From assembly GCA_009843815.1 (NCBI GenBank), contig VYCS01000002.1, forward strand, positions 36,037 through 89,254: a stretch of 53,218 bases of DNA. The letters are read 5' to 3'. Of this stretch, positions 1-53,218 are shown in pieces. The stretch comes from Cenarchaeum sp. SB0675_bin_21. Lineage in GTDB: Archaea > Thermoproteota > Nitrososphaeria > Nitrososphaerales > Nitrosopumilaceae. Positions within the stretch are counted from its first letter, which is position 1. Each line of letters opens with the position of its first letter. Position numbers and translations under genes: made by a program. A model generated the notes under the pieces. That model was given only the letters and a program-made list of their open reading frames with translations, ran no database searches and was not told where the DNA came from.

Positions 1-340
1 AACCAACCTCTTGATTCCTGGGATGTATCGTCTGTGAGGGATATGTCGTATATGTTCCTCAGTGCCGATGCCTTCAACCAACCTCTTGATTCCTGGGATG
101 TATCATCTGTGACAGATATGGCAACCATGTTCTGGTTTGCCCACGCATTCAACCAACCTCTTGATTCCTGGGATGTATCATCTGTGACAGATATGGAGCG
201 CATGTTTAATCATGCCTCCTCGTTCAACTATTCTCTGGACTCATGGGATGTATCATCTGTGACCAACATGGAACGAATGTTCGACTTTGCTCATGCTTTT
301 AACCAAGACCTGAGTAGTTGGAATACTACATCTAATGGTG
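1..340 (+). repeat. Tandem 75-bp coding repeat, about 4.5 copies
   Basis: Units begin with AAC codons at about positions 1, 76, 151, 226 and 301, so the period is exactly 75 bp (25 codons). The first three copies share a nearly identical 5' half at nucleotide level (aaccaacctcttgattcctg); the fourth and fifth have diverged. Such nucleotide identity suggests recent duplication or gene conversion and could change copy number by slippage or recombination. Confidence 0.9.
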
Positions 341-366
341 ATGAGTCCGGTAGCGACGACACGTAG
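1..366 (+). CDS. BspA/DUF285-type surface repeat protein, 3' end only
   Basis: The reading frame is open from the first base, so the gene starts outside the window; only its last ~121 codons are here. The protein consists of 25-residue units with a core like FNQPLDSWDVSSVTDM followed by a variable MF..A segment. This is the signature of the BspA-like/DUF285 leucine-rich-repeat family, found on surface proteins of bacteria, mycoplasmas, some protists and a few archaea. The last unit degenerates to a Ser/Asp-rich tail ending in SGSDDT. No membrane anchor or sorting motif is visible at this end, so attachment, if any, must be N-terminal. A role in surface adhesion or interaction is inferred from the family only. 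Confidence 0.8.
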   Translation, partial: NQPLDSWDVSSVRDMSYMFLSADAFNQPLDSWDVSSVTDMATMFWFAHAFNQPLDSWDVSSVTDMERMFNHASSFNYSLDSWDVSSVTNMERMFDFAHAFNQDLSSWNTTSNGDESGSDDT

Positions 367-544
367 ATGCGCATTATTAGGGAATTATACACATGGGTTA
401 CCATGCTGTCATGATATGTATCCATGCCAGATCATTATTCTTAAAATCATGCAGTCCTACGATCTTTGCTATTTTGTTTATCCCAACAATAGAAAAGCCA
501 TTAACGATCGTATTGTCGTTTAAATAAAAAAATACAATGCGCCG

Positions 545-772
545 TCATTGTTCCAACATACTGATGCGCCTCTCTAGCTCATCAATATCCTGCCGCAGGG
601 ACGAATCGCCGCAACTGAACCCGTTGTGGCCATGGGCGCATGTCTCCGAGTATCTGGGAGCCGTGGGGGTTATGATACCCTCTCCTGACACTTCAGTGAC
701 CATTCCCGTCAGGGCGGCAGCGACTACGGCAGAGATCGCCAGCGCTGCAGCCACCGCAACTTGATATGCCAT
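545..772 (-). CDS. Small membrane-anchored or secreted protein with coiled-coil tail
   Basis: A 75-residue protein starting at MAYQVAVAAALAI; the frame extends upstream, but the first 15 residues of that extension are unlike a protein start. Residues ~4-24 are an Ala/Val-rich hydrophobic helix (signal anchor or signal peptide). They are followed by a short linker with two Cys and two His (CAHGHNGFSC) and an acidic heptad-like C-terminus (LRQDIDELERRISMLEQ). It is divergent to the regulator gene at 866, with an AT-rich region between. I do not recognise the family. Two nearby Cys outside the membrane could form a disulfide or bind metal, which is inference. Confidence 0.5.
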   Translation of the reverse strand: MAYQVAVAAALAISAVVAAALTGMVTEVSGEGIITPTAPRYSETCAHGHNGFSCGDSSLRQDIDELERRISMLEQ

Positions 773-831
773 GTGTATGATAGTACATGGTCGTATATAT
801 AATTTTAGAAATAGCATACTATTTCTAATAA

Positions 832-845
832 AAATTATTTAAAGG
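832..845 (+). promoter_or_regulatory. Probable TATA box region for the 866 regulator
   Basis: An AT-rich element (aattatttaaagg) lies about 20-34 nt before the ATG at 866, the normal archaeal distance for a leaderless transcript. The divergent small gene at 772 must use the other part of the same AT-rich region. Confidence 0.4.
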
Positions 846-865
846 TCTAATTACATATACAATGT

Positions 866-1474
866 ATGAACTCGTTGGATGCAGTGGTGGCAAGAGGCGT
901 AAGGGTATCTTTGGAGAAGGATTTGGGCTACAAGACATACGAGAGGGTGGTAAGGGAGGTAGAGAAGATGTACGGTATCAGCATGCTGGCGGCGGTGGCG
1001 GACTTTGGCAAGATTGATATGGTCTTGCGCCGTCTGTTTGGTCGTCACGTATCGGTTCTTGAGGCAAGGATTTTTGAGCGGGTGCTGACCGCCACACATG
1101 GTACGGATGCGGAGGCCGCCGTGTCCATAATCGAGCCGACTGTAATCTCTGGCCTGCTTGGGGCGTACGGAGATGTGGCAAAAAAGGCCATACTAGATGC
1201 AGTGGTGTCCAGCGCCCTAAGTATACCTGATATTGTAACGCGTCTTGATACGCCAAAGGCCTCCACGTATATCCGGGTGCGCCAGATGATACAAGATGGA
1301 CTGCTGCGACATGCCGGATACTCCAACGCCAATGATGGCCGCCGGGTGAGCACATACCGTACCACGATGACGGGCTTGCTGTTTGAGAGTACTGGTGACA
1401 CACTGCGGGTTGATGCGCGCCTACCAATGGAGGTGGCGCAGTACAGTTATGCGTTCAACTCGGTAGCCACATGA
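866..1474 (+). CDS. Winged-helix transcription regulator, coupled to a membrane protein
   Basis: 202 residues. The C-terminal half (~105-175) reads as a winged helix-turn-helix: a hydrophobic helix (AKKAILDAVVSSALS), a recognition-type segment (IPDIVTRLDTPKASTYIRVRQMI), then a wing-like GLLRHAGYSNANDGRRVSTYR. The N-terminal ~95 residues are helical and charged, without a recognised sensor domain. The stop codon overlaps the start of the multi-pass membrane protein at 1471 by 4 nt (ATGA), so the two are translated together. A membrane sensor plus cytoplasmic regulator pair is therefore likely. The function is inferred from fold and context only. A close second ATG sits 4 nt upstream, out of frame. 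Confidence 0.65.
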   Translation: MNSLDAVVARGVRVSLEKDLGYKTYERVVREVEKMYGISMLAAVADFGKIDMVLRRLFGRHVSVLEARIFERVLTATHGTDAEAAVSIIEPTVISGLLGAYGDVAKKAILDAVVSSALSIPDIVTRLDTPKASTYIRVRQMIQDGLLRHAGYSNANDGRRVSTYRTTMTGLLFESTGDTLRVDARLPMEVAQYSYAFNSVAT

Positions 1475-2226
1475 CTCTGAACATCTCGCCCGTATCGTCT
1501 GTCCGCCTACAATACTGTCTGGTTTTGTGTGCGATAGCGACCATTGCGATACTGATACAGGTCAGTCCCATTGTATATGATGCCGGTCAATATGTGGCAA
1601 TCCGCACCGCCATCATGGTCATGCCGCTGGCGGTTGCGGCATGCTGTATGCTGGTGTATGTGCGGTATGGAGGGTCTCGCATATTCAGCAGATCATTTTT
1701 GATGCTTGGGATCGGAAATCTTGCCGTATTTGTGGGGGAGGCGTTATACTACTTTTATCTGGATCCGACGGGGGCTGTGGATGTCTGGAGTGAAGTGGCC
1801 GAGGTTCTATTTTTTGCATCGTATCTGTTCTTTATCGCACACATAACCATCAATGTAGGGTATTTTAGTGGACGCGTGTGGCCTGGACTGCTGCGGACGA
1901 CGACGATCTCGATTCTGTTTGCGGTCGGATTCTTTGTGTGGGTAGGTGCTGACGATGTGGGTTTGTGGTCGCTGGCATCGGTGGTCGGCTCTGTAACGTT
2001 GGGGGTTTGGGCGGCGTTCGCATTTGGTGTATTCCGGCAGACCATACTATCTGCTCCCTGGGCGTTGCTTACATTGGGCATATTGTTGGGATCCGTAGGG
2101 GATGTTGTGTACAGGCATGCTTACATGCTGGGTTTGTATGATTTTGAGAGTATGTCAACCCCCTTGTGGCTGACCTCAAACATGGTGGTCATGTATGGGT
2201 TGTATAGACACTGCCGCTCAATATGA
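1471..2226 (+). CDS. Multi-pass (about 7 TM) membrane protein, putative sensor
   Basis: 251 residues, with hydrophobic segments near residues 11-31, 43-63, 76-96, 108-130, 140-158, 164-186 and 195-215: about seven helices with short loops and no large soluble domain. It starts on the overlapping ATGA of the winged-helix gene. The arrangement recalls small 7-TM sensory proteins, but I see no retinal lysine signature or other diagnostic motif. A Cys pair (AACCM) sits in the second helix. It is the last gene before a long gene-poor stretch. Signal perception or membrane anchoring of the partner regulator is inferred from coupling alone. Confidence 0.6.
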   Translation: MTLNISPVSSVRLQYCLVLCAIATIAILIQVSPIVYDAGQYVAIRTAIMVMPLAVAACCMLVYVRYGGSRIFSRSFLMLGIGNLAVFVGEALYYFYLDPTGAVDVWSEVAEVLFFASYLFFIAHITINVGYFSGRVWPGLLRTTTISILFAVGFFVWVGADDVGLWSLASVVGSVTLGVWAAFAFGVFRQTILSAPWALLTLGILLGSVGDVVYRHAYMLGLYDFESMSTPLWLTSNMVVMYGLYRHCRSI

Positions 2227-3118
2227 TATGCTTATCTCAAGCCGATATGTTGGAGGTGTTAAATCTGTGTGTTAAACATCACACGAACGTGTTATCTCTC
2301 CATCAAACCTGCTACATAGACAGCCAACTACCCAAGATGTAACATGTTATCTCTCTCCAAAGCAGATATAATTTGGTTAGTAGTAGATATTATAATCTAT
2401 ATTGACTCGCACTATGCCGAATAATCGAAGGACACACAACCCATCCACAAACTCAATTTTATCCTAACATTGACATCTCCAAATTCATCCATCCAATGTA
2501 CAAATGCGCTCTGTTTGATAGTAACCAGTCAGAACCTCCCCCCCCCCCAATACGATCTTAATATATAAAAATATGTCTATTTTGGAACTGTAAAGAACTC
2601 GTGACCTAGATCATAGTGAGGGGTAAGATGTCATGTGATTGAAGTGTTCCTGTAATTCTATACCTGTGTATCCTTCCTTGATAAGCAGTATGTATTCATG
2701 ACATGAAAATTACATTCGTATGTGGGAGTATTGTCACCTAGTAACACCACATTCAGACTGAAATGCTACATTCCAACGATTATCTATCAGGGGCATCACA
2801 TAGTCACGCCCTTCAGAATACCTTTACGATAATCCATCAAATCTACGGGAGCCTGTTGGGCTAGTGCCAAATGTTAGTTTTTATAAAAAATATCAGATAT
2901 CCTTGAGGAATATCCATTACCAATGTTAGTTACCAGATGAATTTGTCAGTATATCTTCGACTCTATCTATCTGAGTTAGAATTCTATCTATCATTCCAGA
3001 TATTGTAGATGATGGGTACCGTCGTTTATGGCAAACCGGTGCGAGTCGCCGTCGAACTTTATCAGATAGGCGAGGTTCTGTCCGTCCAAGAAGGCGTTCC
3101 GGGCGGACATGACTTGAA
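2227..3118. other. 890-bp stretch without convincing genes
   Basis: All frames are broken by stops. A leftward frame around 2405-2512 encodes a peptide-like stretch containing HWMDEFGDVNVRIKLSL with no start, which may be a gene remnant. The right end (about 3020-3120) is abruptly GC-rich, with a leftward frame (MSARNAFLDGQNLAYLIKF) that might be another remnant. The rest is AT-rich, with a TATA-like ttaatatataaaaata near 2560-2575. I see no tRNA or clear structured RNA. Confidence 0.5.
2538..2548 (+). repeat. Homopolymer run of 11 C
   Basis: Eleven consecutive C residues in an AT-rich intergenic region. This is a slippage-prone tract or an assembly/sequencing weak point. No intact frame crosses it now. 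Confidence 0.9.
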
Positions 3119-6079
3119 TTGATGCAGATACGCAGCGGAGTGGAAAAACCCCCAACGACTCACCGCAAGGAGGAGTCAATCCAAATTCTAATAGGTAGGA
3201 ACATACCAACTGTTAGCTACTTGCCAACAGACAGAGTTACTTTTCAGGTCCCACAGAAGAACCCACATGATAAAAGACTTTTACCTAATCAGTACGGGAT
3301 ACTGACATTGGGCTCTGTGCTCATGCTTGTGGCGGCCCTAGTCTTGATGGTGTCTATTGCAAGCCAAGCATATGCCCAATCAGACGAAAAATTGGTCAGG
3401 TTGGAGACAAGCCAGGGTGAGATAATCATAGAGCTCTTCGTACAAGACGCTCCCAATCACGTGGACAACTTTGTGTATTTGGTCGAGTCTGGGTTTTATG
3501 ACGGAACAGTCTTTCACAGGGTGATCAACAATTTTTTGATCCAGGGAGGGGATCCGAATACAATTAGTGGTGATACTGCAACTTGGGGAACAGGTGGCAG
3601 TGCAGAGACGATAGAATCCGAGTTTAACGACATCCGGCACCACCGCGGTATAGTTTCCATGACAAGGGCTGGCGACCCGAACAGCGCCAGTTCCCAGTTC
3701 TTTATAGTCCTGAAGGACGCAAACTTCCTCAACGGGCAGTATACGGTCTTTGGGAGGGTTGCTACCGAGGGAAGTTTCCAGACCTTAGAGGGCATAGCCA
3801 CCACTCCGATAGGCGCCGAGGCCATACCGCTGGATCCGGAGCAGGCCAGAATCATAAGCGCTTCGGTCGTAAGCCGCTCTGAGGTGTCCGGTTTACTTGA
3901 TCTGCCTGAGCCCGAACGCACCCACTCGGTCATGGGCCCGCTCACTGATCGCCAGATACTTGAGAGCATCCCGTATGGTCTGGACTTTGATGCCACCTCC
4001 CCCCGGTACCCAGGCTTGGGCGTGAAGGTGGAGGTTGTGGCAGAGAATCTAATCGTTCCTTGGAGCATCGACTGGACACCGGACGGAACGGTGCTATTCA
4101 CTGAGAGGGGCGGCAACCTGCGGTACATCCAGAACGGAATACTGGTACCAGAACCGTTACTGACCATCTCTGCCAATACCGTTGAGGGCGGACTGCTGGG
4201 GATCGCCGTGGATCCCAACTTCCAAGACAACAACTACATCTACCTCTACTACACATATGACGAGCCTGACTCTAACACCAACGCCAACAAGGTCGTCCGC
4301 TACACGTTCATTGATGAGAATGTTGTCGAGAGTTTGGTGCTGATAGAAGATATTCCCGGGGGAGCCTTCCATGATGGAGGCCGCATACAGTTTGGGCCAG
4401 ATGGCAAGCTCTACATAGCCACTGGAGATGGGGGCCATCCTGACTTGGCGCAGGATATAGACTCGCTGGCCGGAAAGATCCTCCGAATCAACCCGGACGG
4501 GACGATTCCTGAGGACAACCCATTTGAGGGCTCACCGGTCTGGTCGCTGGGGCACAGGAATCCGCAGGGGATGGACTGGGACGAGTCAGGTAACTTAGTC
4601 ATAACCGAGCATGGTCCCTCCGGATGGAAGGGGGTAGCTCACGACGAACTTAACCTGATAACCCCGGGTGCCAACCATGGCTGGCCGACCATCATCGGAG
4701 ATGAGGCGGCTGCGGGCATGCAAACAGCCATCTTCAACACCGGCAATGACACTTGGGCGCCGTCGGGAGCCGAATTCTATGAGGGGGACAAGATACCCCA
4801 GTGGACTGGCAAGTACTTTGTCGCCACCCTCCGGGGAAGCCACCTACATATGGTCGACTTTGACCTGCAAGAGAATACCGTGGTCTCTCACTCAAGGCTC
4901 TTTCAGGACGAGTTCGGGCGGCTGCGGGATGTGCAGACAGGGCCGGACGGATACTTGTATCTCCTCACCAGCAACCGTGACGGCAGGGGAACTGCAAGCC
5001 CCACCGACGACAGGATTCTCAGGATAGTTCCGCTCTCAGAGTCGGATGTGTCCGGGGATATCTTTGAGGGCGGCATTGCCTCTTACGAGAGGACTATAGT
5101 CGTGGACGGTACTGAATACTACATCGGGTACGAGATGACAGGAGGCGAATTGTTAGGGATAGTACCAGATGCCGATGCCAAGTCACTGATTGTCAGTGTT
5201 GATGCAACCTCCCATGGCTCGCTTACCTTGGCCATACCCAGAACGGTGGCCGATTCCAAGGTAGCAAGCGAGTACGGCGACTACCGTGTACCAGAAGGAA
5301 TGCTGCAGTTTGGCCGCGACAGCGCCAGCCTCCTCAATGACCTTGACTATGTCATATTGGTGGACGACGAGATAGCCGACTTTGAGGAGACTGTATCAGC
5401 AACGACGCGGACACTAACCATAGAGTTCTCTCCGAAGACAAAAGTCATCGAAATAGTTGGTACCTTCGTGCAGGCACCAGCTGACATCCTTGATGGTGAG
5501 AGTAGTCCTAGCGATACTGTCTCACTAATAATAGGCGGCGTGGATCTGAGTCAAGCATCGCCACGGCTTGGTAGCGCCGATGCATCCGTTACTATAATCG
5601 AGTTTGGCGACTACCAATGTCCCAGATGCAAATCGTGGTTTGACAGCACAAAGCCTCAGATAGACTCCAACTATATCGACACCGGGATGGTCAACCTATA
5701 CTATGTGGATGTCAAGTACATCGGAGGCGATTCTCATACTGCATCAATAGCTACCTATTGCGCCCAGGATCAGGGCAGGTACTGGGAGTACCACGACATC
5801 CTATTCGAAAATCAAAGAGGCGTTCACAGTGGCTGGGCCAGTGCCAGCAACCTAGTAGGATTCGCTGAGGATATCGGCCTTGATACTACTGTGTTTGAGT
5901 CATGCCTACAGTCCAGTGAGCAGAGGGAACGGTTAGACTTCAACGCGGAACAGGGAACAGCACACGGAGTACGCGGCACCCCACACTTCATCATAGTAGG
6001 TCCAGAAGACTCGGTTCACATAAGAGGACCTCAGCCGTATAGCTCGTTTGATGCCACTATTCAAGAACTTTTGAACTGA
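3119..6079 (+). CDS. Secreted fusion: cyclophilin + PQQ-type sugar dehydrogenase + DsbA-like thioredoxin
   Basis: 986 residues as drawn. Residues ~59-86 form a signal helix with an A-Y-A/Q cleavage site, so the ~58 residues before it may not be translated; GTG at 3317 or ATG at 3323 would give a conventional short signal peptide. After it come a cyclophilin-type prolyl isomerase (~90-250; FHRVI, QGGD, SSQFF) and a glucose/sorbosone dehydrogenase-type beta-propeller (~303-640; VPWSIDW, DGGRIQFGPDGKLY, GHRNPQG, ITEHGP, GANHGWP). A beta-rich linker domain follows (~655-785), then a DsbA-like thioredoxin (~805-986; CPRC at 834-837, cis-Pro in RGTPHF). All parts would act outside the membrane: oxidation of sugars or aldehydes by the propeller, and folding or disulfide chemistry by the flanking domains. 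The gene is clearly GC-richer than its surroundings. The upstream region lacks an obvious TATA box. Confidence 0.9.
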   Translation: MMQIRSGVEKPPTTHRKEESIQILIGRNIPTVSYLPTDRVTFQVPQKNPHDKRLLPNQYGILTLGSVLMLVAALVLMVSIASQAYAQSDEKLVRLETSQGEIIIELFVQDAPNHVDNFVYLVESGFYDGTVFHRVINNFLIQGGDPNTISGDTATWGTGGSAETIESEFNDIRHHRGIVSMTRAGDPNSASSQFFIVLKDANFLNGQYTVFGRVATEGSFQTLEGIATTPIGAEAIPLDPEQARIISASVVSRSEVSGLLDLPEPERTHSVMGPLTDRQILESIPYGLDFDATSPRYPGLGVKVEVVAENLIVPWSIDWTPDGTVLFTERGGNLRYIQNGILVPEPLLTISANTVEGGLLGIAVDPNFQDNNYIYLYYTYDEPDSNTNANKVVRYTFIDENVVESLVLIEDIPGGAFHDGGRIQFGPDGKLYIATGDGGHPDLAQDIDSLAGKILRINPDGTIPEDNPFEGSPVWSLGHRNPQGMDWDESGNLVITEHGPSGWKGVAHDELNLITPGANHGWPTIIGDEAAAGMQTAIFNTGNDTWAPSGAEFYEGDKIPQWTGKYFVATLRGSHLHMVDFDLQENTVVSHSRLFQDEFGRLRDVQTGPDGYLYLLTSNRDGRGTASPTDDRILRIVPLSESDVSGDIFEGGIASYERTIVVDGTEYYIGYEMTGGELLGIVPDADAKSLIVSVDATSHGSLTLAIPRTVADSKVASEYGDYRVPEGMLQFGRDSASLLNDLDYVILVDDEIADFEETVSATTRTLTIEFSPKTKVIEIVGTFVQAPADILDGESSPSDTVSLIIGGVDLSQASPRLGSADASVTIIEFGDYQCPRCKSWFDSTKPQIDSNYIDTGMVNLYYVDVKYIGGDSHTASIATYCAQDQGRYWEYHDILFENQRGVHSGWASASNLVGFAEDIGLDTTVFESCLQSSEQRERLDFNAEQGTAHGVRGTPHFIIVGPEDSVHIRGPQPYSSFDATIQELLN

Positions 6080-6384
6080 ACCGGATAGTCTACAGGCTCA
6101 AAGACATCTGTCGATACCAGATAATGCACCGAACAGGCAGATTCTTGGTGATGGTATGTAATAGTTCGGCCACTAATATGAAGCACCTGACAGGCAGCGG
6201 CAGACTGTTGGCTCTGCGTGTCTTGCCCGGGATGGGGTGACGCACACTTCTTCCCGGTGATGGGAAGGTGCAGTAGATCTGCTTCGGGTATGTGACCACA
6301 AATCCGCATACGGTAAAGATTAGCAATAATCTCTGATCAAACCAACGTGTCTATAGATGAGTCACAACAAAGTTGATTGTTAGA
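6080..6384. other. GC-rich non-coding stretch with hairpin potential
   Basis: No convincing ORF. Roughly 6190-6300 is GC-rich compared with other spacers and can fold. For example cttccc-ggtgat-gggaag (about 6249-6266) forms a 6-bp stem, and outer gcac/gtgc arms can add four pairs. It could be part of the 3' region of the fusion gene or an unrecognised ncRNA. I could not match it to RNase P, SRP RNA or another known RNA. Confidence 0.4.
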
Positions 6385-6458
6385 CGGGTCTAGAGGGATT
6401 CGAACCCTCGACAGCCGGATTAAAAGTCCGGTGCGCTACCTGGCTGCGCTATAGACCC
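6385..6458 (-). tRNA. tRNA-Lys (anticodon UUU)
   Basis: The reverse complement folds as a complete 74-nt cloverleaf: acceptor stem GGGTCTA/TAGACCC, D stem GCGC/GCGC, anticodon stem CCGGA/TCCGG around CTTTTAA, a five-base variable loop, T stem GAGGG/CCCTC with loop TTCGAAT, and discriminator G. The anticodon is TTT, for lysine. The CCA end is not encoded and no intron is seen. Confidence 0.95.
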
Positions 6459-6551
6459 TACCAAAAAAATGTATTGTGCGCAATTTAGTCTTTTAGAGAG
6501 GAGTATGACAATCGTTCAATATTTCCACAGTATGACATTGTCAGAGTGTAT

Positions 6552-6764
6552 TTACCTATCCAAGGTGTATATGCCGTATATTACATAACTTGCACTACCA
6601 AAGTAGAAGCCGATGGTTCCAAAGACAAGGACAACCTTCAGGACTAAAGGCCAGGTTAAAGTAGTATTATCTTTGGAGAGAACAACAACACGAAAATAAA
6701 AGATTTGGTTCACTGGATAATTTTTCACAAAGATATAAAAATCGTGTATACTTATTTGACTCAT
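6552..6764 (-). CDS. Doubtful small one-helix membrane protein
   Basis: A leftward frame whose last ~40 residues look like a genuine single membrane helix (WPLVLKVVLVFGTIGFYFG) after a polar SKDNTTLT segment. The N-terminal part is suspect, because it overlaps the TATA region and start codon of cdc48 and has no good internal start. It may be a small membrane protein starting at a non-standard codon, or chance. Confidence 0.25.
   Translation of the reverse strand: MSQISIHDFYIFVKNYPVNQIFYFRVVVLSKDNTTLTWPLVLKVVLVFGTIGFYFGSASYVIYGIYTLDR
6731..6740 (+). promoter_or_regulatory. TATA box of cdc48
   Basis: agatataaaa ends about 22 nt before the ATG at 6763, placing the transcription start near the start codon (leaderless mRNA). 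Confidence 0.6.
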
Positions 6765-8949
6765 GGCAGGGCAGTCGCTGAATCTAAAGGTATTGGAGGC
6801 ATACACACGAGATGTAGGAAGGGGAGTAGCCCGTATAGACTATGACTCCATGGATACGCTGAATGCGTCCACCGGAGATGTTATTGAGATTAAAGGAAAA
6901 CGCAGAACGGTAGCCAAATGTCTTCCGTTATACCCATCAGATGAGGGTAAGGGCATAATACGTATTGATGGTTTGGGTAGAAACAACTCTGGAATAGCCA
7001 TAGGTGATACCATATCGGTACGCAAGATAAAGGCAGTTCCCGCAGAAAAGGTAGCCGTAGCTCCTCTAGAGGCAATACCACCAATTGATGAGAGGTATCT
7101 GGCCGATGCACTGGAGAGTGTTCCTCTAATAAAGGGAGACAATGTTATGGTGCCCTACTTTGGAGGCAGGCTAACATTTCAGGTTATTGGAGTAACACCT
7201 GGATCAGATGCAGTCTTGGTGATGCAAAAGACAGTATTTCATATAGCTGAAAAGGGTGAGACGCTTCGTGGCGTGCCACAAGTAACATATGAGGATATTG
7301 GTGGGCTGACTGATGAGATTAAAAAGGTTCGGGAGATGATCGAACTACCACTAAGACATCCTGAGATATTTGAAAAGTTAGGGATAGAAGCTCCCAAGGG
7401 CGTGCTGCTGTACGGCCCGCCAGGAACTGGTAAGACGCTACTAGCAAAGGCTGTAGCCAACGAGTCTAACGCTCACTTTATATCAATATCTGGTCCAGAG
7501 ATAATGTCAAAGTTTTACGGCGAATCCGAAGCCCGACTGCGAGAGATATTCAAGGAGGCTAGAGAGAAGGCGCCCTCCATAATATTTGTAGATGAGATTG
7601 ACTCTATAGCACCAAAACGTGAAGAGGTCACCGGTGAGGTAGAGAGACGTGTAGTATCTCAGATGCTCTCGTTGATGGATGGGCTTGAAGCTCGGGGCAA
7701 AGTTATAGTGATATCTGCCACCAACCGACCCAATGCCATAGATCCGGCCTTGAGGCGTCCAGGACGATTCGACCGTGAGATCGAGATTCGAGTGCCTGAT
7801 AAGAAGGGGCGCAAGGATATACTATCAATCCATACACGCAACATGCCTCTACTCTTGGACAAAGAGAGTAATGAGTTTGTGGAGCTGGACAGGGTGGCGG
7901 CGGTCAGTCACGGATATGTGGGTGCCGACTTAGAGTATCTCTGCAAAGAGGCTGCCATGAAATGCCTAAGAAGGCTTCTGCCAGAACTAAACTTGGAAGA
8001 TGAAAAGATACCCAGCGAAACACTAGACAAACTTATTGTTAACAACTCGGACTTTCAGAAGGCCCTAATTGAAGTGACCGCTTCGGGAATGCGGGAGGTA
8101 TTCATTGAGAATCCTGATGTCAAATGGGACGATGTGGGCGGCCTGACCAATGTCAAGCGTGAACTACAAGAGGCAGTAGAGTGGCCCATGAAGCATCCTG
8201 GATTATACGATAAGTTAGGCCACCGTATGCCAAAAGGAATTCTATTACACGGTCCTAGTGGTACTGGCAAGACACTATTGGCAAAGGCAGTAGCTACCGA
8301 GAGTGAGGCCAACTTTGTCTCAGTGCGCGGCCCAGAGTTGCTATCAAAATGGGTTGGTGAATCCGAGAGGGGTATTCGTGAGATATTTCGTCGTGCCCGA
8401 CAAGGCTCCCCCTGTGTCATATTCTTTGATGAGATTGACTCGATAGCTCCTGTGCGCGGAGCCGGTGGTGAGACGGCAGTGACCGAGAGGGTGGTGAGTC
8501 AACTACTTACTGAACTAGACGGTATGGAGAATATGCACGGTGTTATTGTTTTGGCGGCTACCAACAGAGCAGACATAATAGATACCGCACTGTTGCGACC
8601 CGGCAGATTTGATAAAATAATACAGATACCACTACCTGACAAGGATAGCCGGCGAAGCATCATAGAGATTCACGCCAAAGATATTGCAGCTGCCGATGAT
8701 GTCGATTTTGAAAAGTTATCAGAGATAACCGATGGCATGAGTGGGGCCGATACCGCCTCCATAGCCAACACTGCCGTATCATTAGTCATACATGAATTCT
8801 TAGATGAGGACGTTGATGTTAAGGAGATTGAAAAGCGCTCTGCCGGTGCAAAAGTTACAATGAGTCACTTTGAAGAAGCAGTAAGAAAAGTTCGTGAACA
8901 GAAAGACCTGAAACTGCAAGAGACATTGGTGGCTCCGTACTACCGTTAA
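6763..8949 (+). CDS. cdc48: Cdc48/VCP-type AAA+ ATPase
   Basis: 728 residues, the usual archaeal Cdc48/VAT length. The order is a double-psi barrel plus second N-domain (~1-180), then AAA domain D1 (Walker A GPPGTGKT near 218-225, Walker B FVDEIDS) and D2 (Walker A GPSGTGKT near 496-503, Walker B FFDEIDS). Arg fingers lie in the [11 protein letters not shown] and [10 protein letters not shown] segments. The hexamer unfolds substrate proteins, often for the 20S proteasome. D2 has Ser in place of the common Pro of the P-loop, which should not abolish nucleotide binding. The protein ends in PYYR, compatible with the hydrophobic-Tyr-X tail that docks ATPases onto the archaeal proteasome (inference). 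gatD follows after 4 nt. Confidence 0.97.
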
Positions 8950-8953
8950 CACC

Positions 8954-10231
8954 ATGTCATCCCGATTACTGGGATATCGTGGTCGAGCAGCAGAACTATT
9001 ACAAAAGTTCAATATATCTGTGGGCGACTACATAACCATAAAGTCTGATGTATCCCATATCGGAGTACTTATGCCCCGATATCACTACTCGGATGATACA
9101 CACATCATACTAAAGCTAGACAGTGGGTATAACGTGGGCATATCCATACAAAATGTTGATATTATAACACAGCATGACACGCCAAGCTTGCCAAAAGATG
9201 ACACAACATGCCCAAAGGCAGATGCCGGCCTGCCCAACATACTACTACTCTCTACAGGTGGCACGATTGCCAGCCGTATAGACTACAGAACAGGTGCAGT
9301 AACCCCCACACTAGATGCAGCAGACCTGAGTCAGTCAGTTCCCGAACTATACCGTATGGCAAACATACACCCCCAAGAGATACTATCCGAATACTCTGAG
9401 AACATAACTCCCGAAGACTGGTTGAAGGTGGCCATTCACATACACAATACAGGCGCCAAATACGATGGTGTCGTGGTGGCCCATGGTACAGATACAATGC
9501 ATTACACATCAGCCTTTCTCTCCTTTGCGTTGGCGGGATTTCCCGCCCCCATAATACTGACCGGCTCGCAACGGTCATCAGATAGAGCATCCTCGGACGC
9601 AACACTAAACCTGATGGGAGCAGTCTCGGCGATACATAACAAAATACCCCGGGGAGTATACATTGCAATGCACAGTGGCACCAGTGATGATATAATATCA
9701 GTACATGCAGGAACGCGTGTCAGAAAGCATCATACCAGCTCCCGGGGGGCATTCCGTACTATTGGTGGTGCGCCATTATACAGTGTACAGGAGAATCAAA
9801 TATACGGAGATACACAGCACGACTATTACCATGATGTCTCGTATACGCCTAGAATAAACATCAGCAGGGATGTAGCTCTGATAAAGTATCATCCTGGATT
9901 TGATGTATCCATACTGGAGAATTTAATCAGTTCATCATGTCGCGCTGTAATATTTGAGGGTACCGGTTTGGGGCATGTGGGCAGAGAGGCATATGATATA
10001 ATAAAAAAGATGCGCCAGAGTAACATGTTTGTGGGAATGACATCTCAGTGTATAGATGGTCGTGTGGGCATGACCGTATATGAGAGTGGGCGAGACCTGT
10101 TGCAGTTGGGCATCACACCATTATACGATATGCTCGCAGAGACGGCTTTAGTAAAGATGATGTGGGTGTTAGGAAATGAGTTATCTTGGGATATAATGAG
10201 TAGGCCGATAGCCTCGGAGATGAAGATATAA
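8954..10231 (+). CDS. gatD: Glu-tRNA(Gln) amidotransferase subunit D
   Basis: 425 residues. A small N-terminal beta domain (~1-80) precedes an L-asparaginase-type domain with TGGTIAS (~100-106; catalytic Thr), VAHGTDTMHYT and the LTGSQR segment. GatD releases ammonia from Gln or Asn and passes it to GatE, which amidates Glu-tRNA(Gln) in the archaea-specific indirect route to Gln-tRNA. The stop codon shares one base with the gatE start (TAATG), so the two subunits are translationally coupled. It starts 4 nt after cdc48, so it is probably transcribed with it. Confidence 0.96.
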   Translation: MSSRLLGYRGRAAELLQKFNISVGDYITIKSDVSHIGVLMPRYHYSDDTHIILKLDSGYNVGISIQNVDIITQHDTPSLPKDDTTCPKADAGLPNILLLSTGGTIASRIDYRTGAVTPTLDAADLSQSVPELYRMANIHPQEILSEYSENITPEDWLKVAIHIHNTGAKYDGVVVAHGTDTMHYTSAFLSFALAGFPAPIILTGSQRSSDRASSDATLNLMGAVSAIHNKIPRGVYIAMHSGTSDDIISVHAGTRVRKHHTSSRGAFRTIGGAPLYSVQENQIYGDTQHDYYHDVSYTPRINISRDVALIKYHPGFDVSILENLISSSCRAVIFEGTGLGHVGREAYDIIKKMRQSNMFVGMTSQCIDGRVGMTVYESGRDLLQLGITPLYDMLAETALVKMMWVLGNELSWDIMSRPIASEMKI

Positions 10232-12132
10232 TGGAGTTTTGCTTTGGTGATGCAGGTGTTCGGGTGGGTTTGGAGATACACCAACAACTAGACACCGGTC
10301 GAAAGCTCTTTTGTAGTTGTAGTGGCACGGCTCCACCTGGCAAGATGCAACAATTCACACGTAAACTTCGGCCTGTAAAGAGTGAGATGGGCAGGTATGA
10401 TCCAGCTGCGATCTTTGAAGGTAATAGAGACATGGAGATACTGTATCATGCAGATGCCAACAACAGTTGTCTAGTAGAGTGTGATGAGGAGCCGCCACAT
10501 GCGGTGGATACTAACTCCAAAGAGATATCACTGGTGGTGTCTGCCGCACTAAAGTCTACAATATATGAGGAAGTATACACCATGCGCAAGACTGTAATAG
10601 ATGGCTCCAACACCAGTGGTTTTCAGAGAACCATGCTGGTCTCTAGAGGCGGCGCTCTGAATGTAGGGGATATGTCAGTGGGCGTACAGTCGATCTGCCT
10701 TGAGGAAGACTCGGCGCGTGTACTTGGTGAAAGAGATGGCATAAAGGAGTATAATCTAGATAGACTAGGTATTCCACTGATAGAGATAGCACTAGAACCC
10801 ATATCTGGCACACCGCGTCAGGTTCGTGTAGCCGCTGAAGGTTTAGGGCGATTACTACGGGGAATAAAGATGGTTGCCCGGGGCATAGGGACAATACGTC
10901 AGGATGTCAACATATCCGTAAAAGATGGCATGGGGGTTGTAGAAATAAAAGGTTTGCAGCAGTTGGATCAATTGGAACATGTAGTGGAGTATGAGGCCCG
11001 TCGTCAGGCCGGATTGGTCCACATAGCTAAAATGTTAGGCGAGCGGGATATTAAAAGAATAACAGATAATGATATATTTGATATAACAAGTATTGCAAAA
11101 AAATATCAGTCTAAAATCATACAAAAGGCGATAAAACAGGGTCACACAATATCATGTATACGCATACGTAATTTTGCAGGTATTTTGGGATATGAGCCAT
11201 ACGAGGAGATACGTCTAGGTCGTGAGATAGGACAGTTGGTAAAATATTATGGTGTGGGGGGAATATTCCATACTGATGAGTTACCCAACTATGGTATTAC
11301 AGGGGAAGATGTCAAATTATTGTACAAACATATGGACATGACTACACAGGATGCATTTATCATGGTGGCAGCACCTGCCAAAAAGATGGCCCATGTTTTG
11401 GATTTTATATCGGATAGGATACATACAGCAACCAAAGGAGTCCCGTCTGAGACCAGACTTGCTGTGCCACACGGAAAGACGGTATTTCTGCGGCCTCGTC
11501 CTGGCTCATCGCGCATGTATCCAGAGACCGATATTCCGCCAATTATCATATCACAGGATGACATAATTAAAGCAGAAAAAAATATTCCAGAACCGTGGGA
11601 GCGCATACTGTCAGATACCGCCTCAAAATATCAGATAAACATACAACTGGCAGAACAGTTACTGGACTCGGATTATATGGATGTATTTACTGATATAATA
11701 AAAGATACAGGCGTCTCACCTGTATTTGTGGCATCCACACTCTGCTCTACAATTACCGAATTAAGCCGAGAAGGACTAAATCCCAAATTATTAAATAATA
11801 ATATAATACTGGAGACGTTCAAACTGCTGCATTCTGGTACAATATCCAAAGAGTCTATTTTAATAATATTTCGTGATATTATGGCGGGTAACTCTACTGA
11901 TGTGCATACAGCAATTCAAAATACAGACACATCTTCACTGTCCGATACTGAAATAAATAATACTTTACAACGTATAATAGACGAAAATTCCTCCCTTATA
12001 CAGAACCAAAGGGAGCGCGCAATACGACCATTAATGGGAATGGCCATGTCAAAACTACGGGGTAAGGCATCTGGTCAAAAGATAAACAGCACACTAGTAA
12101 AGATGCTCAATGATATTATACATGATATCTAA
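10231..12132 (+). CDS. gatE: Glu-tRNA(Gln) amidotransferase subunit E
   Basis: 633 residues, normal for archaeal GatE. The GatB-like catalytic core (~5-270) begins with GLEIHQQLDTGRKLFC and includes DGSNTSGFQRT and GTIRQDVNISVK. An AspRS-like insertion carries YGVGGIFHTDELPNYG (~350-365). The C-terminus is a helical plus YqeY-like tail (~440-633) that contacts the tRNA. GatE phosphorylates Glu on mischarged Glu-tRNA(Gln) and transfers ammonia from GatD. It overlaps gatD by one base. The C-terminal third is distinctly AT-richer in codon use than cdc48. Confidence 0.96.
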   Translation: MEFCFGDAGVRVGLEIHQQLDTGRKLFCSCSGTAPPGKMQQFTRKLRPVKSEMGRYDPAAIFEGNRDMEILYHADANNSCLVECDEEPPHAVDTNSKEISLVVSAALKSTIYEEVYTMRKTVIDGSNTSGFQRTMLVSRGGALNVGDMSVGVQSICLEEDSARVLGERDGIKEYNLDRLGIPLIEIALEPISGTPRQVRVAAEGLGRLLRGIKMVARGIGTIRQDVNISVKDGMGVVEIKGLQQLDQLEHVVEYEARRQAGLVHIAKMLGERDIKRITDNDIFDITSIAKKYQSKIIQKAIKQGHTISCIRIRNFAGILGYEPYEEIRLGREIGQLVKYYGVGGIFHTDELPNYGITGEDVKLLYKHMDMTTQDAFIMVAAPAKKMAHVLDFISDRIHTATKGVPSETRLAVPHGKTVFLRPRPGSSRMYPETDIPPIIISQDDIIKAEKNIPEPWERILSDTASKYQINIQLAEQLLDSDYMDVFTDIIKDTGVSPVFVASTLCSTITELSREGLNPKLLNNNIILETFKLLHSGTISKESILIIFRDIMAGNSTDVHTAIQNTDTSSLSDTEINNTLQRIIDENSSLIQNQRERAIRPLMGMAMSKLRGKASGQKINSTLVKMLNDIIHDI

Positions 12133-12469
12133 TCATGAAATATTATTATAATCTTCATCAAATGTACTTACGACCCTCTACATTAAAGAGTATACATAAT
12201 GTGTAGGTTTAATTAATTTACAAAATAATTATACAAAATTACTCTATATATGACATACACATGTGATATAGACTAAAGCATAATTATGTACAAATTTTGT
12301 TATTGTCATCTTGGCACTGTATTGGCATTAAAATTCATCAATAATACAATACGTCAGGGATGATTTTGAATGTGTTTTTTTCATTAAAATTACACATAAC
12401 GGCCACAATAGTAGAGTCGAAAAAGTCACAATACACAATTACATTTGTGTATAATGGAGATAATTGAAT
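12133..12469. other. AT-rich spacer between convergent genes
   Basis: The 3' ends of gatE (rightward) and the radical SAM gene (leftward) face each other here. T runs such as gtttttttc (~12374-12383) can terminate rightward transcription, as archaeal termination depends on U tracts. No ORF or RNA gene is seen. Confidence 0.5.
12374..12383 (+). terminator. T-tract, possible rightward terminator
   Basis: A run of seven T in an AT-rich spacer downstream of gatE, with no strong hairpin, as expected for archaeal termination. Its distance from the gatE stop (~240 nt) makes it only one of several candidate sites. Confidence 0.3.
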
Positions 12470-14134
12470 TTACATTACAGCTTGTGATGCCTGATGGAAC
12501 ATCTGAGACTTGGCACATCCTGCAGCCAACTCGTCTCCAGCGCCACGTCTCATAAGGCCACGGTACAGGCCGTCTTCTAGTTTTACGCCTTCACGCTCTT
12601 CCCACTCTTCGACAGTGATAGAGTACTTTTTCTGTATGCGGTCTCTGTACCATTCGGGTATCACATTAAATGCGCAGAATGGTATTATACGTAAATCTGG
12701 TGTCAAGTAATGAATGTCACATCTTTGTAGTCGTTCCAAATCCTCGTTGTACTTGTCCTGAAAGTGCATCATACCCAAGAATAGTCCCTTTACGTGCCAT
12801 GAGCCCACTGAATCAAATGAGCGCTTCATCAGTATATTGGTAAACATCTTTGCCAAGTCTAAGCCTGCAGGTTGTTTCTTGGTGTCTACAAATGACTTTA
12901 GTTTGCGGACCACCTCTAACATGGTATAGTACTTGTTCTTGCCAGAGCGAATCTCCTCTGACTTGTCTTCGAATAGTTCTAGCATGCCCTGTATGTCACA
13001 GAATTTTGTAATGGGAACAAACTTCTTTGTGTCTTGGTCCTCAAAGACGTATGTTCCGGCACCACATGCAAAGTGTATTGAGAGTTCATACTTTGGCTTG
13101 CTGGAGAACGCCTCTATTACGTTGGTAAGAGGCATGCAAGATGGCACTGGGAACCAATCATCTATGGTTACCTCACCATTTGTCTGCTCTTCAATACGCT
13201 GAATACAATCAGGAATGGTAATACGATACTTCTCTCTTTCTTGCTTGCCCATTCGGCCAGTTAGAGAGACAGGTTGAAAGTTTACTGCATGTACAACGTC
13301 CATGTTCTTTTGGGCGTATCGTATAATGCCGCCTAGTTCATGATCGTTGATTGATTTTATTACTGTGGGAACAAACACAACTGTAGTTCCTGTCTTACGA
13401 CAACTATCCAGTGCATATGGAATCTCCCAGTGGTTCTTTGGGTTTGTACGGGGTGTTACACCATCAAAACTCAAATACAGATTATTGCAGCCTGCAAGTC
13501 TGACCTCTCGGGCAGCTTCTGGGTCCATGGCGTGTCGTATTCCGTTGGTGTTCATTTGTATGTGATCTACACCCTCTTCTTTCATGATTTTAATGACATC
13601 TGTAATGTCTTCTCTAAGCATGGGTTCGCCGCCCGTTATTTGTATGGAGTTACCGGCAATGGGCCTCTCTGCCTTTAATGTCTTCATCATTGCCCGTACT
13701 TGGTCGTGCTCTGGTTCGTACATGTAAGCACCCTCTAATCCTTTCTTGACGTAAAAGAAGCAATACCAGCATGTCAAGTCACATCTATTTGTAACAATCA
13801 TGTTGGCCAGACCACTATGTGAGAGGTGGTTGGAGCATAAGCCACAATTGTTTGGACAAGCGCACTTTTCAATCATTACATTGGGCGCATGTGCACCCTT
13901 GCCATCCATCCAATACGTAGAGAACTTGTTATACATCTCATATGACCCAAAATACAGCTCTTCGCATTCACCATGACTGGGGCATGTCTTTGTCATGTAG
14001 ACGCGACCATCCCTTTCAAAGATCTCGGCATCAAGTATCATGTTACAGTCTGGACAAATGCTCTGTGTAAACCGAATAGTTGACTTCTTTGCCAGATTCT
14101 TTACACTTTGATTGGATATCTGTATTAGAGACAT
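12470..14134 (-). CDS. Tetraether lipid synthase-like radical SAM protein
   Basis: 554 residues. An N-terminal zinc-ribbon-like part contains CPDC, CPSHGEC and CACPNNCGLCSNH (~28-102). A radical SAM barrel follows, with CDLTCWYC (CxxxCxxC, ~118-125) and GGEPMLRED (~168-176), and then a C-terminal extension with further Cys. This layout matches the MJ0619/Tes family, whose studied members join archaeol tails into GDGT tetraether lipids, the main membrane lipids of Thaumarchaeota. Several paralogues often occur per genome, so this copy may instead make a related C-C bond. It is a single leftward gene with an AT-rich promoter region around 14140-14165. Confidence 0.8.
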   Translation of the reverse strand: MSLIQISNQSVKNLAKKSTIRFTQSICPDCNMILDAEIFERDGRVYMTKTCPSHGECEELYFGSYEMYNKFSTYWMDGKGAHAPNVMIEKCACPNNCGLCSNHLSHSGLANMIVTNRCDLTCWYCFFYVKKGLEGAYMYEPEHDQVRAMMKTLKAERPIAGNSIQITGGEPMLREDITDVIKIMKEEGVDHIQMNTNGIRHAMDPEAAREVRLAGCNNLYLSFDGVTPRTNPKNHWEIPYALDSCRKTGTTVVFVPTVIKSINDHELGGIIRYAQKNMDVVHAVNFQPVSLTGRMGKQEREKYRITIPDCIQRIEEQTNGEVTIDDWFPVPSCMPLTNVIEAFSSKPKYELSIHFACGAGTYVFEDQDTKKFVPITKFCDIQGMLELFEDKSEEIRSGKNKYYTMLEVVRKLKSFVDTKKQPAGLDLAKMFTNILMKRSFDSVGSWHVKGLFLGMMHFQDKYNEDLERLQRCDIHYLTPDLRIIPFCAFNVIPEWYRDRIQKKYSITVEEWEEREGVKLEDGLYRGLMRRGAGDELAAGCAKSQMFHQASQAVM

Positions 14135-14264
14135 TAATCAAATAACATGTTGATTTGATATATAAGAAATATCCAACTTATAACACTCTGAAAAGTGGGT
14201 TCTGTCGCAAACGCCGTTGATGTGACATCATACACATCACCCTAAAGTTGAACTACACGTACCC

Positions 14265-14528
14265 TTACAGACACCACACCTTTGACTTTGGTCCATGTTT
14301 GACGCTTTGCAGGATGTCCACCGATGACCGTACGGCTAACCATACGGTCAGTGGTGAGGCCACCCTCCACGTCCTGCTGCCCAATATCTGTGGCCGTGCC
14401 GATATAATCTGGCAATGTCTATAAACTCTTGATAAAACGTCGCGGTAGGCAGAGCTCCTTTCGACCTCGTTTTCGATATTGCGTTCCGCGTTGATATCTG
14501 CATGATGAATGAATCCGCATGAGATGCA
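14265..14528 (-). pseudogene. Decayed 3' end of an IS605-type tnpB
   Basis: In the leftward frame directly after a TGA (14529-14531) the translation is CISCGFIHHADINAERNI, matching the TnpB/OrfB C-terminal zinc motif (CxxCG) followed by the RuvC-III segment (aDxNAarNI) with its catalytic Asp. The frame stays open for about 87 codons but has no start codon, and nothing like the TnpB N-terminus or RuvC-I/II is visible upstream. It is a remnant, not a working nuclease gene. Confidence 0.7.
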
Positions 14529-14825
14529 TCAGAATAGTCTACCACACCGACTATTCTAGTCTATATTGCAGACACAACGAACACATCTGGCTCGTGTATA
14601 CCGGGTTGACACGTATCACCCCCACCCACCAACATGTATAAAGTATGGCGGCAAGCATACCCCAGCCCTGGTTCAGGATAGACTTGTTCAAGCCGCGCCT
14701 TTGCGCGACGTTTGTACCAGCCCAGTGACATCATAATACTGAATAGCAAACTCACCAATGAGTATACAGAGTTCTATAAACTATGTATATAATTCCCCCT
14801 TAAATATACAATATACGATATCATC
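14529..14825. other. Spacer between the tnpB remnant and the TrmB-type gene
   Basis: It includes a leftward open frame at about 14561-14758 (SLGWYKRRAKARLEQVYPEP...) that might be a further decayed part of the transposon, but I cannot align it confidently. The last ~60 bp are the AT-rich promoter of the next gene. Confidence 0.35.
14801..14808 (+). promoter_or_regulatory. TATA box of the TrmB-dtxR operon
   Basis: taaatata lies 18-25 nt before the ATG at 14826, consistent with a leaderless transcript. Confidence 0.5.
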
Positions 14826-15602
14826 ATGTTGAGCTTTTCAGATAAGACTTACAAAGCATTAAGCCAGGTGGGGTTGACCGACTCGGAGATTCGAGCGTAT
14901 GCCGCACTGCTAAAGATAAAAGAGCCTACAGCTTCGGAGCTCAGTAAAAGTGCAAATATTCCATACTCAAAAGTGTACGATGTCCTATCATCACTGGAAG
15001 AGAAGGGGTGGGTGAGCTCCAACAATACCCGACCCACCAGATATATTGCCAAATCTCCATCTACTGGACTTGATACTACAAGGCAGAGAAATGATGATCG
15101 TTTTACCAAACAGCAGGCCATAATACTAAACGAGATAGGGCCACTGTATGAGTCCAGTGACTCCAGCGAGAAGCCAGATATACTGGTGTTGTCCGGTAGC
15201 GCAATTGAGGCCAAGATGTTAGAGGTGGCTCACTCATGTAGGCGCGAGGTTATGATTGCCATACCAGAGACAGGTCAAATGTTAGTACCTCGGGCCATGC
15301 CACGCCTCCAGGCGCTACATGACCGCGGAGTCAACATACGTGTTCTGGCACCTCAAAGTATGAATACAGAGTTTTTAAAGTCATTATCGCGTGTATCAAC
15401 CACAGTCAGGATAAAAAAAGATCTCTTTGGGGGCGGCATAATTTCGGATAATCAATACGTCATGATACTATTGGCGCCTGAACATGTGGGTGCAGAGGTA
15501 TCAGATACTGTGGCCATCTGGGCGGATCATGCTGGACTGGCCAAGTTTGCCACCATGTACTTTGAATACTTATTTGAAGGCTCAGAGGCTATACAATTAT
15601 GA
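14826..15602 (+). CDS. TrmB-family transcription regulator
   Basis: 258 residues. Residues ~13-80 form the TrmB-type winged helix (GLTDSEIRAYAALLKI...ASELSKSANIPYSKVYDVLSSLEEKGWV). The C-terminal part (~115-250) resembles the TrmB effector/PLD-like domain, with alternating beta strands (DILVLSGSAIEAKMLEV, VMIAIPETGQ, GVNIRVLAPQ). TrmB proteins usually sense sugars; in Thaumarchaeota they are numerous and mostly uncharacterised. The 4-nt ATGA overlap with the DtxR-type gene implies co-translation of two different DNA-binding proteins, which suggests joint control of a common process, perhaps metal homeostasis. Confidence 0.85.
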   Translation: MLSFSDKTYKALSQVGLTDSEIRAYAALLKIKEPTASELSKSANIPYSKVYDVLSSLEEKGWVSSNNTRPTRYIAKSPSTGLDTTRQRNDDRFTKQQAIILNEIGPLYESSDSSEKPDILVLSGSAIEAKMLEVAHSCRREVMIAIPETGQMLVPRAMPRLQALHDRGVNIRVLAPQSMNTEFLKSLSRVSTTVRIKKDLFGGGIISDNQYVMILLAPEHVGAEVSDTVAIWADHAGLAKFATMYFEYLFEGSEAIQL

Positions 15603-16036
15603 CTGATGAGAAGTTATTTGTCGGGACTGCAGAGGCCGAACATGTGGAGATGTACATCAAAGCCATTTGGCACATAACGGAGGCCGGTGAGGAGGTCAAA
15701 GTCAACAGTATTGCCAAAAAACTGAACGTTCGGCAACCAAGTGTTGTTCAGATGCTAAAGAAGTTAAAGGGCATGAATCTAGTTAACTACTCCAAGGTAG
15801 GCGTCAGCCTGACAGATGAGGGCAAAAAAATAGGCTCCAAGATGGTCAGAAATAGCCGTCTCTTGGAGGTGTTGATGGATAGCGCTTTGCGTATCGATAT
15901 TGACGAGGAGATGGTGTGTGGTGTTGAACACCACATGAAGGCACAATTCACTGATGCCCTATGTACACTATTAAAACATCCTCGAGTGAGTCCGCATGGA
16001 AAGATGATACCTCCGGGCAAGTGCTGCCCCAAATAA
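15599..16036 (+). CDS. DtxR/MntR-family metal-dependent regulator
   Basis: 145 residues. The N-terminal winged helix is at ~10-75 (YIKAIWHITEAGEEVKVNSIAKKLNVRQPSVVQMLKKL). A dimerisation and metal-binding part follows (~76-135) with candidate ligands in the EEMVCGVEHHM segment. No C-terminal SH3/FeoA domain is present, as in MntR. The Cys/His pattern suggests Fe or Mn sensing. It ends with GKCCPK, an extra Cys pair. It is translationally coupled to the upstream TrmB gene. Confidence 0.88.
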   Translation: MTDEKLFVGTAEAEHVEMYIKAIWHITEAGEEVKVNSIAKKLNVRQPSVVQMLKKLKGMNLVNYSKVGVSLTDEGKKIGSKMVRNSRLLEVLMDSALRIDIDEEMVCGVEHHMKAQFTDALCTLLKHPRVSPHGKMIPPGKCCPK

Positions 16037-16229
16037 ATCGCAGGCTGGCCCACAAGGGTATATCATTAAGGAGGTCATCAGGTTGTACTTGATGTTGTAC
16101 TTGAGAGTTAATGCAAGAGTCCTCCAGACTTTTAGCATTGGTGCCCAGGAATTTTAACTGCAACATCCCAGATGGAGTGCAGCCTAAACATAGAAAAGGT
16201 ATAATGGGGAGTTATCGACATTATACAAC

Positions 16230-16394
16230 ATGGCCTGCTTTTGTGGATGTGACAAATATGTAAAGAATCCAGATGGTTACAGACTTGCCTGTGTTAATTG
16301 TGGTCATGGTCCCCAAAACCATGAAGATGAGTTCCGCATGTCTGCCCGAAAGAATGAGTCTGGTAGCCAAAAACGCGATGTCGATTTTGGTTGA
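16230..16394 (+). CDS. Small zinc-binding protein, 54 aa
   Basis: A short frame starting ATGGCCTGC. The protein begins MACFCGCDKY and continues with CVNCGHGPQNH, giving C-x-C-x..-CxxC-x-H-x4-H ligands in the first 31 residues. A charged Lys/Arg/Glu tail ends KRDVDFG. Coding is supported by the tight Cys/His spacing and by its position 193 bp after the DtxR-type gene with its own AT-rich leader. A zinc-ribbon or zinc-hook fold is inferred. Function unknown. Confidence 0.6.
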   Translation: MACFCGCDKYVKNPDGYRLACVNCGHGPQNHEDEFRMSARKNESGSQKRDVDFG

Positions 16395-16529
16395 TGGAGA
16401 ATCATCCACAAATGTGGGAGGGCTCTGTACTCAAGATCCACATCATCACATCAGTGGGTAGCGTCATCATTGCCCGGTATACACTACACACAATAAGCTT
16501 GATAAATGGCGCTCTGATATTTCTCAGAA

Positions 16530-16949
16530 ATGGTTGAAGTAGATGTGTCGTGTAGTTTGGAAAGTTTTAGGAGATTTGCCTTTGCCAGTACTTGTAGATC
16601 TTTTGCACCCAGAGTATACTTGAAAGATCCTCAAGTGTTTCCCGAGCGGGATGTGGGCGGCGTCATATACGTTGAGGCAGTGGACAAGGTCACCTTAAAG
16701 AAGATACGTACAATAACATTTGTGAACGTAGTGGATGTTTTAGGCGTCATATACAACTCAAATAGTGGCAGTACATCCATCAAATGGCGACAGACTAAAG
16801 ACTCTACGGGTCGAGCTACAGGGGAGGCATCTACCAACTCACTCAAACATTTGGCCGAGTCTGGCGTCTTGTCCATAGCAGAAGTAGAGACCTACGTGGA
16901 GAAGTTGGCACAGGCCAAAAACCAGAGAGATGAAGACGCGCAAGATTGA
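16530..16949 (+). CDS. Conserved-looking hypothetical protein before pelota
   Basis: 139 residues, not recognised. An N-terminal alpha/beta part (~1-80, with strands such as GVIYVEAVDKVT and VVDVLGVIYNS) is followed by a polar loop and a helical, charged C-terminus (LKHLAESGVLSIAEVETYVEKLAQAKNQRDED). The last 20 nt overlap the start of pelA in another frame, so the two are an operon. A role in translation or ribosome rescue would fit the neighbour but is only a guess. No metal motif or membrane segment is seen. Confidence 0.65.
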   Translation: MVEVDVSCSLESFRRFAFASTCRSFAPRVYLKDPQVFPERDVGGVIYVEAVDKVTLKKIRTITFVNVVDVLGVIYNSNSGSTSIKWRQTKDSTGRATGEASTNSLKHLAESGVLSIAEVETYVEKLAQAKNQRDEDAQD

Positions 16950-17955
16950 CGCGGACTCAGTAGCGGTTGTTCCTCAAGATGCACATGATATAATGATCCT
17001 ACGCCGAATAATAAGCAAGGGGGACCACATATCTGGCCACACACATTGGGTACTAAAACAAGATCGTGAATACTCTCGTCCCGACAAGGGTGAGCGTATC
17101 AAAGTTATGATGTCCATACATGTAGAGAGGCTATCCTTGGATGATACATTAGATCGACTTAGGATACACGGCCTTGTACATGAGTCTGATAATGAACACA
17201 TACCACATGGCACTCACCATTCGTTGTTGGTAAGTATTGGTGATGCCATACGCATAACAAAAAAGATGTGGACACGTACGCACAGAGAGATGCTAAAGCC
17301 GTTGAATCGAGAGGGCTTTGTGTTGGTGGCGATCGATCGGACAGAGTGTGGAGTGGCTAGGTTGTATGGGACACATATACAACATACAGCCAATATAAGA
17401 TCAGGATTTGGTGGTAAACAGTACCGGACCACATCTGATACCAAGCGATACTTTGGCGATATAGTACAAGCCATCAACACAGTATATCAAAAGGATGATA
17501 GGGTGATACTGCTGGGACCTGGCCAAACAAAGAACCAGCTCTCCACATATATGAAAATCACCACAGTAATAATCGAGGGAGTTGATACTGGAGGTGCGGA
17601 TGGCATACACCTATTCACCAGATCAGAGTCCTTTAAAGATACGATGGCCGAGTCGCAACTAGTTCAGGCATTAAACATTCTAGATGAAGTGATGGTCATG
17701 GCCGGGCGGAGTAGCCGCCGCTTTACCACCGGTTTTAAGGAGACTGCTGCTGCGGTTAAACTGGGAGCCGTCAAGTCTTTGGCTTACTCCAATGGCATAT
17801 TTGGCTCTGTGGATGAGGACTCGGTGGTGTCGCTCTTGAATGAGGCCGAACAGTCTGGCGTCCGGATATATGGTGTGGATTCCAGTACTGATGTGGGGTT
17901 GCGCATAAGCAACTTGGGCGGGGTCATCTCCATACTACGATATGCATTAAATTAA
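16930..17955 (+). CDS. pelA: Archaeal pelota (Dom34)
   Basis: 341 residues, the standard length. An N-terminal Sm-like domain (~1-125; DSVAVVPQDAHDIMILRRII) is followed by central and C-terminal eRF1-like domains (~130-340). There is no GGQ motif, which separates pelota from release factor aRF1. Pelota works with aEF1A in archaea to split ribosomes stalled on mRNA. The gene overlaps the upstream hypothetical gene by 20 nt, and its last 4 nt overlap the convergent cutA. Confidence 0.95.
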   Translation: MKTRKIDADSVAVVPQDAHDIMILRRIISKGDHISGHTHWVLKQDREYSRPDKGERIKVMMSIHVERLSLDDTLDRLRIHGLVHESDNEHIPHGTHHSLLVSIGDAIRITKKMWTRTHREMLKPLNREGFVLVAIDRTECGVARLYGTHIQHTANIRSGFGGKQYRTTSDTKRYFGDIVQAINTVYQKDDRVILLGPGQTKNQLSTYMKITTVIIEGVDTGGADGIHLFTRSESFKDTMAESQLVQALNILDEVMVMAGRSSRRFTTGFKETAAAVKLGAVKSLAYSNGIFGSVDEDSVVSLLNEAEQSGVRIYGVDSSTDVGLRISNLGGVISILRYALN

Positions 17956-18281
17956 CGCGTCACATCAAGGAGCCATTCTGTGTAAGAGTCATTCACAGAC
18001 TCGGCGGGTATCTGCAGTATTTCAGGGGTCTCATATGGGTGATGTCTTTTTATATACTGTACCAAGTGGTCAACGCTCTCTGTGGTGGTTTTGTATAGTA
18101 CCATAAACTCTTGTGTATCCTCAACGTCTCCCTTCCACATGTATATGGATGAGACCTGCGTCACACTGGCACAGGCGGCCAGCTTCTCTTGTATTATATC
18201 TGTAGAGATACTCTTGGCGGCACCCATATCAGAGAATGTGGATATCACTATAACCATATTGGCTCTGTTCTTTGCTGCCAT
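17952..18281 (-). CDS. cutA: CutA1 divalent-ion tolerance protein
   Basis: 109 residues, matching the small trimeric CutA family. Visible motifs are KLAACASVTQVSSIYMWKG, the kTT(t) segment and the family-typical HHPYETPEI near 79-87. CutA trimers are ferredoxin-like and have been linked to copper tolerance and signalling, but the biochemical role is unsettled. The first eight residues may be extra, since a second Met (MVIVISTF) aligns better with the family start. It is convergent with pelA and divergent from the site-2 protease gene. Confidence 0.93.
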   Translation of the reverse strand: MAAKNRANMVIVISTFSDMGAAKSISTDIIQEKLAACASVTQVSSIYMWKGDVEDTQEFMVLYKTTTESVDHLVQYIKRHHPYETPEILQIPAESVNDSYTEWLLDVTR

Positions 18282-18339
18282 TCTGTGTTAAATTGTCTCA
18301 TCCCATATATTTACATGGAAACTGATAAATGGCCTTTCA

Positions 18340-18349
18340 TTAAAAATTC
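18340..18349 (+). promoter_or_regulatory. Probable TATA box of the site-2 protease gene
   Basis: ttaaaaattc sits less than 20 nt before the GTG at 18358. With no upstream leader space, a leaderless mRNA starting at or near the GTG is likely. Confidence 0.35.
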
Positions 18350-18357
18350 TACATATT

Positions 18358-19560
18358 GTGGAACTAGACTTTATCACCGAAAATGCCATCATATACGTAC
18401 TGTTAGCCTGGGTCGTCATATTGGGGGCGGCAAAAGCGCTCAAACTGGAGAACCGGGGTGTGGAGTTGAAATTTTATAGCTTGGTATACAAAAATAAAGG
18501 CATACAAGATGTCTTAGTTCGCATGTTGGCTAGGACCCGACGGGGCATAAGCGTCTTTGCCAACGTCAGTGTGGTGGCTGGCTTTCTAATGATGGGATTT
18601 GCCTTTTGGTTTTTGCTGAATAATGTAGCAAACTTCTTTGTTCAGCCTCAAAGTTTTGCCGAACTTACCGTATTGATACCTGGAGTCACGCTGACCTCCT
18701 CGCACTCTATAATGTACTTTTTGCTCTCCATACCCATAGTGTTGGTGATGCATGAAGGTGCCCACGGCATAGTGGCGGCTCTGGAAAAAATAAGAATAAA
18801 GACTGGGGGTTTTGCCATCTTTATAGCAATGTTTGCTGGTTTTGTTGAGCCAGATGAGGATGAGTTCAACAAGGCCAAAAAGATATCTCGCTTACGGGTT
18901 ATAGGTGCGGGTGCCACATCAAATGTCATATTTGCACTGGCTTTAGGGCTCATACTACTCACAAATCCTCTGTTTGCTTTGGTGATGCCCGAGCCGCTCC
19001 TGGGTGTCTTCTATGAGACACCTGATGGTGTCTTGGTGTTGTCAGTGATAGAGGGATCCGGGGCCGAGTTTGCTGGCATACAGGCAAATGATCTCATTAC
19101 GCATGTGAATGGAGTGAGGACGTTCACCGTCATCGACTTTGCCACGTTGAATTTGGCGCCCGGAGATATCGTGCCCGTATCTGTTCTTCGAGATGACCAG
19201 CCTATGGACTTTGTAGTCGAAATAATGGAGTCGCCAGATGAGCCGGGTCGCGGCCTGATTGGAATTATGCGGGATACAGCACTCTCATACAAACCTGTCC
19301 TGAACTTTATCACATGGGATAATCATCAACTTTCGATGTTCTTGTTGTGGCTTTGGATGATATCCTTCTTTATCGGCATAATCAATATGCTACCGCTTCC
19401 CATACTAGATGGTGGAAAGTTTATTCATACCATAATTGAAGGACGAATCTCTGAGCAGGCGGTAACAGGAGTCATGTATGGCGTGTACATATTTACATTC
19501 ATACTCTTTGGACTAAATATAGCACTGTCATATCTCAAATCTGGCTGGTTCACCATATGA
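18358..19560 (+). CDS. Site-2 protease (M50 family) with PDZ domain
   Basis: 400 residues from a GTG start. Membrane helices lie near 10-30, 66-90, 115-140, 180-205, 322-345 and 375-395. The zinc site HEGAH (HExxH, 132-136) lies in a helix, and the second site LPLPILDGGKF (NPDG-like) is in the C-terminal membrane part. Between them, residues ~215-300 form a PDZ-like domain (SVIEGSGAEFAGIQANDLITHVNG). Such proteases cut membrane proteins such as anti-sigma-like or regulator precursors within the bilayer. The substrate is unknown here. The gene is divergent from cutA. Confidence 0.92.
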   Translation: MELDFITENAIIYVLLAWVVILGAAKALKLENRGVELKFYSLVYKNKGIQDVLVRMLARTRRGISVFANVSVVAGFLMMGFAFWFLLNNVANFFVQPQSFAELTVLIPGVTLTSSHSIMYFLLSIPIVLVMHEGAHGIVAALEKIRIKTGGFAIFIAMFAGFVEPDEDEFNKAKKISRLRVIGAGATSNVIFALALGLILLTNPLFALVMPEPLLGVFYETPDGVLVLSVIEGSGAEFAGIQANDLITHVNGVRTFTVIDFATLNLAPGDIVPVSVLRDDQPMDFVVEIMESPDEPGRGLIGIMRDTALSYKPVLNFITWDNHQLSMFLLWLWMISFFIGIINMLPLPILDGGKFIHTIIEGRISEQAVTGVMYGVYIFTFILFGLNIALSYLKSGWFTI

Positions 19561-20198
19561 TGTGTAATGTACCAGCATGACAATTACTATACTGGCCGCA
19601 TGTAAGGCACGGTCCAACTCTTTGGTGGCTTGAGATACATATGCTGTTTCCTGACTTTGTTGTTGGTTTTTTGTGTACCTTGCGCATTGCGATGCCTGCT
19701 GTTTCGCGTACCCCTATCTTTTCGATTGCTGCATTGTGTCTCTCCTTGATGGCCGCCTTTCGTGCAGTACACTCCTTAACTACCGCCTTTTCTGTTGTTG
19801 ATTTCACGGCAGCGCGCCTCTCAGTATCGTTCTTCTTTATCTCCACTTTCTGCGCGCGCTCCAATCGCGCAATGTCGCGCCCCCATCTGGTTCGGGTTGT
19901 GCATTCTCGTCTCCACACCGGCTCTCTTATTGCGGAAGGCGTCACCGGTATCTCGCAGCTGTCCAATATTTGGCAAGTGCAGCTAGCCGGCGTTATGCTC
20001 TTCTGCAGGATTGGTACGTGTTGGTTTGTGGCGCCGGCCTACCAGTTCTCACTGCGGCGGGTCACATGCTGCCCTGCACTCTGGTGCGGTCAGACCATAT
20101 GGGTGGATGCGCCGTGTGACGCTGCCCCGTTCTTGCAAGAGAACACATAAAGTGAAACAGTTTCATAGTGCTTGGTTTCATTTGCAAATCAGGAGAGG
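19561..20198. other. Orphan GC-rich stretch with a doubtful leftward ORF
   Basis: A leftward frame at 19550-19966 (138 codons) would encode a Lys/Arg/Glu-rich helical protein (RLERAQKVEIKKNDTERR, KAAIKERHNAAIEKI) ending with a Cys motif (CLTCGQYSNCHAG). It has no visible promoter, and its 3' end overlaps the protease gene by 11 nt. Overlapping rightward frames are hydrophobic shadows of it. The part at 19960-20110 is strikingly GC-rich and broken in all frames. Possible readings are a decaying foreign gene or a lineage-specific gene. Confidence 0.35.
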
Positions 20199-20519
20199 GT
20201 GAGATTGAACAGCTACGATCCAATCAAAAAGAAGGTTGAATCCATGGAGCAAGTAACGGCTAGGCCTATGTTTGGCTATCAATGTTTTTTGATAAAAAGG
20301 AAGTTTTTTGTTGGGTTTAGTAGCAAGAATAACCAGCAGATCATCGTTAGGCTTCCTAAGGTCCAGCAGGAAGTTGCAATAAAATCAAATGCAATCAAAC
20401 CGTTCTCGCACGGCGCCAAGATGGGGTGGATTGAGATCGACCCAAAGCTGACTACGATCGCCGACGCCATGAAGTGGATTCTCATAGGATATGACAATGC
20501 TGCCAAGCTAGCCAAATAG
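20199..20519 (+). CDS. TfoX N-terminal-like small protein
   Basis: From the GTG at 20199 the protein has 106 residues; a Shine-Dalgarno-like aggagag lies immediately before it. An ATG at 20172 would add nine residues. The core reads ARPMFGYQCFLIKRKFFVGF, then NQQIIVRLPK, PFSHGAKMGWIEI and ADAMKWILIGYDNAAKL. This resembles the TfoX/Sxy N-terminal domain (MFGG...G/K...W...A). That fold is widespread in small proteins of unknown role, so a competence function should not be assumed. A relation to YjbR-like proteins is the alternative. Confidence 0.55.
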   Translation: MRLNSYDPIKKKVESMEQVTARPMFGYQCFLIKRKFFVGFSSKNNQQIIVRLPKVQQEVAIKSNAIKPFSHGAKMGWIEIDPKLTTIADAMKWILIGYDNAAKLAK

Positions 20520-20773
20520 AAAGGAACTGTATCTCACTCATATTTCAAGTGTCGGGTGTAACTGATCGGGTAGTGTGCGGCACCAACGACTGGGCTATCC
20601 GGAGATCATATCGCTTAGACGAAACTAATAACGCGCGGCGAGACTACAGCAGGCTACATGAATCGCACGAAAAGATGAAGCAGAAGCTTACGGGCAGGCT
20701 TAAGTGTTGGATTCTCGGTAACAACACAAGGATGTAGCCAAGATTAAATTACACGTAACATCCTGTGTATATT

Positions 20774-21568
20774 ATGTTAGATGATGTAGAGTTTCCCGCA
20801 CCTGGAGAAGTCGTACTAGCAACCGTCGTCAAGATAATAGACCAGGGAGCATACGTCACTTTAGATGAGTACAACAACATACAAGGCTTTCTTCACACAC
20901 AAGAAATAGCTCCTGGCTGGATTAAGGCCATAAATCGCTACGTCAAAAAGGGTGAAAAGAAGGTACTTCGTGTCAAAAAAATTAATCCCGGGCGGGGAGA
21001 TATAGATTTATCATTAAAGCAGATCACCAACGACCAACGAAAGAAGAAGCTTCGTGAGATAAAACGGTACGAAAAGGGGCAGACATTGCTAGCTAATGTG
21101 GCGGAGAGGGCATCCCTGACCGATGACCAAGTTGTAGAACTAGAGAACAGACTGTACAAGAGGTTCGACGCCATATATGATGCATTTTTGAATGTGGCCC
21201 AACAGGGTACTGATGCATTACAGGGTACAGAGATATCAAAAGACATTATTGATGCCATACAAGATGTATGCTCAAAGATAAAACTGCCAACAGTGGAGAT
21301 TCGGGGAGTCATGGAGTTGACCTGTAACAAGTCTGATGGTGTGGTCAGAATCAAAGAGATACTTACAGATTTAGATAAACGATATGCTGGTAGTAATATC
21401 ACATATCTGGGGGCTCCCAAGTACAGGGTGGCCATCACCGCGGGTGATTTTAAATTTGCCGAGAAGATGCTAAAGCCCATTATATCCGAGATAAAGGGCG
21501 GGATTGAAAAGAGTGGGGGAACTTTCTCATTCGCCCGCGAAGAGTCAAAGAAGAATCGGGAGGACTAA
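20774..21568 (+). CDS. Translation initiation factor aIF2 subunit alpha
   Basis: 264 residues from ATG 20774; an in-frame GTG at 20765 is also possible. An N-terminal S1/OB domain (~5-85; PGEVVLATVVKIIDQGAYVTLDEY, GFLHTQEIA, DIDLSLKQI) is followed by a helical middle (~90-170) and an alpha/beta C-terminal domain (~175-262) that binds aIF2-gamma. With aIF2-gamma (24816-26078 here), it delivers Met-tRNAi to the ribosome. nop10 starts 1 nt after the stop, the classic archaeal pairing. Confidence 0.96.
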   Translation: MLDDVEFPAPGEVVLATVVKIIDQGAYVTLDEYNNIQGFLHTQEIAPGWIKAINRYVKKGEKKVLRVKKINPGRGDIDLSLKQITNDQRKKKLREIKRYEKGQTLLANVAERASLTDDQVVELENRLYKRFDAIYDAFLNVAQQGTDALQGTEISKDIIDAIQDVCSKIKLPTVEIRGVMELTCNKSDGVVRIKEILTDLDKRYAGSNITYLGAPKYRVAITAGDFKFAEKMLKPIISEIKGGIEKSGGTFSFAREESKKNRED

Positions 21569-21569
21569 G

Positions 21570-21731
21570 ATGCGGTTTCAGCTCAGGCGATGTATTGAAT
21601 GCTACATGTACACGATTAGAGGGAGCTGTTGCAACTGTGGGGGCGATGCGCCTCTTGCGCATCCTGCCAAATTCTCTCCTGATGACAAGTATCGTCGATA
21701 CAGACTACCGTCTAGATACGATGATAGTTAG
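21570..21731 (+). CDS. nop10: H/ACA RNP protein Nop10
   Basis: 53 residues starting MRFQLRRCIECYMYT. It has a zinc ribbon (CIEC...CCNCGG), then APLAHPAKFSPDDKYRRYR, the near-invariant AHP.(k/r)FSP.D.Y.+YR signature of Nop10. It is part of the box H/ACA pseudouridylation complex with Cbf5, Gar1 and L7Ae. The gene starts one base after the aIF2-alpha stop. The ribbon has one extra Cys next to the second pair. Confidence 0.95.
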   Translation: MRFQLRRCIECYMYTIRGSCCNCGGDAPLAHPAKFSPDDKYRRYRLPSRYDDS

Positions 21732-21733
21732 TG

Positions 21734-23839
21734 TTATTCAGGGATATAGTCCTGATTTACCTCATAGATGAGAATTCCAAAGACTATACGGTCCATGTCA
21801 TTCTCAAAACTAGGTGACGCATAGGCCAATCTGAGGGGACCATCCCCATCTGCCGGATACTTTATGTTCTTTGTGTATATGGTGATTGTCCCGTCTATAT
21901 ACTCGGTGAATTGATTATTCGTGTTGGGATCCAGATACAGTACAGGTGAAAATGGCATCATCATGCCCAGCATTGTATTACTCCAGTAATAGTCGGTTCC
22001 ACTAATACCATCTGAGAGTGTATATTTGGATACTGGCTCGCCAGCTATTCTCATAAACCACTGCTTCTTGGACTCATCGCCACCTCCCCCCAAGACATAG
22101 AGGGGTTCACCATCGGTCTGTAACCTTTCGGCTGCAACAAATATCATTATGTAGTCTGCATACAGGTCTTTGAGCATGGCATGCGCCTCATCAGGATGGC
22201 TCAAAAACATGGTGGCTATATCTTCAATGCGTTCCTTACCGGTGGTGGCATTGTCTGCAATACTGGCCCGTTCGCCCAGAGTTTGAGTCCAGTAGCCATA
22301 GTCCCACCAGGATGCCACTACAGCATCCTTGGGAGTGTTATTTTTTACCCATTCGTACGCATGTAGCCAATCGTTGGTGGTTACACCAAATACTGTGGCA
22401 CCACTCAGGATGCTGGGTGCGGACTGTGAGGCCGCTATGGTGTTGGTGTCCGGTATTATCAGAGGCAGAACCAATAGTATGGCCACGCCTGCAACAAGAC
22501 CCATTCGTATTGGTATGGCTGCCTGAGATCTGGAAGAGTCTGTCATGATACGTCTCACCAAGACCGATACTCCCAATGCTGAAAGTACTATCACTGCGAT
22601 GGACCCAAATACTTCTAGGCGAATAAAGGCTGAGCTGATATACACGCCAAATATACCCATCACCAAGGCAAATGCTATCATGTCTGAGTTTATCTTGTGG
22701 AACTCTTTGGCGCGTTTGTCCAGCAACAACCAGATACCTATACCGGCAAAGACCATCAGTACCGAGTGAAATAGGAACGACTGCATGATACTGGTCGTCT
22801 GGTGTTCGGATACCGAGTCGGTGAGTGGATCTGTGGCCACTAAGAAAGGATTTACCGCATTCAAATATCTGAAACTGGGCGTGGATATCACTCCCACCTC
22901 TGTGGCCAGTGGAATTGCTCCTGCACCTGCTACGATTATACCAATCAGTAGTAGCGCATAGTTGCGTCGGGCATTCTTGCCGTTGGTGACTTTATGTATT
23001 GCAGAACATATAACCAAGAATATGGTGGGGCCCAGTATGGCTATGCCTCCAAATCCCAAGACAAAGCTCAAACCTGGACGCTCAAAGAGCATGCTTGTAG
23101 ATAGTAGAGATACGGCAAAGAAGGGCACGGCCCAAATCAAAAATGATCTATCTTTACGTATGAATGGCAGACACATTATGAATACTCCTATGGGTATGAC
23201 AAAGAACTGCGAACCGCCCCAGGCCGAGAGGGAGAATGATACAAACAAGGCACCAAAGAAGAGTTTTGCGGCAGCTATGGGGTATCGATCAGTCTTTATT
23301 CCACTCAAAAACAGATAAGTTCCCAACAGTCCATAGAATAACCCTAATGGCTCAGACTTGAACCATCCAGCAGTACCACGTATTATGATGGGTAGTGATA
23401 CTGACATCAACATGGCTGCTATGAGGCCGGCGGTGGTTCCGCCTATAACCCGTACCAACGCAAAGATGACTATTACAGAGAGGGATCCAAATACCACCGG
23501 AAACATTATGGTAAAGTCGTAGAGGGGCGAACCAAATCCAAATAAAGTATAAGTGACTGCTGCTGTCTGATGCAGCACCACCTGAGAAGAGGAGGATACA
23601 TCGCGGCCATCCGGATACCAGCTTAGATCATCATTCCATGCATAGTATGCCTCCCAGCCATTATCCACTAGATATTGTGTGGCTCTATAGTTGAAGAATG
23701 GATCAAACTCGTGCAGTTCAAAGCCAAACTCCAAAGGCTGGGATCTTATTATAAATGCAGTACTGAACGCTAGGATCAGTATACCCACTATAATTAAATG
23801 TCGTAACTCAAATCGTGTGCGTGTTTCAGACAATAACAA
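21734..23839 (-). CDS. aglB: Oligosaccharyltransferase AglB (STT3 family)
   Basis: 701 residues with about 11-13 N-terminal membrane helices (to ~465) and an extracellular C-terminal domain. Catalytic features are the first DxD-like site in HEFDPFFNYR (42-51), an EHQ in the long external loop (345-347, the TIxE/SVSE-type Glu), and WWDYG at 511-515, which recognises the Asn-X-Ser/Thr sequon. AglB transfers a lipid-linked glycan to Asn of S-layer and other surface proteins. It is convergent with nop10 (2 bp apart). The C-terminal domain is short compared with the euryarchaeal long forms. Confidence 0.96.
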   Translation of the reverse strand: MLLSETRTRFELRHLIIVGILILAFSTAFIIRSQPLEFGFELHEFDPFFNYRATQYLVDNGWEAYYAWNDDLSWYPDGRDVSSSSQVVLHQTAAVTYTLFGFGSPLYDFTIMFPVVFGSLSVIVIFALVRVIGGTTAGLIAAMLMSVSLPIIIRGTAGWFKSEPLGLFYGLLGTYLFLSGIKTDRYPIAAAKLFFGALFVSFSLSAWGGSQFFVIPIGVFIMCLPFIRKDRSFLIWAVPFFAVSLLSTSMLFERPGLSFVLGFGGIAILGPTIFLVICSAIHKVTNGKNARRNYALLLIGIIVAGAGAIPLATEVGVISTPSFRYLNAVNPFLVATDPLTDSVSEHQTTSIMQSFLFHSVLMVFAGIGIWLLLDKRAKEFHKINSDMIAFALVMGIFGVYISSAFIRLEVFGSIAVIVLSALGVSVLVRRIMTDSSRSQAAIPIRMGLVAGVAILLVLPLIIPDTNTIAASQSAPSILSGATVFGVTTNDWLHAYEWVKNNTPKDAVVASWWDYGYWTQTLGERASIADNATTGKERIEDIATMFLSHPDEAHAMLKDLYADYIMIFVAAERLQTDGEPLYVLGGGGDESKKQWFMRIAGEPVSKYTLSDGISGTDYYWSNTMLGMMMPFSPVLYLDPNTNNQFTEYIDGTITIYTKNIKYPADGDGPLRLAYASPSFENDMDRIVFGILIYEVNQDYIPE

Positions 23840-23915
23840 CTCTCTCTGTCTTGGCTTTATTACTATTTTGGGCCATATGGTTCACCGCCCGCAAGTTTGG
23901 ATGATGATGTATGTT

Positions 23916-24386
23916 TTACTCGCTGGTTTTACGGTGTGCAATTGGGGCATATTTGCCTTTTAGTATGGCTGTATCAATCACATGCCCTTTCATGGCACTC
24001 CTCAACTCTTCCTTGGAGGAGCCTTCCTTTAGATTTAGTGATTTCGTCAAAGCGTATAGCTTAAAGAGGTATGTGTGCTGACCATCCGGTGGTGCCGGGC
24101 CACCATATTTAGTCTCATCAAAGTCCGTCTTGCCTTGCGTGGCCCCTGACGGTACGCGCCCTTCGGGTATCTCTGTCGTGTCCGCACTGATATTCCACAT
24201 TAGCCAGTGCACCCAAATTTTGCCTGCTGGTTTTACGGCATCAGGGTCATCCATTATAAGCGCCAAGGATTTAGTATCATCAGGTACTTCAGATATGCTT
24301 AATGGCGGATTAACGTTCCTTGCTTTGTATCCGTATTTGCGGGGAATAGAGCGACCATTATCAAAAGCGGTCGACGCTAACTTCAT
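23916..24386 (-). CDS. PEBP-family protein (YbhB/YbcL, Raf kinase inhibitor-like)
   Basis: 156 residues. Family motifs are NVNPPLSISEVPDDTKSLALIMDDPDA (~24-50, the DPD ligand pocket) and WVHWLMWNI (~58-66), plus YGGPAPPDGQHTYLFKLYAL (~93-112). In bacteria and archaea these small beta-barrels bind anionic ligands, but their role is unclear. It is a single gene lying 76 bp downstream of aglB's start side, with no sign of coupling. No signal peptide is seen, so it is cytoplasmic. Confidence 0.92.
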   Translation of the reverse strand: MKLASTAFDNGRSIPRKYGYKARNVNPPLSISEVPDDTKSLALIMDDPDAVKPAGKIWVHWLMWNISADTTEIPEGRVPSGATQGKTDFDETKYGGPAPPDGQHTYLFKLYALTKSLNLKEGSSKEELRSAMKGHVIDTAILKGKYAPIAHRKTSE

Positions 24387-24466
24387 GTCTTGTATATCAT
24401 ACAGGCCTATGTTAAACTTTTTGGGGAACTACATCTTTAAGTAGACATAACCACTCTTTCGGGTGA

Positions 24467-24823
24467 TCACTGTAGTACGATACTGTTGTTGTGTAGTGAT
24501 ATTACACTTTGGCCGGCGGCCTTTATGGCCTTCTTTAGCTGTTTATCGGTGGTGGCCACTATGCCCCCATGAGTCTTTACATAATCCAATAAGGCCCAGT
24601 CTGCATACTTCTTTCCCAGTTGTATATGCTGCATATTGCGTGCCAACTTTAAAGCGCCAGATGCATCATGACATTTGGCAGGATTCTTCATTAGGCCGTT
24701 TAGCTCAGATATGACCACATCTGGAACCACATATGTTGCAGAGTCAACTACATATTTCATATCTTGAATGCGTCCGGTGGCCATGTGGATTAAAAACCCC
24801 GTATCGCAGATTATTTTAAGCAA
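24467..24823 (-). CDS. PIN-domain protein (Fcf1/Utp24-like)
   Basis: 118 residues from TTG 24823; upstream GTG/TTG codons up to 24838 would also fit. Acidic PIN residues are visible: the first Asp in ICDTGFLIH, the Glu in VISELNGL and the Asp in IVATTDKQLKKA. It overlaps the 3' end of the aIF2-gamma gene by a few bases. The order S6e, aIF2-gamma, PIN protein is conserved in archaea and relates the protein to Fcf1/Utp24-type nucleases of rRNA processing. It is not a VapC toxin in this context, since no antitoxin is present. Confidence 0.85.
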   Translation of the reverse strand: MLKIICDTGFLIHMATGRIQDMKYVVDSATYVVPDVVISELNGLMKNPAKCHDASGALKLARNMQHIQLGKKYADWALLDYVKTHGGIVATTDKQLKKAIKAAGQSVISLHNNSIVLQ

Positions 24824-26078
24824 CAGTACCTGCACCAATAAGCCGCCAACGATCAGCTATCCTTCTACTGATCGCCACATTCTCATCCTCAAATATACAC
24901 GCTGGTCTCCTCAGGTCCAAATGAACTATTCCCTTCTTTATCTTTGTCACTTTACACAGTACGGGCGCCGTTCCTATGTTTAGTCGCAACATCTCACCCA
25001 CCATTATAGGAGATACCTTTGTCTCATTGACAGCACCCACTGCCGAGTCGAACAGATTGGTTCGCATGCTTAATGTAGAAGAGTTCTCAGGTAGCGTTCC
25101 GGGCTTTCCTATCACCGAACCTATAAGCGAATCACTGTGTGTCATGGCCGGATCTAGTTTTGTTCCTATTGCCACCAGTCCTCCTGGCTTTACCTCATCA
25201 ACAATTCCTGCTCCTGTCCCCAACGAGACTATCTCTGTATGTATGGACTCGTAGCCCTTCTTCTTGTTTCGTATTATACCTGGCTTGATCTCTACTTCAT
25301 CCCCTATACGAAATACTCCCTGCGTCAGACTGCCCCCTATCACACCCCCACGTATGTCTTTGATTGGAGTTCCAGGCTTGTTGACATCAAAGGAGCGTAA
25401 CACATGCATGACCGTATCCTTGCTCTCATCTCGGGTGGGAGTCTGTATTGTGGACTCGATGGCGCCTATCATGGCATCTATATTCAATTTTGACTGCGCC
25501 GATATTGGTATTATGGGTGAGGACTCGGCGGTGGTACCTTTCACAAATTTTTTTATGTCTTTATAGTTGGCAATGGCATCTTCATAGCCAATTAAATCCA
25601 CCTTGTTTTGTAGTATTAGTACCTGTTTGATCCCCAATGTGTGTAGTGCCAGCATGTGTTCCTTTGTCTGGGGTCTGGGTACTTTTTCGTTGGCCGCCAC
25701 CAGCAATAGTGCTCCATCCATCAAGGCCGAACCCGACAACATATTGGCCATCAAGCTCTCATGTCCCGGACTATCTACAAAGCTGACCACCCGAGATAGT
25801 TCGCAATCTTTGTTGCAGTTGGGACAGTTAGGCTGTGTTGAATATCCTGTTGGTTCAGGACACGATTTACATTTGTAGAATGCTGCATCTGAGTATCCTA
25901 TGCGTATTGTAATACCGCGCTTTAACTCTTGACTATGTACGCTTGTCCACGACCCTGTAAGTGCTTGTATTAGAGTGGTCTTGCCATGATCCACATGACC
26001 AGCAGTACCTATGTTAACACAAGGCTGGTGTCCATACTTTTTTGTGTACCACTCAGGTAGCATATCTCGCCAGTGCAT
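24816..26078 (-). CDS. Translation initiation factor aIF2 subunit gamma
   Basis: 420 residues, the standard length. The GTPase domain has G1 GTAGHVDHGKTTL (~23-35), the switch GITIRIGYSDA, a zinc knuckle (CKSC...CPNCNKDC), G3 DSPGH and G4 NKVD. Two beta-barrel domains follow (~205-420). It binds Met-tRNAi and forms the aIF2 core with aIF2-alpha. It lies between rps6e (36 bp upstream) and the PIN gene (overlapping), a conserved archaeal ribosome and initiation operon. Confidence 0.97.
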   Translation of the reverse strand: MHWRDMLPEWYTKKYGHQPCVNIGTAGHVDHGKTTLIQALTGSWTSVHSQELKRGITIRIGYSDAAFYKCKSCPEPTGYSTQPNCPNCNKDCELSRVVSFVDSPGHESLMANMLSGSALMDGALLLVAANEKVPRPQTKEHMLALHTLGIKQVLILQNKVDLIGYEDAIANYKDIKKFVKGTTAESSPIIPISAQSKLNIDAMIGAIESTIQTPTRDESKDTVMHVLRSFDVNKPGTPIKDIRGGVIGGSLTQGVFRIGDEVEIKPGIIRNKKKGYESIHTEIVSLGTGAGIVDEVKPGGLVAIGTKLDPAMTHSDSLIGSVIGKPGTLPENSSTLSMRTNLFDSAVGAVNETKVSPIMVGEMLRLNIGTAPVLCKVTKIKKGIVHLDLRRPACIFEDENVAISRRIADRWRLIGAGTVA

Positions 26079-26114
26079 CTATAAACTCTTAACGTTTCAC
26101 GTTCTTAAATTAAC

Positions 26115-26474
26115 CTATGTTTTGTCGGACTCCAGTATTCCATCGAATCTGCAGTTTATCTGATATATCTCTTCAGATATTGTGTTACCCCGCATCAACT
26201 TTCTAAAACGTTGACCAGACTCGGCCTCTTGGAGTCCTACGCCCTTTGTCAATAAGACAGCCTTACGGGCTGCACCATGAATATCACGTCTCATGGGTAT
26301 TCCAGACTTGTCGCTGCCACCTGTAATGCGTATCTTGCCATCAAGGCCCATTATGGCAGCATCAGCTTCGTCTCCCAACTGTAGACCTAGTAGTGGGTTA
26401 GCATCACTGTCTTTCAACTCCCGGCTCATGGACTTTCCCTTTGTGTCAGATATTGTGATCTTGAAACTTGCCAA
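26115..26474 (-). CDS. rps6e: Ribosomal protein S6e
   Basis: 119 residues from a TTG start (MASFKITISDTKGKS). The archaeal S6e core contains NPLLGLQLGDEADA, ITGGSDKSGIPMRRD and AVLLTKGVGLQ...KLMRGNTISEEIYQIN. Archaeal S6e lacks the long phosphorylated tail of eukaryotes, as here. It is the first gene of the S6e - aIF2-gamma - PIN operon; a TATA-like element (taattaga, leftward) lies just upstream near 26499-26506. Confidence 0.95.
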   Translation of the reverse strand: MASFKITISDTKGKSMSRELKDSDANPLLGLQLGDEADAAIMGLDGKIRITGGSDKSGIPMRRDIHGAARKAVLLTKGVGLQEAESGQRFRKLMRGNTISEEIYQINCRFDGILESDKT

Positions 26475-26591
26475 TAGTTACGTGCAATCTCTAAGCTCTA
26501 ATTAACGTTTTGAAGGGTGGTGTAGAGAGTTATCATGCTACTACACATGACGAACGCATCACTCTCAGAACAGTGCGGGCGCGCCCTCACG

Positions 26592-29500
26592 CTAGTAGTC
26601 GTTGGCCACAATACGCCACGCGCCGTCCCGTACCACCCATGCCGCATAGTTGGTGTCTATTAGATCGCCGGCAGGATTAAGCTCGGTGGATCCTATCAAA
26701 CCCACATATCTGGAGGCAATGTCGGGCAGTACGTTCATCACGTCGACTGGGTCGGAGCTCCGAGCATACATGATAGACAGGCCCAAAAGCCACACCGAAT
26801 CGTACTCGTATACGGCGTACGGGCTTGGCTCCATCTCCAAGTATCCCCCGATTATCGAGTATATCCTCCCATCCAGTATGTCATCCGGAACCGAGGGCTG
26901 CACTACGGTAAACGTCACCTTCTCGGCGAATGCGGTGGCCTGCGGACTGTCCAGTACGTTGGGCTGCGCCGTGTTCTGGTCGGCTCCGAACCACCGGACA
27001 TCGCCCAGTATCTTGTGGCCGGATGCCGCATTCATGAATCCGGGCGCCCCGCCATATCCCACGTATAGCACGGCCACCTTGTCCAGCCGATTATCCTCGT
27101 CCATGTCGATGACAGCTGTGGCCAAGGCTTCGGTGGCATCCTCAAATTCCGCGTTGGACTCATACGTGACTGTATCCGCGGCGCTCCCGCCCATCTCTAT
27201 GAACGCGGCGGTTGCCGCATCCAGCAGATCTACAGACCAAGTCCCCTCTATTCCCACCGGAGCGATGGCCCTTACTCCTTCTTCGTGCATGAGGCGGGCG
27301 ATGGCCTCCCCGTGTCTCTCCTGATCTGGCAGCAGGCGGAATAGTGAATCTCCCTCTATAGTCAGGGAGGGTGTCGAAGAGCAGCAGCTCATCAGCAGCA
27401 TATCGTGATCATCGGCAAATCGGATTACCTCGTCGCTGACTATGTCGATGGCAGGTCCGTCCACTATGCCGATTCCCATCTCCTCGAACGTATGCAGTCG
27501 GTGCAGCAGCACCTCCGGATTGGTCATCGAATCGAACCTGACCATCTCCATACGCCACGGCTCGCCGCGCCTCTCTAGGTACTCGTTAAAGTCGGCCACG
27601 GCCAGTATCGATGCCTGGGTCACATCTGCCCCGTACCGGTCCGCCCCACCAGACAGCGGGGCCACCGAGCCGACCAGCACTGTCCCTCCGAAGTCTCCCA
27701 GATCAGCAAGCCAACTCCAGTGGCCAGGCTCAAACGGATAGGTATCATCATCAAAGGACACGGCGTGCAGCGTCCCGTTCTCCGGCCAGTACGCCTCCAG
27801 TTGGTACGGGCCATTGCCTATTACCGAGTGCCCGTTCTCGTTCATCCACGATATGGTGGAGTTATATCTGGACAGGGCGTACTCGGTGCCGTTTCCGGTG
27901 TGCCTCACCTGGACCGGCACGTATCCCTCGCGCACAAAGTCCTCCAGATATCCCCGGAGCAGTGTCGTATCGTCGGGATCCAGCATAGACAGCCAGCTTA
28001 CACCGTGGTTCTGGGCATCAGCCACCCTGAATGCAGTACTCCCGTCCATGGCCGCCGCCTCCATGGCCGCGAGTAGGTCCCAAGGAATGTCTGTCCAGAC
28101 AGAGGCAAATCTTACAATCCGATCTTGGTCGCGGTCCCAGTAGTCCGTGTACACCTCGACCGTATGGTCGTCTACGACCCTGATCCCGCGCAGATTGTCC
28201 ACGACGGCGTTGAACCGCGGTTCAACAGCCGTGTCGTGATCGTGGCCGTCATGGTGTGCCATATGCTCGATGACAAAGTACAGGTCGTACAGTATATCGT
28301 TGATGTCCATGGGGGCACCGCTGTGCCAGTTGCCCAAGGCCAAATCAAACGTGACCTTGCTGGTGGCCCTGCTCCCGGGCGGAACGGTTTCCCACTCGTG
28401 GGTGAACGGGTTCCAGATGATGGCATCCTCCGGCATGGCCATGCTGCCGTCCGGCCCGGCGGTATCCACCTGCCACTGTGCCCTGACAGGCATTAGGTCT
28501 CCGGTGAAGGGGTTGGAGGAATAGGCCGGATCTCTCATCATAGACCATATGGCGACGGCGTCCGTATCAGTGAAGCCTCCCACCGGATTCCACGCGCTCT
28601 GCGTTATGTACTTGGCACCGATGGTGAGATCCCCGTCCGGGGCCTGTACATTCAGGGTGTTGTACCTGCTGATCAGGCCCTTGCCCGGCGCATTTACCAC
28701 GCCGACGACATCACCGTTTACCAGATAGCGCGAGTTCTCCACGGCGATTCCGAGGCGTACCGCATCGTTCATCCCCTCGCTCAGCGCTCCGCGGAGCAGA
28801 CGCGCCCTCTCCTCGGTGGACTCGTGGTCCTCCAGATATATGGCGCGCGTGAGATCATCGAGCAGACGGTTCTCGTAGTTCCAGTAGTCCGGATTTGCCC
28901 CGCCGGGCATGCGACCGGCCCATGGAGCATACAATACTGCTACCAAACCGTTGTTGGCTTTTTGGACGCTGAACCCTCCATACACTTCCACTATCAGGTG
29001 CCACTCAAAGTCGGCGGGATCCGTCCCGTCAATCACGTTAAATGCATCTTCCAGATCGCCGAACCGGTGCTCTACCGCAAACCCGACACGCTCCAGCTCA
29101 AGCGTCAGCATCTCGCTCACCAGAACAGCCACCGGATACTCCAGTACGAACATGGTCACGGATATTGGGTTACCGTCATGGTACCATGTGCCGTCCACCT
29201 TGTATGCGCCCTGCGCCAAGAGCGCCTTTGTTATTGTCCTGTCCGCCAGTACCGGATCATACGATATGCCCAACTCGTCCAGCTGCCTGTATACCAGCGG
29301 GAAGTCAGGATGCAGTGGATATACGACGGACGGTATGGCGGCACCATACCCGTATAACCCATCCCGTACCACGTTGTCACGGTCCAACAGATGGTTCATG
29401 GCGTAGCGAACCTCCCGTATGGAGAAGGGGTTGAACGGTTCACCCGCCGCGGGATTCAGATATAGCGTGTAGAGGGACGCCCCAGCGGCACCGTGGACCT

Positions 29501-29732
29501 GAAGATTAGGATCTCCCAAGGCTCGTTCCACCAGACCCAACGGAATCGGATCAGTGTGCAGGTCGAGTGTGCCGTTGCTCACCGCACTGAGCGCGTCCAG
29601 ACCCCCAGGATACTCGGTGAATGTCAGGCTGTCCGAGTATGCGGCAGCAGATCCGACCACGCCTCCAGCCAACACGAACATAACCAGCGCCATATGGGGT
29701 GGCAACATAGCCACGAACAGGCTTTTGGACAA
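26592..29732 (-). CDS. Secreted fusion of two ABC substrate-binding proteins (SBP_5 + LivJ-like)
   Basis: 1046 residues. A signal peptide (~1-31, ending GSAAAYS) is followed by a family-5 solute-binding domain of the oligopeptide/nickel type (~35-675; REVRYAMNHLLDRDNVV, VIGNGPYQLEAYWPENG). A branched-chain-amino-acid-type periplasmic domain follows (~682-1040; VLVGSVAPLSGGADRYG, GIVDGPAIDIVSDEV, WFGADQN, LLGLSIMYA). A His/Asp-rich insert (HMAHHDGHDHD, 490-500) might bind metal. No lipobox or C-terminal anchor is visible, and no permease or ATPase gene is nearby. It is much GC-richer than its neighbours. Ligand capture or sensing at the cell surface is inferred. Confidence 0.88.
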   Translation of the reverse strand: MSKSLFVAMLPPHMALVMFVLAGGVVGSAAAYSDSLTFTEYPGGLDALSAVSNGTLDLHTDPIPLGLVERALGDPNLQVHGAAGASLYTLYLNPAAGEPFNPFSIREVRYAMNHLLDRDNVVRDGLYGYGAAIPSVVYPLHPDFPLVYRQLDELGISYDPVLADRTITKALLAQGAYKVDGTWYHDGNPISVTMFVLEYPVAVLVSEMLTLELERVGFAVEHRFGDLEDAFNVIDGTDPADFEWHLIVEVYGGFSVQKANNGLVAVLYAPWAGRMPGGANPDYWNYENRLLDDLTRAIYLEDHESTEERARLLRGALSEGMNDAVRLGIAVENSRYLVNGDVVGVVNAPGKGLISRYNTLNVQAPDGDLTIGAKYITQSAWNPVGGFTDTDAVAIWSMMRDPAYSSNPFTGDLMPVRAQWQVDTAGPDGSMAMPEDAIIWNPFTHEWETVPPGSRATSKVTFDLALGNWHSGAPMDINDILYDLYFVIEHMAHHDGHDHDTAVEPRFNAVVDNLRGIRVVDDHTVEVYTDYWDRDQDRIVRFASVWTDIPWDLLAAMEAAAMDGSTAFRVADAQNHGVSWLSMLDPDDTTLLRGYLEDFVREGYVPVQVRHTGNGTEYALSRYNSTISWMNENGHSVIGNGPYQLEAYWPENGTLHAVSFDDDTYPFEPGHWSWLADLGDFGGTVLVGSVAPLSGGADRYGADVTQASILAVADFNEYLERRGEPWRMEMVRFDSMTNPEVLLHRLHTFEEMGIGIVDGPAIDIVSDEVIRFADDHDMLLMSCCSSTPSLTIEGDSLFRLLPDQERHGEAIARLMHEEGVRAIAPVGIEGTWSVDLLDAATAAFIEMGGSAADTVTYESNAEFEDATEALATAVIDMDEDNRLDKVAVLYVGYGGAPGFMNAASGHKILGDVRWFGADQNTAQPNVLDSPQATAFAEKVTFTVVQPSVPDDILDGRIYSIIGGYLEMEPSPYAVYEYDSVWLLGLSIMYARSSDPVDVMNVLPDIASRYVGLIGSTELNPAGDLIDTNYAAWVVRDGAWRIVANDY

Positions 29733-30035
29733 TATAAAGTGTTGATTTATCGGTTCTCGTGCAAACGCGGGCGTTATTCTAAACTTGCCCGCTTCAGTCC
29801 CCGGATCTTTGTCCAGAACGGCCGGATGGCTGTATAAACAGAGACATATCAGTCTCCCCGTATGGATTGTGTATTCTCAGCCCCATACTAACCCCCGCAG
29901 AATGATAAGCGTATAGTAACTAAATTAGGTAGTGGGATTCAGCCAGATACAAAATATACACTTGGTCTCATCTAACTGTACAATACAGAATCGTTCCATA
30001 AAGGATAATAGAATATAGTGGTAATTGTATACATT
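29733..30035. other. Divergent promoter region between the binding protein and priL
   Basis: The left half is GC-rich leader sequence of the secreted binding protein. The right half is AT-rich, with candidate TATA elements for priL (ataaaggataatagaatata, about 29998-30017). No ORF or RNA gene is seen. Confidence 0.45.
29767..29792 (-). other. Hairpin in the probable leader of the binding-protein gene
   Basis: The arms gcgggc and gcccgc are separated by 14 nt, 35-60 nt before the start codon on the leftward transcript. A possible TATA element (leftward tttatac, about 29833-29840) further upstream would put this hairpin in a ~70-nt 5' leader, unusual among the mostly leaderless genes here. Confidence 0.35.
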
Positions 30036-31046
30036 ATGATAAAGTTGGGAGAGGCCGAGCTGGCAAAGTATCCATTTTTAGCAGATGCAGGCCAGCATCT
30101 TCCTGAGTACGGATTTACTCTAGAACAGTTGGCCCAAGATCCGGACTTGGCTGTTGTGAGGGAGAAGGCATTTAATCGCATATACACCACAACTCAGACG
30201 GGAAAGATATACAAACCAAGCCCCAAAGGATCAACTGCCTTGCCATTAGAGGTGCTGTCGTTTATCTTGGCCATAGTACTACTAAAACAGAGTCGCGCTA
30301 ACTTTTTAATTAAAAAATTTGCAATGCAGGAAGCCCGGGGAGCTGAGCGGTTCTTGGAGAGGGACTTGGGTCAGGGTACCACCGATATACAGATAGAGAC
30401 AACACGAAAGATAATCTGGGATTTGGCGCATATTGAGATATCCAAACGGGACCGATACTTTGTAATTGCAGTACCGGATTATCTGCATCGGGCTGTACTG
30501 TTTCATGCTAGAGAGTGGAAGTTGATAAACCGACAGGTTAAAGATGGATGGGTATACCTTAATCCCCATGAGACTGTGAGGCTCATACGGCAGGAGCTTG
30601 TAAATTACATATCCGACAAAATATCTTCTGCCGCCACACCACCAGTGGTATCCGGCCTACAAGATATGGTGGACAAATTAATATTATTAAATAGTAAATT
30701 CCAGCCGCAAATTGCTTATTCTGACAAGAATCCGCCCTGTGTACAACATGCCATAGATACACTATCTGATGGAAAGAACCTCTCCCATGCAGGTCGGTTT
30801 ATGCTGGCGACATATCTGCTGTCCCGTGGATATAATGTAAAAGAGATAGCACCCTACTTTAAGAATGCCCCAGACTATAATGAATCAATTACTCTGTATC
30901 AGCTAAATCATCTGGCAGGAAAGTCAGGTAATAACACCCAGTATGCCTGTCAATCTTGCGCAAAACTAAAGTCAGCGAACCTATGTTATGCCACATCAGA
31001 GTGTGAAGGAATACATAATCCCATGCAGTTTGGCGTTAAAAGATGA
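30036..31046 (+). CDS. priL: DNA primase large subunit PriL
   Basis: 336 residues from ATG 30036 (MIKLGEAELAKYPFL); six more codons upstream are open but unlikely. The N-terminal helical domain (~1-210) is followed by the Fe-S domain, with Cys in NPPCVQHAI (~235), ACQSC (~309-313) and LCYATSEC (~322-329), the usual four-Cys 4Fe-4S pattern. PriL supports initiation of RNA primers by PriS at the replication fork. A 4-nt ATGA overlap couples it to priS. Confidence 0.95.
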   Translation: MIKLGEAELAKYPFLADAGQHLPEYGFTLEQLAQDPDLAVVREKAFNRIYTTTQTGKIYKPSPKGSTALPLEVLSFILAIVLLKQSRANFLIKKFAMQEARGAERFLERDLGQGTTDIQIETTRKIIWDLAHIEISKRDRYFVIAVPDYLHRAVLFHAREWKLINRQVKDGWVYLNPHETVRLIRQELVNYISDKISSAATPPVVSGLQDMVDKLILLNSKFQPQIAYSDKNPPCVQHAIDTLSDGKNLSHAGRFMLATYLLSRGYNVKEIAPYFKNAPDYNESITLYQLNHLAGKSGNNTQYACQSCAKLKSANLCYATSECEGIHNPMQFGVKR

Positions 31047-32149
31047 ATTCGGTCGATGAAGAGTTTATCTCGCAGTGCTTGCGCAAGTACTATTATGAGT
31101 ATTTTGGAATAATTGACATTCCATCAAAATTAAACCGTCATGAGTTTGGGTACCAAAAACCCAACTCTCCAATGATACGACATATACAACTTCAGGATGC
31201 CGCCGAGCTGCGCAGCACACTGATGCAAGAGTTGCCTTTGGATGTCTTTCTCTCTTCGGCCCGCTACCTATTTCCTAGTCTACCAATGGCAGAGAAGGAG
31301 TGGCAGGATGCCGATTTAATCTTTGATATAGATGCCAAAGATTTGAATCTTGAGTGTCGTCCATCCCACACCGTCCAGATCTGCGCAACATGTGGTAAGG
31401 TAAATAATAAAGGGTGTGCGTGTGACTCTCCCCAAATTAAGGATGTGTCTGTAACATGTGACAGATGCATAAATGCATCAAAAAAAGAGGTAAAAAAATT
31501 ACTTGACATATTATATGACGATATTGGAATAAAAGAGTCACAGACTGAGGTTTATTTTTCTGGCAATGATGGATTTCACATTCATGTGCACGATTTAAAA
31601 TTTTTAAATTTAAATTCTTTAGAGCGCTCTGAGCTGGTCGACTATGTAATGTGTAATGGCATACTTCCAGAGAGATTAGGGATGAAGAGGGAGGGTGCAA
31701 CATCACTGCCACAGCTGACTGATGCAGGGTGGCCGGGTAGATTTGCCCGTCACATGTTCGGCTCAAAAACGGCACGCCCGAAAGAAATTAAAAAAATTAC
31801 AGCAGACGGCTATGCACGATTTACAGACACATTAAAGAGACTCTCACATACATTAGGGGCTTGTATAGACTCTGGTGTGACTACGGATGTGCATCGGATA
31901 TTTCGCATGCCCGGAACCATAAACGGAAAGAGTGGTATGACAAAGATGGCCTGTCCGGATATAGCCAAATTTAATCCCTACAAGGATGCGGTTCTCATAA
32001 ATGACAATAAAGTCACAGTAAACGCATTGTGCCCAATCCCGTTTAAATTAATGAATAAAAAATTTGGTCCGTATAATAATAAAGATGTAGATATACCCTC
32101 ATACGCGGCCATGTACCTGATGTGTAAGGGGTTGGCGCACAGGGTGTAG
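31043..32149 (+). CDS. priS: DNA primase catalytic subunit PriS
   Basis: 368 residues. Catalytic acids lie in DLIFDIDAKD (~89-98), and the second motif is SGNDGFHIHV (~168-177). A zinc-binding insert contains CATCG...CACDS and VTCDRC (~112-143). The later acid is in the SGVTTDVHRIFRMPGT segment (~275-290). It is the archaeo-eukaryotic primase that makes primers for replication, coupled to priL by the ATGA overlap. It ends 5 bp before the stop of convergent argH. Confidence 0.95.
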   Translation: MNSVDEEFISQCLRKYYYEYFGIIDIPSKLNRHEFGYQKPNSPMIRHIQLQDAAELRSTLMQELPLDVFLSSARYLFPSLPMAEKEWQDADLIFDIDAKDLNLECRPSHTVQICATCGKVNNKGCACDSPQIKDVSVTCDRCINASKKEVKKLLDILYDDIGIKESQTEVYFSGNDGFHIHVHDLKFLNLNSLERSELVDYVMCNGILPERLGMKREGATSLPQLTDAGWPGRFARHMFGSKTARPKEIKKITADGYARFTDTLKRLSHTLGACIDSGVTTDVHRIFRMPGTINGKSGMTKMACPDIAKFNPYKDAVLINDNKVTVNALCPIPFKLMNKKFGPYNNKDVDIPSYAAMYLMCKGLAHRV

Positions 32150-32154
32150 TGGTT

Positions 32155-33639
32155 TTATTTTTCGGAATTTTTTTTTATTTGCTCTATTATATCGTCTATT
32201 TTATTCCAGATTTTATATAATGCATCAGCGGGGTGGTCTTTATCCAACTTCACCTGTAAAAACGCAGACTCCAGCTCTTTACGCCTATCTTGAATCATAC
32301 GGCTTTGCTCTTTTGTGGATGTACTTCCCATGGAGCGGCGCTTGTACGCCGACTCTCGTGTGGTACACTGATTAAATATATTAAGTATTATTTTTGCATC
32401 CAAGGTCGTAGTACTCGCTATCTCCTCATGGGTAAGATCAATCAACTCTTTGTCCTGTGAACGTGCCACAGACACCAGCGCACCCACCTCCATATGCGCC
32501 TGACGAAAAGGTATATTTTTTTCTACTAATTTTTCTGCAACGTCTAATGCCAATAGGTGGCCGGTCTTGGCGGATTTAAACATGCGATGTTTGTCTATAT
32601 TCAGATTAATCAGTATTAGAAACATTGCTTGTAGTGCCCCCTGTGCACTACTTGATGCACTCCATACAGCCTCCTTTGTCTCTTGCAAGTCTCGACCATA
32701 TCCGGTTGCCAGTCCCTTCTGTATGGTTAGAACAGATGTCAAATATCCAATCGTACTGGCAGCCTTTCCCCGTATCAACTCTAACACATCAGGGTTTTTC
32801 TTCTGAGGCATTATACTGGATGGTGATGTTAATGCATCCTTTATTGTAATAAAAGAGAATTCACTACTAGACCATATTACAAAGTCTTCGGCCATTCTGC
32901 TGAGGTTGACCATCATTATGGCCACACATGATGCAAACTCAGACATGTAGTCACGTGAACTAGTTGCATCTAGAGAGTTCTCCTGTATATCAGAGAATTC
33001 CAGTATGTTGGTTGTCACATCCCTGTCTATGGGAATATTGGTTCCTCCTACCGGCCCCGAACCCAATGGATTTGTATCTAAACGTTTGTACAAGCTCGAG
33101 AATCTTTCATAGTCTCTAAACAGCACATCTACATACGCCATAAAGTAATGTGATAGTACTCCCACCTGTGCATGTTGTAGGTGTGTATATAATGGAACGA
33201 TGGTCTCTTTGTTGTCTGTGGCAAGCTCCAAAAGGACCTCTATTAGTTGTAGCGTAAACGTCTGTATTATGGTGGTGTCATGGCGCAGTTTCATCTTTAT
33301 AGCAGTCACCACCTGATCATTTCGTGAGCGCCCGGTCTGTATCTTTCCTCCGGTATCATCGCCCACCGTATCTGTGATGTACCCCTCCAGCACTTCATGC
33401 CAGTCTTCGGCTTTTTTACTGATGATACTGGCGTCAATTCCTTCCTGTTTCAGCTCTTTGAGGGTTGTCAGTATCTTGATGGTGTCGGACTTTGATATTA
33501 TTTTGGACTTGTATAGCATTATTGTGTGAGCTGCAGTTCCTGCAATATCAAAGGCGGCTATCTTTATGTCTGAACGTACTGAACTTACAAACTCCCGGGC
33601 TACATTATCTAAATCATCATCAAGGCTGCTTCTATACAT
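32155..33639 (-). CDS. argH: Argininosuccinate lyase
   Basis: About 494 residues from MYRSSLDDDLDN, the family-typical start. The frame extends 35 codons upstream to a GTG that overlaps the ubiD stop (GTGA), but that leader is Lys/Asn-rich and unlike ArgH. Signatures are TGRSRNDQV (~118-126) and SSIMPQKKNPD (~283-293), the mobile catalytic loop. It cleaves argininosuccinate to arginine and fumarate. No other arg genes lie in the window. It is downstream of ubiD on the same strand. Confidence 0.95.
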   Translation of the reverse strand: MYRSSLDDDLDNVAREFVSSVRSDIKIAAFDIAGTAAHTIMLYKSKIISKSDTIKILTTLKELKQEGIDASIISKKAEDWHEVLEGYITDTVGDDTGGKIQTGRSRNDQVVTAIKMKLRHDTTIIQTFTLQLIEVLLELATDNKETIVPLYTHLQHAQVGVLSHYFMAYVDVLFRDYERFSSLYKRLDTNPLGSGPVGGTNIPIDRDVTTNILEFSDIQENSLDATSSRDYMSEFASCVAIMMVNLSRMAEDFVIWSSSEFSFITIKDALTSPSSIMPQKKNPDVLELIRGKAASTIGYLTSVLTIQKGLATGYGRDLQETKEAVWSASSSAQGALQAMFLILINLNIDKHRMFKSAKTGHLLALDVAEKLVEKNIPFRQAHMEVGALVSVARSQDKELIDLTHEEIASTTTLDAKIILNIFNQCTTRESAYKRRSMGSTSTKEQSRMIQDRRKELESAFLQVKLDKDHPADALYKIWNKIDDIIEQIKKNSEK

Positions 33640-33740
33640 GCCATCTATAATTAATTGCCCAATATAGGCATTTGATTTTATTTTGGTATGGCAACTTTTG
33701 TTTTTTGTATTAAATTTAGTTCGTTTATTGTACAGAAATA

Positions 33741-35063
33741 TCACAGATACTCTGATAGATGCACATTCTCAATGTTGGGTATACGGGCAACCTCAAAACC
33801 TTCGGGTCGACGGTCCAGTGGTATTGTGGCATCTATGCCCATCTTGGCTGTCTTGAGATTTTTTTGATCACTAGACGGATCCAGACTCGAGCCCCGCACA
33901 TTCTGTTTTATTATTATGTCCTTGTCTGCCTGAAATCTGGTGGCCAGAGCGTACTCGACAGCTTCGGCATCATCGACATCTATATCATCATCCACCACTG
34001 TTACGCACTTTAAGGACCTGTGCGCATCAAATGTCTTCTCTATTATCTCTCTTGCATCAGACTCGCTCCTCTTCTTTATACTTACTACTGCATGTAACCA
34101 GTTACAACCACCATTACTCAGGGATGCGGATGTGGCTATCGTACCGTCTAATGCACCATTTATCTTTGACTCCACAGGCATGCCCATCAACAATCGGTGT
34201 TCTGCGTATCCGGATAGTACATCATGATATATTGGATCATCCTTTGTATGTACAGACTCGATCTCAAAGACAGGCTGCTGACGTTTGTAGTCGTATGTCT
34301 GTAGCATCTCCACCATCCACTCTTCGTGTGTTACATCCTGCAGTATGCGCCCTTGTATGACTATCTCGGTCTTCTCGGGTACGTGCAGGCCTGACCATTC
34401 CAATGGAGACATCTTTAGTGTGCCGCCGGTTATGGCATTGGCTATGCCCATCTCATCGCAGCCCCACTGGGCCTGATAGGCTCCAGCAATCAGTATGGAT
34501 GGATGCACCCCCACTGCTATGGCCACCCTCAAATCCTCGCCGTGCTCTTTGGCATATACATAACATCGGTGTAGATGCCGCCCATCCACCATTCGTATGG
34601 AAAAGTGCTTATCATCTATGGGCATCATTCTATGAACCGAAGAGTTTTGCTGGTGGGTGTCAGGGTTTGGTGCAAAGACCAACGAGGATGTTATGAATGG
34701 TCCGGGCTCTTTCTCAAAGTGCGTTACTATGGGTAATACATCTGTGGTCTTGTATGTATTCTTCATAAAGTGGCCATGTCCTGTAACATCAGGTGGTGTT
34801 GCGCCACGGATGGCCATCATAATACGCTGGTGTATCTGAGTATCAGCAACACCGAGTGCTGCGGCAAACATCTGACGATTACCCACAATGTTGGTTACCA
34901 ATCTACAGTCATCATATCCATCAATACTCTCAAAGAGTAGTGCTTTTTTGGTCTGGGCTGTCAATGCAGCAATCTCATACTTTACAGAGACATTACGCTT
35001 TATTCGATGTAGTAGTCCTTTATCTTCTATATCACAGATGTGTCTTCGTATATCATCACTCAT
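33741..35063 (-). CDS. UbiD-family decarboxylase
   Basis: 440 residues with the full UbiD fold: N-terminal domain with TPPDVTGHGHFMKN, and a central flavin-binding barrel with HRMMPIDDKHFSIRM, VGVHPSILIAGAYQAQWGCDE and the NAITGGTLKMSPLEW segment. The C-terminal domain contains VTVVDDDIDVDDAEAVEYALATRF, with the conserved acidic run. Activity needs prenylated FMN from UbiX, which is not in this window. In archaea a UbiD-type enzyme decarboxylates anhydromevalonate phosphate in the modified mevalonate pathway, and this is the most likely role. It overlaps the PAC4-like gene by 4 nt. Confidence 0.9.
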   Translation of the reverse strand: MSDDIRRHICDIEDKGLLHRIKRNVSVKYEIAALTAQTKKALLFESIDGYDDCRLVTNIVGNRQMFAAALGVADTQIHQRIMMAIRGATPPDVTGHGHFMKNTYKTTDVLPIVTHFEKEPGPFITSSLVFAPNPDTHQQNSSVHRMMPIDDKHFSIRMVDGRHLHRCYVYAKEHGEDLRVAIAVGVHPSILIAGAYQAQWGCDEMGIANAITGGTLKMSPLEWSGLHVPEKTEIVIQGRILQDVTHEEWMVEMLQTYDYKRQQPVFEIESVHTKDDPIYHDVLSGYAEHRLLMGMPVESKINGALDGTIATSASLSNGGCNWLHAVVSIKKRSESDAREIIEKTFDAHRSLKCVTVVDDDIDVDDAEAVEYALATRFQADKDIIIKQNVRGSSLDPSSDQKNLKTAKMGIDATIPLDRRPEGFEVARIPNIENVHLSEYL

Positions 35064-35392
35064 AATGCCATCATATCGAGCTCACTCATAATACCTTTTG
35101 CCATCTCTGCAGATATATTCTGTATGTTAGCCGACAATAACACGATACCGTTTAGTCGTGTAGCCAGTCGCTCTGCTGCCAGCCTCATAAATAATGATTC
35201 GGACTTTGAGGGTATCACCTGAGTGGTGGTGGGTACAGACTTGTTATACAATGATGCCACAACCGCTCCTAACCGCTCCTCGCCTTCGGATATGGAGACG
35301 AAGCAACCGTTCTGAAACTGTAGTATTCGTAAAGAAAAAGTACGTCCCTCCACACAGACGGACTTTTCTCCAAGTCCGTGTGGAGGGTTCAA
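35060..35392 (-). CDS. PAC4-like protein (possible proteasome assembly chaperone)
   Basis: 110 residues from a TTG; a GTG at 35353 (VEGRTFSLRILQ) is an equally good start and would remove the hairpin-encoded residues. The pattern FSLRILQFQNGCFVSISEGE, then SESLFMRLAAERLATRLNGI and VLLSANIQN resembles the eukaryotic PAC3/PAC4 fold (strands, then an LA.RLA.RL helix, then a vfvS.N strand). The last codons overlap ubiD. The family assignment is by eye; proteasome assembly is inference. Confidence 0.6.
   Translation of the reverse strand: MNPPHGLGEKSVCVEGRTFSLRILQFQNGCFVSISEGEERLGAVVASLYNKSVPTTTQVIPSKSESLFMRLAAERLATRLNGIVLLSANIQNISAEMAKGIMSELDMMAL
35346..35387. other. Strong hairpin at the start of the PAC4-like gene
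   Basis: Arms ccctccacac and gtgtggaggg (10 bp) enclose a 4-nt bulge and a second stem ggactt/aagtcc with loop ttctcc. With 16 pairs it covers the possible start codons (TTG 35392, GTG 35353) of the leftward gene, so it could limit translation or end transcription coming from the upstream zinc-protein gene. Confidence 0.6.
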
Positions 35393-35397
35393 TACCC

Positions 35398-35643
35398 TTA
35401 AACCTGCGCAGCTAGAGACTCCACCTTTGAATCGGCTTCTGCCTCTACTCTGGCACGTAACTTAGCCTTGTACTTGAGGTTTCTAGGCTTTGTTCGTAGT
35501 CTGTAACCGCAACATGGACACCAGAGACCTTCCCATTTGATAAAGATCTCACATATCTGGCAACGACGTTGTCCTGATGCATATCTTCCGGTTCCAACCG
35601 GCTTTTGGGCTTTATGTCTTACGCATATTCCTTTGCATGTCAT
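35398..35643 (-). CDS. Small zinc protein of the thaumarchaeal CKGIC...WCPCCGYRLR type
   Basis: 81 residues: MTCKGICVRHKAQKP, then GRYASGQRRCQICEIFIKW, then GLWCPCCGYRLRTKPRN and a basic helix. The Cys pairs (CKGIC, CQIC, CPCC) suggest a treble-clef or ribbon zinc fold with a basic, nucleic-acid-like tail. I recall near-identical proteins, often several per genome, in Thaumarchaeota, of unknown function. It is transcribed towards the PAC4-like gene and ubiD. A role in DNA/RNA binding is inferred from charge. Confidence 0.85.
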   Translation of the reverse strand: MTCKGICVRHKAQKPVGTGRYASGQRRCQICEIFIKWEGLWCPCCGYRLRTKPRNLKYKAKLRARVEAEADSKVESLAAQV

Positions 35644-35826
35644 CTTTGTACTTATATTAGAATTACATGGTATTTAAAATTGAATTAGAAATTTTCACTG
35701 AATATGACAATATTTTTTACATATATTGGAAGTTATAAATTCACAAAAAAAAATAGTGCATGTAAAACCATCAAATTCTACATTTTTAACATCTTCCGTG
35801 GAGGCAAACAATTTGGTTATATAAAT

Positions 35827-36870
35827 CTACCTCTGATATAGTGTCTTTTCGATATTCAAGTTCAAAACAATCTCTGCTATGTCTACAGAGTACTCTGCTA
35901 TACGTCGAATATTAGCTGCTATCTCGCGGGTCCGGAATACTATCTCACTATCCCATATGCCATCTGTTATCTTGTGCAGTTTTTTATCAAACTCGGATAT
36001 CTGCGCAGCTTTGATGATGGTTGCCTCGGCCTGGTGGTAGTCGTCCTTGAAGAGTGCAAGACACGCATCATCTAGTACGGAGAGCGCAAATGTATTCATA
36101 TCTTGTAGTATGGCTATGGCTTCAGGATCTATCTTTTTATCGAATTCCAGGACATCTCTAGCTATCAATACGGCGTGGTCACCCATTCGTTCGATACATT
36201 TTACTAGTATTCTGTATCCAAGGCAGCTTCGAGCGTTCTTGAATCCTATCTCCTTTAGTATATGATCGTTTTGTATAGCTATCTTTAGTTGTCGTATTAT
36301 GTAAAAGCCGAATCGGTCTATCTCATCATCCATGTTGGTGACTTCGGTTGCTAGCTCCTTGTTGTTCTCCTGTACTGCTGATAGTGCATCCCGGGAGACA
36401 GACTTTGCCAAATGCACCATCCTCTTGAATGCGCCCTCAACTGTCAGCTCCAACAGGTTGATGAGTACCTGTATTGTAATTATTGTGGAAGAGTCAGATA
36501 TTATCTCAGAGCCCATCAGAATTCTTCTTACTGACTCTTTGATGTGCAGACGCTGGTTTGGCCGCAGCCTATTGGTCTTTGGTTTGACATGTATGGTTTT
36601 GAATCCCATAAAGTATAGTGATATGAGTTTGCGGGTTATGGATGGGGGCTTTTCGTTGGGATCAATCTCTATTGTGGCTGCCTCCGCGTGTGCGGTCTTT
36701 GGCTGGACGCTGGGCGGATATAGTATGAGGTTGGTCGAGCCACTCTTGGATATGCGAATTTGATCTCCCTGCTTTAGACCCAGCTCCAAAATCCAATGCT
36801 TTGGGAGTGATATTATATATGAGGATCTGCCGGTGTACTGTATCTTTCTAGTTTCGTACTTCTCCGTCAT
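35827..36870 (-). CDS. PhoU-family regulator with N-terminal AbrB-like domain
   Basis: 347 residues. The N-terminal AbrB/SpoVT-type DNA-binding swapped hairpin (~3-50; TRKIQYTGRSSYIISLPKHWI...GLKQGDQI) is followed by two PhoU helical-bundle repeats (~105-225 and ~230-340; NMDDEIDRFGFYIIRQL and CIERMGDHAVLIARDV, with the E/DxxxD metal-site pattern). Archaeal AbrB-PhoU proteins are thought to control phosphate uptake. No pst genes are nearby. It is divergent from the PUA gene, with a TATA-like ctatatag about 20 nt upstream. Confidence 0.9.
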   Translation of the reverse strand: MTEKYETRKIQYTGRSSYIISLPKHWILELGLKQGDQIRISKSGSTNLILYPPSVQPKTAHAEAATIEIDPNEKPPSITRKLISLYFMGFKTIHVKPKTNRLRPNQRLHIKESVRRILMGSEIISDSSTIITIQVLINLLELTVEGAFKRMVHLAKSVSRDALSAVQENNKELATEVTNMDDEIDRFGFYIIRQLKIAIQNDHILKEIGFKNARSCLGYRILVKCIERMGDHAVLIARDVLEFDKKIDPEAIAILQDMNTFALSVLDDACLALFKDDYHQAEATIIKAAQISEFDKKLHKITDGIWDSEIVFRTREIAANIRRIAEYSVDIAEIVLNLNIEKTLYQR

Positions 36871-36910
36871 TATACATGAATGTATATTGGTCTATATAGA
36901 ATAATCGGGT

Positions 36911-37077
36911 CTCCCACAAGTTTTGGTGATGTGTGGAAAGTTTGAGTCTTTGATCTTTTATCACAATAGACATCACTACATTAGGAGGGTCATGCATAGA
37001 AGTGACCAACATTATGCTGCATGTAGGCCCCTGCCATCAGTTGTATAATGTGTGGCATCATACAAACTTGTGGGGAG
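36911..37077. repeat. Imperfect inverted repeat pair in the phoU-PUA spacer
   Basis: ctcccacaagttttggtgatg (36911-36931, 21 nt) matches the reverse complement of 37056-37077 with few differences, leaving ~124 nt between. It may be a closing helix of a structured RNA, the ends of a small non-autonomous element, or regulator sites. I found no target duplication. The rest of this spacer (36871-37119) has no gene. Confidence 0.5.
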
Positions 37078-37119
37078 GAGCCAGCAATCGTAAATATTTA
37101 GGTGTATTACATATGAGTT

Positions 37120-37590
37120 GTGGACAGTCATCATAAAATCAATTGTACTGTTGATGCACTATATGGTGCTGGCGCCTCGGCATACATCCCCTCAGATATA
37201 ACAATGACGTATTATCGGACGGGTCGTATTCGTGAGGTGTATCATAATGGCACGCTCTTGTGCACTCTGCGTATAGATGGGGGACTTGCCATCACTCTGG
37301 ACTTTGCGCGTATACTACTGCAGTGTAAGGATTTTGATGAGTACTGTATAGAAGTAGACGATGATGCAGCTCCCTTTGTTGCCGAAGGCAAGTCGGTCTT
37401 TGCATCACATGTAGTACGATGCGGCAAGTATGTCCGGATATCATCAGATGTGCCTATATTGTATAACAATGATGTAATAGCCGTGGGGCGGGCGGTCTTG
37501 TCTGAACCAATGATTGCAGGGTCCCGTAGGGGCGTAGTGGTACGAGTCAGGGATAGTTTAAAAAGAAGAGGCCGCATATTCTCAACATGA
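37120..37590 (+). CDS. PUA-domain protein upstream of NAC
   Basis: 156 residues from GTG 37120. The C-terminal half (~65-150) is a PUA domain: DDDAAPFVAEGKSVFASHVV, ISSDVPILYNNDVIAVGRAVLS, and the GSRRGVVVRVRDSLKRRG end. The N-terminal half (~25-65; YYRTGRIREVYHNGTLLCTLRIDGGLAIT) resembles the region preceding PUA in archaeal RNA-modification proteins. No catalytic domain is seen. The 4-nt overlap with nac (ATGATG) is the usual archaeal arrangement. RNA binding during translation or rRNA/tRNA modification is inferred. A TATA-like taaatattta lies ~20 nt upstream. Confidence 0.8.
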   Translation: MDSHHKINCTVDALYGAGASAYIPSDITMTYYRTGRIREVYHNGTLLCTLRIDGGLAITLDFARILLQCKDFDEYCIEVDDDAAPFVAEGKSVFASHVVRCGKYVRISSDVPILYNNDVIAVGRAVLSEPMIAGSRRGVVVRVRDSLKRRGRIFST

Positions 37591-37928
37591 TGCGCTCGGG
37601 TAATCGCAATATGCGCCGGATGATGAACCGTATGGGTGTCAGTATGGATGTCATAGATGATGTTCAGGAAGTCATAATTCGTACTTCCACCAAAGAGATA
37701 GTCATACAAAACCCTCAGGTAAACATGGCAGATGCCAAAGATTCCACGACATTTATTGTGGCTGCCGAAAGTTATGAAGAGCGAGAGTTGGAGGCTCCCG
37801 CATACTCAGAAGATGACATCGAGTTGTTGTGTCTGCACGCCAATGTGGACCGGGATACAGCTATTTCCGCATTGAAAGATTGTGATGGCGAGGTGGCCAC
37901 CGCCATGGTGCGCCTAAAATCTGACTAA
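37587..37928 (+). CDS. nac: Nascent polypeptide-associated complex protein
   Basis: 113 residues. A basic start (MMRSGNRNMRRMMNRMGVSMD, ribosome contact) is followed by the NAC beta-barrel (~20-65; VIIRTSTKEIVIQNPQVNMADAKDSTTFIVA) and a C-terminal UBA domain (~72-112; YSEDDIELLCLHANVDRDTAISALKDCDGEVATAMVRL). The archaeal homodimer binds emerging nascent chains. It is translationally coupled to the PUA gene. Confidence 0.95.
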   Translation: MMRSGNRNMRRMMNRMGVSMDVIDDVQEVIIRTSTKEIVIQNPQVNMADAKDSTTFIVAAESYEERELEAPAYSEDDIELLCLHANVDRDTAISALKDCDGEVATAMVRLKSD

Positions 37929-37976
37929 ATTACGACTTTATGTATTATACAATAATGGTATTGCATGGTGTGCTAC

Positions 37977-38087
37977 ATGCTGCGTATATCACCCAAGGCA
38001 ATCAAGCACGCTAGTTGCGCAGACTCATTTGACAGTACGATGCATCTGCCACTGTATGATCTGGGGGCTTTAATAGCATTTAATTAA
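37977..38087 (+). CDS. Doubtful 36-codon ORF between nac and the coiled-coil gene
   Basis: MLRISPKAIKHAS... to GALIAFN, ending 5 bp before the next start. No motif is recognised and it has no clear promoter. It may be chance; the 163-bp spacer otherwise holds only an AT-rich promoter stretch (ttaattaac) for the following gene. Confidence 0.2.
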   Translation: MLRISPKAIKHASCADSFDSTMHLPLYDLGALIAFN

Positions 38088-38092
38088 CGGAT

Positions 38093-38443
38093 ATGCGAGC
38101 GATACAAGTGATGGCGGTTGCAGAGTCGCAGGTGAAGGGCATAATCAGTGCTCTAAAGGATTTGGAGACAAGTATTGACTCTTTGGATGCAACCATATCC
38201 GAGATGAAGAGAGAGATGTCGTCTCTGGTTCAAAAAGAGATAGACAGGCTATACGAAGAGACCCGTGCCATGGCGACGGTGGAGGCTGAGCAGATTGTCG
38301 AGGCGGCAAAAAAGTCTGCTGATAAGAAAGCCGCAAAGATAACCAAAGATGCCAACGCCAGTCTAGAAAAACTACGTCAGGATATTGATTCTGGTTTCAA
38401 GGATGCAGTGGATGTGGCGGTAAATGCCATAATGAAGGCATAA
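38093..38443 (+). CDS. Coiled-coil protein resembling A-type ATP synthase subunit H
   Basis: 116 residues, nearly all helical with heptads. The Ala/Lys/Glu-rich middle (EAEQIVEAAKKSADKKAAKI, ~62-81) is typical of peripheral-stalk subunits H/G of A- and V-type ATPases. An N-terminal half with SLDATISEMKREM also fits a coiled coil. No other ATP synthase gene lies in the window, so the assignment rests on composition and length alone. It could be another helical scaffold. Confidence 0.5.
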   Translation: MRAIQVMAVAESQVKGIISALKDLETSIDSLDATISEMKREMSSLVQKEIDRLYEETRAMATVEAEQIVEAAKKSADKKAAKITKDANASLEKLRQDIDSGFKDAVDVAVNAIMKA

Positions 38444-38505
38444 TTCACTAAAAATATTAACACCCATACAATACATGTATCATCAACGCAATAGAGAGAT
38501 ATCGT

Positions 38506-39102
38506 ATGGGAGTAGCAACGGCTCAAGGTAGGCCCTATTACTTATTTACTCGCTGGTTGAGAGGTTTAAATATAAAATTCGATGTGCTAAAGCCCGACGA
38601 GATACCAAACTATACCGGTGATGTTATACTCACCACCAGAGAGGAGTTCCCATCAAAGAGCGATAAAATACTCTTGTATGACGATGAGATGAAGCATGGC
38701 TCCACCATCACTTTGGTGTTGTTACTACAAAGGTGCGGCATAACAGGTGATGATTTGATAGTGGGTATAGACCCGGGCAGGCGCATAGGCCTGTCTGTCT
38801 TTTATGGCAGTGTAGAGATAGATAGACAGTTGTTCATATCCATAGAGAGAATGTCATCGCACATACGTCACATATTCAAGTACATCAAGTCTACAAGGCA
38901 TCTGATACGTATAGGTGATGGTGATATGACTACAGCATGGAGAATATGTAGAATGTTGGATGTCATCGATACGCCGTATAGTCTTGAGTTTGTCAATGAA
39001 TCCGGAACCAGTCCTAGAACCAGACACTGCAACAGTAGAGGTAAACAAGACATGTTGGCAGCAAGAGCCATAGCCCAGAGAGATCCGTGGGTGATGGCAT
39101 AA
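38506..39102 (+). CDS. RuvC/RNase H-fold protein next to HflX
   Basis: 198 residues, no named family that I recognise. An N-terminal alpha/beta part (~1-80; [31 protein letters not shown]) precedes a RuvC-like core: beta-1 [19 protein letters not shown] with Asp89, a later strand IRIGDGD with Asp138/Asp140, and a final helix [16 protein letters not shown] with Asp182. This acid pattern is that of RuvC/YqgF-type nucleases, although the His/Asp spacing of RuvC is not exact. Its 3' end overlaps hflX by 16 nt. It could be a resolvase-like nuclease or an inactive RNase H fold. Confidence 0.7.
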
Positions 39103-40169
39103 TAGACTCGGCCATACTGATTACCTATGATCGTCGTGATGCCACTGATGAGGCAGTGGCATTGTGTGAGGCGGCCGGCTATACAATATCACATATAATA
39201 AAACAAAAATTTCTGAACCGACCAAAGTATGGTATTAGTGAAGATATGCTGTTCAAATTAAAAGATCTGGCAAATACGTTAAATCCTGACGTTATCATAT
39301 ATGATGAGGTTCTCAGGCCCAGCCAAAACTACAATTTGGCATCAAGATTACATAGAAACGTACTGGACCGGGAGACGCTCATACTAGAGATATTTGAGCG
39401 GAGGGCGTCTAGTGCCGAATCACGCCTGCAGGTAAAGATGGCTCAGATGCGGTATGAATCCAATCGCGCTCGTGAGAAGGTTCGTCTGGCAAGGGCAGGA
39501 GAGCAACCTGGTTTTATGGGCATAGGCAAGTTTGAGGTGGATGTATACTACAATGACATACAACATAGAATGAACTCTGTGCGGCACAAGTTGGAGAAGG
39601 CCGGCAGACAGAGAAGACTTCACCGTCAGGGTCGAATACGAATGGGGCTAAAGACAGTCTCACTAGCAGGTTACACCTCGGCGGGCAAGACTACTCTCTT
39701 TAATATTTTGACCGGTGAGAATAACAAGAGTAGTGATGTCTTGTTTACAACCCTGTCGACGACCACTAGGCGTTTTTATGCCAACAACGAGCCGTTCCTG
39801 CTATCCGACACTGTGGGTTTCATAAGCAAACTACCTGCCTACATGATTGATGCATTCAGGTCCACACTTGAAGAGATGATTCACGCTGATGTGACGATAG
39901 TGGTACTAGATGCGGGCGATACTGAGGTTAACCTACTGCGCAAGTATCGCAGCTGTATGAGTACGCTGAATCGTTTGGGTGTGGAAGGTCATCGCTTGGT
40001 CTTTGCGCTAAATAAGTCTGATACAGTAACAGAGTCTGAGATGGCCTCTAGAGTTGATCGTCTAAATATACAGGACAAGAGGTGGGCGGCCGTATCTGCC
40101 CTTACTGGCCAAGACGTAGAGTCGTTACGTGAATTAATATTTGCAGCAGCTGGTACAAAATCAGTATAA
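39087..40169 (+). CDS. hflX: GTPase HflX
   Basis: 360 residues from GTG 39087. The N-terminal HflX domain (~5-110) is followed by a long charged helical pair (~112-185; basic, rRNA-contacting). The GTPase domain (~190-355) has G1 [11 protein letters not shown]2 [10 protein letters not shown]3 DTVGF and G4 NKSD. HflX splits or rescues ribosomes in bacteria; archaeal members bind the large subunit. It overlaps the RuvC-like gene and shares one base with trm56 (TAATG), so it sits in a translation-centred operon. Confidence 0.95.
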
Positions 40170-40690
40170 TGACGATAGAGGTGGTCCGTATAGGCCAGAG
40201 GTTGGTACGAGATGATCGTGTAACTACGCATGCAGCATTGGTCTCAAGAGCGTTTGGAGCTTCACGCATATACATGAATGAGACCAACTCAGAGATACTA
40301 CAGGTTATAGACGGCATGAACAAGAGTTGGGGCGGTTCCTTTGAGGTGGCTCTAGAGGATAATTTAAAGGACATAATCAGACAGAAGAAGGACTCGGGTT
40401 ACATGATAGTACACTTGACCATGTACGGGTATGCACTACATGATTACCTGAAATTTAACACCGTACCAGAGAAGATACTGATTGTTATAGGTGCTAGCAA
40501 GGTTCCGCGGGAGATATACAGTATGGCCGACTACAATGTGTCAGTGGGGCTGCAACCACACTCGGAGATTGCAGCCTTGGCGGTATTTTTAGACCGCATA
40601 CAGTGTGGAGAGCAATTCAAGAGGGAGTTTCCTGGAGCCAGTAAACGCATAATTCCCAGCCGAACGGGCAAATGTGTAAGTGATTTATAG
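40169..40690 (+). CDS. trm56: tRNA (cytidine-56) 2'-O-methyltransferase
   Basis: 173 residues. The archaeal aTrm56 signature is at the N-terminus: EVVRIGQRLVRDDRVTTHAALVSRAFGA. The SPOUT knot is visible in ILIVIGASKVPREIYSMADYNVSVG and QPHSEIAALAVFLDRI. It methylates C56 in the T-loop of tRNAs using SAM and is found only in archaea. One-base overlap with hflX; 20 bp upstream of tfe. Confidence 0.95.
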   Translation: MTIEVVRIGQRLVRDDRVTTHAALVSRAFGASRIYMNETNSEILQVIDGMNKSWGGSFEVALEDNLKDIIRQKKDSGYMIVHLTMYGYALHDYLKFNTVPEKILIVIGASKVPREIYSMADYNVSVGLQPHSEIAALAVFLDRIQCGEQFKREFPGASKRIIPSRTGKCVSDL

Positions 40691-40710
40691 CGGAAGATAG
40701 ATTATATATT

Positions 40711-41226
40711 GTGATTCAAAAGTATGACGATCCATTCATTAGAATATCCGCCATGATTGGGGGCGATGAATACCAAAAGGTAGCTCGCTCGCTTCTAAAG
40801 ACTGAAGATGCAACAGATGAAGAGATTGCTAGCTCTACTGGACTTCGAATAAACATAGTGCGTAAAGTCCTCTATGGACTGTTTGGTAAGTCGCTGATTA
40901 CTGCCGTCCGTGTCAAGGATGAGAGGAAGGGTTGGTTTGTATACAGATGGCGAACCCGACGCAACGAGGCAGAGTTATTCATAGAGAATCAGAAACGACA
41001 GGTGATGGAACGTCTACAACAACGTCTTGACTTTGAAAACTCTACTCAGTTCTATCATTGCGGTAATGAGGACTGTCCTCGGGCCACCTTTGAAGAGACT
41101 TTGGGCGATATGTTCAAGTGCTCAAACTGTGGTGGTGTCATGAATCCTAAAAACAATGATCGTATAAAGAAAGCCCTCAAAAAGAAGATAGACGTAATAG
41201 AGGCAGATATGCAGCAGACGTTCTAG
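40711..41226 (+). CDS. tfe: Transcription initiation factor TFE alpha
   Basis: 171 residues from GTG. An N-terminal winged helix (~6-90; ARSLLKTEDATDEEIASSTGLRINIVRKVLYGLFG, GWFVYRWR) is followed by a zinc ribbon (~116-150; CGNEDCPRATFEETLGDMFKCSNCGG) and a C-terminal basic helix. TFE helps open promoter DNA with TBP and TFB. It is close behind trm56, with a TATA-like ttatatatt inside the 20-bp gap that is too near to serve a leaderless start here. Its 3' end overlaps the convergent TPR gene by 4 nt. Confidence 0.95.
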   Translation: MIQKYDDPFIRISAMIGGDEYQKVARSLLKTEDATDEEIASSTGLRINIVRKVLYGLFGKSLITAVRVKDERKGWFVYRWRTRRNEAELFIENQKRQVMERLQQRLDFENSTQFYHCGNEDCPRATFEETLGDMFKCSNCGGVMNPKNNDRIKKALKKKIDVIEADMQQTF

Positions 41227-41957
41227 ACTCTAAAGGGGTTTTTATCATGAGGGTTTCTCTTGCCAAGTCTATTCATATCATCCAAACATAGTTGGTGAAA
41301 TACAGTACAGCCGTTATGTTTGGCATCAGATATTATCCTAGAGATATCATCATCCAGTAGTCCTTGCGCAGCCAAGAATGACTCATCGTCCAGCCCCAAT
41401 GATTTATACGCATCAGTCCGGGCGGTAACGGCCTCTGAAAGGGAGGGATTTACAAGTAGCGCCTCATCATACCAGTGTATGGACTCTTGAAGTTTGCTCT
41501 GTCGGCGGAATATTAGTGCCATGTTCAGTAGTGCAGTCACATTACGAGGGTCCTGTTTTAGTGCACGCTCAAAGTATTGTATGGCATCTTTGTATTCATC
41601 CAGCTCAGCGGATGCCAACCCCGCGCTGTTCAAGGCCCATGTATCTGTGTTGTCCATATCCAATAATGTATTGCAACACTCCAGAACATCATCATATCGG
41701 TGGAGATTCTCCAGTGCGTATATTTTGTTGTGTAGGGCATATGCATCAGTATGATCACGCTTCAAGACCTCATCGCAGTATTGTATGGTTTTGGTGAACT
41801 CTTCTAAGTTTAGGCATGCCAGTGATATGTTTTGTAACGCCAGTATATCTGTGGGGTCTTTACTGAGTAGTGCTTGGCAGTAATGGTACAACTCCTCAAA
41901 TCTCTTTGCGTTGTACAGTCGATTTATTACGTTGGATGGCTCCAATACATCTGACAT
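41223..41957 (-). CDS. Tetratricopeptide-repeat protein
   Basis: 244 residues made of about six TPR units. Examples are PTDILALQNISLACLNLEEF, HTDAYALHNKIYALENLHRY, TDTWALNSAGLASAELDEY, PRNVTALLNMALIFRRQSK and PSLSEAVTARTDAYKSLGL. There is no signal peptide or membrane helix, so it is a cytoplasmic interaction scaffold. The partner is unknown. It lies downstream of the citE-like gene on the same strand and may share its transcript. Confidence 0.9.
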   Translation of the reverse strand: MSDVLEPSNVINRLYNAKRFEELYHYCQALLSKDPTDILALQNISLACLNLEEFTKTIQYCDEVLKRDHTDAYALHNKIYALENLHRYDDVLECCNTLLDMDNTDTWALNSAGLASAELDEYKDAIQYFERALKQDPRNVTALLNMALIFRRQSKLQESIHWYDEALLVNPSLSEAVTARTDAYKSLGLDDESFLAAQGLLDDDISRIISDAKHNGCTVFHQLCLDDMNRLGKRNPHDKNPFRV

Positions 41958-41983
41958 ATTGTGTTATGTTTGGTGGGCTGAAT

Positions 41984-42835
41984 TTAATTTTTGGATTCGG
42001 TTGCATTCAATACTGCGAGGGCCTGTTTGTAGTGTACCTCATCAATCATCCTGCCATCCAAAGTGGTAGCACCCTTTCCTGACTGTAATGTATGCTCGTA
42101 CGTATCACAGACGCGCCGCGCCCAGTCCATCTCCGATGGTGTGGGGGCAAACAGGGTGTGTGTCGTGTCAATCTGCGCAGGGTGAATTAGTGACTTGCCA
42201 GAGTATCCCAAGCTACGGCCAAATTTGCAGTCGGCCTCAAAGCCCTCAACATCATGTATGTCCTGCCATATGCCGTCTATTGCCGCCACACCTGCTGCTG
42301 TAGCATCAACTGGTACCTTGGAGCGAGAGTAGATGGCGGTCTCTGTACTCTTTGTGTACTCAACGCCCATATCGTTTAGTAGGTCGAATATTCCAAACAC
42401 TACGCTGCATACACGTTCACTGCACGCAATATCATGTGTATTCAGGACACCAGCTGCCGACTCTATGGAGGGTAGCATCAGAGTCTTGCATCCCGCAGGC
42501 TCCAACTCTTTTGTTAAATCCAGTACTCTGTGCAGGTCTTTGGTGTCGTTCACTTTTGGAATTACAACTCCATCAGGGGGCGTTCCCTTCATTATATATT
42601 TGAGATCATCAATGTACAGACTTGTATTTGGGTTGTTTATTCGTACAAATACAGAGTTTGATCTGTCTTTGGACAACAAATCTGAGATTAGACGTCGGGC
42701 CTCGGACTTTTGGTTTAATGGAACAGAGTCCTCCAAGTCCAAACATATTATGTCTGCATGTAGCATGAGAGATTTTGCAAGGAATTTAGGGTTATTTCCT
42801 GGTACAAAAATAAGACTACGAAAGAGATTTGGCAT
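41984..42835 (-). CDS. CitE/HpcH-like lyase
   Basis: 283 residues from MPNLFRSLIFVPGNNPKF (ATG 42835); a start at 42850 would overlap the MDR gene by 8 nt. It is a TIM-barrel of the citrate lyase beta/malyl-CoA lyase type: CLDLEDSVP (~35-43), VFVRINNP (substrate Arg), LPSIESAAGV (Glu metal ligand) and VVFGIFDLLNDMG (Asp ligand). Likely reactions are reversible cleavage of malyl-CoA or a related beta-hydroxyacyl-CoA; free-standing CitE proteins have several roles. It is adjacent to the MDR oxidoreductase, suggesting acyl-CoA metabolism. Confidence 0.88.
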   Translation of the reverse strand: MPNLFRSLIFVPGNNPKFLAKSLMLHADIICLDLEDSVPLNQKSEARRLISDLLSKDRSNSVFVRINNPNTSLYIDDLKYIMKGTPPDGVVIPKVNDTKDLHRVLDLTKELEPAGCKTLMLPSIESAAGVLNTHDIACSERVCSVVFGIFDLLNDMGVEYTKSTETAIYSRSKVPVDATAAGVAAIDGIWQDIHDVEGFEADCKFGRSLGYSGKSLIHPAQIDTTHTLFAPTPSEMDWARRVCDTYEHTLQSGKGATTLDGRMIDEVHYKQALAVLNATESKN

Positions 42836-42842
42836 GGATTGA

Positions 42843-43922
42843 TTAAGCACCCTCAGGTTTTAACAGTATCTTGCCAAACATACCTTTACCATTCAGCATT
42901 TTAGTGTGTGCCTCTGCGGCTTGCTCAAAGCTATACACAGAGTCAATGACAGACTTTATCTTGCCACGACCCATCCAAAAGAGTCCTTGCTCCAGCTCGG
43001 CTTTGGTTCCCTGTGTAGCACCTAGTATGTTTGTACCTTTGAAGAATATGTGACGTAGGTCGGTATGCGCATCGTAGCCGGTAGTGGCTCCGCACGATAC
43101 CAAGGTGGCTCCGTACTTTAGCAGAGTGAGTTGTTTGTTCCAGTGGGTCTGTCCTATGTGATCAAATGAGAGATCAATTCCCGGCAGTGTACCCTTCTTT
43201 TTAGCTATCTCTTTACTAATGGCGCGTACCTCTTTATGCCAGTCATCCTTACGGTGATCCACTGCATAATCTGCTCCCAACGCCGTTAGTTGATCTAGTT
43301 TGTCTGGGCTGGCAGTAGCAATAACATCACAGTTGTATAGTTTTGCTATCTGAATTCCAAAGGAACCAACTCCGGATCCACCACCCATTATCAGAACGGT
43401 CTGGCCTGGAGTTATATTTGCTCGACCCACCAACATGTGCCAAGCCGTAAGGATTGTCATTGAGGCGGCGGCAGCGTCATCATATGAGACGCCTTCGGGT
43501 ATCTTTGTAACGTTCACCTCAGGAAGATGTATGAGTTCGGCATATGCACCCCATACGGGACCGGTCTGGAAACCCCATATGGTCCTGCTGGAGCAGTCAA
43601 ACTCTCTTCCGCTAGTACACTCTTGACACACTCGGCAAGTCATATTGGCATGGGAGACTACTCGATCTCCTACCTTGATGCGTTTTACATCCTCACCAAC
43701 GGCAACCACATCACCAGCGGCATCTGAGCCAGATACATGGGGTAGTTTGACAGGTACGGGTGCTCCTCTCATACCCCAAATATCGTTGTAGTTTAGCGCC
43801 GCAGTTTTTAACTTAAAGATTACCTCATCAGGCTTTGGCTTTGGATCATCGAGATCTTCCACATTCAGTATTTTAGAGTAGTTATCATCAGGGGCGTATT
43901 CATGGTATACAACAGCTTTCAT
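42843..43922 (-). CDS. Zinc-type MDR oxidoreductase (possible acyl-CoA or quinone reductase)
   Basis: 359 residues. A GroES-like N-terminal domain with AALNYNDIWGMRG and HVSGSDAAGDVV, a structural zinc lobe (CRVCQECTSGREFDC, ~99-113) and a Rossmann fold with LIMGGGSGVGSFGIQIAKL. The catalytic zinc Cys of alcohol dehydrogenases is replaced (NYND), as in quinone and enoyl reductases. In archaea with the 3-hydroxypropionate/4-hydroxybutyrate cycle an MDR enzyme reduces acryloyl-CoA; this protein is a candidate for such a step, by inference. A TATA-like tataatta (43945-43952 region) precedes it. Confidence 0.88.
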   Translation of the reverse strand: MKAVVYHEYAPDDNYSKILNVEDLDDPKPKPDEVIFKLKTAALNYNDIWGMRGAPVPVKLPHVSGSDAAGDVVAVGEDVKRIKVGDRVVSHANMTCRVCQECTSGREFDCSSRTIWGFQTGPVWGAYAELIHLPEVNVTKIPEGVSYDDAAAASMTILTAWHMLVGRANITPGQTVLIMGGGSGVGSFGIQIAKLYNCDVIATASPDKLDQLTALGADYAVDHRKDDWHKEVRAISKEIAKKKGTLPGIDLSFDHIGQTHWNKQLTLLKYGATLVSCGATTGYDAHTDLRHIFFKGTNILGATQGTKAELEQGLFWMGRGKIKSVIDSVYSFEQAAEAHTKMLNGKGMFGKILLKPEGA

Positions 43923-43982
43923 TAAGATGATTCTATACTACCCTTAATTATAGGTAGTGAGAATTTCCACCTAAAATCATTA

Positions 43983-45395
43983 TCATATAAAGTGTATATC
44001 CTGATGTATGTCATGTATGGCTCGTATGGCCTTGGGCAGATTACTCTTAAAGTCTTCAATGATGATTATTATTCTTGAGGTCTCTTCCTGCGCATCCATG
44101 TTCAATATGTTGATGCCGGCCTCTCCCACTTGGAAGGCAATCTTGGATACTACATGTTGTACACGCCACATATCATCCCCAATCAGTGTGATTGCTCCTC
44201 GATTATACACTATGGTAGCGGTGGGATCAAACTTTAACAGGTACTCTTCGTTTCGTCTAACATAGTTGCCATCGCTGAATAATATTCGGGAGAACCACAT
44301 GTTGTTCTTGGTGTATGGTGAGAGTGGTACGAACTCGTTGTACCTCTTTACCTGTTCTAGTGAGTTTTGTAGATCTAAAAATTTACTGGACCTTAATCTC
44401 AGAATCGCACAGTTTCCCAGACCTGTGACTATCTTTATTGGATGATTGTCATCGTTGTTCACGCTTCGTTGAATTATGGTGGTGTGGGATGAGTCTTGCA
44501 TGTCGGTGATTTGGAGTGGTACGTAGACGTCATTATCCAGTATATCTTTGATGGCCATGGTGTCTAAAATCTTCATTCCAAACATTCCAGCCATTCTAGC
44601 CTCGTTGTACGAGAGATACTTTACTTCAAGCAATCCTGACTTTACCATTTTGGGATCTGCAGATGCCACGGCTCGGTTCTTCTCCCAGACTATGCGGACA
44701 TTATAATATCTTTGAAGTAAGATTCCCATATCAGCAGCAGTCCGGTCAGTACCACCTCGTTCATAAGTACTCATCTTTCCGGTCAGCGTCTTTCCAATAA
44801 ATCCACCCATACATGTCACATCATACTCTTTGATTATGTCCAATGTAGGTTGTAGTTGTTTCTTGGACTCGGCCGCTAAAAAGTTCGTATACTCGTAGGC
44901 TTCAGATGTAATTATGGGCCACTTCTCATATGGCACAAATGATGACTTTATATCGTTACTCTGAAGTATGTAATTCATGACACAACTCATCAATAGTTCG
45001 CCCGAATAGCCCAATGCCTGGGCACGGTTGATGTCACTAAATTTACGTTCGTTGTAAGACCTTTCAAGTGCGTCTTGACATCTGGATAGAAAGGTTTTGA
45101 TGGTATCTTGACACTCTTGGCGCAGACTCTCATCGACCATGAGGGATATATCATCGTATAACTTTCGTACAGGCTCCAAGTCTGGCGGTATGCCCCGTTC
45201 TGCATTGTAGCCCACCCACATTACCACATCGGTTATAGAGCGGCTCTCTCCCCGCTCCAAGACTAGAGGGGCAGAGAAGACTGCCATTACTTTGGAGTCA
45301 ACAGATAGTTGTTTTATATTTTTTATTATATTTGGTATGTACTTGCCGCCATCACCAATTGTACTACCACCGTACTTGGCTACAACCAAATCCAT
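43983..45395 (-). CDS. Aspartate kinase
   Basis: 470 residues from MDLVVAKYGGSTIGDGG; the upstream open codons are unlikely. The kinase domain (~1-300) contains KYGGS, FSAPL, RGESRSITD and GGTDRTAADMG. Two C-terminal ACT domains (~315-465) contain IVTGLGNCAILRL and VGEAGINILNMDAQEET, where Lys or Thr feedback may act. It phosphorylates aspartate, the first step towards Lys, Thr and Met. The promoter is the AT-rich stretch near 45419-45432. Single gene; downstream of the IS605 remnant. Confidence 0.93.
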   Translation of the reverse strand: MDLVVAKYGGSTIGDGGKYIPNIIKNIKQLSVDSKVMAVFSAPLVLERGESRSITDVVMWVGYNAERGIPPDLEPVRKLYDDISLMVDESLRQECQDTIKTFLSRCQDALERSYNERKFSDINRAQALGYSGELLMSCVMNYILQSNDIKSSFVPYEKWPIITSEAYEYTNFLAAESKKQLQPTLDIIKEYDVTCMGGFIGKTLTGKMSTYERGGTDRTAADMGILLQRYYNVRIVWEKNRAVASADPKMVKSGLLEVKYLSYNEARMAGMFGMKILDTMAIKDILDNDVYVPLQITDMQDSSHTTIIQRSVNNDDNHPIKIVTGLGNCAILRLRSSKFLDLQNSLEQVKRYNEFVPLSPYTKNNMWFSRILFSDGNYVRRNEEYLLKFDPTATIVYNRGAITLIGDDMWRVQHVVSKIAFQVGEAGINILNMDAQEETSRIIIIIEDFKSNLPKAIRAIHDIHQDIHFI

Positions 45396-45479
45396 AATTA
45401 TACCCATACAGACCATTAAATTAAATATTGGGATATAAGGTTCCTCCCGCAAGGACGGATACTATGTGTCACATCTCAA

Positions 45480-45840
45480 CTATCTTTTTAAACATGTAAA
45501 CCGTACTGTACGCTAATGGTACTATGCACATACACATTCGGCGTTATATTCCGTAAAGGGTTCAAGAAGGAGATGTTGGCCAGACAGGCCAGCATGGACA
45601 GGTACGTGTATAACAAACTAGTGGAAACCTTCAAGGAAGAATATCGTAGAACAGGTAGAGTAAATGCGACGCAGGGACCCTGAGAAACGTCAAGCACAGA
45701 CCGGGGAACGAGATGCTCTATGCACCGTCGTCCTCTGGCGTGACGTGTGATGTATTGTGGATGCGGGAACCCCCGTGCTTGCAGTAGGAACCGGATATGA
45801 GTTGGGCTGCCTTCCCAGCCCCTGATGGAGTAGTGTTATG
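45480..45840 (+). mobile_element. Internally deleted IS605-type remnant
   Basis: It contains a TnpB-like N-terminal peptide (45516-45683) followed within ~100 bp by sequence resembling a tnpB 3' end and right end (frame reading ...VLWMREPPCLQ then stop), with a hairpin gggctg-ccttcc-cagccc near 45813-45830. The whole central tnpB (RuvC motifs, zinc finger) is missing. The layout, two transposon ends with the middle lost, is that of a small non-autonomous derivative. Boundaries are approximate. Confidence 0.5.
45516..45683 (+). pseudogene. TnpB N-terminal fragment
   Basis: 55 codons: MVLCTYTFGVIFRKGFKKEM, then MDRYVYNKLVETFKEEYRRTGR, ending at a TGA. This matches the TnpB/OrfB N-terminal pattern (ykfrlyP.....l......R.vyN..l......y..tg). 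No catalytic part follows, so it is not functional as a nuclease. Confidence 0.6.
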
Positions 45841-46782
45841 TGGACGGGGTTGCCGTAGTTTCTCTAGTACCAAATCATGTATATTATGAATATCTGCATG
45901 CGTGTAGCCAAATTGTTCTGCATTATCTTCTTGCTCAAAGTGACCCGATATGGGTATGAATATACCTGGCGTGCCGTATGAGGTGGCTTCATCCGTTGTG
46001 GATCGGCCAGCCAGAGACACTACTACATCTGCAGCATATATCATCTGGTGTAGATTGGTAGTTGAATCTCCCAAGATGGGACCTCCTACAAATATTGTAT
46101 CGGCTACATCTGTAATATCTGCTGCAACGGGTCTCATGGCATCCAGAAGAAACTTGCCCGCCTCTGTACCGCCCACAGTGACCAAGACCGTCTTTCTACG
46201 CATATTGTACTTTTGCCGTAGGTACTCTCTAGGGTGGTGTATCTGCCTCACTATTGGACCCACATTGTGGATGTTTTTATGATCAGATGTAATATTTGGT
46301 GTTATTACAGCGTCGCATTCGAGTATCATATCTGTCATTTTGTGATTTAGTCTTCTCTCCACCATGCCGGATATGCCTTTTGTAAAGCGGCTCTGTAGTA
46401 CGTCGGTGATCAACACTTTACATCCTGTGTACATGGCCAGCGCTGCAAAGTCTTCATCTGATACTATCATCTTGGGATTGTATCGTTTGATCAAATCCAA
46501 GGATATACGGCGACACCTATAGTGATATTTCATGTAGCGAATAAGCCATATGGTTTTGTGCCGCAGATGACCCGATACTATATCGAATTTAGGTGGCGTA
46601 TACACATCAAGAACTGTATGGCCACATTTTGATAAAAAACTGGCAGCAACACCCCCGCTTACAAATATCACATCCACATCCTTGCGCAGCTGCTCGGCTA
46701 TGGCCGAATCTCTACTGGCATGTCCCAATCCTATGGGACTGGTAAAGAATAGAATGGTTGTGTTATGTTTTGTACCCGCCAT
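45718..46782 (-). CDS. MurG-like glycosyltransferase (GT28 type) with transposon-derived C-terminus
   Basis: 354 residues from MAGTKHNTTILFFTSPIGLGH; 13 upstream open codons overlap the ribE promoter. The N-terminal Rossmann domain has GLGHASRDSAIAEQL and DEDFAALAMY. The C-terminal domain has VLVTVGGTEAGKFLLDAM, FVGGPILGD and DVVVSLAGRSTTDEATSYGTPGIFIPI, the nucleotide-sugar site. The last ~40 residues (TTPSGAGKAAQLISGSYCKH to the end) are read antisense through the right end of the IS605 remnant, so the native C-terminus has probably been replaced. It transfers an unknown sugar, perhaps to a lipid. Divergent from ribE. Confidence 0.85.
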   Translation of the reverse strand: MAGTKHNTTILFFTSPIGLGHASRDSAIAEQLRKDVDVIFVSGGVAASFLSKCGHTVLDVYTPPKFDIVSGHLRHKTIWLIRYMKYHYRCRRISLDLIKRYNPKMIVSDEDFAALAMYTGCKVLITDVLQSRFTKGISGMVERRLNHKMTDMILECDAVITPNITSDHKNIHNVGPIVRQIHHPREYLRQKYNMRRKTVLVTVGGTEAGKFLLDAMRPVAADITDVADTIFVGGPILGDSTTNLHQMIYAADVVVSLAGRSTTDEATSYGTPGIFIPISGHFEQEDNAEQFGYTHADIHNIHDLVLEKLRQPRPHNTTPSGAGKAAQLISGSYCKHGGSRIHNTSHVTPEDDGA

Positions 46783-46820
46783 GCACCATAGTATATAGAA
46801 GCCATATTGACTATTATACA

Positions 46821-47423
46821 ATGTTGTTCACTGGTATAATTCAAGGAATCGGAAGGGTGCAGAGCATATCGCCCAGCGACAGACGTAGTGTGTTATGTAT
46901 GGACATTGATCTGGGTGGTTGCGCAGAGGGTCTAGAGCAAGGCCACAGTGTGGCCATAAATGGTGTCTGTCTAACAGTTGTGGACATCCATGATACGCGT
47001 TGTACATTTGAGATGATACAAGAGACCGTGCAGACTACAGGGTTAAGATCGTTAAAAGCTGGCGACAGCGTCAATATAGAGCGAAGCCTTCGCGTGGGCG
47101 ATAAGATAGAGGGACATTTTGTGTTGGGACATGTGGATGGAACCGGTGTAATAGATGAGATTCAAGAACGCCCCGGCGAGGTCAGTATCAAGATTCGCGT
47201 ACCAGAAACACTATCAAAGTATATAGTCAAGAAAGGGTCCATAGCAATCGACGGTACAAGTTTGACCATTACGGATATACAAGACAATATGATACAGATA
47301 TCATTAATACCACATACCATGGAGGTCACAAACTTTGGTACGCGCCAAGCAGGAGACATCATCAATATAGAGACGGACATACTGGGCAAATACGTTCTAA
47401 AGGAAGATAATATACAAGTATAA
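46821..47423 (+). CDS. ribE: Riboflavin synthase, bacterial RibE type
   Basis: 200 residues from ATG 46821 (MLFTGIIQGIGRV), the family-typical start. Two lumazine-binding barrel repeats: ~1-90 (GHSVAINGVCLTVVDI) and ~97-190 (KKGSIAIDGTSLTITDI), with the GHFVLGHVDGTG segment between. It dismutates two lumazine molecules to riboflavin. Many euryarchaea use an unrelated archaeal enzyme, so this is the bacterial-type solution. First gene of the riboflavin cluster; its promoter is squeezed into the 38-bp gap to the divergent glycosyltransferase gene. Confidence 0.95.
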   Translation: MLFTGIIQGIGRVQSISPSDRRSVLCMDIDLGGCAEGLEQGHSVAINGVCLTVVDIHDTRCTFEMIQETVQTTGLRSLKAGDSVNIERSLRVGDKIEGHFVLGHVDGTGVIDEIQERPGEVSIKIRVPETLSKYIVKKGSIAIDGTSLTITDIQDNMIQISLIPHTMEVTNFGTRQAGDIINIETDILGKYVLKEDNIQV

Positions 47424-47479
47424 TTGTACTTACCAAAAAATATGTAAACTTTATAACATCATGACATATAGAAGAGACC

Positions 47480-48145
47480 ATGCCCATCCAAGATGCCATA
47501 AATGATCTGCAGAATGGTCGCTTTGTCATGATACATGATGCAGGTGAGCGCGAGAATGAGTACGACATGGTGATAGCTGCGCAGTTCATCAAACCCGAGC
47601 ATATATCCAAGATGAGGGTTGATGCTGGAGGCCTACTATGCTTGGCCCTAGAACATAACTTTGCCATATCACTGGGACTAGAGTATATGCATCGCATACT
47701 TGAGGACTCTTCAATACCATCACAGATGATACTAGGACGGGCCAAGTATGGGGATCATCCCACATTCTCCATTGGAATAAATCACATAGATGCATACACA
47801 GGAATAACCGATATAGAGAGGGCGCACACCATACGCCAGATGTCTAGATTGTATGAAGCCGATGGTGATATGCGTTCAAAGTTTATACAGTCGTTTCAGA
47901 CACCTGGCCATGTACCTCTTCTGATAGCTGCTGATGGACTGCTTTATACACGACAGGGCCACACCGAGATGTCTGTATATCTGGCTGGTATGGCAGAACT
48001 ATTACCGATGGCAGCAATCTGCGAGATGATGGATTCGAAGACGCATATGGCGTTAAAGGAGGATGAGGCGCACAAGTTTGCCCAAAAAAATTCTATAAAG
48101 ATAGTCGAGTCGACTGAGTTGTTGGAGGAGCTCACAGTACAATGA
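47480..48145 (+). CDS. ribB: 3,4-Dihydroxy-2-butanone 4-phosphate synthase
   Basis: 221 residues. The acidic substrate loop reads DAGERENEYDMVIAA (~20-34), with Tyr in place of the Gly of the bacterial ENEGDL motif. The second site is RQGHTEMSVYLAGMA (~157-171), where bacterial GHTEAAVDL is altered. It makes the four-carbon unit of lumazine from ribulose 5-phosphate. No GTP cyclohydrolase II domain is fused. A TATA-like ctttataac lies ~30 nt upstream, so a second promoter is possible. ATGA overlap with ribH. Confidence 0.95.
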   Translation: MPIQDAINDLQNGRFVMIHDAGERENEYDMVIAAQFIKPEHISKMRVDAGGLLCLALEHNFAISLGLEYMHRILEDSSIPSQMILGRAKYGDHPTFSIGINHIDAYTGITDIERAHTIRQMSRLYEADGDMRSKFIQSFQTPGHVPLLIAADGLLYTRQGHTEMSVYLAGMAELLPMAAICEMMDSKTHMALKEDEAHKFAQKNSIKIVESTELLEELTVQ

Positions 48146-48558
48146 AGATTGCCATTGTGGTCTCTGAATTTAACTTGGAGATTACAAGTCGTATGTTAGA
48201 GGCTGCGCAGGATAGGGCGGCTGAGATTGGTCTAGATATTGTAAAAGTCTGCCATGTTCCTGGCGCCTACGATATTCCATATATGGTAAATGTGTTGTTT
48301 GGTGGAGGCCAGATAGACGGTATAGCCACACTGGGCGCAGTAATAAAAGGAAAGACAAAGCATGATGAGATAATATCACATGTTACAGCATCAACACTAC
48401 AGAGTCTGTCTATAAAGTATGACAAGCCAGTATCATTGGGGGTTACCGGGCCCGGTATGACCGAACGGCAAGCCTATGCCCGAATAAGACCGGTTGCTCG
48501 ACACGCCATAGAGTCTTTGGTATATCTACATAAGGAAGCGGCAAGGGTGAGATCATGA
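48142..48558 (+). CDS. ribH: 6,7-Dimethyl-8-ribityllumazine synthase
   Basis: 138 residues, typical archaeal length. Motifs: VVSEFNLEITSRML (~6-19), HVPGAYDIPYMV (~37-48), LGAVIKGKTKHDEI (catalytic His, ~65-78) and LGVTGPGMTERQAYAR. It condenses the butanone phosphate with the amino-ribitylamino-uracil to give lumazine, the RibE substrate. Coupled by 4-nt overlaps to ribB and to the GTP cyclohydrolase gene. Confidence 0.95.
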   Translation: MKIAIVVSEFNLEITSRMLEAAQDRAAEIGLDIVKVCHVPGAYDIPYMVNVLFGGGQIDGIATLGAVIKGKTKHDEIISHVTASTLQSLSIKYDKPVSLGVTGPGMTERQAYARIRPVARHAIESLVYLHKEAARVRS

Positions 48559-49277
48559 TGCAGGTTACAGTGGCCAACATACGCGGATACGGGCCTTGGA
48601 CTTTAACACTGGGCCATGACCGGGAACACCACCTACAGATGCTACAAGCTTCGCTGTATCGCAAGACACAGCAGTTATTCTCAGAGAAGGGAGCATTGGT
48701 CTTTCCCAACAGATATGATGAATATATCATAGCGTCCAGTGGCATGGATGCTGAGGAGCACTCTAATATTTCAAATATAATATCAAACGAATTTCAGGTG
48801 AAATTGGATATGTATGTTGGTCACGGAGATACACCACAAAAAGCAGAGCAGTCTGCCCACATGCATCGCTCAGTGGATACAGCCAAAAAACATTCAGATG
48901 ACATAGTAACTGTAATGCATATAGATGTGGACAACCTTACTGATAGAACACATAGTGTCTCTCCCTATGGCATAAGCCAGATTATGCTAAAGTTACATTT
49001 AGAGATGTCAGAGTATTTTTTGGAACGGGAGTCACTCTCATTTTTTATGGGTGGAGATAATTTTATGGTGTTAGGGTCAGACCAGGGAAGAGATGCCAGT
49101 CAGGGATTTTTAGATAAGATAAAGCAAGGGATGGGAATAAATCTAAACTGTGGGATTGGTGTAGCATCTACAGGCAGAGAGGCAGCCCGACGTGCAACAA
49201 AATCTCTTGATACAATAAGGGAGATTCGTGAATCAGGCGCAGAAGAGATACCGCGAATATATGAGGCAGATTGTTAA
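48555..49277 (+). CDS. arfA: Archaeal GTP cyclohydrolase III (ArfA)
   Basis: 240 residues. The archaeal GTP cyclohydrolase IIa/III family is marked by the start MQVTVANIRGYGPWTLTLG, VMHIDVDNLTDR (~122-133) and FFMGGDNFMVLG (~161-172, relative of the GGDEF fold). It opens the GTP imidazole ring to the formylamino-pyrimidine phosphate (FAPy), the first archaeal step to riboflavin and F420 chromophores. 4-nt overlap with ribH and 7-nt overlap with the amidohydrolase gene. Confidence 0.93.
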   Translation: MMQVTVANIRGYGPWTLTLGHDREHHLQMLQASLYRKTQQLFSEKGALVFPNRYDEYIIASSGMDAEEHSNISNIISNEFQVKLDMYVGHGDTPQKAEQSAHMHRSVDTAKKHSDDIVTVMHIDVDNLTDRTHSVSPYGISQIMLKLHLEMSEYFLERESLSFFMGGDNFMVLGSDQGRDASQGFLDKIKQGMGINLNCGIGVASTGREAARRATKSLDTIREIRESGAEEIPRIYEADC

Positions 49278-50443
49278 TACAGAATGTATCTGCCCTTTTA
49301 GGATTAGACGTAGAGTATAAAGAATCAGTAGACATACGTATGCAAAATGGCATATTCACAGATATAGGAGAGGGTTTGGATAGTATAGGCGAGAGCACAT
49401 ATGATGGCCAAGGGCTCTTGGCAGTGCCGGGTTTTGTAAACTGTCATACTCACATAGGTGACTCCATAGCAAAAGACATATCATTGGGTTTGGATGTAAA
49501 GGGGGGCGTACATCCAGTTTATGGTGTAAAATCCCGGGTATTAAACAGAACAGAACCCAAGCATTTAGTACAGTTTATGCAGAATACCTGTCTATCCATG
49601 TTGGCCGGTGGAACTACTACCTTTGTTGACTTTCGAGAAGGCGGAATCTCCGGAGTACATATGGCACAAAGCGCGTGTGATGTAACTTCCATAAAGGGGA
49701 TAATATTGGGTCGTACAAATAAATATCAAGATAAAAATCAGATTAAAAATAACATAATACCAAATAATATAAAAAATGATCTAAAAAACGTTATTGTTCA
49801 AGCAGATGGTCTAGGAGTTAGTGGTGCCAATGAGAACAGTGATGCAGTGTTAGAGTTGTACTCGGAGACCTCAAAGATTAGGGCAATTCATGCCGCCGAA
49901 ACTGCAGAGAGTGTACAGGACTCTTATGATATGACAGGTAAAGGTGAGGTGGAACGGGCCTTACTAATGAAACCTCATTTTTTGGTGCATATGGTGCATG
50001 CCAGTGATACCGAGTTAAATACTGTATCTGAGGCCCGCATAGGTGTGGTGGCATGTCCTAGGTCCAATGCAGTTCTCAGTGGTACGATTCCAGATATATC
50101 TAGAATGGTGAATATGGGTTGTATAGTAGCCTTGGGCACAGACAATATAATGGTAAATTCTCCAGACATGTTTCGAGAGATGGAGTTTGCATGGAAGACC
50201 TCCAATGGAAGACTGACTCCTCATGACACATTACGGATGGCAACGGTCAATGGAGGGCGTGTTTTAGGTATGAAATTGGGAGCTATATCTATGGGGTATA
50301 TGGCCGATCTTATATTATTTGAAAAACATCATATTAGCATGGAGCCCATGCATAATCCTTATGCGGCCTTGGTGCACAGGGCCTGTGCCGATACCATACG
50401 GGCTGTGGTTGTAGATGGTAGTGTTGTCCATGGACGTATGTAA
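49271..50443 (+). CDS. Amidohydrolase in the riboflavin operon (candidate missing step)
   Basis: 390 residues with the full metal site of the guanine/cytosine/SAH deaminase branch of the amidohydrolase superfamily: NCHTHIGDS (HxH, ~57-65), AIHAAETAE (~207-215), HMVHASDTEL (~239-248) and ALGTDNIMVNSPD (~292-304). The enclosing composite domain (GLLAVPGFVN; ADLILFE) is also present. It overlaps arfA by 7 nt and the reductase gene by 14 nt, so it is inside the operon. Archaeal riboflavin synthesis needs a deformylase and a pyrimidine 2-amino deaminase; this enzyme could supply either. It could instead act on an unrelated nucleoside such as SAH or MTA. Confidence 0.85.
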   Translation: MLIQNVSALLGLDVEYKESVDIRMQNGIFTDIGEGLDSIGESTYDGQGLLAVPGFVNCHTHIGDSIAKDISLGLDVKGGVHPVYGVKSRVLNRTEPKHLVQFMQNTCLSMLAGGTTTFVDFREGGISGVHMAQSACDVTSIKGIILGRTNKYQDKNQIKNNIIPNNIKNDLKNVIVQADGLGVSGANENSDAVLELYSETSKIRAIHAAETAESVQDSYDMTGKGEVERALLMKPHFLVHMVHASDTELNTVSEARIGVVACPRSNAVLSGTIPDISRMVNMGCIVALGTDNIMVNSPDMFREMEFAWKTSNGRLTPHDTLRMATVNGGRVLGMKLGAISMGYMADLILFEKHHISMEPMHNPYAALVHRACADTIRAVVVDGSVVHGRM

Positions 50444-51128
50444 GAGGCCGCGCATAATAATTAGCGCCGCAGTTACAATTGATGGTAGAATAGCCACCAA
50501 GGCTGGGGACTCAAAGATATCCTCAGATATAGATATGGTGCGTCTGCATAAACTACGCGCCAGTATAGATGCCATACTTGTCGGCCGAAATACAATGATG
50601 CATGATGACCCGTTACTGACTGTACGATATACAACAGGCAAGAATCCTATACGTATAATATTAGACCCGTGTGGTGAGATACCATCAAACTCACAGATTT
50701 TAACCACATCTAGTGCGGTCCCCACAATATTGGTATTAACAAATAATGCCAGTGTAAAAGATCAGAGACGATTGGCAGATTTTAATGTAAAAATAATACA
50801 CACTGGGACTGAGCGTATAAACCTAAAATGGTTGGTAACCGAATTATTTGAAAAATACAATATTAAAACAGTTTTAGTTGAGGGCGGAGGCAGGACCAAC
50901 TGGTCGTTCATAAAAGAGGATATATTCGACGAGATAATACTGACTGTATCGCCACATATAGCTGGAGATGGAATCAATCTCATACATGGGGATGGGTTTG
51001 CGCAGATACATGAGGGTCCATCTTTGCACTTAAAATCGGCGCAGACACAAGGTGATGAGATAGTTCTGCATTATACGCGACACACTACTCCACATAGTGA
51101 TGATGAATTAAATTGTCATAAAATCTGA
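50430..51128 (+). CDS. Diaminopyrimidinone-phosphate reductase (RibD C-terminal/ArfC type)
   Basis: 232 residues from ATG 50430 (MDVCKRPRIIISAAVTIDGRI). The DHFR-like RibD reductase fold shows ISAAVTIDGRIAT, RLHKLRASIDAILVGRNTMMHDDPLLTVR, NPIRIILD and VLVEGGGRTNWSFI. It reduces the ribosyl chain of the pyrimidine intermediate with NAD(P)H. The CDA-type deaminase domain of bacterial RibD is absent, so deamination must be done by another protein. The last 44 nt overlap the convergent aldehyde dehydrogenase gene. Confidence 0.93.
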   Translation: MDVCKRPRIIISAAVTIDGRIATKAGDSKISSDIDMVRLHKLRASIDAILVGRNTMMHDDPLLTVRYTTGKNPIRIILDPCGEIPSNSQILTTSSAVPTILVLTNNASVKDQRRLADFNVKIIHTGTERINLKWLVTELFEKYNIKTVLVEGGGRTNWSFIKEDIFDEIILTVSPHIAGDGINLIHGDGFAQIHEGPSLHLKSAQTQGDEIVLHYTRHTTPHSDDELNCHKI

Positions 51129-52476
51129 CAGATTTTATATTAACAAACTCCATCATGCCGTGTTTGGAGAGTTCACGACCAAATCCACTATTCTTTATAC
51201 CGCCAAATGGTATACGAGGGTCTGAGACTACAACATTATTTACGCTCACTATGCCCGACTCTATGCGTCTTGACAGACGTTCGGCCTTTGCCAGATCTCT
51301 AGTCCATATACTTGCCCCCAAGCCAAACTCAGTGGCGTTTGCCATCTTTATTGCGTCTCGCTCATCATCAATTATTGCAATGGGAGCGATTGGTCCAAAC
51401 GTCTCTTCGGTGTGTAGTAGCATGTCATCTTTTATGTCCGTAATAATTGTGGGCTCATAAAAACAGCCCCGGTTGCCAATCTGCTTTCCGCCTACTAGTA
51501 CATTGGCTCCCTTGGCGCGGGCATCCTCAACCATCTCAGAGATGGTCTCTAGGCCTCCCTTGGTGGAGAGTGGTCCAATGTCTGTATCCATGGATGTGGG
51601 ATCGCCCACTGTAAGACGGGATGTATTCTTTACAAACTGCTCTATGAATTCGCCAGCTATATTCTTGCCTAGAATGAATCTCTTGGAGGCTACGCAGCTC
51701 TGGCCACAGTTGATAAATCTCCCTTTGACTGCACCTTCGGCGGCATCCTCAATTATGGCGTCATCCAGTACGATAAAGGGATCGCTACCGCCCAGTTCCA
51801 GAACACACTTCTTCAACTGTCCAGTAGCCCTCCTACCCACCTTGGCACCAGCTTGAGTGCTACCGGTGAATGTAATGGCAGCGACATCAGAGTCGATTAG
51901 ATGGGTGGCCGTATCTACAGAACCTGTCAGTGTTTGAAGTACACCATCAGGTATACCAGCCTCGGCAAATGCCTTCATAACCTCAAGACCTGATTGCAGT
52001 GTCACCCTAGATGGTTTCATCACAATGACATTTCCTGCCATCAAGCAGGGTGCTGCAAATCGTAGTGCTTGCCAGTATGGAAAGTTCCAAGGCATTATGG
52101 AGCCTACCACTCCTAGAGGTTCAAATGCCAAAAAACTCTTTCGTGCGTCTGTGTTGAGTACCTCATCGGCCAAAAAACTATCACCATGATCTGCATAATA
52201 TATCATAGTTTTAGCGCATTTTTCCACCTCACCCACAGACTCTTTCATGGTCTTTCCCATCTCAGCGGTGGCTACTTTCGCTAGTTCATACTTGTGTTTT
52301 GTCAGATACTCTGCCAAATTATAGATGTATCCTTGGCGCGATGCATAGCTGCGCCTCCATTCAGGAAACGCCCTTTTGGCACGTTTTACAGTTTCATCAG
52401 TTTGTGTTTTATCCATTATGTCATATTCAGCTATGGGTTCATCGGTAGCTGGATTTACAGTTATGATTTGATTCAC
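51085..52476 (-). CDS. Aldehyde dehydrogenase (succinate-semialdehyde type)
   Basis: 463 residues, with the complete ALDH catalytic set: MPWNFPYWQALRFAAP (Asn), the cofactor loop FTGSTQAGAKVG, LELGGSDPFIVLDDA (Glu) and INCGQSCVASKRF (Cys). The C-terminal oligomerisation tail is present. It is closest by eye to the succinate-semialdehyde dehydrogenase group; the true aldehyde is not certain. In organisms with the hydroxypropionate/hydroxybutyrate cycle semialdehydes are common intermediates. Coupled by a 4-nt overlap to the phasin-like gene; convergent with the riboflavin operon, with a 44-nt overlap. Confidence 0.92.
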   Translation of the reverse strand: MNQIITVNPATDEPIAEYDIMDKTQTDETVKRAKRAFPEWRRSYASRQGYIYNLAEYLTKHKYELAKVATAEMGKTMKESVGEVEKCAKTMIYYADHGDSFLADEVLNTDARKSFLAFEPLGVVGSIMPWNFPYWQALRFAAPCLMAGNVIVMKPSRVTLQSGLEVMKAFAEAGIPDGVLQTLTGSVDTATHLIDSDVAAITFTGSTQAGAKVGRRATGQLKKCVLELGGSDPFIVLDDAIIEDAAEGAVKGRFINCGQSCVASKRFILGKNIAGEFIEQFVKNTSRLTVGDPTSMDTDIGPLSTKGGLETISEMVEDARAKGANVLVGGKQIGNRGCFYEPTIITDIKDDMLLHTEETFGPIAPIAIIDDERDAIKMANATEFGLGASIWTRDLAKAERLSRRIESGIVSVNNVVVSDPRIPFGGIKNSGFGRELSKHGMMEFVNIKSVRFYDNLIHHHYVE

Positions 52477-52934
52477 GCGCTCTTCCTCCGGCCCCTGCGA
52501 GTTCGAGTCTGTTTTTTAGTATCCAAGGATGTCTTGCTCTTGGGAGTGTTGGAGGTTGATCTCTTAATTGGCATACCAGCTATGCTCATACAGTTATGAA
52601 TAGCCTGGTCTAGCGACTTCATGCCAGCCAATCGTATATCAGAGTACCACTTTAGATACTCACCATACATATCCAACCCCATTAAAACTGCATTTGAGTA
52701 TGTTCGTATATTATACTCAACAATATCTTTGGATAACTGATTCTGAGGTAGTTTATTCGTCTTTGCGAGCTCCAATGTGTGTCCTGCTTCAAAAGTGTCT
52801 TCTATAATACGCATGTACTCCCGGTAGAGATCCGAATACATCTTTACGTATAGTGGTATCTGTGTGTCAATCTTCTTCATTACACGGGCGGCATTATCCT
52901 TAACTATATCACTGGTAAGTTGTTCTTCTGACAT
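52473..52934 (-). CDS. Helical phasin-like protein
   Basis: 153 residues, not a recognised family. The body is almost entirely amphipathic helix (~10-125; KKIDTQIPLYVKMYSDLYREYM, RTYSNAVLMGLDMYGEYLKWYSD). It is followed by a Lys/Arg/Ser/Thr-rich unstructured tail (KSKTSLDTKKQTRTRRGRRKSA) suited to binding nucleic acid or a polyanion. The helical part resembles phasin and PhaE-type proteins of polyester granules, which some Thaumarchaeota make. No polymerase gene is in the window. It is co-translated with the aldehyde dehydrogenase. Confidence 0.6.
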   Translation of the reverse strand: MSEEQLTSDIVKDNAARVMKKIDTQIPLYVKMYSDLYREYMRIIEDTFEAGHTLELAKTNKLPQNQLSKDIVEYNIRTYSNAVLMGLDMYGEYLKWYSDIRLAGMKSLDQAIHNCMSIAGMPIKRSTSNTPKSKTSLDTKKQTRTRRGRRKSA

Positions 52935-53218
52935 ATCATAGTGTGATATTCTCCCGCTAATATATCTAGAGTCGGGTTGTTACCACAAGAGTTACAACCA
53001 AAACATAATACTACCATGCAGAGCAGTCTGCATCTGTAATGCCAGAGCAAACTATACAAATATTCCACACATCATGATGCTAAAAATTTAGATCTATTAA
53101 TTATTTAATGTAATAATGATTAAATTTGTGATATATGATGAAAGATTACACCCTATGATTGTTTAAGACATTGCAGTGTGCCATCACATACCAGAGTGTA
53201 ATGAACTTGATCAAAGTC
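52935..53218. other. AT-rich non-coding end of the window
   Basis: It contains the leftward promoter of the phasin-like gene (atatatta near 52957-52966) and a very AT-rich block (53085-53140) that may be the promoter of a gene beyond the window. No ORF or RNA gene is seen. Confidence 0.45.

Follow-up and report, generated by a model that had tools for sequence, protein, structure and literature searches.

A conserved amidohydrolase of the archaeal riboflavin operon as a likely C2 deaminase of the riboflavin/F420 pathway

Introduction

Which enzyme removes the 2-amino group from the common precursor of vitamin B2 and coenzyme F420 in archaea? We know of no archaeal enzyme proven to catalyze this C2 deamination, and the gap lies in a pathway needed by every archaeon that makes riboflavin or F420. 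The question is raised anew by a stretch of 53,218 nucleotides from the 1.61 Mb genome of Cenarchaeum sp. SB0675_bin_21 (the whole stretch is called the window here), in which an amidohydrolase gene, termed X, lies between the riboflavin genes arfA and arfC. An initial annotation of this DNA had suggested that the product of X is the missing deaminase or, alternatively, a replacement of the deformylase ArfB, and it had regarded the deaminase gap as unassigned. The latter holds insofar as no demonstration of activity was found, but a prediction for the gap was already made in 2017. A published table (PMC8305020, Table 6) credits Rodionova et al. 2017 (PMID 28073944) with predicting HVO_2483 and MJ0699, enters them after arfC and before the gap at the phosphatase, and gives candidates for two of three pathway gaps, the other being arfB. 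By elimination, the 2017 prediction for MJ0699/HVO_2483 is the deaminase. A biochemical test of this role for the MJ0699 family was not found in the open-access literature. The deaminase role of X is not a new idea, while the comparative support presented here is new and stronger.

Results and Discussion

Gene X and its operon

The window contains the same-strand gene order ribE-ribB-ribH-arfA-X-arfC, all on the forward strand. A bacterial-type riboflavin synthase is encoded by ribE (46821-47423; PF00677, NF006767 with 217.6 bits), followed by ribB (47480-48145; PF00926, TIGR00506), ribH for lumazine synthase (48142-48558; PF00885, TIGR00114) and arfA for GTP cyclohydrolase III (48555-49277; PF05165 at 6.4e-46, a relative of PDB 2qv6). 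Gene X (49271-50443) is intact and encodes 390 amino acids from a TTG start, which matches the ATG starts of relatives in the alignment and is likewise TTG in the congener L023. Downstream, arfC encodes a RibD C-terminal-type reductase (50430-51128; PF01872 at 6.2e-43, TIGR01508 with 169.8 bits). The overlaps given by the initial annotation were reproduced, with 7 nucleotides between X and arfA and 14 between X and arfC. The latter value applies to the arfC ATG at 50430, which is the start fitting the homologues; the longest open reading frame begins at 50415 and overlaps by 29 nucleotides. Long open frames in G161, G162 and G218 (G-numbers denote genomes and f-numbers families in our locus labels) were considered as X-arfC fusions and rejected as high-GC frame extensions; these genomes keep the usual order ribE-ribB-...-arfA-X-arfC.

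Using profile searches, X was matched by PF01979 at 3.7e-44 and by NF005552/PRK07213 ("chlorohydrolase", the MJ0699 family) with 311.5 bits, exceeding the curated cut-off of 294. Only amidohydrolase models matched X; it gave no match to the N-terminal domain of TIGR00326 (the RibD deaminase of the CDA fold), to ArfB (NF033501) or to the creatininase model. The protein shares 34% identity with MJ0699 (E-value 2e-50). The M. jannaschii orthologue (G138, L161:9695-10837) sits two genes away from the one for the PDB 1FBN fibrillarin, which we take to be MJ0697, and is thereby identified as MJ0699.

Further observations were made around the operon. A gene for an MJ1255-type glycosyltransferase (45718-46821, reverse strand) is oriented divergently from it. 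Riboflavin synthase is of the bacterial type in the family of the window, versus the RibH-related archaeal type in clusters of f14, f16, f24 and f28. Some relatives (G060, G190, G191, G222, G243) carry a second ArfA copy outside the operon.

Active site, fold and phylogenetic position

The initial annotation had stated that all metal ligands of guanine/cytosine-type deaminases (HxH, H, H, D) are kept, and they were indeed located as H59xH61, H207, H240 and D291, joined by the glutamate E210 of an HxxE motif, a residue that this annotation had left unmentioned. All six residues are invariant in 36 of 36 aligned homologues. Their codons lie on the forward strand at 49445-49453 (HxH), 49889-49900 (H207-E210, metal ligand and proton-shuttle glutamate), 49988-49990 (strand-6 histidine H240) and 50141-50146 (strand-8 metal-ligand D291 with the adjoining N292). 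Together they make up the full set of catalytic residues known from the mononuclear base deaminases of the amidohydrolase superfamily. D64, K87 (49529-49531, forward), E123 (49637-49639, forward) and N292 are family-specific invariants, also seen in 36/36 where counted singly (K87, E123, D291-N292), and R264 and R370 are found in 33 of the 36 homologues.

The AF2 model of X (pLDDT 96) is a (beta/alpha)8 barrel. At the active-site face of this model, barrel strands lead into D64, E123 (after barrel strand 2, residues 115-122), R264 and D291/N292, and the helix that succeeds the first loop begins with K87. Foldseek matched the model to SAH/adenosine deaminases (1e-27 for adenosine deaminase 4gbd), triazine hydrolases, guanine deaminases and the isocytosine deaminase Vcz. 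A sequence search of the PDB yielded no solved structure of the X family. Comparing X with DadD (MJ1541) and the SAH/MTA deaminase TM0936, fold and all six catalytic residues were found in common. In a tree with only SAH/5'-deoxyadenosine-type deaminases as outgroup, X and MJ0699 formed their own clade on a 100/100 branch; D64, E123 and N292 are specific to the X family; and the position of TM0936 Glu84 is occupied by K87, with lysine in 36/36 X homologues versus glutamate in 11/11 DadD/SAH deaminases. Glu84 of TM0936 binds the ribose hydroxyls of SAH. A chemical precedent is offered by the isocytosine/8-oxoguanine deaminase group, which removes the 2-amino group of the 2-amino-4-pyrimidinone isocytosine (PMC6186785). 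Isocytosine is the ring of the substrate proposed for X, and by analogy the chemistry of the Vcz group would be the same deamination. Vcz (7ww2) shares the fold with X at about 18% identity; however, its group acts on free bases and not on a ribitylamino phosphate.

Co-occurrence with the pathway and absence of a RibD-type deaminase

Across a 68-genome panel drawn from the phylum, X was present in 27/27 ArfA-positive and in 3/41 ArfA-negative genomes (Fisher 6e-16, kinship ignored). Two families, f3 and f19, hold both states, and X tracks ArfA in both. ArfA-negative genomes showed weaker amidohydrolase matches in longer frames, mostly of more than 425 amino acids; the four entered in the tree all fell into the DadD/SAH clade. 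Exactly one X copy above cut-off was found in 14/14 named methanogen genomes and in 26/26 genomes around Methanocaldococcus.

Bacteria perform the equivalent reaction with the deaminase domain of RibD (N-terminal part of TIGR00326, cytidine-deaminase fold), which differs from X in its unrelated fold and unrelated zinc site. The claim that archaea lack this domain was borne out in our panel, since none of 80 genomes scored above the RibD cut-off. GTP cyclohydrolase II was likewise absent from 80/80 genomes searched. ArfC matched the reductase part of the RibD model, and the weak N-terminal RibD matches were stand-alone CDA proteins. One such frame in the genome of the window (L184:4942-5451) was considered as a hidden RibD deaminase and rejected, as it is ComEB/dCMP-deaminase-like with 103 bits versus 23 bits for the RibD model. 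On the same contig (C15, L184:1651-4935, reverse strand) a B-family DNA polymerase gene was noticed, with an apparent intein-like insertion ending ...HHFCGGIGNILLHN before TDSLF.

Linkage of X to arfA, arfC, cofG and cofH

X directly adjoins arfA and/or arfC in all of the 30 Thermoproteota loci first examined, with the arrangements arfA-X-arfC, ribB-ribC-ribH-arfA-X, arfC-X and X-arfC. For the Nitrosopumilaceae, the family to which the window belongs, 110 genomes with a completeness of at least 95% were surveyed. X was found in 110/110 (106 above cut-off) and arfA in 109, and both stood side by side in 109/109 genomes carrying them; in the 110th, X lies at a contig start. The G018 (f14) cluster, arfC-arfA-ribB-ribC-ribH-X plus a convergent creatininase gene, comprises every step of the archaeal route save the phosphatase.

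In G017 and G097 (families f13 and f30; L177:9744-14031, L178:9556-13772) X is kept in a cluster X-arfC-cofG-cofH, that is, alongside the FO synthase genes where RibH is missing. Profile searches recognized neither ArfA nor GTP cyclohydrolase II in these two genomes; RibH was not found in G017 and only as one short fragment of 30.6 bits with a stop in G097. In the third ArfA-negative genome with X, G091, the X-arfC pair is located where a contig ends. The substrate of CofH is 5-amino-6-ribitylaminouracil. Taken together with the X-arfC-cofG-cofH clusters, this places X upstream of that compound and not in the later riboflavin steps. Throughout the methanogens examined, M. jannaschii included, X is separated from the pathway genes, in contrast to its position inside the operon in the genome of the window, so the linkage evidence comes from the Thermoproteota only; for haloarchaea and Methanosarcina, control tallies took the place of this gene-placement survey. 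Co-occurrence and linkage alone cannot pick out the substrate of X within the pathway.

Proposed function and mechanism

From these data we infer that X is the deaminase of the shared riboflavin/F420 trunk and acts on the product of ArfC, a reading to which we assign a probability of roughly 0.85. The deaminase proposal of the initial annotation gains support from the co-occurrence, the persistent arfA/arfC linkage, the FO synthase linkage without ribH, the complete active site and the lack of a RibD-type deaminase, and its interpretation as a whole was partly supported. The orthologous MJ0699/HVO_2483 proteins, members of the same NF005552 family and of the same clade, have been proposed for the same pathway gap.

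As a metal-dependent (beta/alpha)8-barrel amidohydrolase, X would hydrolyze the exocyclic 2-amino group of 2,5-diamino-6-ribitylamino-4(3H)-pyrimidinone 5'-phosphate, a substituted isocytosine, to 5-amino-6-ribitylamino-2,4-pyrimidinedione 5'-phosphate and ammonia. In analogy to mononuclear deaminases, a divalent metal on H59, H61, H207 and D291 would activate water, and E210, H240 and D291 would shuttle protons while ammonia departs from C2. K87, E123, R264 and R370 are candidate contacts to the substrate or its phosphate. After dephosphorylation, the product would supply riboflavin via RibH and RibE, and coenzyme F420 via CofG and CofH. It is likely that the general archaeal C2 deaminase of this trunk is a TIM-barrel amidohydrolase and not a CDA-fold RibD domain, and that in some lineages devoid of ArfA and RibH it has been kept, in company with ArfC and FO synthase, solely to make F420, which implies another first enzyme there. 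If true, the same deamination has been solved by unrelated protein folds in bacteria and archaea. To this picture the ammonia-oxidizing archaea and several of their relatives add an operon-fixed gene, together with one cluster that covers nearly the whole pathway and another that is restricted to F420.

Alternative assignments

Adenosine/SAH deaminases are the best solved structural relatives of X, and searching the genome of the window with the X protein or the family model gave a single match, so that no DadD paralogue is apparent there. Both observations would fit a SAH, MTA, 5'-deoxyadenosine (DadD-type) or other purine deaminase that is merely located in the operon. The 100/100 separation of the clades and the invariant lysine in place of Glu84 argue against such an assignment, nearly all methanogen genomes surveyed possess a DadD-type protein in addition to X, and the tight linkage to arfA, arfC and cofGH across many families would be left unexplained; we regard it as very unlikely. 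A different point of action within the pathway, other than after ArfC on the ribityl phosphate, is favored by the occurrence of X ahead of arfC in some clusters, and pathway order is not fixable from sequence. Nevertheless, a review (PMC13028884, citing Graupner 2002) reports that in archaea reduction precedes deamination, and the conserved basic residues of X would suit a phosphorylated substrate. This renders another order highly improbable.

The remaining alternative, that X takes the role of ArfB and deformylates the formamidopyrimidine made by ArfA, draws on the position of X next to arfA and on the amide hydrolases known within the amidohydrolase superfamily. As the initial annotation had noted, the window cluster contains no creatininase-type ArfB; however, the same genome harbors a creatininase-family gene elsewhere (C25:6611-7237, 172 bits). 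Such a gene is present in 26/27 ArfA-positive panel genomes including that of the window, with no creatininase match in the ArfA-positive G113, and it adjoins arfA in f8 and f24 and X in f14. The deformylase step is accounted for by this distribution. The Nitrosopumilaceae creatininase is only a candidate ArfB, distant from the methanogen ArfB model as judged by its score (25.7 bits, cut-off 180, for the gene of the window genome). In M. jannaschii, MJ0699 is accompanied by a gene of the creatininase family that occupies the position of ArfB (MJ0116). ArfB (NF033501) and X are both metal-dependent hydrolases of the same pathway, but ArfB belongs to the creatininase family and catalyzes another reaction. 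Given this co-existence and the HxxE signature of base deaminases in X, replacement of ArfB by X is disfavored and appears extremely improbable, leaving deamination of the ArfC product as the preferred role. As a separate observation, the creatininase-type ArfB candidate of the window genome adjoins a gene for a PurU-like formyltetrahydrofolate deformylase (L183:6563-8132, reverse strand, contig C25).
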